A DNA stretch of 64,000 nt, taken from Candidatus Brocadia pituitae. Its GTDB lineage: Bacteria > Planctomycetota > Brocadiia > Brocadiales > Brocadiaceae. Location of the stretch: the NCBI GenBank assembly GCA_017347445.1, contig AP021856.1, positions 2,674,613-2,738,612 on the forward strand. The letters run 5' to 3'. A program made the position numbers and the translations under genes. Under the pieces are notes generated by a model, which saw only the letters and a list, made by a program, of their open reading frames with translations, made no database searches and was not told where the DNA came from. This document shows, piece after piece, positions 1 to 64,000 of this stretch (positions are counted from its first letter, which is position 1; every line of letters begins with the position of its first letter).

Positions 1-194
1 AGTACAGAAATTTTATCAAAGCTCATATCAATAATTATCCTTTTTTTCCGTGGAGGTCCAAAGCGAATAAACTCCCAGGTTGGGCGAGAATTACCACTCC
101 GAATTTGTTTCGGAATCTCTTACACCTTACTACTTTTCATATCAGGAGATTCAGAATGACAAAAGGATATGCCCATTCTTCCCTGACAGTCTGT
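1..194. other. Window edge, no gene seen
   Basis: This stretch lies downstream of the minus-strand response regulator gene. I see no credible ORF, only AT-rich sequence and a short motif resembling the dispersed GATTCAGAATGAC-type repeats common in such genomes. Confidence 0.5.
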
Positions 195-1829
195 TCAGGT
201 CTGACATTTCGCCATGGCCTCCTGCACTTTTTTCTTTGCCTTCACCATAACTGCTTCTGGAACTGAGAGCAGTCCTTGCTTCTCCACAATATCAAAAAGA
301 AGAAGAACCAGCTTGGGATCAAACTGACTTCCGACATTATTGGCAAATTCTTCAATAACCTTTTCAGCCGAAAGGTTTTTCCTATAAGGCCGTTCTGATA
401 CCATGGCAACCATTGCATCAACAGTGGCAAATATCCTGGCGCCCAACGGTATTTCATTACCTTTGAGCCCCATGGGATAACCAGAGCCATCATAATTTTC
501 ATGATGATGCTGAAGAATCGATCTTTCATGTGCAAAAAAATCGAACAATCCGGTCAGTTCCGCCATCATATCGGGCTGACTTTCAATCTCTCTCTTTTCG
601 CTGATACTCAGCCCTGTGCTTTCACTCTTCAACGCTTTTTCCAGCATGAATTTGAAGCAGTCATGAAGCTGTGCAGCGTTTTTAAAGGACTCTACAATAG
701 AAGGGGGCAGATTAAACCTTTCCCCCATAAGTTCAATATATCGTATAGCCTGATGATTATGCTTCAGGTATTTAGCCGCCCCCAAATTTCGAACCATGAA
801 GAACAAAGATTGAATAGATGCCTTTTTTGTTTTTTCCAAAATAGCTGAAATGTTTTGTTTTAAGTAACTGAAATCCTCAGCTTCGCGTATCTTTTCTTCT
901 CCCGATTTCACTGAAGAATCTTTCAGATAAACACTGACTCTATTTCTCCCTTCCGACTTGGAACGGTAAAGAGCCTTGTCGGCAAATGCTATAAGTTTGT
1001 TACTTTCAGATGGCTGATGTCTTTTCACGGATGCCGCACCGATGCTCACGGTTGCAACTGTTGAATTGTTTCCATCCTTATACACTTTTGATTCGCAGAT
1101 AGAGCGAATGTTTTCCGCTACATTCAGTGCACCGTCAACATCTGTATTGGGAAGAAGTACCATGAACTCTTCCCCTCCATATCGGAAAACAAAGTCATAC
1201 CTTCTTACTTCTCGTTTTAAACAGTCAGAAAATTCACGTAATACGAAATCACCGAAACTATGTCCAAAAGTATCATTAATAACTTTGAAATAATCTATAT
1301 CAAGCAACAGGCAGGACAAATCGGTTTGATGTCTCCATGCGCGGGCATACTCCTTCTCAAGGATTTCCTTCATATAATGACGATTATACAAATCGGTCAG
1401 CTCATCATAGATGGCCTTATTACGCAAGACGTTGCGTGCTTCCAGAAGTTCTTTATTCATTTCGACAATCCGCCTTCCGGCATTCAGACGCACCTTGAGT
1501 TCATTTTGATTGAATGGTTTGATGATATAGTCGTCCGCGCCCGCTTCTATTCCGGAGACGACATCATCTTTTTCGGTTTTCGAGGTAAGCAACAAGATAT
1601 ACGTATAAGGCTCACGGGCTTGTTTCCGAATCCTACGGCATATCTCCGTACCATCCAAACCTGGCATTATCCAATCGAGGATCATGAGGTTGGGGGCATC
1701 TTCAGACTGAATAACCTCCCACGCATCAAGACCATCCTTGCACGATATAACCTCATACTCCATTTCTTCCAAAAACTTCTCTAATCTGTGCCGTGTGATG
1801 TTTTCATCTTCTGCTATCAATATCTTCAT
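195..1829 (-). CDS. Response regulator with GGDEF and HD-GYP-like output
   Basis: A 544-residue protein predicted to receive a phosphoryl group and act on cyclic-di-GMP. An N-terminal receiver domain (about 1-120) has the acidic pair EDE near residues 7-9 and phospho-acceptor Asp52 (LDWIMPGLDG). A GGDEF domain (about 135-300) carries GGEEF at 218-222 and a perfectly spaced RRYD inhibitory site at 209-212, so diguanylate cyclase activity with product inhibition is likely. The C-terminal HD-GYP-like domain (about 325-530) keeps HHE at 442-444, DG and GYP at 450-452, but the usual HDIGK is HDCFK at 389-393, so hydrolase activity is less certain. The gene follows an HPt gene and a hybrid kinase on the same strand, which suggests it is the terminal output of that relay. 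Confidence 0.93.
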   Translation of the reverse strand: MKILIAEDENITRHRLEKFLEEMEYEVISCKDGLDAWEVIQSEDAPNLMILDWIMPGLDGTEICRRIRKQAREPYTYILLLTSKTEKDDVVSGIEAGADDYIIKPFNQNELKVRLNAGRRIVEMNKELLEARNVLRNKAIYDELTDLYNRHYMKEILEKEYARAWRHQTDLSCLLLDIDYFKVINDTFGHSFGDFVLREFSDCLKREVRRYDFVFRYGGEEFMVLLPNTDVDGALNVAENIRSICESKVYKDGNNSTVATVSIGAASVKRHQPSESNKLIAFADKALYRSKSEGRNRVSVYLKDSSVKSGEEKIREAEDFSYLKQNISAILEKTKKASIQSLFFMVRNLGAAKYLKHNHQAIRYIELMGERFNLPPSIVESFKNAAQLHDCFKFMLEKALKSESTGLSISEKREIESQPDMMAELTGLFDFFAHERSILQHHHENYDGSGYPMGLKGNEIPLGARIFATVDAMVAMVSERPYRKNLSAEKVIEEFANNVGSQFDPKLVLLLFDIVEKQGLLSVPEAVMVKAKKKVQEAMAKCQT

Positions 1830-1925
1830 ATACCACCAAAACCGTCGATTTTACTGCCCATTATCTTCTGTCAACCACCGAGTTGCACTATGCTCTGTAA
1901 CACAACCATCATTAAAATACAAGTG

Positions 1926-2324
1926 TTATCTAGATTTAATAAAATTCCGTAACGCATTTACCAGCCGCACTGTTTCCTTCGTCAAAGCTCCATAAGCTTC
2001 TTCAACATCTTCCAGTCTGTTTTCTTTTCCCATCATCTCCAGACTTAATGCTACCTTAAACACCGTATTATTCCCAAAATTAGCAACTGCCCCCTTTAGT
2101 TTATGGGCTGATTTTTCCAGGGCATTATTATCACGACTATGAACGGCTTTCTTTATTGATGACATTTCCTCAGGCAAGCCATAAATAAACATTTCTGCTA
2201 GTTCTTTAAGAAATTCCTCTTCGTTAGCATTTATTTCGAGCGCCGCATTCTTGTCAAAAACCGTCTCATCATTTACCCACATTTGTTTCCTGTAATCAGC
2301 AATATCATTTGAATTTGCTTTCAT
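1926..2324 (-). CDS. Free histidine phosphotransfer (HPt) protein
   Basis: A 132-residue small helical protein with the HPt signature AHKLKGAVANFG; His74 is the predicted phosphorylated residue. It should shuttle phosphate between the receiver domains of the upstream hybrid kinase and the receiver of the downstream GGDEF/HD-GYP regulator. A clear AGGAGG site precedes the ATG. It lies between those two genes on the same strand, with intervening gaps of about 360 and 95 bases, so it may or may not be on the same transcript. HPt modules are often fused to the kinase; here it is separate. Confidence 0.88.
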   Translation of the reverse strand: MKANSNDIADYRKQMWVNDETVFDKNAALEINANEEEFLKELAEMFIYGLPEEMSSIKKAVHSRDNNALEKSAHKLKGAVANFGNNTVFKVALSLEMMGKENRLEDVEEAYGALTKETVRLVNALRNFIKSR

Positions 2325-2682
2325 TCTAAAATTCCTCCTTACAATTTAATCAGGTTGTATTTGGCAACAACTTTCAATCTCCCCTCTAAAAGAGGGGCCG
2401 GGGGTGTGTTATGATATTATGTACACACCCCTTAATCCCCTCTTTCTAGAGGGGAATTACAAAAGATTGAAATTCCTATACCTCAAGATAGAATGACGGA
2501 TAAAGGCGTTGTTTTTTACGCCGTATCCACCTTCAATATTTTGTGATAAGGTGGATTCGCTTCGCTTAATCCACCCTACCGCAAAACCGCTTGATTAAAA
2601 TGAAAATTCCTATACAATCAAGATACTAAATCGCTTCCGGTACACTTTGCTACATTTCCGTTTTCGGCTCTTTCATCATTGA
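2325..2682. other. Intergenic repeat-rich spacer
   Basis: No gene is seen. It holds a C/G-rich palindromic repeat (separate entry) and, at about 2545-2580, an imperfect hairpin of the AAGGTGGATTCGC...AATCCACC type. Both are dispersed-repeat styles rather than regulatory sites I recognise. Confidence 0.6.
2372..2460. repeat. C/G-rich palindromic dispersed repeat, copy 1
   Basis: An approximately 85-base element built from nested short palindromes (CCCCTCTAAAAGAGGGG, then GGGGGTGTGTTATG, then CACACCCCTTAATCCCC, then CCCCTCTTTCTAGAGGGG). A second copy in the opposite orientation lies at about 10723-10807, with the same module order and only a few differences outside its variable centre. Confidence 0.8.
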
Positions 2683-5286
2683 TTAGGAAGTTGACGAGGA
2701 GCGCTCTATTCCATCATGAAGGTTCCGCTTGATGGCATCGGCAAGCAACTGCATGCTAACCGGTTTAGTAACATAATCGTTCATGCCAGACTCAAGACAC
2801 TTCTCGCGGTCACCGTTCATAGCATTGGCAGTCATGGCGATTATGGGAATATTATGATTTCTAACAGATGAATTCTCATTACGGATGATACGGGTAGCCT
2901 CATAACCGTCCAACTCTGGCATCTGGCAATCCATCAGGACAAGGTTGTAATCCAATCTTTCCAGCGATTCGATGGCCTCCTTCCCATTAGTAACGACATC
3001 GGCCTCATATCCAAATTTTTTCTCTAAAATTCTCATGACAATCTTCTGATTGATAATGTTGTCCTCTGCCACGAGGATGCGAAGACTTCGCTTATGATCC
3101 TCGGATAGGGAATAACGCGTAACGATCTGTACTGAGGCATCTTTACCTGCACTTGCAGTTGCTCCGGTAATAATTCTGAGAGATTCAAACAACTGTGACT
3201 GTTTTATCGGCTTGAGCAGATACGCCGCAAATCCCAGCCTCTTAAAATATTCAGCATCGCCACGCATACCAACCGAAGTCAGTATCGCCAGGATCAGGTC
3301 TTTGAGTTGCGGATCGGCCTTGATTTCCCGGCACAGTGATTCTCCATCCACCTCCGGCATACAACGGTCAAGCAAGGCAATCTGAAATGGATTGCCATCA
3401 TGGATAGCCGCATGAAGCTTTTTCATCGCTTCATTAGCCGAGGCAGCCTCATCAACCCGGCAACGCCACGATTCGAGATATGCCCGAAAGATATGCCGGT
3501 TCGTTTGATTGTCATCAACAACCAGCACGTGTATATTTTCTATGATGCCAGGTTCATATGGCGTCCGTTGCCGGACAGAAGGTTGTTTTTCCAGTATTAT
3601 AGTAAACCAGAACGTTGAGCCCTTACCCTCTTCACTTTCCACACCTATTTGACCACCCATCATCACGGTAAGCTGTTTGGAAATCGCCAACCCAAGTCCG
3701 GTGCCGCCGTACATCCTGGTAGTAGAAGAATCTAGCTGGGAAAATGACTGGAACAAACGCCCCATACGATCGGAAGGGATCCCGATACCGGTGTCTCTGA
3801 CAGCAAACCGCAAGGTTACCTGCGAATCAGTTTCTTTGTCCAGGGTTATACTGATGGCAACATCGCCGTCGTTCGTAAATTTTATGGCGTTGTTAGCAAG
3901 GTTAATTAACACCTGTCGCAACCGGCCAGGGTCTCCCCGTAAAAGCGAAGGAACTTCAGGATCAATAAAACAAGAAAATTCCAGACCTTTCTTCTCTGCC
4001 CCGATGACCAGGAAGTCGATAGTACCTTCCACAACAATGCACAAATCGAAGTCGATGTTTTCTATCTCCAGTTTGCCAGACTCTATCTTGGAAAAATCCA
4101 GGATATCATTGATAATAGACAGCAAGGAATTGGCACAATTGCGAACCGACACTGCATAATCATGCTGTTCCTGAGTCAATTCCGTATCGAGCAACAGATC
4201 CGTCATACCTATGATACCGTTCATCGGCGTGCGTATCTCGTGACTCATGTTGGCAAGAAATTCACCCTTGGCACGGCTGGCTTCATCCGCCAACTTCCTA
4301 GCCTTTTCCAACTCATTATTCTTTTCTTCAACATTCCCTTTTTGTATTTCGAGTTCTTCGTAGTATCGCAACAGCTCTTTATGTCGCAACTGCAATTCTT
4401 CTTCGGTTTGCTTTAGACCGGTAATATCATTGAAAATCTCCAAAACCGCCTTTTTCCCTTTATATATTAAACCAACATGAGTTATCTGAAATACTTTCCC
4501 GCCTAAGATACCTTCTGATTCAATAGTTTCTGTCTTTCCTGCTCTCACACCTTCCTTCAGAAAACAATTATCACACTTTTTTTTGTTGTCGCGATAAATA
4601 TTCCAGCATTTTTCCCCTATTACCTTTTTACCCAAAATGGTTTCATATTTCTTGTTCACATAGAGGATATTACCTTCCTCGTCAACAATATCCAAACCAA
4701 AGGGAAGAGAACTAATAAGGGTTTGGTTGAAATTACTAAACTCCCGCAGTGCATCTTCCGCTTTTTTACGCTCGGTAATATCCTGAACCGTTCCATTCAT
4801 CTGGACGAACTTCCCTGTGTTGTCAAAAGGGGCTTCACCCTGTCCATGGACAAAGCGTATCGAACCATCTGGTAAAATTATTCGAAAGTCAATGCTGTGA
4901 GGCTTCTTCTCATCCAGGGACTCACTAACAGATTTTTTCACATGCTCTCTATCACCGGGATGAACAGAATCAAGGAATGCTTCATACGTTGCAGTAAATT
5001 TCTGACGAATTAAACCAAAAATGCGATAGGTCTCATCAGACCACCATAATCTATTTTTCCCTATGTCCCATTCCCAATTCCCAATGTGGGCAATTCGTTG
5101 AGCATTGGCGAGGCGTGCTTCGCTTTTCCTTAATGATTCCTCCACACGTTTACGCTCCGATAGTTCACCATATAATTTATCTGCTTGTTCAAGTGCGGTT
5201 TTTTCGTATACCTCTAGTAGCTGCTCCAAAGCGGCTATTTGAGACATAAGGTATTGAACTTCTGTATTTCCAGTACTATTTTCCAT
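2683..5286 (-). CDS. Hybrid sensor histidine kinase (PAS-PAS-HisKA-HATPase-REC-REC)
   Basis: An approximately 867-residue soluble hybrid kinase. Counting from the chosen ATG, it has an N-terminal coiled coil, a PAS/PAC domain (about 55-175), a second PAS (about 185-295) with the cluster CWNIYRDNKKKCDNC, another coiled coil, and a HisKA domain with His349 in SHEIRTPMNG. The ATPase domain has N-box NLANNAIKF and G1 box DTGIGIP. Two receiver domains follow, with LLDRCMPEVDG and LMDCQMPELDG around the acceptor Asp. There is no transmembrane segment, so it senses inside the cell. An in-frame ATG 42 bases upstream exists, but the start at 5286 has a GGAAAGAG site nine bases before it. It partly overlaps the upstream gene only if the longer start is used. 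Confidence 0.92.
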   Translation of the reverse strand: MENSTGNTEVQYLMSQIAALEQLLEVYEKTALEQADKLYGELSERKRVEESLRKSEARLANAQRIAHIGNWEWDIGKNRLWWSDETYRIFGLIRQKFTATYEAFLDSVHPGDREHVKKSVSESLDEKKPHSIDFRIILPDGSIRFVHGQGEAPFDNTGKFVQMNGTVQDITERKKAEDALREFSNFNQTLISSLPFGLDIVDEEGNILYVNKKYETILGKKVIGEKCWNIYRDNKKKCDNCFLKEGVRAGKTETIESEGILGGKVFQITHVGLIYKGKKAVLEIFNDITGLKQTEEELQLRHKELLRYYEELEIQKGNVEEKNNELEKARKLADEASRAKGEFLANMSHEIRTPMNGIIGMTDLLLDTELTQEQHDYAVSVRNCANSLLSIINDILDFSKIESGKLEIENIDFDLCIVVEGTIDFLVIGAEKKGLEFSCFIDPEVPSLLRGDPGRLRQVLINLANNAIKFTNDGDVAISITLDKETDSQVTLRFAVRDTGIGIPSDRMGRLFQSFSQLDSSTTRMYGGTGLGLAISKQLTVMMGGQIGVESEEGKGSTFWFTIILEKQPSVRQRTPYEPGIIENIHVLVVDDNQTNRHIFRAYLESWRCRVDEAASANEAMKKLHAAIHDGNPFQIALLDRCMPEVDGESLCREIKADPQLKDLILAILTSVGMRGDAEYFKRLGFAAYLLKPIKQSQLFESLRIITGATASAGKDASVQIVTRYSLSEDHKRSLRILVAEDNIINQKIVMRILEKKFGYEADVVTNGKEAIESLERLDYNLVLMDCQMPELDGYEATRIIRNENSSVRNHNIPIIAMTANAMNGDREKCLESGMNDYVTKPVSMQLLADAIKRNLHDGIERSSSTS

Positions 5287-5305
5287 AATAACAATCTCTT
5301 TCCGC

Positions 5306-6055
5306 TCATGCGAATACCGCATTTTCAAATGGCAATACTGCTATTTTTATATTTAGTGACAGGGTCTTGAAAAAATTGGCCACCTCCTTCGAAACGGGAA
5401 CCTTAAGGAACATAATAACTGCAAAAAGATCTCCTGATGGGAGTACTCCGCCGAACCCTAATACGGATTTTATACCGTAGGGTATGACAAATTCTTTCTG
5501 AGCTGGAATGTGGAGACTGTCAGTCGCCTCGGATACATGGAAGACGTTATAGGTATTCTGCCCAGAATCCAAGAGAAGTTTTGGGTCTGGTTTGACAATC
5601 ATGCTAATACTTAATCCTAATTGTAAAATAAGGGTCCGGATCATCGGGATCTGCTGAACTGACTGTTCACTCGGCAATGGAATTGCTTTGTGCCCCTTTG
5701 AGGTTTTCCTGGAATTCCACTCCGGGTTTTCCCCATCTGTAGCCAGGAGGGTAAGGCATTTCATGTCAGGTAAAATAGAGTAGTCCCCGAGCATACTCCT
5801 TGAAAAGTTTTGAAGTTCGTCATCGAGTTTTTCGTAAGTATGGGTTTTGAAAAAACGAACTAAAGAAGATGCCCGATTCCCGCTTGCTCCATCAATCAGA
5901 TTATTGTACAAATAGTGAACAATTCTGCTAGCTACTTCTTCCATGTTCTTGGCACCTTTTCCAATATTTCGAAGGGTTCTCCCGCATTCGGTCATATCAC
6001 GTATAGTAAAATTTACTAAGTCACAACTCGCATACTTTTCATTTTGAGTATTCAT
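5306..6055 (-). CDS. Hypothetical sensor-like protein, partner of hybrid kinase
   Basis: A 249-residue soluble protein that I do not recognise with certainty. The C-terminal half, with hydrophobic strands around VIPYGIKSVLGFGGVLPSGD and LFAVIMFLKVPVS, has the feel of a GAF-like ligand-sensing fold; this is an impression, not a motif match. It ends about 20 bases before the chosen kinase start, so the two are almost certainly co-transcribed. A role as an accessory input to the kinase is inferred from position. There is no signal peptide or membrane segment. Confidence 0.75.
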   Translation of the reverse strand: MNTQNEKYASCDLVNFTIRDMTECGRTLRNIGKGAKNMEEVASRIVHYLYNNLIDGASGNRASSLVRFFKTHTYEKLDDELQNFSRSMLGDYSILPDMKCLTLLATDGENPEWNSRKTSKGHKAIPLPSEQSVQQIPMIRTLILQLGLSISMIVKPDPKLLLDSGQNTYNVFHVSEATDSLHIPAQKEFVIPYGIKSVLGFGGVLPSGDLFAVIMFLKVPVSKEVANFFKTLSLNIKIAVLPFENAVFA

Positions 6056-6200
6056 AATTCGTTTTTATCCACTATGAATGTAACAATTTCTTGTTGCAAT
6101 ACCCACTGCTTGATTTATTTTTACCAGAATCATGGAGTGATTTATCTATTTTTTTATTTTTCTGCATACCCTCTCTCCTAAATTACCAGGTTTACACTGC

Positions 6201-6641
6201 TCAGTTATATTCCGCGTATTTCTGTGCCAAATCTTTACTATTTTTTTTTAGGAGTACGACAAAATGTTTTTCTGCCTCTCTGTACCGCTGCTGATTGTGA
6301 AGTTCAATGGCAAGCCATAATCTTACACTCCGGTCATCGGGTGTTATTTTTATCATGCTATTCAAGACCTTTATCGCTTCCTTTCTCTTTTCCGCTCGTA
6401 TTAATATTTTTCCGAGACAGTAGTATGAATTGATTTCCTTTCGGCCTGGTACTTTTCTCATCATGGCGTTGTAGAGCATCATGACCTTATCAGCATCAGG
6501 GGACTCAGCGCCCTCGTACAGTAATTGTAAAAGGATCTCATTTTTGTAAACCCATCGAAAAGCACCCCAGAATATTCCAAAATAGAAGAGAAAGAAGATT
6601 ACAATGAACCACTTGTTGCGAATGAGTTTGCTTGAGTTCAT
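6201..6641 (-). CDS. Membrane-anchored TPR protein
   Basis: A 146-residue protein with one N-terminal transmembrane helix (about 10-32, WFIVIFFLFYFGIFWGAF) followed by two or three TPR-like helical hairpins (YYCLGKILIRAEKRKEAIKV, RLWLAIELHNQQRYREAEKH). It probably faces the periplasm. It starts nine bases after a small ORF that itself follows the cellulose-synthase-like gene, so it is probably part of that exopolysaccharide operon. TPR proteins commonly act as scaffolds in such export systems. The precise partner is unknown. Confidence 0.75.
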   Translation of the reverse strand: MNSSKLIRNKWFIVIFFLFYFGIFWGAFRWVYKNEILLQLLYEGAESPDADKVMMLYNAMMRKVPGRKEINSYYCLGKILIRAEKRKEAIKVLNSMIKITPDDRSVRLWLAIELHNQQRYREAEKHFVVLLKKNSKDLAQKYAEYN

Positions 6642-6650
6642 CGGTAATAT

Positions 6651-6779
6651 TTAGTGCTTCTGCTCCCATGTGCCGGCAAGATATAAAAGGATCGTTTTTG
6701 AATCCCCGGCCACGATTTCTCTTTGTTGTGCTATTTTACCTTTTGCAATAACGATCCTTGATGGTGCGAAAACCTCCAT
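6651..6779 (-). CDS. Small ORF, 42 residues, between exopolysaccharide genes
   Basis: It begins 12 bases after the stop of the cellulose-synthase-like gene, with AGGA ahead of its ATG, and ends nine bases before the start of the TPR gene. That tight packing is what real operonic genes look like. The product is short and mixed, starting MEVFAPSRIVIAKGK and ending YLAGTWEQKH, without a membrane segment. I recognise no family. The alternative is a simple spacer that happens to be open. Confidence 0.42.
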   Translation of the reverse strand: MEVFAPSRIVIAKGKIAQQREIVAGDSKTILLYLAGTWEQKH

Positions 6780-6791
6780 GCCCGGTATCCT

Positions 6792-9035
6792 TCAATTCTT
6801 TCCGTTTGCAGCAGTCTTTAACCATCGGTCAAGGCTCTCTTTATCATCTCTTCCGGAGACCCTTAAACTGAGTTCTTCTGATTGGCCGAAAAAATGAGTA
6901 AATTTGACGCCAACAAAATAAGAATTTTCAGACACGATTTCCCTCATTTGCTTTATCTCTCCTTCTGCAAAAAAGTTCCCAAACGGCGTTATAATCTCCA
7001 TATGCAGCAGAGTGCCTGTCGCCAATGGGACATAACTTGTAAATGAAAGCCCGGAGATACTGACATCATTCGTAACTACCGTGAGGGAAGGCTCGCCATT
7101 GTTTCGAATAACGAGAGGAATCGTTATTTTTTTTCGAATATACCTCCGAAACCGTTCATGATGATAAAGCCTAAAAATCAGTCTTAAAAAGACGGATGGC
7201 TTTTTCTCAAACCTCTGAAGAAATCTAAGGAGGATAGTGTTGAAGCAGTACATACTAATCACATCCATCTCCTCTCTGCTTACACCTTCAAACTTAAGAC
7301 CATAAACAAACATTCTTCCATGAAGATACTGTGGCAGATGGCTAGAATGTGCTGTATAAAGAACGGAGGCATTACATGTTACCGTTCTTTCGTTCAGACA
7401 GAGAGAAAGCGAGACCGGTTTGTCCAATAGTAGAGGAGTAAAAGTAACCAATGAGATACCATGCTCGTTAAGATCTCTGCTGATCCCTACCCTGCTCAAT
7501 GATACCGAATCGGACGGCGTAGAGTATCGTACCGGTATCGATCCGATAAACCGGAAATCCTTGCGTTTATAATATGGCCTGGTAACCAGTTCAATTCCAG
7601 ACGCGGCCAGAGATCCATTCACGAAACACCAGAAGATGGCAACACCAATTCCCAGATAATCAGACGACACGCCATAATAGATTTTTAACCCACCCCATGC
7701 AATTCCGCCAAAACAGATAAGACACAAGAGAGACTGAGGAATAATTTCCAAAATATTGGTAGATGCCTGAAGTCCTTTTCCGGTGACTTTGAATACCGAT
7801 TTTAGCCGTACTACATTCTTCAAAGATGCCTTAATGAAGATAAAGAAATTCATCATCAGATAAGATTCGTCATACCTGATTCTTCCATATCCACGGCAGG
7901 CAAACTTGAATCCCAGGAGAATCACACCAAGAAACATCACATATCTCCACATAAAGGAAAAATCAAATGACCCGATAGGATGACCACCCGAGAGGATCAT
8001 AATAGGTGGCAAGACAAAATAGATAAGTTTTGGGAAACCAATAAGCCAGCTAAAAATAACAGCAAAAAAACAGATGCGTTGAGGAATCGATAAGCCTCTG
8101 ACAAACAAGGGATTATTAACAAAAAACAGCCCGATATTTCCTTCTGCCCAGCGCATTACCTGCGTGTGGTAGTTTTTCAGATCCTTTGCCGCAAGCCCGT
8201 GTGATAGAATCTCATCATGATAAATCCCCTTCCATCCGTGTGAATACAGGAGAATGGTTGTATTGATATCCTCCGTAATATTTCCTGTGGCAATACCACC
8301 GATATCTTCTAAGGCCTGCTTTCTGAATACCGCTGCGCTGCCGGTAAAAAAGGTCGAATTCCAATTGTCTCTGCAGGGCATCATGAGCTTATAAAAAATA
8401 TCCTGCTCGTTCCAGGATTGCTCCTTTTTCTTATTGATTCTGAATTGAAATGAATCAACATTATAATAATTGTGAGGGGTTTGAACAAAGGCAACGTTCG
8501 GGTCATGAAAATAGCCGATCGTTCTGTCGAGAAAATTCGGTTGAGGCACAAAATCTGCGTCAAAGATAACCACATAATCGCCGTCAGTGTGTTGGAGTGC
8601 ATTATTTAAATTTCCTGCCTTGGCATCTGCACTTTCCTTCCTGGCAATGTATTTACATCCCCATCTTTCTGCTTCTTTTGCCAATTCTGGGCGATTTCCA
8701 TCGTCCAGGATATACGTTGTGTGGGGATATCGTATCTTGGCACAACTCAGTGCGGTTTTTCGCAGAATGGAAATATCTTCATTATAGGTAGGAACGTAGA
8801 TGTCTACCGATAGTCCAGGTATTGGAGAAGGACATTTTCTCTCTGCCGGCTTCCATATTTGAAAGAAAAAAAGAAATAAGGCAAGAAAACCATGTGCCTC
8901 TGCATAAAAAAACCCGATTGAAAGAATAAGGGATTCCGGATTGATCGTATAACGAATCCGGTATACGAGATAATACAGATAAACCCCTAGAGTTATGATA
9001 ATTGCAGCCTGATATGGCGAATGTCGATATTTCAA
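6792..9035 (-). CDS. Cellulose-synthase-like GT2 glycosyltransferase with PilZ-like domains
   Basis: A 747-residue integral membrane processive glycosyltransferase that probably polymerises and extrudes an exopolysaccharide from nucleotide sugars. Two N-terminal membrane helices are followed by the catalytic domain with all hallmark motifs: DDG at 111-113, DAD at 159-161, TED at 254-256 and QVMRW at 292-296. More membrane helices follow (about 320-480). Two PilZ-like segments follow, the first around KRKDFRF and SRDLNEHGIS, the second around RRYIRKK and NDVSISGLSF; the latter fits the (D/N)xSxxG c-di-GMP-binding motif. The arrangement is BcsA-like, but no bcsB or other cellulose genes are adjacent, so the polymer is not known. 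Upstream there is a 450-base promoter-sized gap. Confidence 0.9.
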   Translation of the reverse strand: MKYRHSPYQAAIIITLGVYLYYLVYRIRYTINPESLILSIGFFYAEAHGFLALFLFFFQIWKPAERKCPSPIPGLSVDIYVPTYNEDISILRKTALSCAKIRYPHTTYILDDGNRPELAKEAERWGCKYIARKESADAKAGNLNNALQHTDGDYVVIFDADFVPQPNFLDRTIGYFHDPNVAFVQTPHNYYNVDSFQFRINKKKEQSWNEQDIFYKLMMPCRDNWNSTFFTGSAAVFRKQALEDIGGIATGNITEDINTTILLYSHGWKGIYHDEILSHGLAAKDLKNYHTQVMRWAEGNIGLFFVNNPLFVRGLSIPQRICFFAVIFSWLIGFPKLIYFVLPPIMILSGGHPIGSFDFSFMWRYVMFLGVILLGFKFACRGYGRIRYDESYLMMNFFIFIKASLKNVVRLKSVFKVTGKGLQASTNILEIIPQSLLCLICFGGIAWGGLKIYYGVSSDYLGIGVAIFWCFVNGSLAASGIELVTRPYYKRKDFRFIGSIPVRYSTPSDSVSLSRVGISRDLNEHGISLVTFTPLLLDKPVSLSLCLNERTVTCNASVLYTAHSSHLPQYLHGRMFVYGLKFEGVSREEMDVISMYCFNTILLRFLQRFEKKPSVFLRLIFRLYHHERFRRYIRKKITIPLVIRNNGEPSLTVVTNDVSISGLSFTSYVPLATGTLLHMEIITPFGNFFAEGEIKQMREIVSENSYFVGVKFTHFFGQSEELSLRVSGRDDKESLDRWLKTAANGKN

Positions 9036-9486
9036 ACGTTATCGTTTGCTTTTTAAACAAATTTTCAGTTAACTTGTTTGTTAATTACACATAATTACGA
9101 GCAAATCACTTTTGTATTTAACAATTGAGCAAACGGAAGTCCTAAAATTCGTATTTGTGAACAAGAGGATACATTTCATTTTTGTATGAATTATGTTAGA
9201 AAAAAGGAATATTTTATTTTATACTCTTAAGCGAATACTACAATTGCCCTTGAATCCTGGTAGCGTCTTATCGTAGTCACCTCCAGGGTTGTTACAATGC
9301 CGTAATATAAAAATGATATAAGAATGTAGTTTTTAAAAAAAGTAGGGGCGAAGCATTTGCTATAATTGTCATGCACGCTTTCAGAGCAAAACGGGTAAAT
9401 GCTTCGCCCCTACTCTGCACAACAAATATTACAATTATGGAAAATTTTTAAAAAACTACCTCGTTGCCAAAAGGAGATCTCTTTCG
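9036..9486. other. Divergent intergenic region
   Basis: The spacer between two divergent genes, so it should hold promoters for both. It is AT-rich. It contains one strong inverted repeat (9341-9414, separate entry). I could not pick out convincing -35/-10 pairs. Confidence 0.5.
9341..9414. repeat. Inverted repeat with 18-base perfect arms
   Basis: Arms AGTAGGGGCGAAGCATTT (9341-9358) and its exact reverse complement (9397-9414) enclose a 38-base loop. The arm sequence resembles the GTAGGGGCGAAGCATT-type dispersed repeat seen in many environmental bacterial genomes (recalled, not checked). No transposase is nearby, so a small non-autonomous element is likely. Confidence 0.82.
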
Positions 9487-10542
9487 TTGATATTAGAATA
9501 TGATGTGGTAGTTGTGGGCGCCGGGCCTTCTGGTGCAGCCGCAGCAAGAGGACTGGTTAATGAAGGATTCAACGTCCTTGTAATAGAAAAAAAGAAACTT
9601 CCCCGGTATAAGATCTGTTCAGGCATTATCTTCAAGAAATCACAGGATATCACCAGAAAACATTTTGGTGAAATTCCTCATACAGCGTATGCTACTCCAA
9701 ATTTTTTAAAAGGAGTAAGGTTTTGGGACAAACACGGACACTTTACCGATTGGCCTTTCAGCAAAGAAGGAGATGGCGCACCCAATATATGGCGGTCTGA
9801 GTATGATTCCTGGCTTATTAAAAAATCAGGAGCAGAAGTCTGGGATTGTTGCAACCTGAAGGGATTTATCACTTCAGCCAATCATGTATCGCTGGAATGT
9901 CATCTTACCTCCAGGAACGAAAATAAAGAGATACAATGCCGGTACCTAATAAGCGCAGAAGGCAGCCGCTCTTTTATCAGGGCAACCCTTGATCCCGAGT
10001 TTGAAAAAAACCTGAAATGGTTTATCGCATATCAGCATTACTATGAAGGACACTCTGAAATAGATCCTTATTTTTATCATGGTTTTTTCGATTCCCAATA
10101 CGGTGACGTATATGCATGGTTTAATGTAAAGGACGGGTTACAAATTTTCGGTACTGCGGTAATAAGGGGTGTTAAGCTGTATGCTTACCTGAACAATTAT
10201 ACGAAAATGCTGGAAAACAAGTTTGGTTTACGGCTCAGAAAACTGGTAAGAAAAGCCGGATGCCTGGGTAACGATATGTGCACAACGGGCAGGTTTTATT
10301 TGGGAAAGGAAAATGTGCTGCTGGTTGGGGAAGCCGCAGGATTTCTCAATGCCTTTGGCGAAGGGATTTCATGCGCATTGTCAACCGGACTATCCGCAGC
10401 AGAGGCAATAAGTAAAAGTATATCATCAGGAGATGATACGCTTGCGCTGTATACCGAATTAACAAAGCTGGAGAGAAGACAGACCGTTGTGTCATGGAAG
10501 TTAGGCGCTAAGATCGCTGGAAGAAATCTCATGCCCTTATAA
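9487..10542 (+). CDS. FAD-dependent oxidoreductase, geranylgeranyl reductase-like
   Basis: A 351-residue flavoprotein of the class that reduces prenyl chains or hydroxylates aromatic substrates. The dinucleotide-binding motif VVVGAGPSGAAAARG is at residues 8-22, and the C-terminal FAD-contact motif LLVGEAAGFLNAFGEGI is clear. The start is a TTG preceded by AAGGAGA at nine bases; no ATG fits the family's N-terminus better. It stands alone between two spacer regions. The substrate cannot be read from sequence; membrane-lipid isoprenoid reduction is one option, and a role with the downstream isoprenoid-related uppP is only suggestive. Confidence 0.85.
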   Translation: MILEYDVVVVGAGPSGAAAARGLVNEGFNVLVIEKKKLPRYKICSGIIFKKSQDITRKHFGEIPHTAYATPNFLKGVRFWDKHGHFTDWPFSKEGDGAPNIWRSEYDSWLIKKSGAEVWDCCNLKGFITSANHVSLECHLTSRNENKEIQCRYLISAEGSRSFIRATLDPEFEKNLKWFIAYQHYYEGHSEIDPYFYHGFFDSQYGDVYAWFNVKDGLQIFGTAVIRGVKLYAYLNNYTKMLENKFGLRLRKLVRKAGCLGNDMCTTGRFYLGKENVLLVGEAAGFLNAFGEGISCALSTGLSAAEAISKSISSGDDTLALYTELTKLERRQTVVSWKLGAKIAGRNLMPL

Positions 10543-10940
10543 CGAGATGTAGACGAAGATTCCGATTCAACACAGGTGCATTTGAAAGTTGAGATTCTTC
10601 GGTTGTTTTGCTCTTTCGCTTTACTCAGGACATGCCCTCAGAATAATTAAGGAATACAAAAATTTGTCATTCTGAGCGAAACGAAGAACCTAATTTAAAT
10701 GTATAGGGATTTCAAACCGATAATTTCCCCTCTAGAAAAAGGGGATTAAGGGGTGTGTACACCTGCCATAACACACCCCCCGGCCCCTCTTGATAGAGGG
10801 GAGGTTAAATGTCACTACCGAGGGCAGCCTAATTTAATGTTTAGGAATTTCAATTACCCCCCTGTTTCCCCCCGTTTACGGGGGGAAACAGGGGGGAAAG
10901 TAGCCGAAGGCCTAATTTACATCACGAAAGGAATGAACGC
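10543..10940. other. Intergenic repeat cluster
   Basis: No gene. It contains a GTCATTCTGAGCG-type dispersed repeat piece (about 10664-10680), the second copy of the C/G-rich palindromic repeat (10723-10807) and a G/C hairpin at about 10857-10900 made of CCCCCCTGTTTCCCCCCG and its complement. Confidence 0.65.
10723..10807. repeat. C/G-rich palindromic dispersed repeat, copy 2
   Basis: This matches the element at 2372-2460 in inverted orientation: CCCCTCTAG then GGGGATTAAGGGGTGTGTAC then ATAACACACCCCCCGGCCCC then TAGAGGGG. The central spacer is the main difference between the copies. No coding sequence is associated. Confidence 0.8.
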
Positions 10941-11714
10941 ATGACTTATCTGGAGGCGCTGATGCTTGCAATTATCGAGGGAATTACCGAGTTTTTACCA
11001 ATTTCATCAACCGGCCATATGGTTATTGCCTCTGACTTTATGGGTATCAGTAATAACGCCCTTACGAAAAATTTTGTAATCGTCATTCAGCTTGGCGCTA
11101 TTTTATCAGTGGTAGTACTTTACTGGCGCAAGTTTCTGACCTCGTTCCGGTTTTATGCAAAACTTGCCTTTGCCTTCCTGCCTGCGGCAATTGCAGGTTT
11201 TTTTCTGGAAGATTATATTGATCTTTTATTAGCAAACATCTGGGTGGTAGTTGCCTCACTTATCCTGGGTGGGATTATTCTGATCTTTGCAGATCGATGG
11301 TTTCGGCATGCTGAAGGCACGGAGGAACAGGAGATATCATGGTTCCAGGGCTTTAAAATCGGCTGCTTTCAGTGCATTGCTATGATTCCCGGAGTATCCC
11401 GGTCGGCTGCAACGATCATTGGAGGAATGGCGGTAGGACTTAACCGGAGAACCGCTGCCGAATTTTCCTTTTTTCTTGCCGTTCCAACCATGCTTGGCGC
11501 CAGCACAAAGAAGATGATGGACTCTTACAAGACGATCCAAAATCATGACATTGCTATCCTTGCCTTCGGCAGTTTTGTGGCTTTTCTTGTGGCTATGGTT
11601 GCCATCAGGGCATTTATCGGCTTCCTGAAGCAACATGGTTTTAAGTGGTTTGGCTATTATCGTATTATTTTCGGGATGGCAATTGCTCTTATTACGATCC
11701 TCATGAATCTTTGA
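10941..11714 (+). CDS. uppP: Undecaprenyl-diphosphatase
   Basis: A 257-residue polytopic membrane enzyme that recycles undecaprenyl pyrophosphate to the monophosphate lipid carrier used for peptidoglycan and polysaccharide export. Both family signatures are present: EGITEFLPISSTGH at 13-26 and PGVSRSAATI near 155. Length and hydrophobic profile match the BacA/UppP family. The ATG follows GGAATGAACGC, a weak ribosome site. It is transcribed alone after a repeat-rich spacer. Confidence 0.96.
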   Translation: MTYLEALMLAIIEGITEFLPISSTGHMVIASDFMGISNNALTKNFVIVIQLGAILSVVVLYWRKFLTSFRFYAKLAFAFLPAAIAGFFLEDYIDLLLANIWVVVASLILGGIILIFADRWFRHAEGTEEQEISWFQGFKIGCFQCIAMIPGVSRSAATIIGGMAVGLNRRTAAEFSFFLAVPTMLGASTKKMMDSYKTIQNHDIAILAFGSFVAFLVAMVAIRAFIGFLKQHGFKWFGYYRIIFGMAIALITILMNL

Positions 11715-11747
11715 TTCATGGCAGACTTGTTCATAGGACACGCCATT

Positions 11748-12011
11748 CTACAAAGATTCGATTCTGCCATAGATTTCTGAGAGTGGAATCGATGGCTCCG
11801 GTCCGATTATCGAAAGATTAGCATTTGCATCATCTTCCCTGTGAGGAGTAAATTTTTGCCTGCCGGTACCCTTCTTTTCTTTTGAGATAATCATTATTTC
11901 ATTCACCCAATTGAAAACCCTCTTCCCGCGGGTAACTATGAGTAAAAGTCTTTCTCCCATATATTTTATCAACCCCATCTCCATAACAATTTTATTGTCT
12001 CGTTCAATCAT
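11748..12011 (-). CDS. Hypothetical protein, 87 residues
   Basis: A small mixed-charge protein, with an N-terminal half rich in hydrophobic strands (LLLIVTRGKRVFNWVNEIMII) and a polar C-terminal half. AAAGGA lies upstream of the ATG, although somewhat far (13 bases). It is convergent with uppP. I recognise no family; coding is judged from composition and the ribosome site only. Confidence 0.45.
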   Translation of the reverse strand: MIERDNKIVMEMGLIKYMGERLLLIVTRGKRVFNWVNEIMIISKEKKGTGRQKFTPHREDDANANLSIIGPEPSIPLSEIYGRIESL

Positions 12012-12313
12012 GGTTATTATATTCCTTTCAATAAGTTACGTGAATAGGCTGTTTCCTCACTAGCGATAAGCATACCTATTATTGCAACAAAACAACAAAT
12101 AATTTATAACTGCTGCTGTTTTAGTAACTTATAATAGGAATTAATAAATAATTGACGAATTGTCTGGCAGGCATCCGGTTGAGCATGTCGTCAATTTCAA
12201 TGTTATGTCGTATAATTAAACATCTGATTTTTATAATGCTATACGTAGTCAATCTTAAGACAAACATTCGGGCATGTGGACGTGCTGGTAATTTGCCGTA
12301 GCGGAGTGATATA
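12012..12313. other. Spacer without supported gene
   Basis: AT-rich sequence between two minus-strand genes. A 66-codon open frame is present on the minus strand, but its composition does not look coding. I saw no strong terminator or RNA motif. Confidence 0.45.
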
Positions 12314-12730
12314 TTACTCATCCATAGTAAATGGGTCGTCGATTACTGTCCCATGGAATTTTTCCGCATGGGTAAGGGCATCCTGGCGTTGCTGAAAGAC
12401 ATGGATACGGTTATCATTCGTTTCGTTAGTAATAAGCTCACTCTCAACAAAATACGCCATGTATGAGTCAATCTTCTTGCCCCTGATTTCATCAACAACG
12501 ACAACGTGATCAATCACTTGATGGTTGTTTTTAAACCATTGTACTGCGCAATAGATGGAACAATATTTTTTTACAGAACGGTCACGCAGGACAATATCCA
12601 CCTCATAGATAGGTGGCACAGCAGAACCGTCGAACGCACATCGGGGGCTTCTCAGGAATTTTTGATACGCTACCCCGCCCAGCGCAACAATAATACTAAT
12701 AACGAGTCCAATCCAGATTTTTTTTGTCAT
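12314..12730 (-). CDS. NosL-like membrane-anchored protein
   Basis: A 138-residue protein from the chosen start, with one N-terminal membrane anchor (IWIGLVISIIVALGGVAY). It has a pattern reminiscent of NosL/NosL-like copper-binding lipoproteins: CAFDG, a polar strand segment, then KKYCSIYCAVQWF, and a C-terminal part with YFVESE. The ATG at 12730 overlaps the stop of the upstream gene (ATGA), which fixes the start and shows translational coupling. NosL delivers copper to nitrous oxide reductase; here no nos genes are present, so a metal or redox role tied to the ABC transporter is the better guess. The family match is by eye and moderate. Confidence 0.7.
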   Translation of the reverse strand: MTKKIWIGLVISIIVALGGVAYQKFLRSPRCAFDGSAVPPIYEVDIVLRDRSVKKYCSIYCAVQWFKNNHQVIDHVVVVDEIRGKKIDSYMAYFVESELITNETNDNRIHVFQQRQDALTHAEKFHGTVIDDPFTMDE

Positions 12731-13752
12731 GTAAATATCAGATGTATCGTTACCATCATAAGAGATGCAAGCAGGCAAAAAGCAGACAAGCCATTTACCT
12801 TCTTTAAAAGATGCTCAGTTACCGGCTGTGTCTCCGCATTCATGCAAAGCATATGCAAAATACCCATCCACCCAATTGCAAAAGTGCCAATGACAAACAA
12901 CCCAAGCATAACCGGTGCGTCAGGTACCACCCCTTTCCCCATAAAACAGTAGATACAATGATGATAAGGAAGTTGCATGAGTCTCGGGATAATATTTTCA
13001 ATAAGCGTATAAATAACTACCGGAATATTGACAACTCCTACGATAGCCATGCTATACACAACAATTTTTTTGCTGAATGCAGTAAATGAAAGCCACTTTT
13101 TGGAAAGCAATAGAAATAACAAGGCAATCAGTATAATGTTTATCAGATAGTACAGCACAAACAATATCTTTTGAAAGTGTATTCCAAAAATGGCCTGGGG
13201 GATCATGGCTGAAGGCCTTAGGGGCACATCAAAGAAGGTGGCACAACAGGAGACAGACATCAATGGCTTCATACGGAGTACATAAGAGATGTCGGCAATA
13301 CTATCAGCAAGCAGTACGCCGCAAGCGACGAGGAGAAAACACAAGTTCCGCCTGGCAAGCGGCGACGTGGGTGCAGCTTTATCAACGTAATAACACAGCA
13401 GCCAGCCCCCCATGATGAAAAAAGAGATGGGCTTAATGATCTGTAAGAAGGTAACTGCAGAAGGAAGAATTTGTGTAACACCAAACATGCACATTGCGCC
13501 GGGCACTTCTGGCACAAAACTCTGAAGCATAAAGTAAAACCACGGCCAGGCAAGCATCCTTACCGAAAGGATCATACATGCCAGGAGAAATACCAGATAA
13601 CCCCTCTCTTCAAATTTACTCTTTGTCTCCAACGACATCGCAGATGCAAAATAAAGAAGCATTCTTAAGGCTGCATAAAACAAAAATCCGCCTAAGAAGA
13701 GCGACACAAAGGCAACAAACAGCATGATAAGGGTATAAATATTAATAATCAT
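12727..13752 (-). CDS. Polytopic membrane protein with Cys motifs, ABC operon
   Basis: A 341-residue protein with about eight to nine membrane helices. Notable features are a CC pair in a loop (SVSCCATFF) and a HHCIYCFMGKG motif, which could bind a metal or haem. It starts in overlap with the preceding ATPase gene (ATG at 13752, ATPase stop at 13749) and ends in overlap with the NosL-like gene. I do not recognise a named family. Context suggests a membrane partner of the FtsX-type transporter and the NosL-like protein, perhaps in metal or thiol handling. Confidence 0.72.
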   Translation of the reverse strand: MIINIYTLIMLFVAFVSLFLGGFLFYAALRMLLYFASAMSLETKSKFEERGYLVFLLACMILSVRMLAWPWFYFMLQSFVPEVPGAMCMFGVTQILPSAVTFLQIIKPISFFIMGGWLLCYYVDKAAPTSPLARRNLCFLLVACGVLLADSIADISYVLRMKPLMSVSCCATFFDVPLRPSAMIPQAIFGIHFQKILFVLYYLINIILIALLFLLLSKKWLSFTAFSKKIVVYSMAIVGVVNIPVVIYTLIENIIPRLMQLPYHHCIYCFMGKGVVPDAPVMLGLFVIGTFAIGWMGILHMLCMNAETQPVTEHLLKKVNGLSAFCLLASLMMVTIHLIFT

Positions 13753-14411
13753 TCAATCCTGCCGTTTTTCATTTTAAATACTACATCGGCAACCTTTTCA
13801 AACATTGCATCGTGGGTAGCGACAAGAATGGTAACCCCGCGTACCTTTAGTTCATCCAATAATTCTCGTATCTGGACGCTGGTTTCTTCATCAATATTCG
13901 ATGTCGGTTCATCAGCAATAATAATTTCTGGATTATTTATCAGCGCCCGGGCAATAGCTACGCGCTGCTGTTGACCTCCACTGAGTTCCTCTGATGTGTG
14001 GTCTAACCGGTCGCCAAGCCCCATCTTTTCTAAAAGCAATCTTGCCCTTTCAAACCGCTCCTTATAACCGATTCCCCGCGGGACAAGCGGATAAGCAACA
14101 TTCTCCCAGCTCGTAAGCCTCGGAATGAGATGAAAGTCCTGAAAGATAAAACCGATCTTTTCACGCCGCAGCCGTGCAAGGGCAATATCGGAAAATGGGG
14201 TAATCTCTTCTCCATACAGAAACACCTTACCCGCAGTAGGCCTGTCCAAAGTACCCATGATATTCAGCAGGGTCGTCTTCCCGGAGCCAGATGGGCCGTT
14301 GAATACCACAAAGCTATTTTTCGGAATGGTTACGTTAATATCATATATAGCTCGTATCTCGTATTGTGAAGAATGGCTATAGGACTTACAAAGATGTTCT
14401 GTTCGAATCAT
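13749..14411 (-). CDS. ABC transporter ATP-binding protein, LolD/MacB type
   Basis: A 220-residue nucleotide-binding subunit. Walker A GPSGSGKT is at 39-46, the signature is LSGGQQQRVAIARAL and Walker B is IIIADEPT, followed by the switch histidine in ATHD. Length and the Q-rich signature are typical of LolD/FtsE/MacB ATPases, which power mechanotransmission rather than classic transport. It begins immediately after the stop of the permease gene, forming the second gene of a tightly packed four-gene operon. Confidence 0.93.
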   Translation of the reverse strand: MIRTEHLCKSYSHSSQYEIRAIYDINVTIPKNSFVVFNGPSGSGKTTLLNIMGTLDRPTAGKVFLYGEEITPFSDIALARLRREKIGFIFQDFHLIPRLTSWENVAYPLVPRGIGYKERFERARLLLEKMGLGDRLDHTSEELSGGQQQRVAIARALINNPEIIIADEPTSNIDEETSVQIRELLDELKVRGVTILVATHDAMFEKVADVVFKMKNGRIE

Positions 14412-15560
14412 TTATTTCATCAACACAACCGGTGACGTCGTTGATGCCCTCCAGGAAGAATAGACACTTCCAACCATGGTCAGGAGAAAGGCAAAGAAGA
14501 AACTGAGGAGGCAGGGCAAGGGTAAAAACCTTGCAGGCAGGGTAAATTTGGGCAACATGGTGATCTCTGCTATAAAAAACTGCGCAATAAACGTACCGTT
14601 AAAACCCTTCACCCAAAGGATGGATAGCACTATGGCTATGGTCGCACCCAGGAAGCTAATGAGTAGTTGTTCCATGGAAATAAGTTCTAATACCTCCAGC
14701 GTCTGCCAGCCGGTAGCCTTCATGATACCAATCTCTCTTTTTCGTTCAGACAATCCAAAACCAGAGGCAACCAGAATGGCAGGCACTCCCAATGCAAAAG
14801 AAACGACATATAAGGCGCTAAAGATGCCTTCCTTAAGCATAAATCCTTTTTTAACATATAACTCTACCATCTGTTTGTCTTGCAGCCGGTAGGCTTCATG
14901 CTGAAAGATATCGTACACATCAGTCGCAATCTCCGAATTATGCCCAGGCAGGGTATAAATTTGTATGTCCGTAGCGACATCCTGCTTACCAAACAACTCC
15001 CCGGCATCCCTGAAGGACATGAATATCATTGAAGCGCCCCAGATACTGGAGTCTGAGGAAAAGAAACCCACCACCGTAAAGACCTTGCGCTGCTGGCAGC
15101 GCATACTGAACTGGTCACCAAGATTTAAGCGAAAGTGCTTTGCTAATTCATGGCCTACGACAACCTCATTTGCATTATCAAAAATCCTGCCTGAGATACA
15201 GGATACTGAGACAGGGAGGTCTTCTTTATCAATACCAACGATAACTGCCAGTTTATTCTGCAAAAATCCCCGGCCAATAATCCGTGGTATCGCCTTGGTA
15301 ACTCCAAAGATCTTTTTAATCTCGTCCAGGTATTTCAAGGGAATAGCTGAATTTCTGCCAAATTCGTCATAGGTCAGGTAAAGATCGGCACCGGCATTTA
15401 CGGAGATGAGCGATTGCTCCCGTACCCCTTCAGAGATGGCAATGGCGGTTATGAAAGGAGAAAGGATGGCAATAAGACAAAGACAGACGACAACCGTCTT
15501 TGCCTTGTGTCGCAACAAGTTTTCCGTTGCCAGGAATAATAAATTTAAATGTCTATTCAT
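14412..15560 (-). CDS. FtsX/MacB-type ABC permease
   Basis: A 382-residue permease with the FtsX layout: one N-terminal helix (TVVVCLCLIAILSPFITAIA), a large periplasmic domain (about 45-245), then three C-terminal helices and the KREIGIMKATGW cytoplasmic loop typical of this family. It pairs with the following ATPase. MacB and LolCE relatives move lipoproteins, peptides or siderophores across the periplasm; the substrate is not evident. It is the first gene of the operon that ends with the NosL-like gene. Confidence 0.92.
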   Translation of the reverse strand: MNRHLNLLFLATENLLRHKAKTVVVCLCLIAILSPFITAIAISEGVREQSLISVNAGADLYLTYDEFGRNSAIPLKYLDEIKKIFGVTKAIPRIIGRGFLQNKLAVIVGIDKEDLPVSVSCISGRIFDNANEVVVGHELAKHFRLNLGDQFSMRCQQRKVFTVVGFFSSDSSIWGASMIFMSFRDAGELFGKQDVATDIQIYTLPGHNSEIATDVYDIFQHEAYRLQDKQMVELYVKKGFMLKEGIFSALYVVSFALGVPAILVASGFGLSERKREIGIMKATGWQTLEVLELISMEQLLISFLGATIAIVLSILWVKGFNGTFIAQFFIAEITMLPKFTLPARFLPLPCLLSFFFAFLLTMVGSVYSSWRASTTSPVVLMK

Positions 15561-15727
15561 GTTTTAAGATTAAAATGGCATTATAGGAAACACACACCTG
15601 ATAAGAAAAAGTATCTCAGATTATATGGAAAACATCTTTATATATTCAATGGAATTATGGTAACCGGACATACATTATATCTTACGATACCATGCCGGTA
15701 AATTGATAAAAATAAATGGTGCGTTGA

Positions 15728-15916
15728 ATGATTTTGGTAAGGAATGGAATTTATGGGCGTACAAATGCAAAAGCATATTTAAAAAACCCTAAAATGCCGA
15801 AGCTAAAACCTGTAGATGTTGACGCAATGGCGGTTTCAAGGGCAATGCATCTGTGTATACCTGAGCATATAAGAATTCAACTGGAGTTAGACGAAATTGA
15901 TAAAAATGAATGTTAG
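15728..15916 (+). CDS. Small ORF ahead of the subtilase gene
   Basis: A possible 62-residue protein; a shorter form could start at an internal ATG at 15794. The C-terminal part (PVDVDAMAVSRAMHLCIPEH) has protein-like composition. It ends 34 bases before the protease start and so could be co-transcribed. No family is recognised, and it has no signal peptide. A decayed or fortuitous frame is the alternative. Confidence 0.38.
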   Translation: MILVRNGIYGRTNAKAYLKNPKMPKLKPVDVDAMAVSRAMHLCIPEHIRIQLELDEIDKNEC

Positions 15917-15950
15917 CGCCGTAACAACTACTATCGCAAAGGAGGTTCGC

Positions 15951-18272
15951 ATGCCCAGTTCACTTAACACCAGATTGCTGACGTTAAAGTCTCTTGATAA
16001 CCTGCCCAAGCGACTCAATGCCGTGAATAAGGCAGCATTGATGCGTGCACAACAATTCCGCATAAAGACGGAACTTGATCCAGCTAAACTTGCTGAAGCA
16101 AAAAAGAAGGCTTTAGACACCGTAAAAAAAGCCAAAGCTAAAGCAGCCGCCCGGCGTCCGGTTGCCATAGCGAGAACCATAGATCAGCAAATCCAGTCTT
16201 TATTAGAGAACAGAAAGCGCATCATGCAATCATTGCAAGATGACTCCCGTCGAGCGCCAGCAGAAACCATCAAATCTTTCCTCGACCGTGCTCGACGCAA
16301 TCGGCGCAAGCTCACGCGCGCTGAGATGGCATCGCTTTTGATACGCAGCAACCACAAAGATGTCGATAGCTTCACTAACGAACTTGCAAAGATAATGGGC
16401 CTGCGCTCAGTCGGCGATATGACTGCACTCAATATCCAGACGCGCCAAGTGTCTCCTAAGCGCGATGGTATAGGGGCAGTGTATTCGGTGCGTTTACCGA
16501 TCAAACGAAGTAGTGTAGTTAAGGAAATTCATAACTTCGCATGGGCCTTGCGCAAGTCTAAACGTTTCACATCAGTCAGGCCGGACGGCTCGCGCAAGAT
16601 GATGTTTCAGGTGGAATTGACTCATGCGCGACGCGCTGAGCGAGTGTTTGCATGGCCATTATTGCTTACTCGCGTGCTCGAAGCCCATGCGCTGCAGCCA
16701 CAACCAAATGGACGAAGATTCGGTGAAGGGATCGTCATCGCTCATCCCGATACCGGTTGGGCGCCTCATCCGCAATACAACGAGAATCGCATCGATATGG
16801 TTGGAGCACGGCGTTTCAATGCCGGAACCGAAACTGCCGGTGGGCAAGCAGCCCGTCACTCGATCCGTCTTGATGACCTCGGAATTTTTGGTATAACACA
16901 CGGCACAGGGGCCGGTTCCGTGATTATCGGTGGCACTGGTATTGGAGATGGCAGTTCTGAGATTCCCGAGGATGAGCTTGTATTCCCTGAGGTAGCTGGT
17001 TTTCGTGTGTATTTAGGGCTAAGGAATCCTATTGATCCCAATGGTGCACTAACTGGCGTTGCGCCAATGGCTACAGTGCGACCGATCAAGTTCATAGACG
17101 ATACATGGGGAGATATCGATAGCACCGGTCTGAACGGCATCAGCGTTGTCCGTATTTTCGATGAGGATCTCGTCGCTGCGATCAACTACGCTCGTGCTTC
17201 TGGCGCGCACATCGTAAGCCTCAGTATCGGTGGCCTCATGCACGATAACGTCCGCGAGGCGATTAATCTTGCGGTTGAAAGCAATCTGATCATCGTGGCG
17301 GCCGCCGGCCAGACCTTCACCATGGAAGAATTTAACGAAATAAGTCAGGCTGCCGCCGGTTTAGGGATTCCGGTTGGCGATACGGTTCTTTTGCCAGCCG
17401 CTTATGCAAATGTAATCGCGGTTGCAGGTTGTTCTGCGGACGGACGCCCGTGGCACGAGAGTTTGCGGGGTCCCAACGTTGATATCACTGCACCAGCGGA
17501 TGGATTGTGGGTCGCTGAATTCGATACCGAGAGGGCAGACCAAGAGGGAAATGGCTTGCCGTTGGTTCAGGCTGCGTCTGGGACTTCCTTGTCTGCCACC
17601 TTCATGGCCGGTGTTGCAGCTCTATGGCTCGCGCACTGGGGACGGGATGAGCTGCTTAGACGGTATGCAGGAACCCCACTCGCGTGGGTTTTCAGACACC
17701 AACTACAGCGTACGGCAAACGCAGCCCATGCAAACGAATGGGATCGGACCAACTATGGCCCCGGCGTCGTCAATGTCCGCGCGCTGCTAGAGGAGCCGTT
17801 GCCAAATCTGCGTGATGTGCAGTCACCACCAGCGACAACAGCAAACGTCTTCACTGTCGCATCTGAAATACTGGGCATTCCGGCGGAGGGGAACGGTGAC
17901 GTATGGGCCATCATTAACGACTTAGTCAATTTGACCGCTGGCATGCTTGAGGCGTTTGGCGAAGCAGCGTGGGCTGCGGCGCGTGCCGTAGCGGAAACAA
18001 TGATTGGAATGGGCCAGCAAGCGCTGGAGGATTTACACGCATTCGCGGACGCGGCTGGCGGAGTCATCGATCAGACAACTCGTGAGGCCTTAGATACTGT
18101 TAGTGGCTTCGTGGAGGCAGCAGCGGAAGTAGCAGAGGATGTTGCCCAAGCTGCGGCTGAAGCAGGTGATGGTGCAGTTGATGCAGTTGTGGACTTTGCG
18201 GAAGACACTGTTGATGCGGTTGGCGAAGCCGCAGAAGACGTTGTCGATTTCCTCTTTGGGTGGGCCAGCTAA
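15951..18272 (+). CDS. Subtilisin-like S8 protease with unusual flanking domains
   Basis: A 773-residue serine protease. The catalytic triad is complete: Asp267 (HPDTGW), His317 (THGTGAG) and Ser546 (ASGTSLSATFMAG). The oxyanion-hole Asn position is not obvious. The first about 250 residues form a Lys/Arg-rich, helical extension unlike a secretion signal or common propeptide. The last about 120 residues are Ala/Glu/Asp-rich amphipathic helix repeats (AAAEVAEDVAQAAAEAG). AAAGGAGG five bases before ATG 15951 fixes the start; an earlier ATG in frame lacks such a site. The gene is visibly richer in G and C than its neighbours, suggesting acquisition by transfer. Function is unknown. Confidence 0.88.
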   Translation: MPSSLNTRLLTLKSLDNLPKRLNAVNKAALMRAQQFRIKTELDPAKLAEAKKKALDTVKKAKAKAAARRPVAIARTIDQQIQSLLENRKRIMQSLQDDSRRAPAETIKSFLDRARRNRRKLTRAEMASLLIRSNHKDVDSFTNELAKIMGLRSVGDMTALNIQTRQVSPKRDGIGAVYSVRLPIKRSSVVKEIHNFAWALRKSKRFTSVRPDGSRKMMFQVELTHARRAERVFAWPLLLTRVLEAHALQPQPNGRRFGEGIVIAHPDTGWAPHPQYNENRIDMVGARRFNAGTETAGGQAARHSIRLDDLGIFGITHGTGAGSVIIGGTGIGDGSSEIPEDELVFPEVAGFRVYLGLRNPIDPNGALTGVAPMATVRPIKFIDDTWGDIDSTGLNGISVVRIFDEDLVAAINYARASGAHIVSLSIGGLMHDNVREAINLAVESNLIIVAAAGQTFTMEEFNEISQAAAGLGIPVGDTVLLPAAYANVIAVAGCSADGRPWHESLRGPNVDITAPADGLWVAEFDTERADQEGNGLPLVQAASGTSLSATFMAGVAALWLAHWGRDELLRRYAGTPLAWVFRHQLQRTANAAHANEWDRTNYGPGVVNVRALLEEPLPNLRDVQSPPATTANVFTVASEILGIPAEGNGDVWAIINDLVNLTAGMLEAFGEAAWAAARAVAETMIGMGQQALEDLHAFADAAGGVIDQTTREALDTVSGFVEAAAEVAEDVAQAAAEAGDGAVDAVVDFAEDTVDAVGEAAEDVVDFLFGWAS

Positions 18273-18551
18273 CCACGCGTCTGAATGCTGGTGAGGCGTT
18301 AGAAACAACAGCAAAGTCGTGGCGCAGAGACCGTGCAAGTGATGTCCATCAAGGATGGTATCGGGCTCTAACAAATCGCTGAACACGGATGGTCAAAAGC
18401 GGCGATATGCCCTGCTTTTGCCCGCCAGTTATCTCAATTGCTTGCAAGTTGGCCAAAGCTAGGCGCATTCAACACAATTATGGTATCGATGGGTTCACTT
18501 TTTACCGCAGAGAACAAAGAACTGTTTCCACTGATCTAATTTCCGACCGAA
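18273..18551. other. GC-rich tail after the protease gene
   Basis: This segment keeps the higher-GC character of the protease gene up to about 18450 and then reverts to local composition. It probably came with the protease gene. No gene is supported. Confidence 0.45.
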
Positions 18552-20723
18552 CTAAAACTGATAGCTCAGGCCAACAAAAAACGTCCTTCCCGGCCTGGGT
18601 AAGTCATCGGGCACAGAGGGAGGAGCTGGATCGCTATAGTCTTTATCCAGGATGTTAAACACCGTTCCCTGTATTTCCATGGTCTTGAAGAATTCCTTTC
18701 CAATAACGGAAAGATTGAGGAGTGCGTAAGCTGGCAGGTCTTCCCTTTCGTCAGTATCAATTCTGGAGCGTCTTCCGCTAACAAAGGTACTCAGGTTGGT
18801 ATTAATGTACTTCCAGAAGTTTGCATTTACACCGATATTTCCAGTATGTTGCGCAACAAGTGGCAGGTCGTTTCCGTCTTCACCTTCAGGATTTTTAAAG
18901 GTATAATTCATAAAAACGTAGCTCCCTTTAGAAATATCTACCCTGGTTTCCATCTCAAACCCCTGAACATGGGCATTGGTTAGATTTTGATAATGACGCG
19001 GACTCGGTGCATTACGATCTACTGCAATGAGGTCTTTAATATCATTATAAAAATAGTTGATACTGCTTGTAACGTATTTGTTAAACTTATAATTCAATCC
19101 AATTTCATATGTTCTGATTTTTTCGGGATCAAGATCTTCATTCCCAAGTTCAATTTGAAACATTTCGTAAAAGGTAGGCGCGCGAAATGCCTCTCCATAC
19201 AAAAGCTTCAGAGATGCATCTTTCATAAATGCCCACGTTAACCCACATCGTGGACTGGTTGCCTGACCAAAATCATTATACCGGTCATGCCTGACCCCAA
19301 GGGTAACATTCAGGGTATCCGTAATATCCCATGTGTCCTGGAAATACAAAGACAGCACTCTTCGTGTAATATCCGGCAAAAAAAGAGAGGTATCAGAATA
19401 ATCCTGAATTTCATTGTTTGGATTTGGAGCACCGGTAACTGGATCAAAATTGGCTAAAAAATAATTATTGGATTGATTGATTAACCGATATTCCATACCA
19501 AACGTGAGGAGATTTCCATCAAACAATTTTACATCAAGCGGAATTTCAGTTCCTGCAATCCTTTCAATACCTTTAACAACATAAATCAATCCATCTGGAT
19601 ACGTGTAGGGGGGAAGAAACGTATTCTCCGGGTTCGACTCAAACTCGCTGTTACTGTCAAATTGATCATAATAGATCCTTGGTTTTACACTAAATCTCTC
19701 TTCAAAGGTCTTTTTATAGCCAATTTCACCAAATACATAGTTATTTTCTATTTCCGATTCATCATTTAATGCGAGGCCGCCCCCTATAAAAGGTTCACGG
19801 TTCTTGTTACTGTACCAACCCTGCAACCACAAGTCCTTATAGGTGGCCTTTAGGTTCAGTCCAAATTCTTGTCTTCCGTCGTGCACACTCCCTGGCGCTA
19901 ACGATGCCGACGACCCAAATATGCGATCAAGACCCGACTGCGCATCTTCTTCAACAATCCCATCAAACCCGCTCGTCTGCCGGTAATAAGCTATTCCAGA
20001 AATGTTAACCTTCCCAACTGCCTTTCCAAATACCGCATTCTCTTCATAGGTATCAAAGCTTCCGTATCCGCTGCTTATTCTTACGCCATCAATATCCCCT
20101 GCATCAAGGGTAATAATATTAATAACCGCCAGGAATGCATTTTCACCATACATAGCAGAACCTGGTCCCCGGATAATTTCCAGCTTCTTAATGTTTTCTA
20201 TGGGAAAATCATCAAACCTTCCAAAGGCTGAGCCGGTAGTATTTGTATTTACGGTATGTCCGTTGAGCATTAATTTTACTTTACTGGCGCCTTCAGCCCC
20301 ACGTACAATTGGTTCTACAACTCCCGTACCTGGTTCTTTTCGAATCTCAAATCCCGGTATGGTTCTTAGCAATTCAATCAAAGTACGGTATCCTAAATTT
20401 TTAATCTCCTCTCCGGTAATTACGGTAACGATACTTGGTGCCTTGTTAATTGGGGTTTCCTGTCGCGTAGCGATGGTTACTTCTTCTCCGGAACCAAACC
20501 AGACGGCTTCAGTTGCGATTTCTTCTGCCAGGGCAACTTCCATATCGTTGGGAAGCTTTTCTTTATTATTTGATAGGATCTCAGTTAATTGGCTTGTTTC
20601 CTTGGTCTCAATTGGGGATGTATCAGTACCTTCGGCAAAAATCCTGGTTGAATGATAAGAAAGGATGAAATAGGATAGAAAAAGGGAGGCGATTATTTGA
20701 GCTTTTTTTTTGTATTTGGTCAT
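18552..20723 (-). CDS. TonB-dependent outer membrane receptor
   Basis: A 723-residue outer membrane receptor for energised uptake of a scarce ligand (metal chelate, vitamin or glycan). It has a signal peptide (about 1-30), a plug domain with PSIVTVITGEEIKNLGYRTL and EIIRGPGSAMYGENAFLAVI, and a long beta-barrel ending in an aromatic residue (FVGLSYQF), as outer membrane proteins do. It resembles the CirA/BtuB class. ATG 20723 has GGAG eight bases upstream; an upstream in-frame start would spoil the signal peptide. A consensus sigma-70 promoter lies at 20829-20857. No TonB/ExbB genes or ligand-specific neighbours are present. Confidence 0.93.
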   Translation of the reverse strand: MTKYKKKAQIIASLFLSYFILSYHSTRIFAEGTDTSPIETKETSQLTEILSNNKEKLPNDMEVALAEEIATEAVWFGSGEEVTIATRQETPINKAPSIVTVITGEEIKNLGYRTLIELLRTIPGFEIRKEPGTGVVEPIVRGAEGASKVKLMLNGHTVNTNTTGSAFGRFDDFPIENIKKLEIIRGPGSAMYGENAFLAVINIITLDAGDIDGVRISSGYGSFDTYEENAVFGKAVGKVNISGIAYYRQTSGFDGIVEEDAQSGLDRIFGSSASLAPGSVHDGRQEFGLNLKATYKDLWLQGWYSNKNREPFIGGGLALNDESEIENNYVFGEIGYKKTFEERFSVKPRIYYDQFDSNSEFESNPENTFLPPYTYPDGLIYVVKGIERIAGTEIPLDVKLFDGNLLTFGMEYRLINQSNNYFLANFDPVTGAPNPNNEIQDYSDTSLFLPDITRRVLSLYFQDTWDITDTLNVTLGVRHDRYNDFGQATSPRCGLTWAFMKDASLKLLYGEAFRAPTFYEMFQIELGNEDLDPEKIRTYEIGLNYKFNKYVTSSINYFYNDIKDLIAVDRNAPSPRHYQNLTNAHVQGFEMETRVDISKGSYVFMNYTFKNPEGEDGNDLPLVAQHTGNIGVNANFWKYINTNLSTFVSGRRSRIDTDEREDLPAYALLNLSVIGKEFFKTMEIQGTVFNILDKDYSDPAPPSVPDDLPRPGRTFFVGLSYQF

Positions 20724-20828
20724 GGAAAATACTCCATGCGGGCAAAGAGACAAGCTTCAAGAGATATCATTCGTGAGTTATGTTGCCCACGATAAACGAA
20801 ACTCGATGTACCGTCTCAATAATGCGGC

Positions 20829-20857
20829 AGTATACATCAAGCAAAAAAAGGTGTCAA
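20829..20857 (-). promoter_or_regulatory. Sigma-70 promoter of the TonB receptor gene
   Basis: On the minus strand, TTGACA and TATACT are separated by exactly 17 bases. The predicted start lies about 95-100 bases before the receptor ATG. Confidence 0.8.
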
Positions 20858-20988
20858 TGAAATAATATTTTCATGAACACCACTTTTTTGTAATCTTATT
20901 TTGTCGGACGACTACAAAAAAAGCATGGCTGGCTCAACTTGCAGATTAACGAAGTTTAAATATCATTGTCAAATGCAAAGGGGATAAC

Positions 20989-21330
20989 ATGCGTTTTGCG
21001 GGGATAAAAGAACTGAAGCACAGTACAATGGACATCCTTAAAGAGTCTGAAAATGAAGACATAATAATTACCGCTTATGGTAAGCCAGTTGCCATCCTTC
21101 ACCATATTACAGAAGAAGATCTGACCGATTATCATAGAGAAAATGATCCGGTTTTCAAAACGAGAATTGAAGAGGCTTACACGGAATACCTGGTTAAGGG
21201 CGGGGTTCCAGCCGATGCCATAATGAAAAAACTGGTAAAAAACGACGTGGAACAAAAAAGGTTTGAGGTTATATTCAGCCCCTCTGTTCTCTTTCCCACA
21301 ATGTTTTTAGGTCTCTCTTGCCATGAATAA
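20989..21330 (+). CDS. Phd/YefM-family antitoxin-like protein
   Basis: A 113-residue protein whose first about 80 residues match the prevent-host-death fold (MRFAGIKELKHSTMDIL, then ITAYGKPVAILHH). Such proteins bind DNA and neutralise a Doc or RelE-type toxin. No toxin gene follows on the same strand. The last about 20 residues run antisense into the 3' end of the convergent ParE-like gene and look less family-like, so the C-terminus may be altered. It may be an orphan. Confidence 0.72.
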   Translation: MRFAGIKELKHSTMDILKESENEDIIITAYGKPVAILHHITEEDLTDYHRENDPVFKTRIEEAYTEYLVKGGVPADAIMKKLVKNDVEQKRFEVIFSPSVLFPTMFLGLSCHE

Positions 21331-21586
21331 GACCCAAAATAACAACACGTAATACTTTAATGCTATAAACAAGTCGATATTCTCTTACGAAAAGCTCGCG
21401 GATATTCGGATTGGAAATCTCTGGAACAATACGTCCTCGCGCAGAGAACTCGTTGAGTGAACGGCTTGCATCAAGAATTTCTTGCACAAATGCCGCAGCA
21501 TAAAAAGCAGAATCTCTCGCAATATAATCAGCAAGTGATTCAAGATCAGCAGTAGCTTCATGCGACCAAATTACTTTGCGAGCCAT
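21275..21586 (-). CDS. ParE/RelE-type toxin
   Basis: A 103-residue type II toxin with the ParE pattern: WSHEATADLESLADYIARDS, then a central helix, then RELFVREYRLVYSI and VVILGLIHGKRDL. ParE toxins poison gyrase; RelE relatives cleave mRNA. Its start overlaps the end of the antitoxin gene by 16 bases, the usual coupling. It converges with the Phd-like gene with a 56-base overlap. Confidence 0.85.
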   Translation of the reverse strand: MARKVIWSHEATADLESLADYIARDSAFYAAAFVQEILDASRSLNEFSARGRIVPEISNPNIRELFVREYRLVYSIKVLRVVILGLIHGKRDLKTLWEREQRG

Positions 21587-21759
21587 TTTGCCATTATCTT
21601 TTCTACTTCTGCCTGTGAGTAAACCCGGCCTTCTTCAGCATCCTTTAGACCACGTTCAATCTTCTGAAGGACATACAGGTGATACTGAATATCCTCTAAA
21701 GAACAATCCTCGGGCAACCGGTTGAGAAGCTCGAATACCTCTTTTTTTGCTGTTTGCAT
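21571..21759 (-). CDS. Antitoxin partner of the ParE-like toxin
   Basis: A 62-residue protein beginning MQTAKKEVFELLNRLPEDCS; the longer open frame upstream is not needed, and GGGGAG sits just before this ATG. It has a helical domain (LEDIQYHLYVLQKIERGLKDAE) and a C-terminal RVYSQAEVEKIMAKW motif common in antitoxins paired with ParE/RelE. It overlaps the toxin gene. Confidence 0.78.
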   Translation of the reverse strand: MQTAKKEVFELLNRLPEDCSLEDIQYHLYVLQKIERGLKDAEEGRVYSQAEVEKIMAKWLAK

Positions 21760-21967
21760 ATCTCCCCTTCCGTATAAATGGTTTTTTGGTATTCTAGTGG
21801 CAATTATTGATAAACCCGCTGTGTTTGTCAAACGATTTTTGGGATATTTGACTGAGTTCTTCAACCATTGACCGTCCTGAAATTATGTTGCGAATAAAAA
21901 AAGGCTTGAGAAGTTGACTGAAGAAGGTTAAAAAAACATGGTAGGCGATGCCTACCCCCCCAAGCTG

Positions 21968-22745
21968 TAGGGTCAAGGAATGGCGAGTTGCATTAGGTAT
22001 CCCCTTGTCTGTTTCTGCCGTTTCCAGCTTTGTGCCCGTTTAGGTTCTCCATAGTACTTTTCCATCCCCTGCCACATCAAACCGTACGTGAGGTTTTCCC
22101 TCATACGGCGTTCCTGTTCCCTTCTCAGCAAGGCATATCCACTAATCGACCAAGAGTCAATCGGTCTTCGCCTTGCTGTATATCTTTCCCCTCAGTTCCT
22201 GTAGACTTATGGAAGTTTTTATCATTCTTCCCTACTTCATCTCCAAAGAAAGATTTGAGATACAGCAGAGTCCCTTCGTCCCGGTCAGGTTATGATGTCC
22301 TTACCATCTTCACTACTACGGACTCATCCGCCACCCTCTCGCCTGTCAGCCTACTTCGTCTTTCGACTTATAAGGCTTACCTTGCTCCTGATACTTCTCT
22401 CAGGGACGAGGAGGGCTTCCCCAGTTGATTGCGTCTCTTTCTATCCGTGTCGCCGCTGATACCCCGTCACCGTCCTTATACCTTATTAACCAGTATGGCA
22501 AAAGAATTCTGTCTTCGCCTATTTGTGAAAGGCTCGACCAGCGAAATCACACCTTTACGAGGCTACTTCTACGTTCACGTACGTTACGACCCGGATATTC
22601 GCTCACCGGCCTTACGCCGACTTTGTCGATGGGCTTCAGAAGGCCACGTTTCCATCACCCCCTGCCATCCATGCTACATGGCTCTGGCTTCTACCATGAC
22701 GGGACTTCCACCCGCAAGAAGACACTACCCTTCGCTGGGCACGCG
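21968..22745 (-). mobile_element. ORF-less group II intron relic, copy B
   Basis: On the minus strand this unit begins GTGCCCAGCGAAGG and ends GACCCTAC, as group II introns do. It contains domain-I-like GCGGGTGGAAGTCCCG and the GGCGGATGAGTCCGTAG motif usually found near the start of the intron-encoded reverse transcriptase. A textbook domain V hairpin is at 22080-22109 (GCCGTATGAGG, GAAAA loop, CCTCACGTACGG). At about 778 bases it has no reverse transcriptase ORF, so it would depend on another copy for mobility. Confidence 0.75.
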
Positions 22746-23524
22746 TAGGGTCAAGGAATGGCGAGTTGCATTAGGTATCTCCTTGGCTGTTACTGCCGTT
22801 TCCAGCTTTGTGCCCGTTTAGGTTCTCCATAGTACTTTTCCATCCCCTGCCACATCAAACCGTACGTGAGGTTTTCCCTCATACGGCTTTCCTGCTCCCT
22901 TCTCAGCAAGGCATATCCACCAATCGACCCCAAGAGCGATCGGTCTTCGCCTTGCTGTATATCTTTCCCCTCAGTTCCTGTAGACTTATGGAAGTTTTTA
23001 TCATTCTTCCCTACCTCACCTCCAAAGAAAGATTTGAGATACAGCAGAGTCCCTTCGCTCCGGTCAGGTTGTGTTGTCCTTACCATCTTCACTACTACGG
23101 ACTCATCCGCCACCCTCTCGCCTGTCAGCCTACTTCGCCTTTCGACTTATAAGGCTTACCTTGCTCCTGATACTTCCATCAGGGACGAGGAGGGCTTCCC
23201 CAGTTGATTGCGTCTCTTTCTATCCGTGTCGCCGCTGATACCCCGTCACCGTCCTTATACCTTATTAACCAGTATGGTAAAAGAATTCTGTCTTCGCCTA
23301 TTTGTGAAAGGCTCGACCAGTGAAATCACACCTTTACGAGGCTACTTCTACGTTCACGTTCGTTACAACCCGGATAGTTGCTCGCCTGCCTTATTGCAGA
23401 CTTTGTCGATGGGCTTCAGATGGCAACGTTTCCATCACCCCCTGCCATCCATGCTACATGGCTCTGGCTTTTACCATAACGGGACTTCCACCCGCAAGAA
23501 GACACTACCCTTCGCTGGGCACGC
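22746..23524 (-). mobile_element. ORF-less group II intron relic, copy A
   Basis: A head-to-tail copy of the unit at 21968-22745 with a small number of substitutions. Domain V is at 22858-22887. The open frames seen across both copies on either strand come from structured RNA and are not genes. Copies A and B abut exactly. Confidence 0.75.
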
Positions 23525-23602
23525 CACTAATCAAGATGTAACACCTACACCCCCACGGGTTGACCCCAACAACCCCATGATCCCAACAACCCTTCATGTA
23601 TG

Positions 23603-25105
23603 TTATCGTCCGCATTGGCGGTGATTTTTTATTGCCTGGGAGAGTAATTCCAGAGGGGTATCTTGTCTTGGCAGAGGAGTATTGGAAGATTGCTCAAGCG
23701 AAATCCTATATGCACTAGCAATGGAGCGCAAAAATCTTTCAACCAGACTACGCATATAATCGCATGACGCAGAAGCTCCTGGTATTTCCGATCGAATAAC
23801 GCATCCTTTGTACCGCTCGAAATCTTCTCCAAGGCAACCATAGCACAGTAGTTGAGCCCAGCATTTCTGACAGGATTCGTTTGCGTACTTATCCGCGTCC
23901 GCTATAAAGCGCTTAATCTTTTCTTTTTCTTTGCCAACACTAGACACTTGATCGAGGATATTGAGAGGGATTTTCGGTTTTGGTTCAATCTGCGATCCAT
24001 TGACATTGCCAAAACTATACGCGTCGCACTGCATAAGCATAAAACACGCATACACATTACCATCGGCATTGACAGTAATTTCCGATTGTCCAGCAGGACA
24101 GTAATTCCAAATTGGTATCTTATCAATCAAACTATTCAGTATTCGTACTGCAATAGATACAGCTTTTGGAATTCCTCGAACTAAGTTCAAGATGGAGTAT
24201 TCGATTGCGTCTCCCTGTAGTCTTGAACAGACATCAAATGGAATGAACTCAGGATTGTCAGGAGAGGCAGACACAACAGGGCAATGCAATATGCGACAGC
24301 CGAACTCATCGTGAAAGAAATCCATCAAAGAAGTAATCTCGAAACCAAGTCGTAAATGATCTGCGGTATATGTACACTCGAATTCAACATTTAGTCCGCG
24401 GTCTAGAAATCGTTTCGCGTTGTGCATCACAGCCTCGTATGAACCTTTTCCTGATTTGGTAGGACGTTTAAGATCGTGAATTTTCTTTGGTCCGTCAAGA
24501 CTGAGCGTTACAGTGAATCCATAACCAGTCAGAATTTCAAGCATACGGTCGTCGATTGCATAACCATTCGTTGTGATCCCAAAACTTGGCACGTAAGCAA
24601 GTATTCCTTGTGTATGTAAGTAGCGGACATATTCACAAACAACCTCTATAATATCTCTATTTAGGGTGGGTTCTCCACCAAAGAAATTGATGTGTTCTAT
24701 CCGTGAATAGACCCGAACCGCCCAGTTTATCGCGTTCAGTGCAGTCTCCTTTGTCATCATCAGTCCGTTCATATTATAATAGGTGCCCATTGAAGCATAG
24801 CAATATGAGCAGCCAAGATTGCAAACATTACTGATCGATAACGTGAGACGGTCAAGAACTGGGTGCGGATCACAAGGTGTTCCAGTAGATGGATGTATGA
24901 GGTCGTACTCACTATGTAAACTGTTTCCTACTATTTCCTTATGCAATAACCGCTGAAATTCAGCATTGCCACCCACGGAGAGCTCATTCCAAGACACTCT
25001 GGAATTCACTTCTTTCAATGGGAGCAGCACTACACTAAAGTCTTTTTTGCGGAATAAAATGCTCAAATCATCTTGTTCGAAAATTTGGATTTCGCCGACT
25101 GACAT
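23603..25105 (-). CDS. Radical SAM/SPASM peptide-modifying enzyme
   Basis: A 500-residue enzyme of the radical S-adenosylmethionine class. The 4Fe-4S motif CNLGCSYC has Cys95, Cys99 and Cys102, followed by FFGGEPTLN (SAM contacts, about 141-149). The C-terminal SPASM region is Cys-rich (Cys336, 354, 360, 412, 415, 421, 424, 435, 448) and should hold two auxiliary clusters. An N-terminal domain of about 85 residues may bind a leader peptide. SPASM enzymes usually install thioether or carbon-carbon crosslinks in ribosomal peptides. It follows the CGCGCGCGC protein gene by 95 bases on the same strand, so that protein is the likely substrate. Confidence 0.92.
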   Translation of the reverse strand: MSVGEIQIFEQDDLSILFRKKDFSVVLLPLKEVNSRVSWNELSVGGNAEFQRLLHKEIVGNSLHSEYDLIHPSTGTPCDPHPVLDRLTLSISNVCNLGCSYCYASMGTYYNMNGLMMTKETALNAINWAVRVYSRIEHINFFGGEPTLNRDIIEVVCEYVRYLHTQGILAYVPSFGITTNGYAIDDRMLEILTGYGFTVTLSLDGPKKIHDLKRPTKSGKGSYEAVMHNAKRFLDRGLNVEFECTYTADHLRLGFEITSLMDFFHDEFGCRILHCPVVSASPDNPEFIPFDVCSRLQGDAIEYSILNLVRGIPKAVSIAVRILNSLIDKIPIWNYCPAGQSEITVNADGNVYACFMLMQCDAYSFGNVNGSQIEPKPKIPLNILDQVSSVGKEKEKIKRFIADADKYANESCQKCWAQLLCYGCLGEDFERYKGCVIRSEIPGASASCDYMRSLVERFLRSIASAYRISLEQSSNTPLPRQDTPLELLSQAIKNHRQCGR

Positions 25106-25200
25106 GACATCCTCCCTCTAAATCTACTTTATTTTTCCGCTATTTACTGAGCAGCTCATCCAAGTAGATGAGCTGCCCAGATTTAAGCGGCCTCAGTTTT

Positions 25201-25821
25201 CTAAGCCTCACGCTGCTTAGAAAAGAGACGCCCTATATTATAGTACCTGCTGTTTACACGCTCAGTGATAGAATCTGAAACTTTCTGATAACTCTCCAAA
25301 AAATCCGCCACTAAAAGAGTGTCTCTTACTTTAGCCGGAGTGTCAAGTTCGTTGAACGGATCAATTGAATATGGTTTCGTCTGATGATGGAGGGCGATTT
25401 TCTCTTGATAAGTTAGATTCCCCATCGCACGGCATCCACATCCACAGCCACACCCGCAGTTATCAGCTAAGTTGACTTTGCTAAAATAGGTTGCTTCAGG
25501 ATCTTCCGCAATTTGCCTAGCAAGTCTGTGTAACAAAGTGGATGTTTCAAGAACTGGCAGTTCCATCATGACCAGTAATGAAACCTGATCTGCAAAATCT
25601 ATGGACTTTCCTACCTCCTTTAGATCCTTGAGATGGCTTTGTCGCGGCTCGATCAGTTGTGTTTTGAAATTTTCATTTGCAATTTCCTGAAGTTCCTTTG
25701 GATTGTCAGTTGAGGGTAATCGAAACTCGGGACGCTTTTGCCTCTCCCTAATCCACTTATCATATAGCAGTACTGCGAGTTTTTGAGATTTCTGTTTGTT
25801 TATTTCATTTTCGATCATCAT
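25201..25821 (-). CDS. Cys-Gly repeat protein, candidate modified substrate
   Basis: A 206-residue soluble protein with five alternating Cys residues (Cys122, 124, 126, 128, 130) in NCGCGCGCGCR, set in the middle of an otherwise ordinary helical sequence. The block is encoded by mixed Cys and Gly codons, so it is not simple DNA slippage. No other Cys is present. AGGGAGAG lies before the ATG; the start may be either of two adjacent ATGs. Immediate placement before the radical SAM/SPASM gene suggests it is the substrate, with crosslinks or a metal site built in the repeat. It is long for a peptide precursor, so an active protein carrying the modification is equally possible. I do not recognise the family. 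Confidence 0.85.
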   Translation of the reverse strand: MMIENEINKQKSQKLAVLLYDKWIRERQKRPEFRLPSTDNPKELQEIANENFKTQLIEPRQSHLKDLKEVGKSIDFADQVSLLVMMELPVLETSTLLHRLARQIAEDPEATYFSKVNLADNCGCGCGCGCRAMGNLTYQEKIALHHQTKPYSIDPFNELDTPAKVRDTLLVADFLESYQKVSDSITERVNSRYYNIGRLFSKQREA

Positions 25822-26011
25822 AACTTACTCTCCCTTGGTCTTTTTTGGTTATACGAGACCAAACATTAATTAAGTTCTAAAATAAAAGTCGTAAAATATT
25901 ACATCTTTATTCCGGATAACGAATTTTCAGGTCTGAAATAACCACCTCCCTTCTACTTTCACCGTCTTATAGTCTTAAATACACCTCCTTGTATTGAGTC
26001 GTAACGCTCAA

Positions 26012-26046
26012 TTAAAAAACCTGGGAATCGCATTCATGCGATTCCC
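26012..26046 (-). terminator. Intrinsic terminator after the CGGC-motif gene
   Basis: On the minus strand, a perfect 11-base stem (GGGAATCGCAT, loop GA, ATGCGATTCCC) is followed by AGG and TTTTTT. It begins 15 bases after the stop of the small CGGC gene and lies about 190 bases before the Cys-Gly repeat gene, so it could reduce transcription into that gene. Confidence 0.82.
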
Positions 26047-26060
26047 CTACCCCGGGGGCA

Positions 26061-26270
26061 TCAACGGGTGAAAACCATCCAGCGGTTGAGGGTAGCCGCT
26101 CGCCGTTCGCAACCTCCGCAGGGCTTGATCCCAAAATAGGAGGTCGCCCGTTTAATCACATCGCCAAGCCCGATCTCCTCGTCTATAATAAACCCGGGCA
26201 GGCACACCCGGTGAGGCCGGATGACCGCTCAGGCTTGGGGTACACCTTAGCCTTCGCCTTCCTTTGTCAT
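26061..26270 (-). pseudogene. Small CGGC-motif protein gene, interrupted by frameshifts
   Basis: AAGGAGG precedes ATG 26270 at good spacing. The frame reads MTKEGEG then hits a stop. The next frame gives KVYPKPERSSGLTGCACPG, then the first frame resumes with IIDEEIGLGDVIKRAT and SYFGIKPCGGCERRAATLN to a stop at 26061. All three pieces look like one small protein of about 69 residues broken by two compensating indels. The GLGDVxKR...PCGGCxxRA pattern resembles a short Cys-motif protein I recall from various bacterial genomes. It could be a decayed gene, a sequencing error, or a real short gene starting at an internal GTG. Confidence 0.55.
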
Positions 26271-26351
26271 ACGATTTACCTCCTTGCATTCGCTGTTAAC
26301 AGGGATTGGTAGGCCGCATAGACTCATTTGCCAACACTTTTCTTTACTCGT

Positions 26352-26408
26352 AAAAACAAAAAAGCCTTACTGCAAAGGTTTTTCACAAACATCTTCGGCA
26401 GTAAGGCT
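26352..26408 (-). terminator. Terminator hairpin of the riboswitch
   Basis: An 11-base stem, AGCCTTACTGC with GCAGTAAGGCT, is followed on the minus strand by a TTTTTTGTTTTT tract. It sits seven bases after the aptamer's closing stem, as an expression platform would. Confidence 0.78.
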
Positions 26409-26414
26409 GTCTTT

Positions 26415-26526
26415 TTACGACTTAATAGTCAGGATATAGTTATCTTCTCTTAAAAACTACATCCCTGTATAAGAAGACCCTGTTACTTTGCGTCCCCTGA
26501 TCACTCAGGGTTTGCCTTTATCGTAA
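26415..26526 (-). ncRNA. Cyclic-dinucleotide riboswitch, GEMM-I (c-di-GMP-I) class
   Basis: Read on the minus strand, the segment has the GEMM-I core in order: GGCAAACC, a short helix CUGA-GUGA-UCAG with a GNRA tetraloop, then GGGACGCAAAG and a CAGGGUCU segment. A second helix UCUUCU/AGAAGA follows. UUACGA (26521-26526) and UCGUAA (26415-26420) close the whole domain as P1. The classical ligand is cyclic-di-GMP; a variant subgroup binds 3',3'-cyclic AMP-GMP. Here the base just before GGCAAACC is A where the Vibrio Vc2 RNA has G, which may bear on ligand choice. It lies upstream of the CGGC gene and the Cys-Gly/radical SAM pair. Confidence 0.8.
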
Positions 26527-26853
26527 TGGTACAATAGCTAATTTATAGTATTGCTATGTAAAAACTTCTTTTTGTATAAACATTTTTCACAGTTTTGCTA
26601 GACCTCTGTATCGTTCCGACTCAAGCTCCTGCTATCCACCCCCCTACCCCCGCCAGCGGGGGACAGATGGTTGTCCCACTCGTTGAGGAGAATAGCAGAA
26701 GGAGATGACAACTTTGAATTCCTTCGTTATCTTTGGATATAAGCAATGTCGGTACCAAATCAGGCTTGAAGTGGAATTCTCCTTAAAACCCCTTGTGTTT
26801 ACTGGGTTTCCGCTGGTTTTGAATTTTCCCCTTTATCTGGAGAAAACTGAAAA

Positions 26854-27030
26854 GTGTAACAGCTTGTGTAACATCCTCTAGCTGAAAAACCGGCTTATAA
26901 AAGGCCAAAAGAAATGAGGGAATGCCGTTAAGATGTGTGAAAATAAGTGTTTATGTGATGCAAGATGAACGATTCATGCAACAGAATGAAGTGTAACAAA
27001 AAGTGTAACATTTTGTGTAACAGTGTAACA
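26854..27030. repeat. Iterated GTGTAACA octamers
   Basis: Exact copies start at 26854, 26866, 26991, 27003, 27015 and 27023. Neighbouring copies are mostly spaced 12 bases apart, and the two clusters are about 125 bases apart. The regular phasing suggests protein-binding sites (operators or iterons). Confidence 0.75.
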
Positions 27031-27055
27031 TTGCTTTATAGTATTAGTATGAAAA

Positions 27056-27143
27056 TACCCCTCACCCAAACCCTCTCCCACAAGGGGCGAGGGAACTGTC
27101 CATCCCATGACTTCGTCGTGAACTCAGTCGAACGACAGGATGG
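27056..27143. repeat. Composite repeat flanking recQ, left copy
   Basis: Contains CCCTCACCC...CTCTCCC, CAAGGGGCGAGGGAA and then CGTGAACTCAGTCGAACGA. The same modules occur in inverse orientation at about 29998-30105, beyond the other end of recQ. Confidence 0.65.
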
Positions 27144-27430
27144 ATTTAGTTGAGACTTTACTTCTCTATTGTATGAACACTCATTTTTGTAAAAGGGGAG
27201 TAGGAGAGGGAGTAGAAGGGCCAGACCCTGAAAATAGAATATAAAATCTGATCGGTCTCTTTCTTAAATCTTCTTTGTGTTTTCCTTTGTTCACTTATTC
27301 GTAGGGAGGTCTTTGTTACCGCACTGAAACTTTTCAGAAATTTTTCGAGATACTTTAAAAAATGCTAAATGCAAGGGACAAGGGGCAAACCTTCATGTAT
27401 CAATGAGCAGAAGATCGTCTCCATCATTTC

Positions 27431-29563
27431 TTACCTTTCTAAAATCATCTTTGCTCTGACGAGTCTTATCTCCTCATAGGAGTAACCTTCTCCTAACTTC
27501 TCTTTTACCGGGCTGAGCGCCTGTAGACCTGATTCTTTGAATGCTTCGATGATATGTTGCTGCCTTTCCGAGGTAACAAAGCAATCAATGGAAATGTCTT
27601 CACCATCCAGAATCAACTTTTCCAGATGAGAGGCAATGGTGGATACTGTCAGGCCTCTTTTCTGCGCAATTTCAGGAATGGTGAGACGTTGCTTATACAA
27701 ATCGAATGTCAGTTGAACGGTAGAAGTCTTTGGCTCTTTTCCTGGAAATTCTTCAGGTGGCGGAGCGAATTGTTTTGAGATGATGTTGTTTTGCTCACAG
27801 TACTTGACGATTTCTTCGAGAAATATCTTTCCGTACTTCACTAATTTTCGATCTCCGATACCGCTTATCTTCCGTAAATCGAGCAAACTTTGCGGATAAT
27901 AGATCGTCATCTCTTTTAAGCTGGTATCATGGAAGACGACATAGGGAGGGACACCTTCCTGATCTGCCAGCGTCTTTCGTAAAACCCTCAGACGGTCAAA
28001 CAGGGTCTGATCATAGACTTCACTCACCTCGGCCTTCCGGACAGGGAGTTTTTCCTCCGGTTTTATCAAAAACACCTTTTCTGCGCCCAATAAGACAGGA
28101 CGGCTCTTTTCGTGCAGTTTCAGGATGGGATATTCGTCCCCGTCCAACTTTAAGTATCCGAGCTGAATTAATTCACGGATGAACGACTGCCATTGCACCT
28201 TTGCATATTCCTTCCCGACACCGTAGGTCTTCAGGGTATCATGCCGGTTCTGTAACACCTTTTGATTTTTGGCGCCCAACAAGACATCGACAATATAATT
28301 TACCCCGAACCGTTCGCCTGTCCGGTAAACACAGGATAATATCTTTTGTGCAGCGATCGTTCCATCAAACCGTTCCTTCGGTTCCACGCAGACATCGCAA
28401 CCGCCACAATCCGGCGCTTCGAATTGCTCGCCAAAATAGGCCAGCAATAGCCTTCTCCGGCAGACATTGCCTTCACAATACGTTATCAGCTCCCTCAATT
28501 GCTTGTAGGCAATCCGCTTTTCATGTTCATCTTCTTTCTGTTGAATGAAGTGCTCGATCTTGAACTTGTCGGCGTAACTAAAGAAAAGGACACAGTCACT
28601 TGGTAACCCATCCCTACCGGCACGCCCCGTCTCCTGATAATATCCTTCAATGCTCTTCGGTAAATCGTAGTGGATGACATACCGCACACCCGGTTTATGG
28701 ATGCCCATGCCAAAGGCAATCGTTGCCACAATGATCTCCACATCGTCACGGATGAACCGTTCCTGGTGATCCGTTCGGACTTCAGCCGTAAGACCGGCAT
28801 GGTATGGCAAGGCGCGGTATCCTTTTGCCTGTAAGCCAGACGCAAGGGTTTCCACGGTTTTGCGGCTCTGGCAATAGATGATTCCCGAATCCGTCCGGCG
28901 GTCTTTCAGGTAATGCAGAACTTGCTGGAATGGTTCGTGTTTGGGTTTTATCTGATAATACAGATTCTTCCTGTTAAAACTTGCCTTGAAAACCTTATTA
29001 TGGGACAGATTCAGTTGCCTGATAATATCCTCCTGAACTACTTGCGTGGCGGTGGCTGTTAAGGCCATAACAGGAACATAGGGAAATTTCTCCTTCAACA
29101 CTTTTAACTGGCGGTATTCAGGGCGGAAATCATGTCCCCATTCAGAAATGCAATGCGATTCATCGATGGCAAACAGGCAAACCTTTAGTCCTTGCAGGAA
29201 TTCAAGAAACTCGGGCATGAGAAGCCTCTCCGGCGCGACATACAGGATCTTGAGTTCATTCTCTAGTAACTTCTGCCTTCGGGCATCAATTTCAGAATAA
29301 CTCAAAGAACTATTGATAAACGTCGCCGGAATACCATTGGCCAGCAAACCATCCACCTGATCTTTCATCAAGGCTATTAAGGGAGAGATAACAATGGTCA
29401 CGCCATCAAAAAGAAGCGCAGGCAGTTGGTAGCACAGGGATTTACCACTCCCTGTCGGCATCAGGACAAAGACGTCCCGGTGTGCCAGCGCCTCCTTAAT
29501 GATATCTTCCTGAAGCGGGTAGAAGCTCGTATAGCCAAAATATTTTTGCAGTAAGTCATACAT
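27431..29563 (-). CDS. recQ: ATP-dependent DNA helicase RecQ
   Basis: A 710-residue 3'-5' DNA helicase for recombination and replication-fork repair. Walker A MPTGSGKSLCYQLPAL, the DESH box (AIDESHCISEWGHDFRPEY) and motif VI with QETGRAGRDG are present. A Zn-binding region follows (C-x-GNVCRRRLLLAYFGE...CGGCDVC), then RQC and HRDC domains, and a C-terminal helix-turn-helix extension, as in the longer RecQ members. The chosen ATG begins MYDLLQKYFGY, the conserved N-terminus; the longer open frame adds a non-homologous segment. Confidence 0.95.
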   Translation of the reverse strand: MYDLLQKYFGYTSFYPLQEDIIKEALAHRDVFVLMPTGSGKSLCYQLPALLFDGVTIVISPLIALMKDQVDGLLANGIPATFINSSLSYSEIDARRQKLLENELKILYVAPERLLMPEFLEFLQGLKVCLFAIDESHCISEWGHDFRPEYRQLKVLKEKFPYVPVMALTATATQVVQEDIIRQLNLSHNKVFKASFNRKNLYYQIKPKHEPFQQVLHYLKDRRTDSGIIYCQSRKTVETLASGLQAKGYRALPYHAGLTAEVRTDHQERFIRDDVEIIVATIAFGMGIHKPGVRYVIHYDLPKSIEGYYQETGRAGRDGLPSDCVLFFSYADKFKIEHFIQQKEDEHEKRIAYKQLRELITYCEGNVCRRRLLLAYFGEQFEAPDCGGCDVCVEPKERFDGTIAAQKILSCVYRTGERFGVNYIVDVLLGAKNQKVLQNRHDTLKTYGVGKEYAKVQWQSFIRELIQLGYLKLDGDEYPILKLHEKSRPVLLGAEKVFLIKPEEKLPVRKAEVSEVYDQTLFDRLRVLRKTLADQEGVPPYVVFHDTSLKEMTIYYPQSLLDLRKISGIGDRKLVKYGKIFLEEIVKYCEQNNIISKQFAPPPEEFPGKEPKTSTVQLTFDLYKQRLTIPEIAQKRGLTVSTIASHLEKLILDGEDISIDCFVTSERQQHIIEAFKESGLQALSPVKEKLGEGYSYEEIRLVRAKMILER

Positions 29564-29698
29564 GATGCAGCTCACCACAACCAGGAGAATGTAACACGAA
29601 GAATCCGAAAAACACGAAAATAACTGTAACAATTTAGTTTTTTAAAAAATATCTTTCAACTGCTCATTCCCAGGCCCCTGTTTGGGAGTGTCATGGAC

Positions 29699-29747
29699 GA
29701 GAAACTCAGTTTCTCTATAATGGTATTCCCAAACGGAAGTTTGGGAA
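29699..29747. repeat. Paired short hairpins
   Basis: Two adjacent perfect hairpins: 7-base arms at 29699-29715 (GAGAAAC/GTTTCTC) and 9-base arms at 29726-29747 (TTCCCAAAC/GTTTGGGAA). No T-run follows either arm, so they are repeats rather than terminators. Confidence 0.7.
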
Positions 29748-29778
29748 CAAGCAACATAGCCTTGAAGGGGCAAAAGCG

Positions 29779-29928
29779 TATAGCAGGGGGTGAAGCCCCC
29801 TGAAGATGGAGAATACCGTTATTAGCCCTGTAAGGGAGAAAGGAATTGTTTTCCTAAAGAGGCCTTTCGCCCCTCCAGGGCTTATTGTTATTGTTATTTA
29901 CGACAGGGGGCTTCCGCCCCCTGCTATA
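29779..29928. repeat. 150-base element with inverted ends
   Basis: The left end TATAGCAGGGGGTGAAGCCC pairs with the right end whose complement begins TATAGCAGGGGGCGGAAGCC; the match extends about 24 bases. Each end is itself a small hairpin. It has no ORF, consistent with a MITE-like repeat. Confidence 0.7.
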
Positions 29929-29997
29929 TTCTTTCGGCCTTTCAGGCCTCATATTGAAAGTACGCTGAATAGTACTGCAAAAGGGCATGAAAATATG

Positions 29998-30105
29998 CCA
30001 CCCTCCCTTCACCCCTCGTTCGACTGAGCTCACGAAGAAGTCCCGTCAAGGGAGGGAAAACTCCCTCGCCCCTTGCGGGAAAAGGTTGGAGTGAGGGTGT
30101 TTTCG
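29998..30105. repeat. Composite repeat flanking recQ, right copy
   Basis: An inverse-oriented relative of 27056-27143: TCGTTCGACTGAGCTCACGA then CTCCCTCGCCCCTTGCGGG and GAGTGAGGGTG. Confidence 0.65.
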
Positions 30106-30217
30106 TACCAATACTAACGGCATGATATGGATGATACTGATTTTTATTTCCTGAATCAATTGGAAACAAGAGAAACTATTTTGACTTTTAAACATTCTAT
30201 GATAAACTTTCACCATT

Positions 30218-31117
30218 ATGATACGAATAAGCGAAAAGAAACAAGACCTCCCGGAAGACATGATACTCATTCCTGAAGGGCTATTTTTCATGGGCAGCAC
30301 ACAAGAGGATATTGACAAGTTACTGGAACTTGACCGCAACATTGAAGCAGAACGGCTGGAAAATGAGATTCCCCGGCGAGAGGTTTATTTGAATGCCTAC
30401 CTCATCGACAAATATCCCGTCACCAATGCTCACTATAAAAAATTTATCGAGTCTGGTGGTTATACACAAAAGGCTTTTTGGTCTGATGCCGGATGGCAAT
30501 ATATCGTTCAGGCAAACCCGTTGGAAAGCAGCGAGCTGGATGCTGTTTTCCATGGCGATTCTGATTGCCCTGTTGTGAACATCTCGTGGTATGAGGCAGA
30601 GGCATTTGCAGCATGGTCAGGAAAAAGGCTTCCCACAGAGGCAGAATGGGAGAAGGCAGCCCGTGGTACCGATGGCAGGATATATCCCTGGGGGAATGAG
30701 TTTGACAAAACACGGTTAAACTGCGCTGAGGCCAAGATCGAAAAGCCTACCCCTGTCACAAAATATCCGCAAGGTCAAAGTATGTACGGATGTTTCGATA
30801 TGGCAGGAAACGTGTGGGAATGGACCGCAGACTGGTACGATAGCCAATACTACCGTTGCGCCATTGACAAAAACCCGCAAGGACCGATGATGGCAGAAGA
30901 AAACCCTTATTTTGGAAGACCAGAAGAAGTGGGTATCTCCATTTATGACTTAAAACCCTCTAAATCTGGCAAAACTCTGAGTGGTTGTAAGGTGTTGCGC
31001 GGCGGTTCATGGAATGGGTCGGGTATTGTACACATTCGCTGCGCAAACCGGGATTATGACGAACCTATATACAAAAATGACACCATCGGCTTCCGTTGTG
31101 CCAAACCTCTGGGTTAG
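30218..31117 (+). CDS. SUMF1/FGE-type domain protein
   Basis: A 299-residue protein of the formylglycine-generating-enzyme-like family. Characteristic segments in order are MILIPEGLFFMGS, DKYPVTNAHYKKFI, WYEAEAFAAWSGKRLPTEAE, YPWGNEF, DMAGNVWEWTADWY, LRGGSWNGSG and IGFRCAKP. The Cys pair of true sulfatase-activating enzymes is not complete: only RCANR remains near residue 279. A different oxidative or binding role (as in EgtB, PvdO or NirV relatives) is therefore possible. There is no signal peptide. It lies alone between repeat regions, with no sulfatase nearby. Confidence 0.88.
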   Translation: MIRISEKKQDLPEDMILIPEGLFFMGSTQEDIDKLLELDRNIEAERLENEIPRREVYLNAYLIDKYPVTNAHYKKFIESGGYTQKAFWSDAGWQYIVQANPLESSELDAVFHGDSDCPVVNISWYEAEAFAAWSGKRLPTEAEWEKAARGTDGRIYPWGNEFDKTRLNCAEAKIEKPTPVTKYPQGQSMYGCFDMAGNVWEWTADWYDSQYYRCAIDKNPQGPMMAEENPYFGRPEEVGISIYDLKPSKSGKTLSGCKVLRGGSWNGSGIVHIRCANRDYDEPIYKNDTIGFRCAKPLG

Positions 31118-31157
31118 GAGCTAGCACAGCGTTTCGTTAAATGCATACACAAGCAAT

Positions 31158-31241
31158 TGTCATTGCGAGGAGTGCAAAAATAACGCAATCTCTTATTTGC
31201 AGAGGACGGAAGATTGCTTCGCTGTCGTTAGCAATGACGAT
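31158..31241. repeat. GTCATTGCGAGG-type hairpin repeat
   Basis: TGTCATTGCGAGGAG at the left and GCAATGACGA at the right, with internal CGCAATC/AGATTGC pairing. This is a well-known style of dispersed imperfect palindrome in environmental bacteria. No ORF. Confidence 0.75.
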
Positions 31242-31402
31242 AAATAGGCAAACCTTTTTGTGAAACACACTAATAACGCCGGAGGTTATGCGTAGAAATG
31301 AAACGTTTGTCAATTCATGAAAAAGACCTGAGTAACGAATTTTTGATCATAAAACATTACTTCGATACCTTGCAATAATTAACCAGTTGAAAAGGAGTCA
31401 CC

Positions 31403-32356
31403 ATGAATATTCTTGTTTCCGGTTCATTGGCTTATGACAGAATTATGAATTTTCCGGGAAAATTTTCTGACCATATCCTTCCGGATAAGATACATATGCT
31501 GAACGTATGTTTTACGATTAACGGAGTAACCGAGAATTTCGGTGGTACTGCGGGTAATATTGCTTATGCCCTTTCTCTGATGGGTGAACCCCCAACCATA
31601 CTAGCTACGGCAGGACGCGATTTTGAACCTTACCGGAACTGGTTAACGCAGCGCAACATTTCCACACAACACATAAAAGTCATATCTGAAGAGCTAACAG
31701 CGGGTGCCTATATAACTACCGACCAATCAGATAATCAAATAACGGCATTCAATCCAGGCGCAATGAAACACAGTTCCACCTTTCATTTCGATGCTGTCGA
31801 AGCCAAAAAGACCTTTGCTATTATCGCGCCAGGAAATTTGAGTGACATGGTCAATTTCTCAAATATCTACAAAAAGAGGGGTATCGACTATATTTTTGAC
31901 CCGGGACAATCACTTCCGGCTTGGACGAAAGAGCTGTTAACGGAGTTGATCCGTGGGTCAAAAATATTTATCTGCAACGACTATGAACTGCAATTGACCC
32001 AGGAAAAAACCGCTATGACTGTTGAGGATATCCTGGAAAAGACAAAAACACTCATTGTAACAAAAGGAGAATATGGCTCTGTTGTCATGCATAAAGAAAA
32101 CAACAACATACGGAACATTGATATCCCTGTTGCTAAGGTACAGCAGGTAAACGACCCTACCGGAGCAGGTGACGCTTACCGGGCAGGATTGATTAAAGGT
32201 CTTGTGTCATCAAAACAAGATATCGTCCATGCGGCAAAGATCGGGGCTGTTTGTGCTGCTTATTGCGTGGAAGTATATGGTCCCCAGAATTTTCACTTCA
32301 CCCAGGAATCATTCAATAAGCGTTTTGCTTCGATCTTTGGGGAAAAGGCTTTTTAA
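31403..32356 (+). CDS. PfkB-family kinase, adenosine/sugar kinase-like
   Basis: A 317-residue ribokinase-superfamily enzyme. The N-terminal motif ILVSGSLAYDRIM and the glycine pair region ENFGGTAGNIAYALSLMG bind substrate; the C-terminal signature NDPTGAGDAYRAG carries the catalytic Asp. The spacing is close to that of prokaryotic adenosine kinases, so phosphorylation of adenosine or a nucleoside is the best guess; ribose or fructose are alternatives. AAAGGAG precedes the ATG. It is monocistronic and convergent with the thioesterase gene. Confidence 0.9.
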   Translation: MNILVSGSLAYDRIMNFPGKFSDHILPDKIHMLNVCFTINGVTENFGGTAGNIAYALSLMGEPPTILATAGRDFEPYRNWLTQRNISTQHIKVISEELTAGAYITTDQSDNQITAFNPGAMKHSSTFHFDAVEAKKTFAIIAPGNLSDMVNFSNIYKKRGIDYIFDPGQSLPAWTKELLTELIRGSKIFICNDYELQLTQEKTAMTVEDILEKTKTLIVTKGEYGSVVMHKENNNIRNIDIPVAKVQQVNDPTGAGDAYRAGLIKGLVSSKQDIVHAAKIGAVCAAYCVEVYGPQNFHFTQESFNKRFASIFGEKAF

Positions 32357-32369
32357 AATGGATGTTTCT

Positions 32370-32777
32370 TTATTCCAAAAGTCTTTTTAGCTTATCCGGT
32401 ATACGAGCTGGTTTGCGGTTTGCATTGAGGCACGCCAGTTTTGTAATACCCTCCACAATAAGGGTATTATCACCATCACGGATTACGTTATGGCTAAACT
32501 CTAAGGTGGCGTGTTTCAGTTCTGAAATCCAGGTGTGGATAACAAGAATATCATCATACAGGGCAGGAGAGCGGAATCTGCAGTGCGCTTCAGTAACGGG
32601 AAAATAGATATGCTCCTTTTCTAACATCGAATATGGCAACCCAAGATTCCTCAAATACTCCGTCCGTCCCATCTCAAAATAAACAAAGAAATTGGCATAA
32701 TAGACAATCCCCATCTGATCGGTCTCCTGGTAACGGACGCGTGTTTTGATTTCATGAACTTTACTTTGATTTTGCAT
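32370..32777 (-). CDS. YbgC/FadM-type acyl-CoA thioesterase
   Basis: An approximately 135-residue hot-dog-fold enzyme that hydrolyses acyl-CoA. The family motif RYQETDQMGIVYYANF, with the catalytic Asp in TDQMG, and the following FEMGRTEYLRNLG are clear. ATG 32777 has GGGAAAAG ahead; a GTG four codons upstream is also possible. In many bacteria ybgC sits with tol-pal genes; that is not the case here. Confidence 0.92.
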   Translation of the reverse strand: MQNQSKVHEIKTRVRYQETDQMGIVYYANFFVYFEMGRTEYLRNLGLPYSMLEKEHIYFPVTEAHCRFRSPALYDDILVIHTWISELKHATLEFSHNVIRDGDNTLIVEGITKLACLNANRKPARIPDKLKRLLE

Positions 32778-32946
32778 ATCTTTTCCCACGGCTTCTTAAT
32801 TTTCACTGACGGTAAAAAGAATTGATACCGGTACAGCTATATAGTATTACCGTATAAGACTTTCTTACCAAATTTTTTCACAGCCCACTAACACCCTCTT
32901 TGTCAGGGGGGGATTTAGTGCAGTTTTGCTGCGTTATGATAATTCT

Positions 32947-33909
32947 TTACTCTTGTCCGGGCATGCCTTCATGCCGGAAACTTTTTAAATACCTGAAGTA
33001 GTCTCCCTCCGTGGTAAGGATGAGATGCGTCTGCTTATCAAATGTTGATTCGTAGGTTTGCAGTGTTTTGGTAAAGGAATAAAATTCGGGCGCTTTTTCG
33101 TATGCTTCAGCATAAATCTTCACCGCTTCGGCGTCAGCTTGTCCCTTGATTTCCTCCGCTGTGCGATACCCTTCTGACTCGATACGTTCCAACTCTCTTT
33201 TCATAGAACCCAGAATCTCCGCCTCTTCCTTCCGCCCCTCTGATTCGTACTTATTTGCAATACGTATACGCTCAGAACGCATACGGTCATATATCTTGGG
33301 AATGACCGCCTCCACGTAATTAATATACTTGATACGGACATCTACTAAATCAATTCCATACCGGCCTTCCAGTGCGCGTGAGGCCATCTTCTTTATTTCT
33401 TCACTGATCTTATCGCGGCCCATGGTAATCTGCACCTTTTTAATATCCTCCGCCTCTTCGAGCTCCTTTGTCGTGTATTCGAGCTTCCGGTTGGTATTCC
33501 TGAGCACTTCCTTTAAGGTATAAGCACTGACCACATTCTTTACCGCCGATTCGATTACTTCGTCTAACAGACGCATGCCGCGCTCTTCTGTACCAAGGGA
33601 GGTATAGAACTTCAGCGATTCTGCAATTTTCCATCGTGCCCAGGTGCCTACCCCTATATTCTCTTTGTCTCGCGTCAGAATGTCGCTCGGTTCTCCGCTC
33701 CAATCCAGAAGTCTCTTCTCAAAATATTTGACCTCCTGGATAAAGGGGGTTCTTACGCAAAGGCCCGGATCAGTGACGGTTTTGACAGGCTTCCCAAACT
33801 GGGTAATGACGGCCTGCTGTCTCACATCCACAACATAGAGCGAGGCCTTTAAACAGACAACCACAACAGCCACAACAATGATTATAATGATGATAACTGC
33901 TTTTTTCAT
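32947..33909 (-). CDS. hflC: HflC, SPFH-domain membrane protease regulator
   Basis: A 320-residue membrane protein with one N-terminal helix (IIIIIIVVAVVVVCLKASLYVV) and an SPFH/band 7 domain beginning VDVRQQAVITQFGKPV, then a long coiled coil with the typical ADAEAVKIYAEAYEKAPEFYSF segment. HflC pairs with HflK to form a ring that restrains the FtsH protease. The start overlaps the end of hflK by four bases, so the two are coupled. Confidence 0.95.
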   Translation of the reverse strand: MKKAVIIIIIIVVAVVVVCLKASLYVVDVRQQAVITQFGKPVKTVTDPGLCVRTPFIQEVKYFEKRLLDWSGEPSDILTRDKENIGVGTWARWKIAESLKFYTSLGTEERGMRLLDEVIESAVKNVVSAYTLKEVLRNTNRKLEYTTKELEEAEDIKKVQITMGRDKISEEIKKMASRALEGRYGIDLVDVRIKYINYVEAVIPKIYDRMRSERIRIANKYESEGRKEEAEILGSMKRELERIESEGYRTAEEIKGQADAEAVKIYAEAYEKAPEFYSFTKTLQTYESTFDKQTHLILTTEGDYFRYLKSFRHEGMPGQE

Positions 33910-34910
33910 TTCTTTATACCTTCCTCATTAAGTCCCAGGATTGGTAAAAAACCTTTGATATCTTTGTCGAAAATATAAAGCTTTTCACATTTGGGAATAA
34001 TCTTTGCCATAGTTTCCAGAAAGAGCCTGCGGCGGGTTACGTCCTCAGCCTTTTTATACTCCTCAAATACGGCCAGGAATGCCTTGACATCTCCGGTAGC
34101 CTCATTTACCCTCCGAATCCGGTATCCTTCAGCCTCTTTGATTACCTGTTCCTTTTTTCCTTCTGCCGCCGGCAGTGTTTTATTCTTCTGCCCTTCGGCA
34201 TCGTTGACAATTCTGTCTCTGATTTGAATTGCCTGATTCACCGCATTAAATGCATCCCTCACCGGCGCCGGTGGATCGACTCCTTTCAGCAATACCGTCT
34301 GGATGTCGATACCGCACTGGTAATTATCCAGAATAGTCTGAATATCTTCCCTGGATTTTTGCTCTATCTCGGTACGCCCAATCGTCAACACCTCATCGAC
34401 AGAACGGTCCCCTACCAATGTCCGCATAACCGCTTGTGAAACCCCGCGAATCGTTTCACGTACATTTCTTACATTAAAATAGAACTCCTCTATTGCTTTT
34501 ATCTTATACCGGATAACCCAATGCACCTCTGCACAGTTAAGATCACCGGTCAGCATCAATTTCTCTTCGACTGCGTCTGGATAATCATAATTGACCGTGA
34601 AAGACGCCCCGCGAAGCTCTGTCCTGAATCCGAATTCTTCGTTGTAGATACGTTTTACCTCTCCCTTCAGCACCCGGTCAATGCCGTAAGGAATTTTTGA
34701 GTGGAGTCCAGGACCTGCCGTTTCCGCATACCGGCCAAATCTCAGAATCACCGCCTCTTCATTTGCCTTGACGGTATAAAAGGAAGTGTAACCGGTAATA
34801 ATAATGAAAATAATAATCAAAGACGGCGGTATAAACTTTTTTATCGATCCCCACGGTATATCTTCAAGTCGGATTTCCTGCGGCCTTCTGTATGGATCAT
34901 AATTCGGCAT
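33906..34910 (-). CDS. hflK: HflK, SPFH-domain membrane protease regulator
   Basis: A 334-residue partner of HflC: one N-terminal helix (about 28-48, PPSLIIIFIIITGYTSF), then the SPFH domain with ANEEAVILRFGRYAETAGPGLH, then a coiled coil (AEGYRIRRVNEATGDVKAFL). It lacks the long Gly-rich N-terminus of the E. coli protein, a common variation. AAAGGAG lies eight bases before the ATG. It is first of the hflK-hflC pair. Confidence 0.95.
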   Translation of the reverse strand: MPNYDPYRRPQEIRLEDIPWGSIKKFIPPSLIIIFIIITGYTSFYTVKANEEAVILRFGRYAETAGPGLHSKIPYGIDRVLKGEVKRIYNEEFGFRTELRGASFTVNYDYPDAVEEKLMLTGDLNCAEVHWVIRYKIKAIEEFYFNVRNVRETIRGVSQAVMRTLVGDRSVDEVLTIGRTEIEQKSREDIQTILDNYQCGIDIQTVLLKGVDPPAPVRDAFNAVNQAIQIRDRIVNDAEGQKNKTLPAAEGKKEQVIKEAEGYRIRRVNEATGDVKAFLAVFEEYKKAEDVTRRRLFLETMAKIIPKCEKLYIFDKDIKGFLPILGLNEEGIKK

Positions 34911-35035
34911 ATCATTTTCTCCTTTATCATATAAGTCTTGTTATCACAACCTGCACTTCGTTTAACGAAGAGAAACAATCTGAAATCCCCTTTCGTGCAT
35001 ACACGAAGGACTAATACCCTTCTGGCTCTTTCAGG

Positions 35036-35905
35036 TCAGGACATGAGACCGTAATGTTTCAAGGCACGCATTAACTGGTCATCATGTTCTTTGGTCATAT
35101 CACAGAGAGGCAAACGCATTTCCCCATTTATCCTTCCCAGCATTCTCATCGCCGTTTTCACCGGAATCGGATTCGTCTCAAAAAACATACTTTTGCATAA
35201 GGGAAAAAGCTTATAGTGGCACTTTCTGGCTGCGTCAAAATTACCCTCGAGGCAGTAACGGGTTAATGCAGCCGTGTCTGCCGGGACAACATTGGCAACC
35301 ACGGATATTACCCCCTTTCCCCCCACCGACATAATAGGCAAGGTAAGAGAGTCATCTCCCGAAAGAACGGTAATATTACAAAGCTGCAATATCTGTGTCG
35401 TTTGATCAAGGCTTCCGCTGGCCTCTTTAATTCCAACGATATTTTTGATCCCAGAAAGCCGTGCCACCGTTTCCGGCAAAATAGAGATGCCCGTCCTGGA
35501 TGGAACGTTGTACATGATAATTGGAATATCAACCGCCTCTGCAATCAATTGGTAATGCCGGTAAAGCCCCGCTGGTGTTGGTTTATTGTAGTAAGGTGTG
35601 ATAAGCAGCGCTCCATCTGCCCCCATTTTTTTAGCGTGCTTGGTTAAACGGAGGGCTTCCATCGTATTATTTGAACCGGCGCCTGCCAGCACCTTTATCC
35701 TGCCTGCAACCATGCTTACCACCTCACCAATTATCCTTTCGTGTTCATCAAACGAAAGGGTGGCAGATTCACCCGTTGTACCACAGGGAACAATCCCTTG
35801 TGTCCCATTTTTAACGTGAAATTCGACAAGCTCTTTCAGTTTTTGATAGTCAACTTGTCCATTTTGAAAAGGCGTTACTAATGCCACAAGCGATCCCTGA
35901 AACAT
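35036..35905 (-). CDS. dapA: 4-hydroxy-tetrahydrodipicolinate synthase
   Basis: A 289-residue TIM-barrel lyase that condenses pyruvate with aspartate semialdehyde in lysine and meso-diaminopimelate synthesis. The key residues are in place: Thr43 and Thr44 (GTTGES), Tyr131 (YNVPSRTG, with Arg136) and the Schiff-base Lys159 (GIKEAS). AAGGAGAACGGC precedes the ATG. It is upstream of hflK on the same strand but separated by about 125 bases. Confidence 0.97.
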   Translation of the reverse strand: MFQGSLVALVTPFQNGQVDYQKLKELVEFHVKNGTQGIVPCGTTGESATLSFDEHERIIGEVVSMVAGRIKVLAGAGSNNTMEALRLTKHAKKMGADGALLITPYYNKPTPAGLYRHYQLIAEAVDIPIIMYNVPSRTGISILPETVARLSGIKNIVGIKEASGSLDQTTQILQLCNITVLSGDDSLTLPIMSVGGKGVISVVANVVPADTAALTRYCLEGNFDAARKCHYKLFPLCKSMFFETNPIPVKTAMRMLGRINGEMRLPLCDMTKEHDDQLMRALKHYGLMS

Positions 35906-36297
35906 GCCGTTCTCCTTTTTATCCGATAAAATAGTGTCTTCCTGAATACTTCCTCTTTTGCAAGTCCTTATCTGTAACTAAGACGAAACCGATACCACAA
36001 AGACTCGGATGCGAAACAACGGTAAAATTACCCGTACACAAAAATATTCATAAATCTTTTATACTATAACAGAAAACCTTACTTATTCAAGCTACAGGAT
36101 TTTTGAAAAATCGATTCCGGTTTGGCTTCGGAGTAGTTTCGCTTGAGGGTGGCAGTATTGGAAGAACAATTGAATATTGATCACCAGTTATCCACAAACA
36201 GATAAATACAGCTCTTTTTATAATCTTTATGCTCATGCCTCCTCCGTTTTGAGAATAATGGCCGTATATATCTTAGCTATTTTCTGTTTTAAAAAAA
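35906..36297. other. Intergenic region, nothing supported
   Basis: AT-rich spacer upstream of dapA and downstream of the TPR gene, so it probably holds the dapA promoter. I see no ORF of quality, no terminator and no RNA motif. Confidence 0.5.
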
Positions 36298-37131
36298 TTA
36301 TTTTTGATAATTTGAATAAATCTGTTTTGCCCTTTCTGTTGCTTGTTTCGCTTCGTCTTTCCTTCCGGTACTCTCATAAAACGCTGCCATTTTCTCCAAT
36401 ATAGTTGCAATAAGGGGATGATCTTTACCATATTCCTTTTCATAGATTCCAAGCGCCTTTGTATAAAGGGCATCTGCCATGGTGTTTTCTCCCTGGTAGT
36501 GGTAAAGTGTTGCCAGATTGTTCATTGCAGAGGCAAGGTAAGGATGATCAGAACCGAGGGTTTTTTCTTCGATAGTCAATGCCCTTTTGTAAAACGGTAT
36601 CGCTTCGGCGTATTTCTTCTGGTCTTGATAAAGCTCTCCCAATCTGTTCAGGACGTTAACAGTACTGGGATGATCCTGACCAAACACTTGCTCATATATG
36701 GCAAGAGATTGTTTGTAAAAGGTCTCCGCCTTGCCGTATTTATCCTGAAGAAAAAACGTCTCCGCAAGCTCTTGCAAGACCTTTGCAACATCAGGGTGGG
36801 TGTGGCCGAATGATTCTTTGTATAAAGCGAGTGCCTGATGAAAAAGTGGCTCGGCTTCGGCATATCTGCCATAGGTTCTGTATAATATTCCCAGCAAGTT
36901 CATCGAATCGGCAATGCGGGCGCTGCCAGACGGAAAGGTTTTCTTCGCTACCTTTAATGCCTCTTCACCCGATTTTATTGCGTCAGCATATCTCTTTTTC
37001 TGTAAAAGCGAGATGGTTTTATCATTGAGTTCCCTCCACACATGCTCCTGGGAGTATGCAGGTGAAGCGCATATGCCGAACAAAATCAGTGGGATAAAAA
37101 CCTTTACGCCCCAGAGACAAAGATGTTTCAT
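36298..37131 (-). CDS. Secreted TPR protein, kinesin-light-chain-like repeats
   Basis: A 277-residue protein with a signal peptide (about 1-27, ending ASPAYSQ) and five or six 42-residue TPR units of the kinesin-light-chain type, e.g. AEPLFHQALALYKESFGHTH and AETFYKQSLAIYEQVFGQDH. It should act as a periplasmic protein-interaction scaffold. No partner is evident from neighbours. Confidence 0.88.
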   Translation of the reverse strand: MKHLCLWGVKVFIPLILFGICASPAYSQEHVWRELNDKTISLLQKKRYADAIKSGEEALKVAKKTFPSGSARIADSMNLLGILYRTYGRYAEAEPLFHQALALYKESFGHTHPDVAKVLQELAETFFLQDKYGKAETFYKQSLAIYEQVFGQDHPSTVNVLNRLGELYQDQKKYAEAIPFYKRALTIEEKTLGSDHPYLASAMNNLATLYHYQGENTMADALYTKALGIYEKEYGKDHPLIATILEKMAAFYESTGRKDEAKQATERAKQIYSNYQK

Positions 37132-37530
37132 ATGGTCTGCTCCTGTGATTACTTCGAAATTTCTCTTTTATATTGAATCATAATTATTCCTTCTTCTACT
37201 TTTGATGCCCAGATCGAATAAGTGACTATCTCCTTACCCTCACGGTTATGATATCCTTCAGGCCGTCTGTCTCAAATCTGGCCTTTGCTTTACCAGTCCT
37301 CCAAACAGCTTGCCTAACCGTTAATATCTGTAGCTGCACTTGTTTAATTCTGGGAATTCCGTTCTATCGGCAAAACAATACCAAACCTGTTGACAAAAAA
37401 CCAAAGAAATGCTTTTGGCATGCATCCTTTCATGTTGAGGCTAATCAAGTCATAACGTCTCGAGTGCATGAATGCCAAAGGGGGGCATTTGTCTTACTGA
37501 TAGAGAGAATATGGTTGCGGCGTAGCTGTG
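37132..37530. other. Intergenic region
   Basis: No gene is supported. A small AATGCC/GGCATT hairpin occurs at about 37464-37482 without a good T-run. Confidence 0.45.
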
Positions 37531-38538
37531 TTAGGCAATGGCTTCAAGATCAAGCCCGGAAATATCCCCTTCCAAATACTTCTTATAGGCAAGTCCTGCC
37601 ACCATAGCGGCATTGTCGGTACATAAGAGTGCAGATGGACAATATACCGGGATCGCCAGTTCCTTCGATTTGTCTTTAAACCTCTGCCTGAGCCTCGAAT
37701 TCGCCACAACCCCCCCACCCGTTAAGACCCCACGGACATTGTACCTTTTTGACGCCATAAAAGTCTTTTCAACCAGGACATCAACCACTGCTTCCTGAAA
37801 GCTTGCAGCAATATCAGATACCTTCTGATTGTCTGATATTGTAACTTTGGACGACCTTGCGTTTTGTCCCTCATAATAATATAGTACCGCCGTTTTCAGC
37901 CCGCTAAAACTAAAATCAAGGGAATCTTTTCCCAGGTACGCCCGGGGAAAGGTCGCGGCATGCGGATTTCCATTTTTCGCAAGTTTGTCAATGATAGGTC
38001 CGCCCGGATAACCAAGACCCAGTATTTTTGATACTTTGTCAAATGCCTCACCAGCAGCATCATCAATAGTCCAACCCAAGGGAATGTGTCTTGTTTCACT
38101 TTCAGATAAAAATAGTATTGTATGCCCTCCCGACACAACAAGGCTGATTGCGGGATACAATATATCATGATATTCAAGATTGTTCGCATAGATATGTGCT
38201 TGGAGGTGATCCACGGCAATGAAAGGTACGTTCAGTATCATGCTCAACGATTTCGCTGCGGTAACACCAATGAGTAAGGCGCCAATCAACCCTGGGGTAT
38301 TGACAACGGCAATTGCATCGATTTCCTTTAATTGCATTTTTGCATCGCAGAGGGCGTTATCAATAATACCAATAATAGACTCTAAATGAGCCCGGCAGGC
38401 AATTTCAGGAACCACACCTCCAAACTCACGGTGCAATGTGTTCTGCGATAGAATGACATTTGAAACGATCTCTTTCCCGTCTTTTACAACCGCAGCTGAT
38501 GTCTCGTCACAGGACGTCTCAATACCTAAAATGAGCAT
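37531..38538 (-). CDS. tsaD: tRNA N6-adenosine threonylcarbamoyltransferase
   Basis: An approximately 335-residue metalloenzyme that completes t6A37 synthesis on ANN-decoding tRNAs. The N-terminus MLILGIETSCDETSAAVV, the metal-binding region VVPEIACRAHLESI, VDHLQAHIYAN, VSGGHTIL and GGVVANSRLR are all family hallmarks. The open frame extends 29 codons further upstream with a non-family hydrophobic stretch; the conserved start at 38538 is preferred although its ribosome site is weak. Confidence 0.95.
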   Translation of the reverse strand: MLILGIETSCDETSAAVVKDGKEIVSNVILSQNTLHREFGGVVPEIACRAHLESIIGIIDNALCDAKMQLKEIDAIAVVNTPGLIGALLIGVTAAKSLSMILNVPFIAVDHLQAHIYANNLEYHDILYPAISLVVSGGHTILFLSESETRHIPLGWTIDDAAGEAFDKVSKILGLGYPGGPIIDKLAKNGNPHAATFPRAYLGKDSLDFSFSGLKTAVLYYYEGQNARSSKVTISDNQKVSDIAASFQEAVVDVLVEKTFMASKRYNVRGVLTGGGVVANSRLRQRFKDKSKELAIPVYCPSALLCTDNAAMVAGLAYKKYLEGDISGLDLEAIA

Positions 38539-38771
38539 ACATAAAAAAGGCAGGAATATTCCTGTCGCTAAGAAAATGATTTTATGCCAGGCCTGAAAGG
38601 GTGAAAAACATTCTTTTTTTTCCATCCCTTCGGGGTTAATTCTTTTTTATTTCTTTGTCCAGGAACTTCACCCCTGGCTATGTACTTTCTGCCCTTTGAG
38701 CATGGAGATGCCTCGGGCTAACGCCCTCAGAATGACAACTTTCTTTAGGCGTCTACTCTATATTTTCATTT

Positions 38772-40109
38772 TTAACGGGTTCTTTTCCCCTTTGTATAAA
38801 CCTCTATACCTTTCAGAATATCCTTGGCTAGTTCCAGTTGGATATCTTCATACAGAGGTTTCTTTTTTTTTCTTTCAGAGATTTCGTTGTGCACCGCATT
38901 TTCTTCCTTAGCTGCATTCGTTTTTCGTTCTGTACTTAACATCGACAGATGCTCGTGCAAAGCCTTTGTCTCAGCAAAACTGAGAGGGATCTTCACGTCA
39001 GGTTCTATTCCTTTTTCATGGATACACACTCCGGAGGGGGTATAATACCACGCCGTCGTCAACTTCAAGGCAGCTTTCCCGTTCCCTACTGGTATCAGGC
39101 TCTGAACAGATCCCTTGCCAAATGTCTTAATACCTAACAATAAACCCCGTTTATGATCCTTGAGTGCGCCTGCCACAATTTCCGATGCACTTGCACTTCC
39201 GTTATTTACTATGACTGCCAGAGGGAAATTGGGATATGTCCCCTTTTTATGGGCACGATAAACATAATTTTGCGTCTTATCTCTCCCGCGGGTAGAAACA
39301 ATAACTCCCTTCTCAAGGAATTTATCAGCCATATCAACCGCAACATTCAGCAAACCTCCAGGATTAAATCGTAAATCAAGGATCATACTTTTCATACCAT
39401 TTTTTAACAAATTCTGAATGGCGATATCCAAGTCTTTTACCGTATTTTCCTGAAAATTTGACACCGCAAGATAACCAATCTTATACTCATCATCCACGAT
39501 TCTCGCACCCCGGATACTATTTACATAAATTTTTGCACGTTCAATAGTAATATCTACAGGCACGGTATCACCTTCGTGAACAACGGTCAGGGTGATTTTT
39601 ATCCCTAACTTTCCACGAAGCTTTTTCACAGCCTCACGGATACTCATGTTTTCCGTGGATTCACCATTAATCTTAATAATTCGGTCGCCAACCAGGATTC
39701 CGGCTTTAAATGCAGGAGAATCAAGCAAGGGAGTAATCACAATCAATATCCCATCCTTGATAATCACCTCAATTCCCAATCCTTCAAACTCTCCTTCCGT
39801 TTCAATCTTAAGGTCTTCCAACTCGTCTGAACTAAAATATTGACTATAAGGATCCAGGCCGGAAAGCATGCCACGGTATGCATTAGTAAGAATTGTGTTA
39901 AGTTTGATTTCCTCAACATATTTGTCCTGCAACTCTTTTACAATCTTAAGGAACTCTTCAAATTCCTCATAAACGCTCGTTCTCTCTTGTTTTACCTCTT
40001 TTTTAGCTTCAGCGAGAGGTGTTTCAAGGGCATTGTCCTGCCCGAATACATTTCCCTTCAGCAACAGAAGGATAATGAATACTACAGAAAAGCATGATTT
40101 AAATTTCAT
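38772..40109 (-). CDS. C-terminal processing protease, S41 family
   Basis: A 445-residue secreted serine protease (CtpA/Prc type). It has a signal peptide (about 1-23), a PDZ domain (about 105-185, with SPAFKAGILVGDRIIKINGE) and a protease core with the Ser in NGSASASEIVAGAL and the Lys in GIKTFGKGSVQ. The C-terminal approximately 80 residues are charged. It processes periplasmic or membrane proteins. A short gap separates it from tsaD downstream. Confidence 0.95.
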   Translation of the reverse strand: MKFKSCFSVVFIILLLLKGNVFGQDNALETPLAEAKKEVKQERTSVYEEFEEFLKIVKELQDKYVEEIKLNTILTNAYRGMLSGLDPYSQYFSSDELEDLKIETEGEFEGLGIEVIIKDGILIVITPLLDSPAFKAGILVGDRIIKINGESTENMSIREAVKKLRGKLGIKITLTVVHEGDTVPVDITIERAKIYVNSIRGARIVDDEYKIGYLAVSNFQENTVKDLDIAIQNLLKNGMKSMILDLRFNPGGLLNVAVDMADKFLEKGVIVSTRGRDKTQNYVYRAHKKGTYPNFPLAVIVNNGSASASEIVAGALKDHKRGLLLGIKTFGKGSVQSLIPVGNGKAALKLTTAWYYTPSGVCIHEKGIEPDVKIPLSFAETKALHEHLSMLSTERKTNAAKEENAVHNEISERKKKKPLYEDIQLELAKDILKGIEVYTKGKRTR

Positions 40110-40272
40110 TTTTTCTTACGCTCTATGAACGGAATATTTTGGTAACTAATGTCGTACGCAGGAAGTAATAAAATAAAGGGGGGAACTATCGTGTACTGAA
40201 TATTTACGACTGGTTGGTGAAGGGCAAAGAACTTTGATTATGTTTACTCTCAGCGCTCCTTCAGGATATTCG

Positions 40273-40348
40273 TGGTGGGCAGAGCCGGGATCGAACCGGC
40301 GACACCAGGATTTTCAGTCCTGTGCTCTACCAACTGAGCTATCTGCCC
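40273..40348 (-). tRNA. tRNA-Phe (GAA)
   Basis: A 76-base cloverleaf on the minus strand: acceptor GGGCAGA/TCTGCCC, D-arm AGCTCAGTTGGTAGAGC, anticodon arm CAGGACTGAAAATCCTG with anticodon GAA, T-arm CCGGTTCGATCCCGG, and an encoded CCA end. Confidence 0.97.
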
Positions 40349-40964
40349 TTTTAATTATAGTGAATACAAAAAGAAGACTTTCATGCAAGCAAAGCGCCGG
40401 AAACAAAACCCTAAAGACTGCTTCTGGCTATCGCCCTCACTATGACACCCGCATGAATACTTATTACTACGTTTACTATAGCAAATGATTAATTGTTTTT
40501 TACGGAAGTATTATAAATTTTGTGTATAAACAAGTCAAGGCATTTATTCTCCTGTGTTCTCGTCGTATGGTAATTCCTACCATCGCGCGATCCTTTTTAA
40601 TTATCACAGGTACCGTCTAATTATTGGGCATGAAGATGCCTTATGTGTCTAATATATCATCAGTGCAATTTGTTTATCTCTTGATTTTCAGACTATCAAT
40701 TGACAATTTTTTTAATGAATCAAACCCGTATAGACAAATAGATGTCAACAACCCCTCATTACCGTCACTTCCAATTCAAACGTGCAAAACAAACAGATTG
40801 AGGCCTGGTGCATCCGATAGGAGGTTCATTACCCCCCTTCATCAAAAAATAGGGTTGTTTTTGGCTCAAAGATTGCTAGTGGTTTAATACGTCTAAGAAA
40901 TACCGATTGATTACGAGTTATATTTCCTTATGACAGATTATTTGTTCCTGCAGACATTCCAATT
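40349..40964. other. Intergenic region before the glycosylation island
   Basis: About 600 bases between the tRNA and the first glycosyltransferase gene. No supported gene or RNA. The open frames present have non-coding character. It should contain the island's first promoter. Confidence 0.5.
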
Positions 40965-42482
40965 ATGTCAACACCAGATGCTCATAAATATTTTTACGAA
41001 GCGGAATATTTTAAAAAATACGGACTCCTTCAGGAAGCTGTTACATCGTGTAACAAAGCAATAGAAAAGGACCCTTATTACATTCCGGCATATTACACCC
41101 TAGCTCTTCTTTGCCATCAGTTACAACAATTTGACAACGCCATTATTCATTTAAAAAAAGTACTAGCCCTGGACCCTGCCGATGCCTCTGCGAGGAACAA
41201 CTTAGGAGTTCTCTTTTATACAACGAATAGGCTTCATGAAGCAAAGGAATCTTTTGAAGAAGCTCTGTCCATCGAAGAGAATTATCCGGAAGCCCGCAAC
41301 AACCTGAGAAAAGTTCACCATAAATTGCAGCACACACAAATGCAATTCGCCGATAATCGCTCCTTACATAGCAATGATGCCCGTTCTTTAAAGATTGGTT
41401 TTCTCAGCATCTGGTTTGAACGCGGGCAATCTTACGTAACCAAAACCTTACGGGATGTTATTGCCCGGGAACACGAGACCTTTGTTTTTGCAAGAACTGG
41501 CGGTGTGTACGGCCAACCGATGTTGCAAACCGATGGCATGTGGGCGGTTCAGAATTTAACAACCTTTCCTGATTATAACATTCCTTTCGAAGTATTTGAA
41601 AAATGGATAGACGACAATCATCTGGATGTCGTTATCTTTAATGAAGAATACGACTGGAAGCTTATCAACTTTTGCAAGCAAAAGGGTATCAAGATTATAA
41701 CCTATCTTGATTATTACAAGGCTGACTGGAAGCCCTACATGTGCTGGTATGATGCGGTACTCTGTTCGACGAAGCGCACCTTTCTTCTGGTGAAAGATTT
41801 TTGCAAGGCCTATTACATCGGATGGGGAATCGATACAGAACTTTTCAAACCGATATCAAACGTGAAAAAATATACTTTTTTTCACAATGCAGGATGGTTT
41901 GGCATCAATTACCGGAAAATGACACCTGCTGTAATCCTTGCTTTTGATGCACTTTCCAGCAGCAATCCGGATCTGACTTTATTTATCCATGCTCAGGCGG
42001 AACTGGAAAAACTTCCGTCTGAAATTGTACAGATCGTCCGCAACAATTCCCGTATTACGTATCATAGGGAAACGGTACCGGCGCCGGGACTCTATCATAA
42101 GGGGAAGATCCTTGTTTTCCCCAGTAAACTGGAAGGCCTGGGATTGCCTCTCCTGGAAGGTATGTCATGTGGACTACCCGCCATTGCAACTGATGCACCA
42201 CCCATGAATGAATTTGTAAAAGACGGTTACAACGGTCTCTTGGTCAAGGTCGCTCACAAGCTTACAAGAATGGACGATATAGCATTTCCTGAAGAAATTG
42301 TCGATATCAATGATTTGGCGGCAATGATGCAAACACTGGCAAAGGACAATACCCTCCAAATCGTTATGTCAAAAAATAGCCGAAAATATGCAGAACAACA
42401 CTTGAGTTTGAATAAATTACAATGTGAAATTAACCGTATTTTAGATACCCTATCCGCAAACGAAGCCTCACCTCAGCGGTAA
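40965..42482 (+). CDS. TPR-glycosyltransferase (GT4-like) fusion
   Basis: A 505-residue cytoplasmic protein. Three TPR units (about 5-120, e.g. AEYFKKYGLLQEAVTSCNKA) precede a glycosyltransferase domain of GT-B type with the C-terminal EGLGLPLLEGMSCGLPAIAT motif that binds the nucleotide sugar. TPR fusions of this kind are typical of enzymes that glycosylate proteins. It begins a run of closely spaced glycosyltransferase genes leading to flagellin, so flagellin is a plausible acceptor. Confidence 0.87.
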   Translation: MSTPDAHKYFYEAEYFKKYGLLQEAVTSCNKAIEKDPYYIPAYYTLALLCHQLQQFDNAIIHLKKVLALDPADASARNNLGVLFYTTNRLHEAKESFEEALSIEENYPEARNNLRKVHHKLQHTQMQFADNRSLHSNDARSLKIGFLSIWFERGQSYVTKTLRDVIAREHETFVFARTGGVYGQPMLQTDGMWAVQNLTTFPDYNIPFEVFEKWIDDNHLDVVIFNEEYDWKLINFCKQKGIKIITYLDYYKADWKPYMCWYDAVLCSTKRTFLLVKDFCKAYYIGWGIDTELFKPISNVKKYTFFHNAGWFGINYRKMTPAVILAFDALSSSNPDLTLFIHAQAELEKLPSEIVQIVRNNSRITYHRETVPAPGLYHKGKILVFPSKLEGLGLPLLEGMSCGLPAIATDAPPMNEFVKDGYNGLLVKVAHKLTRMDDIAFPEEIVDINDLAAMMQTLAKDNTLQIVMSKNSRKYAEQHLSLNKLQCEINRILDTLSANEASPQR

Positions 42483-42483
42483 C

Positions 42484-43458
42484 ATGAATAAAAAAACCCG
42501 CGACAATAGTGATGCGAAAATACATGTTTCGTGTGAAATTATGCCCATAATTCATGTCGTTGGCGCACAAAAGACAAATTATCCCTGGGGTTTTGAAAAT
42601 CATGTCATCTCCGCACTCGGGAGAATGAGTTGTAAAGTCATCAGTACCGATTTCCGCCAGGAACGGCAAAATCTCCCGGAACTCTTGCAACAGGAAGCGG
42701 ATCTTGTCCTTGTTTGCAAAGGTGAGTTTATCTCTCCGGATTTGATAAAATCACTTCCTTACCCAACAGCCCTCTGGTATTGCGAGCAGATTGGCAATGC
42801 AAAAGAAATAGATCGTGAATCGTTTCTCAGGAGAAAAGAGGTGGCATATAACGCAACTGCCTTTGATTTTGTTTTTTCCCACGACAAGGCAAATATGGAT
42901 ATTTACCATACTATGGGCTGCGAGCGAGTGTACTGGTTACCTTCTGCAGCGGTAAATACAGAGGTACACAGAAAACTTGGCCTTCTCAAGAAATACGATA
43001 TAACCTTTATTGGCAGTAAAACTAACCGCCGCAATACATTCCTTACCGCTTTAGCAAACTATTTTAAGGTATATACTCCGAATATATGGAATATTCATGA
43101 ACTCAATCAAGTATTTGATGAATCAAAAATTGTCTTAAATATTCATCTTTCTGACTTGCCTAATATGGAAACCAGAATTGGTGAGGTACTTGGTTCCGGA
43201 TCGTTTCTCCTTACCGAAGGACTTTCAAGCAACGACCTTTTCATCGACGGAGAACACCTTGTTCAATGGAACAGAGGAGACATTGAGGATCTTATAAACA
43301 AAATCAACTATTACCTCCTGCATGAGGCTGAAAGAGAAAGAATCGCCAAAAACGGACATCTGTTTGCCCTTGAACACCATACTTTTGAGAGGAGAATGGA
43401 TCAATTACTGAGTTTTCTGAATTTTGACAAAACCGACGCGGTTACTCTCCGATCATGA
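42484..43458 (+). CDS. CgeB-like glycosyltransferase
   Basis: A 324-residue protein of the CgeB/Glyco_trans_1_2 style. Recognisable features are VGAQKTNYPWGFENHVISAL, PTALWYCEQIG, FDFVFSHDKANMD, ITFIGSKTNRRN and the C-terminal ETRIGEVLGSGSFLLTEG segment that probably contacts the donor. It starts one base after the previous stop and overlaps the next gene by four bases (ATGA). Donor and acceptor unknown. Confidence 0.83.
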   Translation: MNKKTRDNSDAKIHVSCEIMPIIHVVGAQKTNYPWGFENHVISALGRMSCKVISTDFRQERQNLPELLQQEADLVLVCKGEFISPDLIKSLPYPTALWYCEQIGNAKEIDRESFLRRKEVAYNATAFDFVFSHDKANMDIYHTMGCERVYWLPSAAVNTEVHRKLGLLKKYDITFIGSKTNRRNTFLTALANYFKVYTPNIWNIHELNQVFDESKIVLNIHLSDLPNMETRIGEVLGSGSFLLTEGLSSNDLFIDGEHLVQWNRGDIEDLINKINYYLLHEAERERIAKNGHLFALEHHTFERRMDQLLSFLNFDKTDAVTLRS

Positions 43459-44573
43459 AGCAAATCGGCTCACCTTTTCAATGCAAACCGGAGAAAGACG
43501 CCTATTCATTGAATGAACAGATTCATCAGATTCAATCCCATCTGATAAAGGCTGGCAAAATGCTTTCCCTAAAGGACAGACCGCGTGTTTTCGCAGCGGT
43601 ACATCATGTTAATTGGGAAAAACAAGGTTTAGTAGACGGATGGTCTGAAATTACCGATACCGTACATTATGACTGGGGTAATTCCTTCGACCAATATGCC
43701 AGCGACTGGCATAAAAGTGGCAAACCGGCTTTCAATAAGGAGTTGATCCACCAGGTAGAATTGGCGCACGGGGAGAAACCAATTGATATTTTTTTTTCTT
43801 ATCTTTCCGGAAGATGGGTTTACCCGGAAACGATACGAACCATTCGCAACATGAATCTTATAACCATTAATATTAGTTTAGACGACACCCTGAAATTTTG
43901 GGGGCTTCAAGAAGCAGGCGGTTTTTCGGGAAATACCGAAATTGCGCCTGAATTTGATTTTTGCATCACCTGTCAATCTAAAGAGGACGTTCGTAAATAT
44001 CATATGGTTGGCGCCCGCTCACTATTTCTCCCGCCAGGAGCAAACCCCTACACCTTTTCTCCATTGGCAGTATCACGCGATATTCAAGTTTCTTTTGTTG
44101 GACAATGTTACGGAATAAGGCCTCATATCATCGCATGGCTGAAAGACCATGGTATTCCTGTTAAAACCTATGGGAAAGGCTGGCCATCATCAGAGGTATC
44201 GCATCAGGATATGAATGCAATTTATTCCCGTTCAGTTATCAACCTTGGCTTTGGTTTCATAGGTAATTCTTCTGTAACAGGGTTAAAAGGAAGAGATTTT
44301 GAGGTTCCCCTGATGGGAGGACTTTATCTGACGACATATAATCGAGAGTTGGAGGATTATTTTACCATCGGAGAAGAGATTGACTGCTACCAGAATGAAG
44401 TGGAATTACTTACAAAACTATTTTATTACATGACACATCCGGATATTGCCTTAAAAATTGGGACATCGGGAAGGATGCGATGTTTACGAGATCATACCTG
44501 GATTAACCGGTTTAAAACCATCCTTACCATTATTGGTTTTTCAGATTACACCAGTGAGATGCGCCACGGATGA
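43455..44573 (+). CDS. CgeB-like glycosyltransferase, second copy
   Basis: A 372-residue protein of the same broad family as its upstream neighbour, with about 50 extra N-terminal residues. Segments FDFCITCQSKEDVRKYHMVG, VSFVGQCYGIRPHIIAWL, KTYGKGWPS and LKGRDFEVPLMGGLYLTTYN fit this fold. It overlaps both neighbours by four bases (ATGA), so the three genes are translationally coupled. Confidence 0.83.
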   Translation: MKQIGSPFQCKPEKDAYSLNEQIHQIQSHLIKAGKMLSLKDRPRVFAAVHHVNWEKQGLVDGWSEITDTVHYDWGNSFDQYASDWHKSGKPAFNKELIHQVELAHGEKPIDIFFSYLSGRWVYPETIRTIRNMNLITINISLDDTLKFWGLQEAGGFSGNTEIAPEFDFCITCQSKEDVRKYHMVGARSLFLPPGANPYTFSPLAVSRDIQVSFVGQCYGIRPHIIAWLKDHGIPVKTYGKGWPSSEVSHQDMNAIYSRSVINLGFGFIGNSSVTGLKGRDFEVPLMGGLYLTTYNRELEDYFTIGEEIDCYQNEVELLTKLFYYMTHPDIALKIGTSGRMRCLRDHTWINRFKTILTIIGFSDYTSEMRHG

Positions 44574-45748
44574 TGATAAACCTCAAGAGTATGCCAAAAA
44601 TAATGAGTGTAATCGGCACACGACCGGAAGCCATAAAGCTTGCACCGGTTATTAAAGAACTTGGGCAGCATCCGGAGTCACTCAAGAGCGTTGTAACGGT
44701 CACTGCTCAACACAGACAAATGCTTGACAGCGTCCTGAAAGTCTTCGATATTCAACCAGAGTACGATCTGAATGTCATGGGTGATAATCAAGGACTCTCC
44801 GATATCACAAGCAAGGTACTAAAAAGTATAGAGGCGGTGTATGAGAAGGAGCAACCCGATCTAGTTTTGATACAGGGAGACACAACTACCGTGTTTGCAG
44901 CCGCATTAGCAGCCTATTACAAACATATTCCCGTTGGGCATATCGAAGCGGGGTTGCGATCACGGAATAAATATCATCCCTTCCCGGAAGAGATTAATCG
45001 GTGTCTTACCAGTGTTATAGCACATCTCCACTTTGCACCAACGGAGGATGCAAAAAAGAATTTGTTAAGCGCAGGGGTTGATGAAGATCTTATTTGTGTA
45101 ACCGGCAATACGGTTATCGACGCCTTGCTGGATACCATAAAGCACGATTTTACTTTTGAGAATGATTCACTCAACACCATAAAGGGCAAAATGGTATTAA
45201 TAACGGCACACAGAAGAGAAAGCTTCGGACAACCATTTGTTGATATCTGTAATGCAATCCTGACATTGGCCAAGAAATATCCTGATGTCACGTTCGTATA
45301 CCCTGTTCATCCCAATCCCAATGTAAAAAATATTGTGTATCCGATGTTAGAACACGTAGCAAACATCATACTAATCCAGCCGTTAGAATATGGACCTTTT
45401 ATTCACCTGATGAAACGTGCCTGTATTATTTTAACGGACTCCGGTGGTATTCAGGAGGAAGCCCCTTCTTTACATAAACCTGTTCTCATACTTCGTGAGG
45501 TAACAGAGCGCCCGGAGGCCGTAATGGCTGGATGTGCAAAACTCGTAGGTACACAACCAAAGACGATTATTAACGAGACCATGCGCTTGCTTGAAGACCC
45601 GAAAGAATATCATCGTATGGCGAATACTGTAAACCCTTTTGGAGACGGATGTGCTGCAAAACGAATCGTCAACTTTATCAAAAATAATTTCATTCATAAC
45701 ACAAATACAGCGGATGCTTTGGAATGCGCTACCATTCCCTTTTCCTAA
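44570..45748 (+). CDS. wecB: UDP-N-acetylglucosamine 2-epimerase, non-hydrolysing
   Basis: A 392-residue enzyme converting UDP-GlcNAc to UDP-ManNAc, a precursor for surface sugars. The signature MSVIGTRPEAIKLAPVI, the VIQGDTTT region, HIEAGLRSR, HRRESFGQP and TDSGGIQEEAPSL are all present. The true start may be the internal ATG at 44591. It shares an ATGA overlap with the preceding glycosyltransferase, linking ManNAc-type sugar supply to that operon. Confidence 0.95.
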   Translation: MMINLKSMPKIMSVIGTRPEAIKLAPVIKELGQHPESLKSVVTVTAQHRQMLDSVLKVFDIQPEYDLNVMGDNQGLSDITSKVLKSIEAVYEKEQPDLVLIQGDTTTVFAAALAAYYKHIPVGHIEAGLRSRNKYHPFPEEINRCLTSVIAHLHFAPTEDAKKNLLSAGVDEDLICVTGNTVIDALLDTIKHDFTFENDSLNTIKGKMVLITAHRRESFGQPFVDICNAILTLAKKYPDVTFVYPVHPNPNVKNIVYPMLEHVANIILIQPLEYGPFIHLMKRACIILTDSGGIQEEAPSLHKPVLILREVTERPEAVMAGCAKLVGTQPKTIINETMRLLEDPKEYHRMANTVNPFGDGCAAKRIVNFIKNNFIHNTNTADALECATIPFS

Positions 45749-45896
45749 ACCAGAAAGTAAGAAAGAGATGACAATACATAAGAATTACCGGATCTGCGTC
45801 TGGTACACTTACATGAAAAAAATAGATCGCTAGATTGCCGCATCAGCATAGTAGATATTTCCTTTTCATCAACAACACACAATAAATAAGAGTACC

Positions 45897-47294
45897 ATGG
45901 AAAAATTTCAGCATCAGAACATATCAGCATGCCTGATCGTGAAAAATGAGGAAGAACTGCTTCCCAGGTGCTTAAACAGCATCAAGAATGCAGTCGATGA
46001 AATTGTTGTTGTTGATACGGGTTCTACAGATAATACCGTAACAATTGCAAACAATTTCGGCGCCAGGATCTATCACCATTCGTGGAACGACAGCTTCAGT
46101 GAGGCAAGAAATCATTGCCTAAAATACGCATCGGGTGACTGGATTCTTCAGATAGACGCTGATGAAGAACTCGAACAAGCGGATATTTTTAAACTGAAAA
46201 GCGCCGTAAACAATCCTAAATATAATGCAATTGCGGTAGCAATCCAAAGCACCATTAAGGACAATTACCATACCTTTTATAACATCAGAATTTTCAGGCG
46301 TGGCAAGGGATTCTATCAAGGGATGATCCACGAACAGGTTATTATAGAAGGAGACCGTCTCGCGGCTGACGTAAGGCTTTATCATCATGGGTATGATCTT
46401 GATCTGCATAAAATGAAAGAAAAGTGGCAAAGAACTACTCGTATTCTTCAAAAACAACTTGAACAAAACACCTATGATAGCTTTGCATGGTTTAATCTTA
46501 TACGGAACTATCGTACACAAGAGCTCTTTAACGATGGTATCATTGCGGGAGAAAAAGCCCTCACCATATTAACTCCAGACACTTGTATAAAACGTCTTGG
46601 AACAAACATCAATATGCATCACTATGCAATGATTACCTATGAAACTGCTAATTGTTATCTTCACATAGCGGCCACGACAAAAGCAAAAGAATTATGTTAC
46701 AACGCCTTGTCAAAACTAAAAGCGGATGGGAGTACACCGGAAAATATCGATCTTCTCTTTACCCTTGCCTGCGCCTATTTAAAAGAAGGAAATTACCAAA
46801 AAGCAATTGAGCATTTTAATCGCTTTTTATACCTGCGAGAATGGCAATTCAACAACATGGACACGAATTCCCTTATGATTGATACGCTGGGGTATGATTA
46901 TGCAGCACATAATGGCATTGGTTTTTGTCTGGGAAATTTAGGACAATGGAACATTGCAATAAACCATCTGGAAAAGGCTATAGCTATCAATCCAAAATGC
47001 CACAATGCATACAACAATCTAGCACTTTGTTTTATAAATACGGGAGATCTAAACAATGCAATTCATACCCTCTTAAGAACCGTTTCCGACGAGATCGCTA
47101 ATGATACCGTGTGGTTACTTTTGGGAGAATTACAGATAAAACTAAATGCTTATGAAAAGGCACTGTCGTATTTTGAGAAATATTTTAACAATCACCCTGC
47201 GGATAAAAACGTATTACTGAGAATTGCCTGGTGTTATGAAAAACTCGGTCATCCGGAGGCTGCAATGATGGTTATTGGTCAGCAGAGGCCTTAA
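45897..47294 (+). CDS. GT2 glycosyltransferase with C-terminal TPRs, paralog 1
   Basis: A 465-residue protein. An N-terminal GT-A domain begins SACLIVKNEEELLPRCLNSI with VVVDTGSTDNTV and the DxD-like motif QIDADEEL; TPR units follow (e.g. HNAYNNLALCFINTGDLNNA). Very similar to the next two genes. This GT2-TPR class is often found near flagellin and is thought to modify it (inference). It has a 148-base gap upstream, so it may have its own promoter. Confidence 0.9.
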   Translation: MEKFQHQNISACLIVKNEEELLPRCLNSIKNAVDEIVVVDTGSTDNTVTIANNFGARIYHHSWNDSFSEARNHCLKYASGDWILQIDADEELEQADIFKLKSAVNNPKYNAIAVAIQSTIKDNYHTFYNIRIFRRGKGFYQGMIHEQVIIEGDRLAADVRLYHHGYDLDLHKMKEKWQRTTRILQKQLEQNTYDSFAWFNLIRNYRTQELFNDGIIAGEKALTILTPDTCIKRLGTNINMHHYAMITYETANCYLHIAATTKAKELCYNALSKLKADGSTPENIDLLFTLACAYLKEGNYQKAIEHFNRFLYLREWQFNNMDTNSLMIDTLGYDYAAHNGIGFCLGNLGQWNIAINHLEKAIAINPKCHNAYNNLALCFINTGDLNNAIHTLLRTVSDEIANDTVWLLLGELQIKLNAYEKALSYFEKYFNNHPADKNVLLRIAWCYEKLGHPEAAMMVIGQQRP

Positions 47295-47313
47295 AAGAAC
47301 CAGCATCTTGTAA

Positions 47314-49134
47314 ATGAATACCATCCGGCAACAAACGATGATAGATAAAAAAAGTCATACAGCACGCAACAATAATCGGCCTACGATCTCTGCGTGCATG
47401 ATCGTTAAAAACGAGGAAAAATTTTTGTCACAATGCCTTACGAGCATTAAAGGTGCCGTGGATGAGATTATCATTGTTGATACGGGTTCCACAGATAGAA
47501 CCGTTGATATTGCGCATTCCTTTGGTGCAAACGTCTATCACCATCCCTGGAATAATAGCTTTAGTGAGGCACGAAATCATTCCTTGAAATATGCAAGTGG
47601 CGATTGGATTCTGCAAATTGATGCCGATGAAGCGCTGGAACAGGCAGATATCCCCCTTTTATACAAATTTATAAATAATGACTCGTATAACGTTCTTTTT
47701 GTTGCAATCTATAATGAACTACCAGGGGGAAGCGCAAAGCATTATTTTCAGAGAATATTTCGCAGAGGTAAAGCGCACTTTGAGGGAATTGTACACAATC
47801 AGCTTATATTTGAGGGAAAAGCACTTCAATCTGAAATACGATTCTATCATTATGGATATAATTTATCAGATCATGAAATGCAAAAAAAGTATAAAAGGAC
47901 TGGAGATCTTTTACGGCAACAGCTTGCAAAAAATCCGGACAATGTATTTGTCATGGCAAACCTTGTTAGAAATTACAGGAATGAATATGATTTTGATAAG
48001 GTCATAGATTTAGCAGAAAACGGATTAAAGATATCTGAGACTCAAACAGATCTTGTTTCAAAAAATCAACGGCAAAGGCTGTCTATTGATCTGGCACACG
48101 CCTTCTTAAATATAAATCTGGTAGATAAAGCGGAGTCGGTATGCAAAAAAGCGCTCATAGAAAATCCTGACTCATTTGATATTCTATTAGTCCTGGGAGA
48201 AGTCCTCATGAAAAAAGGCGTTTATAATGACGCCCTTCCGTGTTTTAAAAAGTATCTTATTTTAAAAGAAAAGGAAAATAAAGAACCGGCATTCTTTTTG
48301 TTATCTTCTGACTTTTATCACTATGAACCTACGGTATTTAACCATATTGGCGAATGCTACAAACAGCTTGGGCAGATTCACGAAGCTGTCGTTGCATACA
48401 AAAATGCTATCAAATTAAACAACAAGAGTCCACTCTATTACTCAAATTTGATCGACCTTTATATTTCCCAAAATAGATTAAGCGATGCAAAAGATCTGGC
48501 CTTCGCTGCAAAAAAATCGGGCATTGCCAACCATCTGATATACCTCCTGTTGGGAAAAATATATACTATAGAAGGAAAAATAAACGATGCCATTGTTGCC
48601 TGCAAACAATCTATCAGCATGGATAATTTAAATATACCGGCACATGTATGCCTAATAAGCCTTTTAATACAGATAAATCACCTTAATGAGGCCGGTGAAC
48701 TATTAAAAAACATGCTCTCTTTGTATCCAGACGAATTTACCTTTCTCTGCCTTCTGGAAAGGATTAAGTATAAAGAGGGCAAGAGAGAGAGTTCTGTCTT
48801 TTTCGTGAGAAATATCTTGCAATCTAACCCTCCGGATCAAAACATATACCTTCAACTAGGGGACCTGTGCATGGAAATGAAGGAATATGCTCTTGCGATT
48901 GAGGTATTTGAAAGATATCTCACGACCACTTCCAAGGCAAATGCAACGGTAATTGCTAACATTGCAGTTTGCTATGCAAAACAAGGCAAGCTGGAGCCTG
49001 CTCTATTCGGATTCCAGGCCGCCCTTACACTTGATCCCAACTGCAGTTGTGCATTACAAAATCTTGCCGCCTTAAAAACCACTTATCAAGGGTGCGTTAC
49101 CAACCATGTCAAGAAGGCTGCGTTAAATTCATAA
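47314..49134 (+). CDS. GT2 glycosyltransferase with C-terminal TPRs, paralog 2
   Basis: A 606-residue protein with the same N-terminal GT2 block (SACMIVKNEEKFLSQCLTSI, IIVDTGSTDRTVDIA, QIDADEALEQAD) but a longer TPR tail of about nine units. It begins 19 bases after paralog 1. The catalytic domain is more similar to paralog 3 than to paralog 1. Confidence 0.9.
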   Translation: MNTIRQQTMIDKKSHTARNNNRPTISACMIVKNEEKFLSQCLTSIKGAVDEIIIVDTGSTDRTVDIAHSFGANVYHHPWNNSFSEARNHSLKYASGDWILQIDADEALEQADIPLLYKFINNDSYNVLFVAIYNELPGGSAKHYFQRIFRRGKAHFEGIVHNQLIFEGKALQSEIRFYHYGYNLSDHEMQKKYKRTGDLLRQQLAKNPDNVFVMANLVRNYRNEYDFDKVIDLAENGLKISETQTDLVSKNQRQRLSIDLAHAFLNINLVDKAESVCKKALIENPDSFDILLVLGEVLMKKGVYNDALPCFKKYLILKEKENKEPAFFLLSSDFYHYEPTVFNHIGECYKQLGQIHEAVVAYKNAIKLNNKSPLYYSNLIDLYISQNRLSDAKDLAFAAKKSGIANHLIYLLLGKIYTIEGKINDAIVACKQSISMDNLNIPAHVCLISLLIQINHLNEAGELLKNMLSLYPDEFTFLCLLERIKYKEGKRESSVFFVRNILQSNPPDQNIYLQLGDLCMEMKEYALAIEVFERYLTTTSKANATVIANIAVCYAKQGKLEPALFGFQAALTLDPNCSCALQNLAALKTTYQGCVTNHVKKAALNS

Positions 49135-49165
49135 ATCTGACGTTTTTGCTAATTCAGGATAAGAA

Positions 49166-50929
49166 ATGTTGAAATATTTAAACGATCAAACTGAGATAAA
49201 CAACAGGCCTTCACTCTCCGCCTGCATGATTGTTAAAAATGAGGAGAAATTTTTAGCCCAGTGCCTGACAAGTATTAAAAATGCGGTCGATGAAATCATT
49301 ATTGTTGATACTGGTTCTACAGATAAGACCATAGAAATTGCCCAATCTTTCGGCGCAAAAGTATATCATCATCCCTGGAAGAACAGTTTCAGTGAGGCAA
49401 GAAATCACTCATTACGTTATGCAACGTGTGATTGGATCTTACAAATTGATGCAGACGAGACGCTCGAACATGCTGACATTCCACTTTTACATAAATTAAT
49501 AGGTGAAAATTCATATAACGCCCTATTTGTTGCTATATATAGCGAACTTCCTGGTGGCCGATCAAAACACTACTATACCAGAGTATTCCGGAGGGGAAAA
49601 GCCTTTTTCGAGGGAATTGTGCACAATCAACTCATTTTCGAAGGCGTATCATTCCAATCTGAGGTAAGATTCTACCACTATGGTTACAATTTATCCGAAC
49701 AAGAAATGCAAAAAAAGTTCAAAAGAACGGGAGATCTTTTAAGACAGCAACTTGTGGAAAGTCCTGATAATCTTTTTATCATGACGAATCTTATTCGAAA
49801 CTACAGAAATGAATTTAATTTTCATAAAGTTATTGAACTGGGGGAAAAAGGATTAAAGTTGTCTGAGTCTCAGACTGATTATGACTCAATAAATCAAAGA
49901 CAAAGAATACACATTGATCTCGTATACGCCCTTATCAATACAAGCCAACTTGACAAGGCAGAGGAAATCTGTTCGGAAGCGATTAAAGAAAATCACAATT
50001 CTCTTGATCTCTTATTCGTTATGGGAGAAATCTTAATGAGAAAGAAGAAATTCAATGATGCCTTAATCTATTTTAAAAAATACCTTATTATCAAAGACAG
50101 GGAAAATAAGAAACCTGCATTTAACCTCTCCATTGTTGATGCCTATTATTACGAACACAAGGCATATGATAACATTGGCGTGTGTTATGAAAAGCAAAAT
50201 CTGCTTGATGAGGCAGAAATTGCATACAAAAAGGCTATTGACCTTAACAATAAAGAACCTCAGTACTACGCAAACCTTGCGCAACTATATATTACTCAAA
50301 ATTACATGGATAAAGCCGAAGACATAGCTACGACTGCTATAAACATGGGCATTGCTAATGATTCTGTATATTTATTGACCGGAAAGATTCAATCTTTGCA
50401 GAAAAAGCCACATAATGCTATTAACATTCTTAGACAATTGATCAATAGAAACAATAATAATATCTCCGCATCTATCTTCATAATAAACTTATTCATACAA
50501 ACAAACCAGTTGAAAGAAGCTGAAGATACTGCAAAAGCAATAATTTCATCCAATCCTGATCATTTAGGACTCAGATGTCTCATGGAAAGAATAAAATACA
50601 AAAATGGCGATCAGGACAGCGCTATCAAATTTATCCGTACCACACTTGACGCCAACCCATCAAATGGCAGTGTGCTTCATGACCTTGGAAATCTTTGCAT
50701 AGAGATAGAAAAATACCATATTGCTATTGAGCTCTTGGAAAAATACCTTCATATTTCGCCTCTTGATGTAACAACAATTACCAACATCGCGACCTGTTAT
50801 GCAAGATTAGGGAAACTAAGATCAGCGCTCATTGGATTTCAAACAGTGCTTACAATAGATCCTACCTGCACCTATGCCTTACAGAATCTTGAGATTTTGA
50901 ACAGGAGGTTAAAGATTCTACCAGATTAG
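49166..50929 (+). CDS. GT2 glycosyltransferase with C-terminal TPRs, paralog 3
   Basis: A 587-residue paralog with SACMIVKNEEKFLAQCLTSI, IIVDTGSTDKTIEIA and QIDADETLEHAD, then a long TPR array. It aligns with paralog 2 over nearly its full length. It lies 31 bases after paralog 2. The tandem series probably arose by duplication, with the TPR arrays diverging faster than the catalytic domain. Confidence 0.9.
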   Translation: MLKYLNDQTEINNRPSLSACMIVKNEEKFLAQCLTSIKNAVDEIIIVDTGSTDKTIEIAQSFGAKVYHHPWKNSFSEARNHSLRYATCDWILQIDADETLEHADIPLLHKLIGENSYNALFVAIYSELPGGRSKHYYTRVFRRGKAFFEGIVHNQLIFEGVSFQSEVRFYHYGYNLSEQEMQKKFKRTGDLLRQQLVESPDNLFIMTNLIRNYRNEFNFHKVIELGEKGLKLSESQTDYDSINQRQRIHIDLVYALINTSQLDKAEEICSEAIKENHNSLDLLFVMGEILMRKKKFNDALIYFKKYLIIKDRENKKPAFNLSIVDAYYYEHKAYDNIGVCYEKQNLLDEAEIAYKKAIDLNNKEPQYYANLAQLYITQNYMDKAEDIATTAINMGIANDSVYLLTGKIQSLQKKPHNAINILRQLINRNNNNISASIFIINLFIQTNQLKEAEDTAKAIISSNPDHLGLRCLMERIKYKNGDQDSAIKFIRTTLDANPSNGSVLHDLGNLCIEIEKYHIAIELLEKYLHISPLDVTTITNIATCYARLGKLRSALIGFQTVLTIDPTCTYALQNLEILNRRLKILPD

Positions 50930-51235
50930 CCTGTTGACCTGGTAATATATAATTCATTCGAACAATGCTGTACCATAATATCTCATTTGCTTTTTCCAGC
51001 CATACATCAAGGAAATCAATGCCCGCTTCAATGTACTTTCATAGATAGATAAAATGCCGGAATCTTTAAAATACGTTAAATTCCTCATAACTCCTGCCGA
51101 TAATTGCGTCAGGTACCTGAAAAGTTTTAAAGACCTGACTAGTCAGTCTGAGAATTTGTGTGATTTAATTTAGACAAACTAGTTTCTTCTCGTTATGGAA
51201 TACGAGAAAAACGCAAAACAAGGAGGTTTAAGAGT
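50930..51235. other. Flagellin promoter region
   Basis: No gene. Contains the sigma-28 promoter (51077-51103), a 12-base perfect palindrome CTGACTAGTCAG (51136-51147) in the transcribed leader, and an AAGGAGG site just before flagellin. Confidence 0.7.
51077..51103 (+). promoter_or_regulatory. Sigma-28 (FliA) promoter of flagellin 1
   Basis: An exact match to the bacterial sigma-28 consensus: TAAA (51077-51080), a 15-base spacer, GCCGATAA (51096-51103). It gives a leader of about 120 bases before the flagellin ATG. The window also encodes the sigma factor (62778-63542). Confidence 0.93.
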
Positions 51236-52162
51236 ATGAGTACAAGAATTAATACAAATATTAATGCGTTAAATGCCTTGCGGTCATTGACTGATGTAAA
51301 CAATAGAATGTCTGTAAGTCAATTGCGCCTGGCTACAGGTAAAAGGATTAACAATTCAGCCGACGATGCAGCTGGCTATACTATTGCGAAAAAGATGAAT
51401 GTACGTGCAGAAGGTCTGGGGCAGGCATTAAGCAATATCGGCTCAGCAAAAAACCTGGTAACTGTAGCAGAAGGTCATTTAAATAATATTGTAGATATTC
51501 TGACGCAGATGAAGACAAAAGCTACTCAGGCAGCCGATGATTCACTGGGGACAGCAGAGCGCACCGCCATTAAGTCTGAACTCGCTTCGTTGTCAAATCA
51601 AATTAACCTTGAAGTTCAACAGGCCACATGGAACTCCAAATCACTGTTTAGTGGTACGGGTTCAAGCAATGCCACTGCCGGTGGTGGATTATTCAAATTC
51701 CAGATTGGTGCAGGAAATAGTTCTACAAACGATTTGTTGCAGTTCAATTTGCTTAAGACGGCCAATGTTAGCCTTGAGAGCGGTAATACAGGTTTTAAAT
51801 CTACTCAGTTGCGTCTTGATTCCAGTGGCGCCACGCGACTCAGCGGAAATACCCTTGCCGGTTCGCTATTAGGTTCTTCGGCATCAGCTCAGGCATTAAT
51901 GGGTAGAATTGATGGCGCTATTTCTGATGTGTCAGAGGCTTTGAGTTACATAGGATCTGTGGTGAATAGGCTGACCTATCAGGAAGCCAGCTTGACGGTA
52001 GCAAAGACAAATACCGAGGCAGCCAGAAGCAGGATTGAAGATGCAGATATGGCTTTCGAACAGTTACAATCAACGAAATTCCAGATATTGCAACAGACAG
52101 CCAGTTCAATGCTTGCACAAGCAAACACTGGACCTCAATCCATCTTGAGTCTTTTCAGATAA
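51236..52162 (+). CDS. fliC: Flagellin 1
   Basis: A 308-residue filament subunit. The N-terminal D0/D1 domain (INTNINALNALRSLTDVNNR, LRLATGKRINNSADDAAGYT) and the C-terminal D1/D0 domain (EAARSRIEDADMAFEQLQST, SMLAQANTGPQSILSLFR) are both intact, with a short central domain. A strong AAGGAGG site precedes the ATG. It is near-identical at the ends to flagellin 2 at 58369-59298. A terminator follows the gene. Confidence 0.97.
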   Translation: MSTRINTNINALNALRSLTDVNNRMSVSQLRLATGKRINNSADDAAGYTIAKKMNVRAEGLGQALSNIGSAKNLVTVAEGHLNNIVDILTQMKTKATQAADDSLGTAERTAIKSELASLSNQINLEVQQATWNSKSLFSGTGSSNATAGGGLFKFQIGAGNSSTNDLLQFNLLKTANVSLESGNTGFKSTQLRLDSSGATRLSGNTLAGSLLGSSASAQALMGRIDGAISDVSEALSYIGSVVNRLTYQEASLTVAKTNTEAARSRIEDADMAFEQLQSTKFQILQQTASSMLAQANTGPQSILSLFR

Positions 52163-52175
52163 GAAAAAGTTTAGC

Positions 52176-52214
52176 CTGGGGATGGTAAAAAAATACCATC
52201 CCCAGTTTGTATTT
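52176..52214 (+). terminator. Intrinsic terminator after flagellin 1
   Basis: A 12-base stem CTGGGGATGGTA/TACCATCCCCAG, with an A-rich six-base loop, is followed by TTTGTATTT. It would separate flagellin from fliD transcription or attenuate it. Confidence 0.85.
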
Positions 52215-52253
52215 GGGTATTTTTAGCAATTACCCTTTCAGGAGGTTTGTAAC

Positions 52254-54035
52254 ATGGCCATATCATCATCTATCACATCTGCATTTAATGCAAATTCGGG
52301 GCTTAACTTGCTGATAAATCAGTTCATGGCTATAGAACGAAGGCCGCTGACATCGTTGAATACAAAAAAGGCCAGTATCAATAACATCATAAATATTCAT
52401 AGTGACCTAAAATCTAAACTTACCGATCTTCTGACTGCTGCCAGAGATTTGGCAAGCACAAACACAAGCTCCATATATAATTCAAGAACCTCAAACTCCA
52501 GTGACGAAACAAAACTAACGACATCTGCTGACACAGGCGCTGCAGTAGGAACTTTTCAAATTCGCATTAAACAACTGGCTACTGGCGCTTCAATCCAGAG
52601 TACCGGAGAACTCATAACAAAGGCATCTGCCAAAAGTACATCAAAGGTTGCACCGGGTTCTGGCACCATCGATGTAACAAAAAGTTTTGCAAATGCAGGT
52701 TTTACTAATACTCCGGACGGCACAGTAACGATTAACAGCCAAACTTTTACCCTATCTGATTACAGTACAGTACAGTCATTTTTAGACGCTGTTAATAATG
52801 ATGCGACAGCAAACAGCAACATATATTATAACAAAACGGAAGACAAGTTCTATGTCGAACAAAAAAGTGGAAATACTGATCTGGTTATATCAGAGACCGG
52901 ATCTAATCCATTATTTTCAGAGATCAAAATAACCGCCAATACATATACAGGTAACGGGAATACCGGCATTCAAAGTGATGTACTATTAAGTAAAGCTAAT
53001 TTCGATGGTATATTGACAAGCACTACAAACGGTAGTTTTAAAATTAATGGTGTCACTCTTACTTACAATACAAATACTGATACTCTCGATAGCATCCTTT
53101 CCAAAATAAATAGCTCTACTGCAAACGTAAACGCTTTCTACGAAAGCTCTTTGGATAAAGTTGTTATCAAATCTAAAAATACCGGAAGCACAGATACCAT
53201 CACACTCTCTGATGTAAGTGGCAATTTATTAAGCACATTGAATCTTTCCGGCGCCACTGCTACCAATGGTACTGATTCCCTATTTACCATAAACAGTACA
53301 AATTCAGCAGATCAGATAACAAAAAGCACAAACTCATTCAGCATTAATGGCATTACTTATAGTCTAAAAAATACTAATGTCACAGCCTATACCGATTCAA
53401 CCTATACAACCATTACTGTCAATCAGGACACTCGTGCTATTCAATCGAAAATTACTGATTTGCTTGATAAATTTAACTCAGCCACAGGGTATATAAAAGA
53501 TAAAACCAATATAGATCCTATTACAAAAATAAGAGGTCCTCTGGCTGGAAATACAACATTTTCATTACTTTCAAATCAATTATTTCAAAAACTATCTGAA
53601 CAAATAACGGGAATTACCGGAGGCAATCCTGATTATCTGAGTGACATTGGTATTACCATTGATAAAAGCCTAAAGGCAAGCTTATCTGATACAACGAAAT
53701 TTAATAATGCCATTATCTCAGATTCTAAGGCCGTCGAAGACCTGTTTAATTCAGCACATGGCATTGCCAACAAAATAGATTCTCTCTTAAAACCATTCGT
53801 AGAAAGCTCCTCTTTATCAAGAGATTCAATCATCGAAGAAACGAAAAAAATATTTAGCAGACAAATAGATAATATTGATACGAGAATAAACCGGATGGAA
53901 GAGCGTCTGAAAATAAAAGAAAATCAGTATCGTCAACAACTATATACTATGCAAGGCCTTTTAAATAGTGCAGTATTTCAAGGAAGCCAAATTGTATCTT
54001 TTACCAATTCAGTATTTGGTAATAATACCTTTTAA
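52254..54035 (+). CDS. fliD: Flagellar filament cap protein FliD
   Basis: A 593-residue cap that guides flagellin folding at the filament tip. The N-terminal FliD domain (NSGLNLLINQFMAIERRPLT and repeated TLTTSAD-type segments) and the C-terminal coiled-coil domain (IDNIDTRINRMEERLKIKE, ending MQGLLNSAVFQGSQ) match the family; the middle is Ser/Thr/Asn-rich, as usual for exposed domains. AGGAGG lies before the ATG. Confidence 0.95.
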   Translation: MAISSSITSAFNANSGLNLLINQFMAIERRPLTSLNTKKASINNIINIHSDLKSKLTDLLTAARDLASTNTSSIYNSRTSNSSDETKLTTSADTGAAVGTFQIRIKQLATGASIQSTGELITKASAKSTSKVAPGSGTIDVTKSFANAGFTNTPDGTVTINSQTFTLSDYSTVQSFLDAVNNDATANSNIYYNKTEDKFYVEQKSGNTDLVISETGSNPLFSEIKITANTYTGNGNTGIQSDVLLSKANFDGILTSTTNGSFKINGVTLTYNTNTDTLDSILSKINSSTANVNAFYESSLDKVVIKSKNTGSTDTITLSDVSGNLLSTLNLSGATATNGTDSLFTINSTNSADQITKSTNSFSINGITYSLKNTNVTAYTDSTYTTITVNQDTRAIQSKITDLLDKFNSATGYIKDKTNIDPITKIRGPLAGNTTFSLLSNQLFQKLSEQITGITGGNPDYLSDIGITIDKSLKASLSDTTKFNNAIISDSKAVEDLFNSAHGIANKIDSLLKPFVESSSLSRDSIIEETKKIFSRQIDNIDTRINRMEERLKIKENQYRQQLYTMQGLLNSAVFQGSQIVSFTNSVFGNNTF

Positions 54036-54086
54036 GAATCTTTTCATTTCCCTTCTTTAAACTAACCCAGATATTCATTAATTTAT

Positions 54087-54521
54087 ATGGACAAAAAGAA
54101 AATAACAGATCTACTTTCTGCACTAACGTCAGATTATAGGGCACTCTTTCATCATACCATGGAAATTAAAAAAGTGCTGTCGAATGATCTGGGTGAAGAT
54201 ATTATAAAAGTCGCCTTTGAAAAAAGGGGGTTGCTACTTGAAAAACTGAATTCATCGATAAAATATTATGAGCCTATTAATAAATTCTGCCATTTTACCG
54301 ATAGTACTGGGTGGGATTCAGAAATAAATGAACTCATGCAACAAATGAAACAAGAATTAAATGCAATAGTCGTTCTGAATGAGGAAATTGTATCATTAAT
54401 TAAACTACGTATTAGCGATATTACGTCTTATTTAGTGAAAATTCAAGAGGGTAAGCAGTACGTAACCACCATAAAAATGCATGAACGCAAAACCCCATCT
54501 TTGGTTGATATGTGCGGATAG
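54087..54521 (+). CDS. FlgN/FliT-like flagellar chaperone candidate
   Basis: A 144-residue helical protein between fliD and fliS. It has a coiled-coil composition and the length typical of FlgN or FliT, which bind hook-associated or cap proteins before export. Identity is inferred from place and shape rather than a firm motif. Confidence 0.72.
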   Translation: MDKKKITDLLSALTSDYRALFHHTMEIKKVLSNDLGEDIIKVAFEKRGLLLEKLNSSIKYYEPINKFCHFTDSTGWDSEINELMQQMKQELNAIVVLNEEIVSLIKLRISDITSYLVKIQEGKQYVTTIKMHERKTPSLVDMCG

Positions 54522-54570
54522 AACTATTTGAACATATATTTTAATAACTTTGAAAAGGAGTCATTAATTT

Positions 54571-54912
54571 ATGCTTGCAGCCAGGAAAATGAGTAACGCC
54601 TATTTAGAACAGGAGATTATGACATTAAACCCACTTCAATTACTAATTAAAGCTTATGATGCTGGAATTATCGCTTGCAACCGTAAAGACGAACCTAAAG
54701 CGAGTGCAGTCCTTTCTGAGTTAATAGACTCTCTTAACTTTGATTATGCTGAAATTTCCAATTCCTTGTTTAGATTGTATGAATACTGCATGAGAGAAGT
54801 GAAGAGTGGCAATTTCGAAGTTACCTTAAAAATTTTAAAAGAATTACGCGAAACATGGATTCAAGCACAGGAAAATATGCAGACAGAGGTGCCACAACCA
54901 AGCAACTTATAG
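54571..54912 (+). CDS. fliS: Flagellin export chaperone FliS
   Basis: A 113-residue four-helix chaperone that holds flagellin unpolymerised in the cytoplasm. AYLEQEIMTLNPLQLLIKAYDAGI and the C-terminal LKELRETWIQA are FliS features. AAAGGAG precedes the ATG. Its position after fliD is classical. Confidence 0.9.
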   Translation: MLAARKMSNAYLEQEIMTLNPLQLLIKAYDAGIIACNRKDEPKASAVLSELIDSLNFDYAEISNSLFRLYEYCMREVKSGNFEVTLKILKELRETWIQAQENMQTEVPQPSNL

Positions 54913-55067
54913 AATTAACAGCCAGAATCTCTTAAGATCTTGAGCAGTGAATATAAAAATAATATTAAAAGTCTTTCAAGAATTTCTTTATGATTTGAAA
55001 AATAATTCATTTGGGATATTTGATAAACATTCGTAGTCAAGCTGCTATAATGTTTAGGAATGAATAT

Positions 55068-55469
55068 ATGGAAGCACATGATATTCATAATATGAATACG
55101 TATAACGCTTACCATAACTACAGCAATAAAAGCGTAGTACTTAGGCAAACCACACCCGGAGAAAACGATAGGGCGATACTTGATATACAGAAGGATCAAT
55201 CACTGAAAAATCCTATTGCCAAGGAAAACCATAATCAACATTTACCATTATCCATTTCAAACATACCACCTCTTTTGGAAACAGAAATTACCATGTCGGT
55301 TGAAAAGGATTTGCATATTATTGTCACTACCGTAAAAAATAAAAATACAGACAAGGTTATCAGGCAGATCCCCAGTGAAGAAATCATCGAGAGGTTAAAA
55401 TACTTAAAAAAATACGATAAACAACATACTTCTCATAAGGAAATCGACGAGTCCCCTATTATCGCATAA
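55068..55469 (+). CDS. flaG: FlaG-family flagellar protein
   Basis: An approximately 133-residue protein. The C-terminal half matches FlaG: ITMSVEKDLHIIVTTVKNKN and VIRQIPSEEIIERLKYLKK. The N-terminal half is poorly conserved, as expected. AGGAATG before ATG 55068 is the best ribosome site; earlier in-frame ATGs exist. FlaG influences filament length in other bacteria. Confidence 0.85.
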   Translation: MEAHDIHNMNTYNAYHNYSNKSVVLRQTTPGENDRAILDIQKDQSLKNPIAKENHNQHLPLSISNIPPLLETEITMSVEKDLHIIVTTVKNKNTDKVIRQIPSEEIIERLKYLKKYDKQHTSHKEIDESPIIA

Positions 55470-55578
55470 GACTGTTAAGAATTTCTATCTGTTGCAGGTT
55501 GCAGATGATATTTTATGTTATTCATGCGAGTTTTTTTGCAAAATTGACATACCTTTTATTCATAACTAAGTTGCTATA

Positions 55579-57069
55579 TCACAACTTGTTCTTTCGGCAT
55601 ACCAGTCGAGAAAATTCTTCCAGCCAATCTTTAGCTATAATGTTCCAATCATATAACAACTCAGCTCTACACCGAGCTTCGTGACTTAATCGTTGCCAAG
55701 CCTCCTCATTCTGCATAAGATCAACAACCGTTTCTACAAAATGCTGCCCAAATTCGGCGGTGTAAGGATCCCCGGGAATAAGATATCCGCTTACATTGTT
55801 TAGCACAGTTTCTGACAAGGCGGCCAGTGTACTGGCGACAACCGGAGTTCCTGATGCCTGGGCTTCGATTGCAGCGATACAAGATGTTTCATAAAAAGTA
55901 CAAGGATATAACATCAGCCTGGCAATTGATAGCTCTGTTGCTAAGGAAGCCTTATGCATGCTACCCCGCATAAACACTCCCGGCTGCTGTGTCAGTTGAG
56001 TAACCGTACTTTCAATCCTATCGTCAGGTAATTGATAGGTATAAATATGCAACTCGGCATCAGGAATTCTTTGACGGATATGTGGGAATAGGCGCAGCAA
56101 CACATCCAACCCGCGATTGGGACGACTGACATAAACAAGGCGGTTGCGATTTCTCCTTTCGCGAGGTCTAAAAACCGTTAGATCTACGCCATTTCGAGTT
56201 AAAAAAAAACAATCGTTAGGTATATTAAAATAACGAGACCATTCATCCCTTTGCCAGCGGCTGATAGCAAAGATACTGTCCAGCGATAAGCAGCCAGGGT
56301 TCTCACCTTCTAAAAATGCTACGTTGGTATGATCATGTATCCAAAGAATGCGCATTTTTGCATTCAATGCAATTTTAAATGGACGCATTGAACGGGATGA
56401 AATAAATACCGGCATTGAATATTGCTGACGATAGATATGGAAATCAACAAGATTGGCATAATACACACCATCATAATCGCCTGGTTTATCGCAATTACAA
56501 AACACTCTCACCCGAAACCCATTTGAAGCAAAGACGCGCGCTATAAAAACAAGGGCACTTTCACTTCCGCCGAGCCCTCTCTCTTCTATAGTTCTACCGT
56601 GAAAAGGATGACCTCCCGTGTAGAATACAATATCAGCCTTATCCCCTATCACAGCTTGTCCCAGCGCAAAAGAAACATTTTTTATACCTTCATAAGCGGC
56701 GGCAAATTCAACGTCGCGCATAATTGTATTACGAAAAGCTTGATACGCTTCAGTATAATTTCCAGATTGCAGGTATAATTGTCCCAGATAATTGTGAGGA
56801 TTTGCAAAAGTAGGATCGGCACTTATACTGCGATGTAATAGATTTAATGCATGTTTTCTTTGGCCAAGCAAGTCAGCAACAACTGCAGCATTAAAAAGCG
56901 CCCTAGGTTCTTCAGGATACATATCGAGCATCCTTTCAAACAAAGATGCGGCTTGACGTAATCTCCCCTGCTTCGTTAGTTCAATACCCTGTTGAAGAAG
57001 TAATTCAATAGTCACTTTTATTCTGTGTGCATTGTAAAACAAATAATACGTATAAAGATCGGGTGGCAC
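55579..57069 (-). CDS. TPR-glycosyltransferase (GT4-like) fusion
   Basis: A 496-residue protein with N-terminal TPR units (LLQQGIELTKQGRLRQAASL, NPHNYLGQLYLQSGNYTEAY) and a GT-B domain with VYVSRPNRGLDVLLRLFP and a C-terminal YETSCIAAIEAQASGTPVVA motif. The track start is a GTG five bases after the preceding gene's stop with little ribosome-site support; an internal GTG codon near 57016 is an alternative. It is convergent with flaG. Confidence 0.85.
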   Translation of the reverse strand: MPPDLYTYYLFYNAHRIKVTIELLLQQGIELTKQGRLRQAASLFERMLDMYPEEPRALFNAAVVADLLGQRKHALNLLHRSISADPTFANPHNYLGQLYLQSGNYTEAYQAFRNTIMRDVEFAAAYEGIKNVSFALGQAVIGDKADIVFYTGGHPFHGRTIEERGLGGSESALVFIARVFASNGFRVRVFCNCDKPGDYDGVYYANLVDFHIYRQQYSMPVFISSRSMRPFKIALNAKMRILWIHDHTNVAFLEGENPGCLSLDSIFAISRWQRDEWSRYFNIPNDCFFLTRNGVDLTVFRPRERRNRNRLVYVSRPNRGLDVLLRLFPHIRQRIPDAELHIYTYQLPDDRIESTVTQLTQQPGVFMRGSMHKASLATELSIARLMLYPCTFYETSCIAAIEAQASGTPVVASTLAALSETVLNNVSGYLIPGDPYTAEFGQHFVETVVDLMQNEEAWQRLSHEARCRAELLYDWNIIAKDWLEEFSRLVCRKNKL

Positions 57070-57074
57070 CTTGA

Positions 57075-58280
57075 TTACTTTTTATTCGTGAGACATGCTG
57101 CAAGGCCATAACGAGCATTTTCTAATGAAGGGTCGATAGCAAGGGCATGTTCATACATCTTTTCAGCCTCTTTTTTATCGCCATACAAAAAACGACAGTT
57201 TCCCAGCAATACATAAGGTAATGCCACTAAAGGATTGTACTCTAATGATCTGGCAAAATCTTTTTCTGCATCTAATATATCACCTGAGGCGCTGCGGCAG
57301 CTCCCTAATTCCAGATATATTTGGGCCATATTCAGTTCAACGCTTGGGAGCATCCCTGTCTCTCCCTTATTAATTTGTATTGTATGCTCAAGATGAACGA
57401 TTGCTGCTTTATATTGTTTGTTAACAACAGACACCGTTGCAAGGATATAGGCAGACAACGGATTGGCAGGGTCATAATATGAAACCATCTGAGCATGGTA
57501 TTCAGCTTTTGCAAAATTATCCAATTCCAGGTAAAGTTTAGCCAAGCCCAAATGCACCTGGCCTATAAGTTCACGCTTGATGTTTCCTTTGTCCAAATCA
57601 AGGGCATGGTGAAATGAACGAAGCGCAGCATCCTTCTTTCCAAGCTCACAGTAGGTCGTCCCTAAATTAAAATATAGAAAAGGGTCATGCTGAACATTTT
57701 CCAATTCAAGCAAGAGGTAGCGGAGGTTCCTTGCCGCACGGCGCCTTTTTTTTTCTTCATTGATTGCATAAGCCCAATGATTAAATACGATGTCCGTACG
57801 TAATACTTTTCCCCCCAATCGCTCGATGGAAGGCAAAATCTGCTCATGTATTTTACCTACAAAACGGATATCTTTATGTCGACGAAAGATACGACAGTAT
57901 TCGCTGTAGTATGCAGTGGCAATGTTGTTTATTTGTTGAGGAATGCACTGACGTATTGTAATGCCCATGACATCCTTTCTTTTCATTACATCTCGGATTT
58001 TACTGGCATTTACTCTGTCAATAGCTTCATCTGCATCGATGTAAAGGATCCATTCACCACGCGCATACATGATGGATTTGTTGCGCGCCGCTGAAAAATC
58101 TTCTGTCCATGGAAATTGATACACTTGTGCATGATATTTTCTGGCTATTTTTATTGTTTCGTCAGTTGAGCCAGTATCTACAACTATGATTTCGTCTACA
58201 AACGTACTAATACTTTCTAAACAATATGGCAGAAGGAAAGCTTCGTTTTTTACAATGATGCATGCAGATAATTGTATCAT
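57075..58280 (-). CDS. GT2 glycosyltransferase with C-terminal TPRs, paralog 4
   Basis: A 401-residue protein of the same class as the three plus-strand paralogs: SACIIVKNEAFLLPYCLESI, IIVVDTGSTDETIKIA, YIDADEAIDR, then TPR units. It lies downstream of flagellin 2 and is separated from it by a strong hairpin. The pairing of a GT2-TPR gene with each flagellin is notable. Confidence 0.9.
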   Translation of the reverse strand: MIQLSACIIVKNEAFLLPYCLESISTFVDEIIVVDTGSTDETIKIARKYHAQVYQFPWTEDFSAARNKSIMYARGEWILYIDADEAIDRVNASKIRDVMKRKDVMGITIRQCIPQQINNIATAYYSEYCRIFRRHKDIRFVGKIHEQILPSIERLGGKVLRTDIVFNHWAYAINEEKKRRRAARNLRYLLLELENVQHDPFLYFNLGTTYCELGKKDAALRSFHHALDLDKGNIKRELIGQVHLGLAKLYLELDNFAKAEYHAQMVSYYDPANPLSAYILATVSVVNKQYKAAIVHLEHTIQINKGETGMLPSVELNMAQIYLELGSCRSASGDILDAEKDFARSLEYNPLVALPYVLLGNCRFLYGDKKEAEKMYEHALAIDPSLENARYGLAACLTNKK

Positions 58281-58293
58281 AAATTTATAAAGT

Positions 58294-58341
58294 ATCCCCT
58301 ATTATCCTCTTATGATCTAAGAAAGAAGGATAATAGGGGAT
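58294..58341. terminator. 15-base inverted repeat after flagellin 2
   Basis: Perfect arms ATCCCCTATTATCCT and AGGATAATAGGGGAT. The T-rich flank is better on the plus strand (TTATTTTTTG) than for the flagellin 2 transcript, so on the minus strand it may act as a weak terminator or mRNA-end stabiliser. Confidence 0.65.
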
Positions 58342-58368
58342 TTATTTTTTGTTATCTTTAGAATGCCT

Positions 58369-59298
58369 CTATTTGAAAAGGCTGAGAATGGCCTGAGGGC
58401 CAGAATTTGCCTGTGCAAGCATCGAACTGGACGTTTGTTGCAATATTTGCAACTTCGTCGACTCCAGTTGTTCATATGCCATATCAGCATCTTCAATTCT
58501 GCTTCTGGCTGCTTCTGTATTCGTTTGTGCTACAGTTAAGGTCGATTCCTGATAAGTGAGCCTGTTTACCACTGCACCAATATAACTCAGAGCCCCAGAT
58601 ACATCAGCAATTGCACTGTCGAGTCTGCCCATTAATACATGTGCAGATGCAGAAGATCCCAATAAGGAACCTGCAAGCGTATTTCCGCCAAGGCGCGTAG
58701 CACCACTACTTGTATCAAGCCTTAATTGACTCGAACGAAAACCTGTATTGCCACTTTCAAGGCTAACGTTGCCCGTCTTTAGCAGGTTGAATTGTAACAA
58801 ATCGTTGGTAGAGCTATTGCCAGAGCCAATCTGAAATTTGAACAGGACATTGCCTGCAGTAGCGTTGCTTGAAGCGGTGCCATTAAATATATTTTTAGAA
58901 TTCCATGTGGCCTGTTGGACTTCAAGGTCGATTTGATTAGACAATTTAGCAAGTTCTGCTTTAATGGCGGTACGCTCTGACGTGCCGAGTGAATCATCCG
59001 CAGCCTGGATTGACTTTGTCTTCATTTGTGTTAGGATGTCAACGATATTATTCAGGTGTCCTTCGCCTACGGCCAGGAGATTTTTCGCTGATCCAATATT
59101 GTTTAATGCTTGCCCAAGTCCCTTTGCCCGGACATTCATTTTTTTAGCAATGCTGTACCCGGCAGCATCGTCAGCAGCATTATTAATCCTTTTACCTGTA
59201 GCAAGGCGTAATTGCGCAACAGACAGTCGATTATTTATATCAGTTAATGACCGCAGAGCATTTAAAGCACCAATATTGGTGTTTATTCTTGTACTCAT
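58369..59298 (-). CDS. Flagellin 2
   Basis: A 309-residue flagellin with the same termini and central domain layout as flagellin 1 (INTNIGALNALRSLTDINNR at the start, SMLAQANSGPQAILSLFK at the end). The proteins are highly alike but the DNA differs at many third positions, so the duplication is not recent. AAGGAGG precedes the ATG. I found no good sigma-28 promoter before it. Confidence 0.96.
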   Translation of the reverse strand: MSTRINTNIGALNALRSLTDINNRLSVAQLRLATGKRINNAADDAAGYSIAKKMNVRAKGLGQALNNIGSAKNLLAVGEGHLNNIVDILTQMKTKSIQAADDSLGTSERTAIKAELAKLSNQIDLEVQQATWNSKNIFNGTASSNATAGNVLFKFQIGSGNSSTNDLLQFNLLKTGNVSLESGNTGFRSSQLRLDTSSGATRLGGNTLAGSLLGSSASAHVLMGRLDSAIADVSGALSYIGAVVNRLTYQESTLTVAQTNTEAARSRIEDADMAYEQLESTKLQILQQTSSSMLAQANSGPQAILSLFK

Positions 59299-59499
59299 AC
59301 TTAAACCTCCTTGATGAAAAATAATTAAATAAATTGTCTCCTGTATTCGTCAAATATTATGGCTTTATCTGGTTACCCACGACACCAGCATTTATAATAT
59401 TACTGTGATTTATTTCTATCCATCCAGGAATTATGAAACATGTAATAATCTGTAAGCAAAAATATACAAATAAACCAGAAACAAGCAATTAATCCATTT

Positions 59500-61197
59500 T
59501 TAACTTACAACGGCTACTTCCGCATTATCCTTATGCGGTACTTCTATGGATTCTTCAAATGAATTCATATGCATAAACTTAATAAATTTCTTTAATAACT
59601 CTTTGTCATAATTTCCGTCTTTTTCATTTACCATCCGTTGAAAAACCCGGAAAGCAGGGTTGGTGTCTTTTTCCAATATCTTTGATAACTCCACCTCATA
59701 TTCATCCAAAATGCGGGCAATGCGGCTATAACAATGAATCTCTTCCCCCTTTAAGCCGTCCGGATATCCTTTTCCATCATATTGCTCATGATGTTGCTTC
59801 GAAATGAGACTCGCTTCTCTCGCTAAATTACCCGTATTAGATAACAAAACGAAACCCATATCGGGATGTTTCCGTAGCGTTTCTTTTTCTACTTTTGTTA
59901 ACTCATCATATTCCTTTTTCTGGGTATGAGAATCTATTCTTATCTTTCCAATGTCATGAAATAATAAACCGCTACCCAAAGACAAAAGATTACTTGCAGA
60001 AATACCCAAATACTGCCCAAACAACAAACCCATTACTGCAACATTTACTGAGTGATTAGAGATATTTCCATTGTACTTGAGTACTTTTATCAGACTTGAA
60101 TAAATCCCTTTGTCTTTTGAGATTAAGTCCAAAATAACTGTTATCAATTCCTTGCCTCTTTCGATGACAACAAAGATATTTGAGCTTTTTATAGTATCTG
60201 TCAACATATTTGTCGCTATATTGTAAATGATCTCAATCTTTTCCTGTCGCGTAGTCAGCACATCATTTAGTATCTCATCAAGGTTCGCTTCCATGTATCG
60301 GAGGTATTGAGCATTTCCATTTTTTGCGACGAAAATTTTATTGATATTTTTCTTTACGAAAGATTCTTTCCGTTCATCATCAAACAGTTTATTACCTTTG
60401 CAATATAATAAATAGTTAATTTCTTGATTTACCACCGTTTGCAAATATAAATCACATTCCGTAAACGCACCGGTCTTTATACTTTTTAATGTCACTGGTA
60501 AATACTTACTGTCCTTATCGTGATATGTTGTAGTAAGTTGGTCTACCTTCTTAGAATTTTTCAGCCTTGAATAAAGATCAGAATCTTTTATCGCAATAGC
60601 TGTATAGTCTGCAATCATTTCCAAAAATTGAATATCACCATCTGTATAAAACTCTCCGGACTTTTTATTAGTAACACTTATTACCCCAATAACCCTACCC
60701 TGTACTTTCATGGGAACACAAAGGAATGTATTGCCAGAAAGCCACCACGCTTGCTGTTTATCAAAGCGGCAATCTTTCGCGTAATCATTAGCAATGACTG
60801 TTTCATCGTTCTTTACAATCCAGTCAATTGGATTTTTACCATTTTTGAATATCTTATTATTTACCGTTAAATTTGGAAGCCCTGTTGAGGCTTTTACATG
60901 TGCCTCTTCTGCCGTAACGAAAGCAATCATTCCCGATAAACTATTTGTCCTATTAACGGTGAGATGATTAACAAGCGGAAACAATCTATCTAAATCAAGC
61001 ACCGAGATTAAGGCCTGTCCTATCTCCCTCAAGTTTAATTCTTCAGCAGTCTCATAAAAATTATTCCTTAATCTACTTGCATCACGAGCATTTTGTAATA
61101 ATTGATGTAATTTAGTAAGACATTTAATATCGTGTAATGTGTCTTGAACGGTCCTTATATCTTCAAGAACGGTTGTATGTAAAGTAGCTGTAGTCAT
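59500..61197 (-). CDS. GAF plus HD-GYP protein, predicted c-di-GMP phosphodiesterase
   Basis: A 565-residue soluble protein. A GAF sensory domain (about 45-200) is followed by a linker with a PilZ-like/DUF3391-like feel and an HD-GYP domain: LLFHDIGKIRID and QHHEQYDGKGYPDGLKGEEI are complete. It should hydrolyse c-di-GMP in response to a small ligand or redox state. AAGGAATATTCT precedes the ATG. Its position beside flagellin 2 suggests a role in motility control. Confidence 0.92.
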   Translation of the reverse strand: MTTATLHTTVLEDIRTVQDTLHDIKCLTKLHQLLQNARDASRLRNNFYETAEELNLREIGQALISVLDLDRLFPLVNHLTVNRTNSLSGMIAFVTAEEAHVKASTGLPNLTVNNKIFKNGKNPIDWIVKNDETVIANDYAKDCRFDKQQAWWLSGNTFLCVPMKVQGRVIGVISVTNKKSGEFYTDGDIQFLEMIADYTAIAIKDSDLYSRLKNSKKVDQLTTTYHDKDSKYLPVTLKSIKTGAFTECDLYLQTVVNQEINYLLYCKGNKLFDDERKESFVKKNINKIFVAKNGNAQYLRYMEANLDEILNDVLTTRQEKIEIIYNIATNMLTDTIKSSNIFVVIERGKELITVILDLISKDKGIYSSLIKVLKYNGNISNHSVNVAVMGLLFGQYLGISASNLLSLGSGLLFHDIGKIRIDSHTQKKEYDELTKVEKETLRKHPDMGFVLLSNTGNLAREASLISKQHHEQYDGKGYPDGLKGEEIHCYSRIARILDEYEVELSKILEKDTNPAFRVFQRMVNEKDGNYDKELLKKFIKFMHMNSFEESIEVPHKDNAEVAVVS

Positions 61198-61519
61198 AGA
61201 ATATTCCTTACCAGATAATTAATTTCTGTAAAATGAGTTATTTGATTTTAAGCAAGACAAATGCCAATTTATCTTTGTCAATAAGATGCCACATAAATAA
61301 TTACAACTTATTATAAATTAAGAAGTTAGCATTTTATAAAACAACACACGAAGCTGTAAAGAACGGGCAAATTCTTAAACATTCGGTATTGTATGTATAA
61401 ATTTTTCCGATACCGGGGGAAAAAAGATACGGAACTTCGTTATCACAGGAAGGATTTTAGTGTGGTTAGAAGATGATCATATTGGAGAGACTAAAACATT
61501 TTGCAGATTAAATACTTTA
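61198..61519. other. Spacer between two HD-GYP genes
   Basis: AT-rich, with no gene seen. It should contain the promoter of the GAF/HD-GYP gene; a TTGACA occurs at about 61276-61281 on the minus strand but without a matching -10 at the right spacing. Confidence 0.45.
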
Positions 61520-62479
61520 CTATTTTACTTGATTGAGAAATAGTATAAAATCTATAAATAATTCTTCGTCAAAACTGCCGCGCATCTCATCTCGCATAAT
61601 TTTCAAGGCCGCAAATGGATTTCGTGCATCGCTATAAGATCTTCTCGTAGTTAATGCGTCATATACATCTATAATAGCCGCTATCTTACCATACTCGTGA
61701 ATAGCATTACCCTGTAATCCGTTTGGATAACCCTTTCCATTCATTCTTTCATGATGTTGCATAACGGGAAAAAAAGCCACGTCTTCGATACCACCCACGT
61801 GAAATAATATCTCCGCACCAGATACAACATGCGTTTTCATTTCCCCAAACTCTTCATCGGTTAGCTTACCTTTTTTATTAATGATCTGAGAAGAAACCTG
61901 GGTTTTGCCTATGTCATGCAACAATAACCCTACTCCAAGGGCATTCATGTCTTCACATTTCATATTTAAATATCTCGAAAAGAGTAAACCTAATACTGAT
62001 ACATTCACCGAGTGTGTATAAGTATAGTAATCATAAGATAGCATCTTGATAATTGCTGAAGCACTTTTTTCTCTAATAATGATATCTATAGTATTACTTA
62101 CCCAATCCTTAACACGTTCTACATACACACCTGAACGGGGGTTATTGAAGATATCCTCCATAATATTTTTTGCAATATTATAAGCTACCTGCACTTGTTC
62201 TGTATTACTTATGATATTTTTTTTGATGATTTTTTTAAGGCTGGGTTCAAGATATTTTAAATATACTTTATGATCGCTTTTATGGATGTATAAGTTTTCA
62301 ATATTGTGTTTCTGTAACCCATCAATTTTATCTTGTCCAACTGCGTTTATTCCCGTACAAAATAATACATATTTAATTTCATCGCCTTCACAATTTTTTA
62401 TATAAAGATCGCAACCGATAATTGTATCAACCAGAATTGTACTCAATGGGACCGGCATATACTCATCTGATGTATTCAT
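61520..62479 (-). CDS. HD-GYP domain protein
   Basis: A 319-residue protein with an N-terminal domain of about 90 residues and an HD-GYP domain: LLLHDIGKTQV is intact, and HHERMNGKGYPNGL has Asn where HHExxDG is usual. Activity may therefore be modified. The N-terminal half resembles that of its neighbour at 59500-61197. It starts four bases after the stop of a small gene that follows fliA, so it appears to be co-transcribed with fliA. Confidence 0.9.
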   Translation of the reverse strand: MNTSDEYMPVPLSTILVDTIIGCDLYIKNCEGDEIKYVLFCTGINAVGQDKIDGLQKHNIENLYIHKSDHKVYLKYLEPSLKKIIKKNIISNTEQVQVAYNIAKNIMEDIFNNPRSGVYVERVKDWVSNTIDIIIREKSASAIIKMLSYDYYTYTHSVNVSVLGLLFSRYLNMKCEDMNALGVGLLLHDIGKTQVSSQIINKKGKLTDEEFGEMKTHVVSGAEILFHVGGIEDVAFFPVMQHHERMNGKGYPNGLQGNAIHEYGKIAAIIDVYDALTTRRSYSDARNPFAALKIMRDEMRGSFDEELFIDFILFLNQVK

Positions 62480-62483
62480 TTTT

Positions 62484-62744
62484 CTATGCCTTTACATCAA
62501 TGATATTTCCACACTGATTTTCACTTTCATGCTTATTATGGCGACCTTCTTCTCTTTCGTGCTTGTTTAAGATTGATTCGTGGTCTGTGTCTGCAACCGC
62601 CTCCTCCTGCGCCTTAGGATCTTTCTTTTCTCTCTTTTTTTTTCTGCATTCAAAACCACTATCCTGTTTTCGCTCATTAACGACATTCTGCGCAGAGGCA
62701 CACCGGAATATATGGTCTTCCTCTCTCAGTTTAATATCATCCAT
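62484..62744 (-). CDS. Small charged hypothetical protein in fliA operon
   Basis: An 86-residue, very Lys/Glu/Asp-rich protein (KKKREKKDPKAQEEAVAD). GGAAAG lies before the ATG. It sits between fliA and the HD-GYP gene with tight spacing. Small charged proteins at this location occur in other flagellar operons, but I cannot assign a function. Confidence 0.65.
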   Translation of the reverse strand: MDDIKLREEDHIFRCASAQNVVNERKQDSGFECRKKKREKKDPKAQEEAVADTDHESILNKHEREEGRHNKHESENQCGNIIDVKA

Positions 62745-62777
62745 AATCTTTCCGTATACAAAAAACCGATATCGTAC

Positions 62778-63542
62778 TTAACAAACGTTCAACGATATCT
62801 TATTCATCTTTGCCCGAAGCAAGAATAACGCCTTGTGATGAAGTTGAGATATTCTTGATTCCGAGATACCCATTATCTCACTGATTTCTCTTAACATAAG
62901 ATCCTCAAAATAATACAAGCTAATTACCAGTCGTTCTTTTTTAGGAAGCTCTGCAATGGCATTTGCCAATAGTGCTTTCTCTTCTTTTGATTCTAAATCC
63001 CGTAACGGGTCGTGTGACTTAGGATCTTTAATTTCCTGGCATCTATTTCCCTCTTTATTATTATCTGATTTTTGGTAATACTCTTCCAAAGATAAAAACG
63101 TGCCCAGGCTAATTCCCGCCAATAATTTTTCCCATTCTGCAGGATTCATTTTAAGCTCAGCAGCGATCTCTTCCGACCTTGGAGGTCTGTTTAATTTCTG
63201 CTCTAACGATATGTATGTCTCCCTCACCATTGTTGCTTTGTCCCGCATGGAACGAGGCAACCAATCCTGGGAACGTAAATGGTCTAAAATTGCGCCTCGT
63301 ATACGGGAGATAGCATACGTTCCAAACTTTGTATTATTCTTTGCATCATATTTTTCTGCTGCTTCCATAAGACCAAGAATACCGTATTCTATAAGATCTT
63401 CTTTATCAACAAACGAAGGTAAATAAACCATGATTTTACCTACCACATACTTAACCAAAGAAATATTTTCCGTGATCAGTTTATCACGTTTCATTAAACT
63501 TGCATCCATATAACCTGATTTACTTTTATTTACCGCGCTCAT
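62778..63542 (-). CDS. fliA: Flagellar sigma factor 28
   Basis: A 254-residue sigma factor with regions 2 (KEDLIEYGILGLMEAAEKYD, then FGTYAISRIRGAILDHLRSQDWLPRS), 3 and 4 (LPKKERLVISLYYFEDLMLREISEIMGISESRISQLHHKAL). This is the FliA/WhiG class and should read the sigma-28 promoter at 51077-51103. AAAAGGAAA precedes the ATG. Confidence 0.95.
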   Translation of the reverse strand: MSAVNKSKSGYMDASLMKRDKLITENISLVKYVVGKIMVYLPSFVDKEDLIEYGILGLMEAAEKYDAKNNTKFGTYAISRIRGAILDHLRSQDWLPRSMRDKATMVRETYISLEQKLNRPPRSEEIAAELKMNPAEWEKLLAGISLGTFLSLEEYYQKSDNNKEGNRCQEIKDPKSHDPLRDLESKEEKALLANAIAELPKKERLVISLYYFEDLMLREISEIMGISESRISQLHHKALFLLRAKMNKISLNVC

Positions 63543-63566
63543 TTTCCTTTTCCTTTATAAAAAACT

Positions 63567-63833
63567 TTATTTGGTATTATGATCGATTCCATGCTCATTC
63601 TTATGAGAAATGGAATCATGCATTTGGTCAGATTCAGCACTTGAAACCGTTTTTGACACACTTACAATATATCTCACAAACAAATGACTTAACACACCAA
63701 CAATGCACACAATCACCATACTTCTTGCGGCCAATATTGGAAGGGATACCCCTGACATTAACCCGATAAAGCATGAAGAAAAAAAGACAATCACCATAAG
63801 ATAGATACGCGCCTGGGATAATAAATATTCCAT
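63567..63833 (-). CDS. Small two-helix membrane protein upstream of fliA
   Basis: An 88-residue protein with two hydrophobic helices (LMVIVFFSSCFIGLMSGVSL and MVIVCIVGVLSHLFVRYIV) and a polar, His-rich tail. GGAGG precedes the ATG. It is 24 bases before fliA, so it belongs to that operon. No family is recognised. Confidence 0.72.
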   Translation of the reverse strand: MEYLLSQARIYLMVIVFFSSCFIGLMSGVSLPILAARSMVIVCIVGVLSHLFVRYIVSVSKTVSSAESDQMHDSISHKNEHGIDHNTK

Positions 63834-63962
63834 TCAAACACCTCCGTTAAAGCGAAATAATGTTTCGATTCCCTCCCCAACAAGATATGCCTACAACAAA
63901 TCCTGAGACATTTTTGTTGATTTACCCGTATTAAAAGTTGTCCTCTGCCGGTTTGTAGAATT

Positions 63963-64000
63963 CTAAACAATTCCATCCGCGATTCTTTTAAAATATCCTT
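63963..64000 (-). CDS. 3' end of a gene continuing outside the window (candidate)
   Basis: On the minus strand the last bases read GYFKRIADGIV and then a stop. That ending would suit a MinD/FlhG-type ATPase, which often sits just before the fliA region, but eleven residues cannot prove it. Confidence 0.3.
   Translation of the reverse strand, partial: GYFKRIADGIV

What the first reader, a model, noticed from the sequence alone, without database searches (positions are those of the whole stretch)
23603..25821. Radical SAM/SPASM enzyme paired with a CGCGCGCGC protein
The 206-residue protein carries all five of its Cys in one alternating Cys-Gly block, with varied codons showing protein-level selection. 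The next gene is a SPASM enzyme with enough Cys for two auxiliary clusters. This fits a ribosomally made, post-translationally crosslinked product or a metal-binding modified protein. The block sits mid-protein, not at the C-terminus as in usual precursors, and I recall no described family with this layout.
Basis: partly seen in the sequence, partly recalled or inferred. Interest (0 to 1): 0.88.

Follow-up and report, generated by a model that had tools for sequence, protein, structure and literature searches.

The report
Orphan radical-SAM enzyme with Cys-Gly-block protein
A bacterium carries a two-gene unit in which a radical-SAM enzyme probably modifies a neighbouring 206-residue protein whose five cysteines all lie in one Cys-Gly-Cys-Gly stretch, a pairing with only one distant counterpart found and matching no catalogued family.

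Summary
A 206-aa ORF (25201-25821, minus strand) has all five Cys at 122/124/126/128/130 (NCGCGCGCGCR). Next to it, 95 bp downstream on the same strand, is a 500-aa radical SAM/SPASM enzyme (23603-25105) with ligands for two auxiliary clusters. A very stable hairpin (-36 kcal/mol, z -6.2) sits between them.

The 206-aa protein has no detectable relative in the genome, its relatives, plasmids, phages or the 85,000-species scan, and matches no Pfam, NCBIfam, PHROG or PADLOC model. The enzyme is far below every curated NCBIfam cut-off; its closest relatives are thioether-forming maturases (PapB, CteB/SCIFF, QhpD), and Foldseek's best solved match is CteB.

Of 112 radical-SAM loci compared, its nearest relative (L154, same order, 30% identity) also neighbours a short protein with a mid-protein CGCG..C block; none of the other 111 has a genuine CGCG neighbour.

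I think the enzyme builds thioether crosslinks in the Cys block and the product stays protein-sized. The chemistry is inferred; Asp/Glu-type ranthipeptide links are unlikely because only Gly separates the Cys. The nearby c-di-GMP riboswitch is a relic of another cluster.

Verdict: new variant of a known kind. Phage radical-SAM genes also pair with Cys-dense proteins.

The parts
25201..25821 (-). 206-aa protein, putative substrate; all five Cys in one CGCGCGCGC block
   Evidence: ORF, SD-like AAGGGAG upstream, codon score/GC like neighbouring genes; no family or relative found
25432..25458 (-). CGCGCGCGC block (residues 122-130)
   Evidence: differences between repeat units are all synonymous
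25151..25177 (-). core of a strong stem-loop in the 95-bp gap between substrate and enzyme genes; no T-run, so a likely mRNA stabiliser/attenuator rather than a full terminator (inference)
   Evidence: fold -36.2 kcal/mol, z -6.2, 0 of 200 shuffles; unique in the window
23603..25105 (-). 500-aa radical SAM/SPASM enzyme, putative maturase
   Evidence: PF04055 and PF13186 above cut-offs; below all NCBIfam equivalog cut-offs, best PapB 161.8 vs 340; nearest PDB sequence and fold CteB 5wgg/5why
24800..24823 (-). CX3CX2C radical SAM cluster motif CNLGCSYC (residues 95-102)
23762..24100 (-). SPASM Cys set (C336, C354, C412, C415, C421, C424, C435, C448)

Best explanation
The two genes form a modification unit. 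The SPASM enzyme acts on the CGCGCGCGC block of the 206-residue protein and installs radical-generated thioether links from Cys sulfurs to backbone alpha-carbons within or just beside the block (Gly or flanking residues). This gives a rigid, thiol-poor segment inside a protein that stays largely full length, more like the QhpD/QhpC (protein subunit) case than an exported leader/core peptide. Shown: the genes, the motif, the SPASM ligands, the relation to thioether-forming maturases, and a second divergent enzyme/CGCG-protein pair. Inferred: that this protein is the substrate, that the product is a thioether, and that no leader is removed.
For: Same strand, 95-bp gap, stable stem-loop between them. 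Enzyme's best families are PapB, nif11-maturase, SCIFF and QhpD; best solved relatives by sequence and fold are CteB structures. Full SPASM Cys set. The nearest enzyme among all loci held, L154 (170 bits against 145 for the next), is about 120 bp from a 107-aa protein with mid-protein ECGCGGQGHHC. 0 of 111 other radical-SAM loci have a genuine CGCG neighbour; the one regex hit is an out-of-frame ORF inside an annotated enzyme gene. The tree groups the window enzyme with L154 and one faecal contig, 93/88. Glycine is a known acceptor in sactipeptides (PMC8326336). By analogy, phage SPASM genes repeatedly neighbour alternating- or dense-Cys proteins.
Against: The 206-aa and 107-aa partners are not detectably homologous outside the CGCG motif, so the second pair may be convergent. 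Only two pairs are known. The L154 enzyme lacks most of the CX2CX5C ligands. L154 and the faecal contig are long branches whose join the tree program flags as unsafe. Structure prediction of the 206-aa protein is uninformative (pLDDT 37) and the enzyme's N-terminal recognition region is unresolved (pLDDT under 50 for residues 1-78). No modification can be observed by computation.
Confidence: 0.5

Rival explanations
1. The enzyme modifies the 206-residue protein, but by other radical chemistry: epimerisation, Cys oxidation, beta-carbon or C-C links to flanking residues, so the Cys block is not thioether-bridged internally.
For: The SPASM fold also serves anSME (Cys to formylglycine), ChlB, TigE and SuiB, all hit by Foldseek. 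Gly between the Cys has no beta-carbon, which rules out PapB-type links inside the block. PapB needs Cys N-terminal to Asp/Glu with 0-6 residues between (PMC9413430), and the first acidic residue after the block is E140, with nine residues between it and C130.
Against: Closest families and structures by score are thioether formers.
Confidence: 0.22
2. The Cys-Gly block is an unmodified metal- or Fe-S-binding ligand loop, and the enzyme serves the protein in another way or is a functional partner using it as cofactor donor.
For: Alternating Cys puts thiols on one face; five Cys without Asp/Glu acceptors; intact thiols would bind soft metals (established chemistry).
Against: No metal transporter, regulator or resistance gene is adjacent. 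Neighbouring a SPASM maturase, in two divergent cases, is unexpected for a simple metal binder.
Confidence: 0.15
3. The two genes are neighbours by chance in a gene-poor, rearranged region and do not act together.
For: The region is unstable: group II intron remnants, a broken PatG-type cluster, no synteny left of RecQ in four relatives. The pair is absent from all 10 genus-mates searched.
Against: Same strand, short gap with structured RNA, similar codon use and GC, and a second CGCG-protein/enzyme pair with the genes in reverse order.
Confidence: 0.13

Closest known systems
PapB/PapA ranthipeptides (NF047865)
   Same: SPASM maturase beside a multi-Cys substrate; best-scoring curated family (161.8 bits)
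   Different: Far below the cut-off of 340; PapA has Cys-X3-Asp/Glu repeats, here the Cys are separated only by Gly
CteB/ScfB SCIFF maturases (TIGR03974; PDB 5wgg, 5why)
   Same: Nearest solved structure by sequence and fold
   Different: 123 vs cut-off 425; the SCIFF substrate has six Cys in forty-five residues, here five alternating Cys mid-way in 206 residues
QhpD/QhpC (quinohemoprotein amine dehydrogenase)
   Same: Thioether maturase acting on a protein subunit rather than a cleaved peptide; 118 bits
   Different: Cut-off 453; no QHNDH subunits nearby; Cys-Gly block instead of Cys-to-acidic links
Sactipeptides (e.g. streptosactin/GggB)
   Same: S-to-alpha-carbon links that can use Gly as acceptor; GggB model matches weakly (89 vs 650)
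   Different: Known precursors have leaders of 8-29 and cores of 26-44 residues; this protein is 206 residues with the block in the middle
L154 pair (genome G046, same order)
   Same: Enzyme 30-35% identical beside a 107-aa protein with mid-protein CGCG..C
   Different: Gene order reversed, substrate unrelated outside the motif, auxiliary-cluster ligands partly lost

Membership tests
Radical SAM/SPASM superfamily | CX3CX2C motif and Radical_SAM domain | tested here: met
   PF04055 80.5 bits vs 29.5; C95/C99/C102
Radical SAM/SPASM superfamily | SPASM domain with ligands for two auxiliary clusters | tested here: met
   PF13186 26.1 vs 21.5; CX12GX4C, CX2CX5CX2C (canonical last spacing X3), later Cys 435/448
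PapB-type ranthipeptide system | Maturase above NF047865 cut-off | tested here: not met
   161.8 vs 340 bits
PapB-type ranthipeptide system | Cys-Xn-Asp/Glu acceptor motifs in substrate | tested here: not met
   No Asp/Glu within six residues after any Cys of the block; first is E140
SCIFF system | TIGR03974 maturase and six-Cys-in-forty-five peptide | tested here: not met
   123 vs 425 bits; five Cys, 206 aa
QhpD/QHNDH | TIGR03906 maturase with amine dehydrogenase subunit genes adjacent | tested here: not met
   118 vs 453 bits; no such genes in the window
Sactipeptide | Short precursor with N-terminal leader and core | tested here: not met
   206 aa with mid-protein Cys block; known sizes from PMC8326336
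Sactipeptide / thioether RiPP | S-to-carbon thioether present in product | not testable with these tools
   Needs mass spectrometry or NMR
Radical SAM RiPP maturase | N-terminal RiPP recognition element | tested here: inconclusive
   About 85 N-terminal residues precede the radical SAM core, modelled with pLDDT under 50

The most novel reading that the evidence does not exclude
Founding member of a class of protein-sized radical SAM/SPASM substrates whose alternating Cys-Gly block is turned into a ladder of short thioether rings (S to Gly alpha-carbon), with an analogous alternating-Cys (CxCxCxC) substrate type in phages.
Probability: 0.2. Interest if true: 0.85.

Novelty: new variant of a known kind. 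Interest (0 to 1): 0.52.

Why it matters
If the Cys-Gly block is crosslinked, it would be a substrate geometry not covered by the curated families searched here: thiol donors separated by single glycines, inside a folded-size protein. The two-gene unit is small enough for direct co-expression and mass spectrometry. The recurring pairing of SPASM enzymes with alternating- or dense-Cys proteins, including phage proteins, suggests a wider, testable substrate class.

Tried and rejected
(1) c-di-GMP regulation of the pair: a c-di-GMP-I-GGC riboswitch lies upstream (26393-26525, minus), but the same riboswitch heads a PatG-like cluster in two genus-mates (L144, L145). In the window it is followed by a broken remnant of that cluster and a terminator at 26046-26023. 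I reject it as part of this unit. (2) DNA pattern search for CGCGCGCGC in the phylum and in viral contigs: many low-complexity matches, no second convincing pair. (3) Protein searches for the 206-aa substrate and scans of 85,000 species with both proteins: nothing. (4) Homology between the 206-aa and 107-aa substrates: not detectable. (5) AlphaFold of the 206-aa protein alone: mean pLDDT 37, uninformative. (6) LodA-like clusters (name from memory) on rhizobial plasmids carry some of the next-best enzymes, but their partners have no Cys-Gly block. (8) Literature: no held paper combines radical SAM RiPPs with a CGCGC core. (9) A second phylum search with the two-enzyme profile, which largely redrew the same genomes, found no third pair.

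Full report
What is there. On the minus strand of the window a 206-aa ORF (25201-25821) is followed after 95 bp by a 500-aa ORF (23603-25105). All five Cys of the first protein form NCGCGCGCGCR (residues 122-130). The second has CX3CX2C, a Radical_SAM domain and a SPASM domain above their Pfam cut-offs, and Cys ligands sufficient for two auxiliary clusters. Both ORFs have Shine-Dalgarno-like sequences and codon use and GC compatible with the neighbouring genes. The gap contains a 15-bp hairpin (-36.2 kcal/mol, z -6.2, no shuffle as stable) that is unique in the window. It lacks a T-run, so I read it as an mRNA-stabilising or attenuating element of a shared transcript; that reading is an inference.

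Is the motif special? The string alone is not. At DNA level 25 of 392 phylum genomes hold a (TGYGGN)4TGY match, mostly obvious low-complexity repeats or unconvincing frames, none beside a radical SAM gene among those inspected. The window block differs between units only at synonymous positions, and the five Cys are the protein's only Cys.

Relatives of the substrate. None were found in the same genome or 58 relatives, plasmids or phages by tblastn, viral contigs or the 84,980-species collection. There is no match in Pfam, NCBIfam, PHROGs or PADLOC. The collection scans find close relatives only, so distant homologues could be missed.

Relatives of the enzyme. It scores below every NCBIfam cut-off shown; the best are PapB (161.8 vs 340), nif11-peptide maturase, SCIFF maturase and QhpD. 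The nearest solved protein by sequence is CteB (1.8e-22), and Foldseek with the model (mean pLDDT 68, radical SAM core mostly over 90) again puts CteB first, then anSME and ChlB. No genus- or family-mate has a match at E<=1e-30. In 392 phylum genomes only three other genomes match at E<=1e-28, so the gene was probably acquired horizontally or lost widely. Left of RecQ (27424) nothing in the window aligns with the corresponding region of four relatives, consistent with a variable region.

A second pair. The best relative, L154 in genome G046 (same order, another family), is 32% identical over the aligned length and clearly ahead of all other enzymes held (170 bits against 145). About 120 bp after it lies a 107-aa protein, MEKSPPK...GGIEECGCGGQGHHCATEVGG..., with its three Cys in a mid-protein CGCG..C block. 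Of 111 other radical-SAM loci I gathered, none has a genuine CGCG neighbour; the single regex hit lies out of frame inside an annotated enzyme gene. The two substrates are not detectably related outside the motif, gene order is reversed, and the L154 enzyme has lost most of the CX2CX5C ligands. A tree groups window, L154 and a faecal contig enzyme (L226, 93/88), with a long-branch warning for the last two. L226 neighbours a short GG-type precursor ending FICWC.

How it probably works. The closest characterised relatives form Cys thioethers, and the substrate is a tight row of Cys next to such an enzyme, so thioether crosslinking is the leading reading. PapB-type beta/gamma-carbon links need an acidic residue after the Cys within 0-6 residues (PMC9413430); none is present, and Gly has no beta-carbon. 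Sactipeptide-type S-to-alpha-carbon links can use Gly as acceptor (PMC8326336). I therefore favour alpha-carbon links within or at the edges of the block, in a protein that remains largely whole: the block is central in both pairs, and no dedicated protease or exporter lies next to either. I put 0.5 on this full statement, and would put about 0.8 on the narrower claim that the enzyme acts on this protein.

Context that is not part of it. A c-di-GMP-I-GGC riboswitch and a small broken ORF (IKPCGGCERR) lie upstream. Intact copies in relatives belong to a subtilisin / 72-aa protein / PatG_D-PatG_C cluster, headed by the same riboswitch in two of them, so these are remnants of a different system. 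Group II intron pieces lie just downstream of the enzyme.

A wider pattern. In viral contigs, 36 of 54 SPASM-type loci retrieved with the window/L154 profile have a neighbouring Cys-dense protein (26 with at least six Cys in 30 residues, plus 10 with a C-terminal CxCxCxC), against 3 of 181 more distant ORFs with at least six Cys in 30 residues. A 67-aa phage family ending DDYNTVCECQCQCACSRGTL, searched on its own, has a radical SAM ORF in 23 of 23 loci, 19 of them immediately downstream. The contigs are related, so these are not independent events, but they show that alternating-Cys proteins do co-occur with SPASM enzymes and lend the window pair support by analogy.

Verdict. A real, orphan, unannotated two-gene unit; most likely a new variant of SPASM-enzyme protein modification. 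Novel in substrate layout, not in enzyme class; chemistry unproven.

Noticed in passing
L311-L333 (matches near 4001-4204) and L180, L184-L186, L190, L196, L198-L200, L203: Phage 67-aa protein family ending in a conserved CxCxCxC tail (...FYDDYNTVCECQCQCACSRGTL); in all 23 loci found with it a radical SAM/SPASM ORF is present, 19 immediately downstream, often with a second radical SAM gene.
   Followed up: partly
L160-L219: Phage-contig SPASM enzymes lie beside Cys-dense proteins in 36 of 54 loci, against 3 of 181 distant ORFs; several have long CxxC or CNTCQxC repeats.
   Followed up: partly
L172:2817-3440 and 4977-6323: 207-aa phage protein ending CNCECTCTCTCTGTCGCTCECTCTCDCATCG, a few genes upstream of a radical SAM/SPASM enzyme.
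   Followed up: no
window 26393-26525 (-) and 26064-26271 (-): c-di-GMP-I-GGC riboswitch followed by a remnant of a PatG-like cluster: small Cys protein broken by two in-frame stops; intact in relatives (L144-L147), riboswitch also present in L144 and L145.
   Followed up: yes
window 21967-23524 (-): Two tandem, 96-97% identical copies of group II intron sequence without a reverse transcriptase, directly downstream of the enzyme gene.
   Followed up: no
window 15897-18272 (+): 791-aa subtilisin-family protein with a long N-terminal extension and an Ala-rich C-terminal tail, GC 53.5% against 41.6% for the window: a likely foreign gene.
   Followed up: no
L156 (genome G009) and L269:2617-2928 (genome G119): Radical SAM genes beside Tat-signal-like proteins with Cys repeats (CDPGTNNPDVCDPPN; CTGCTGSCTGC) in genomes of the same phylum.
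   Followed up: no
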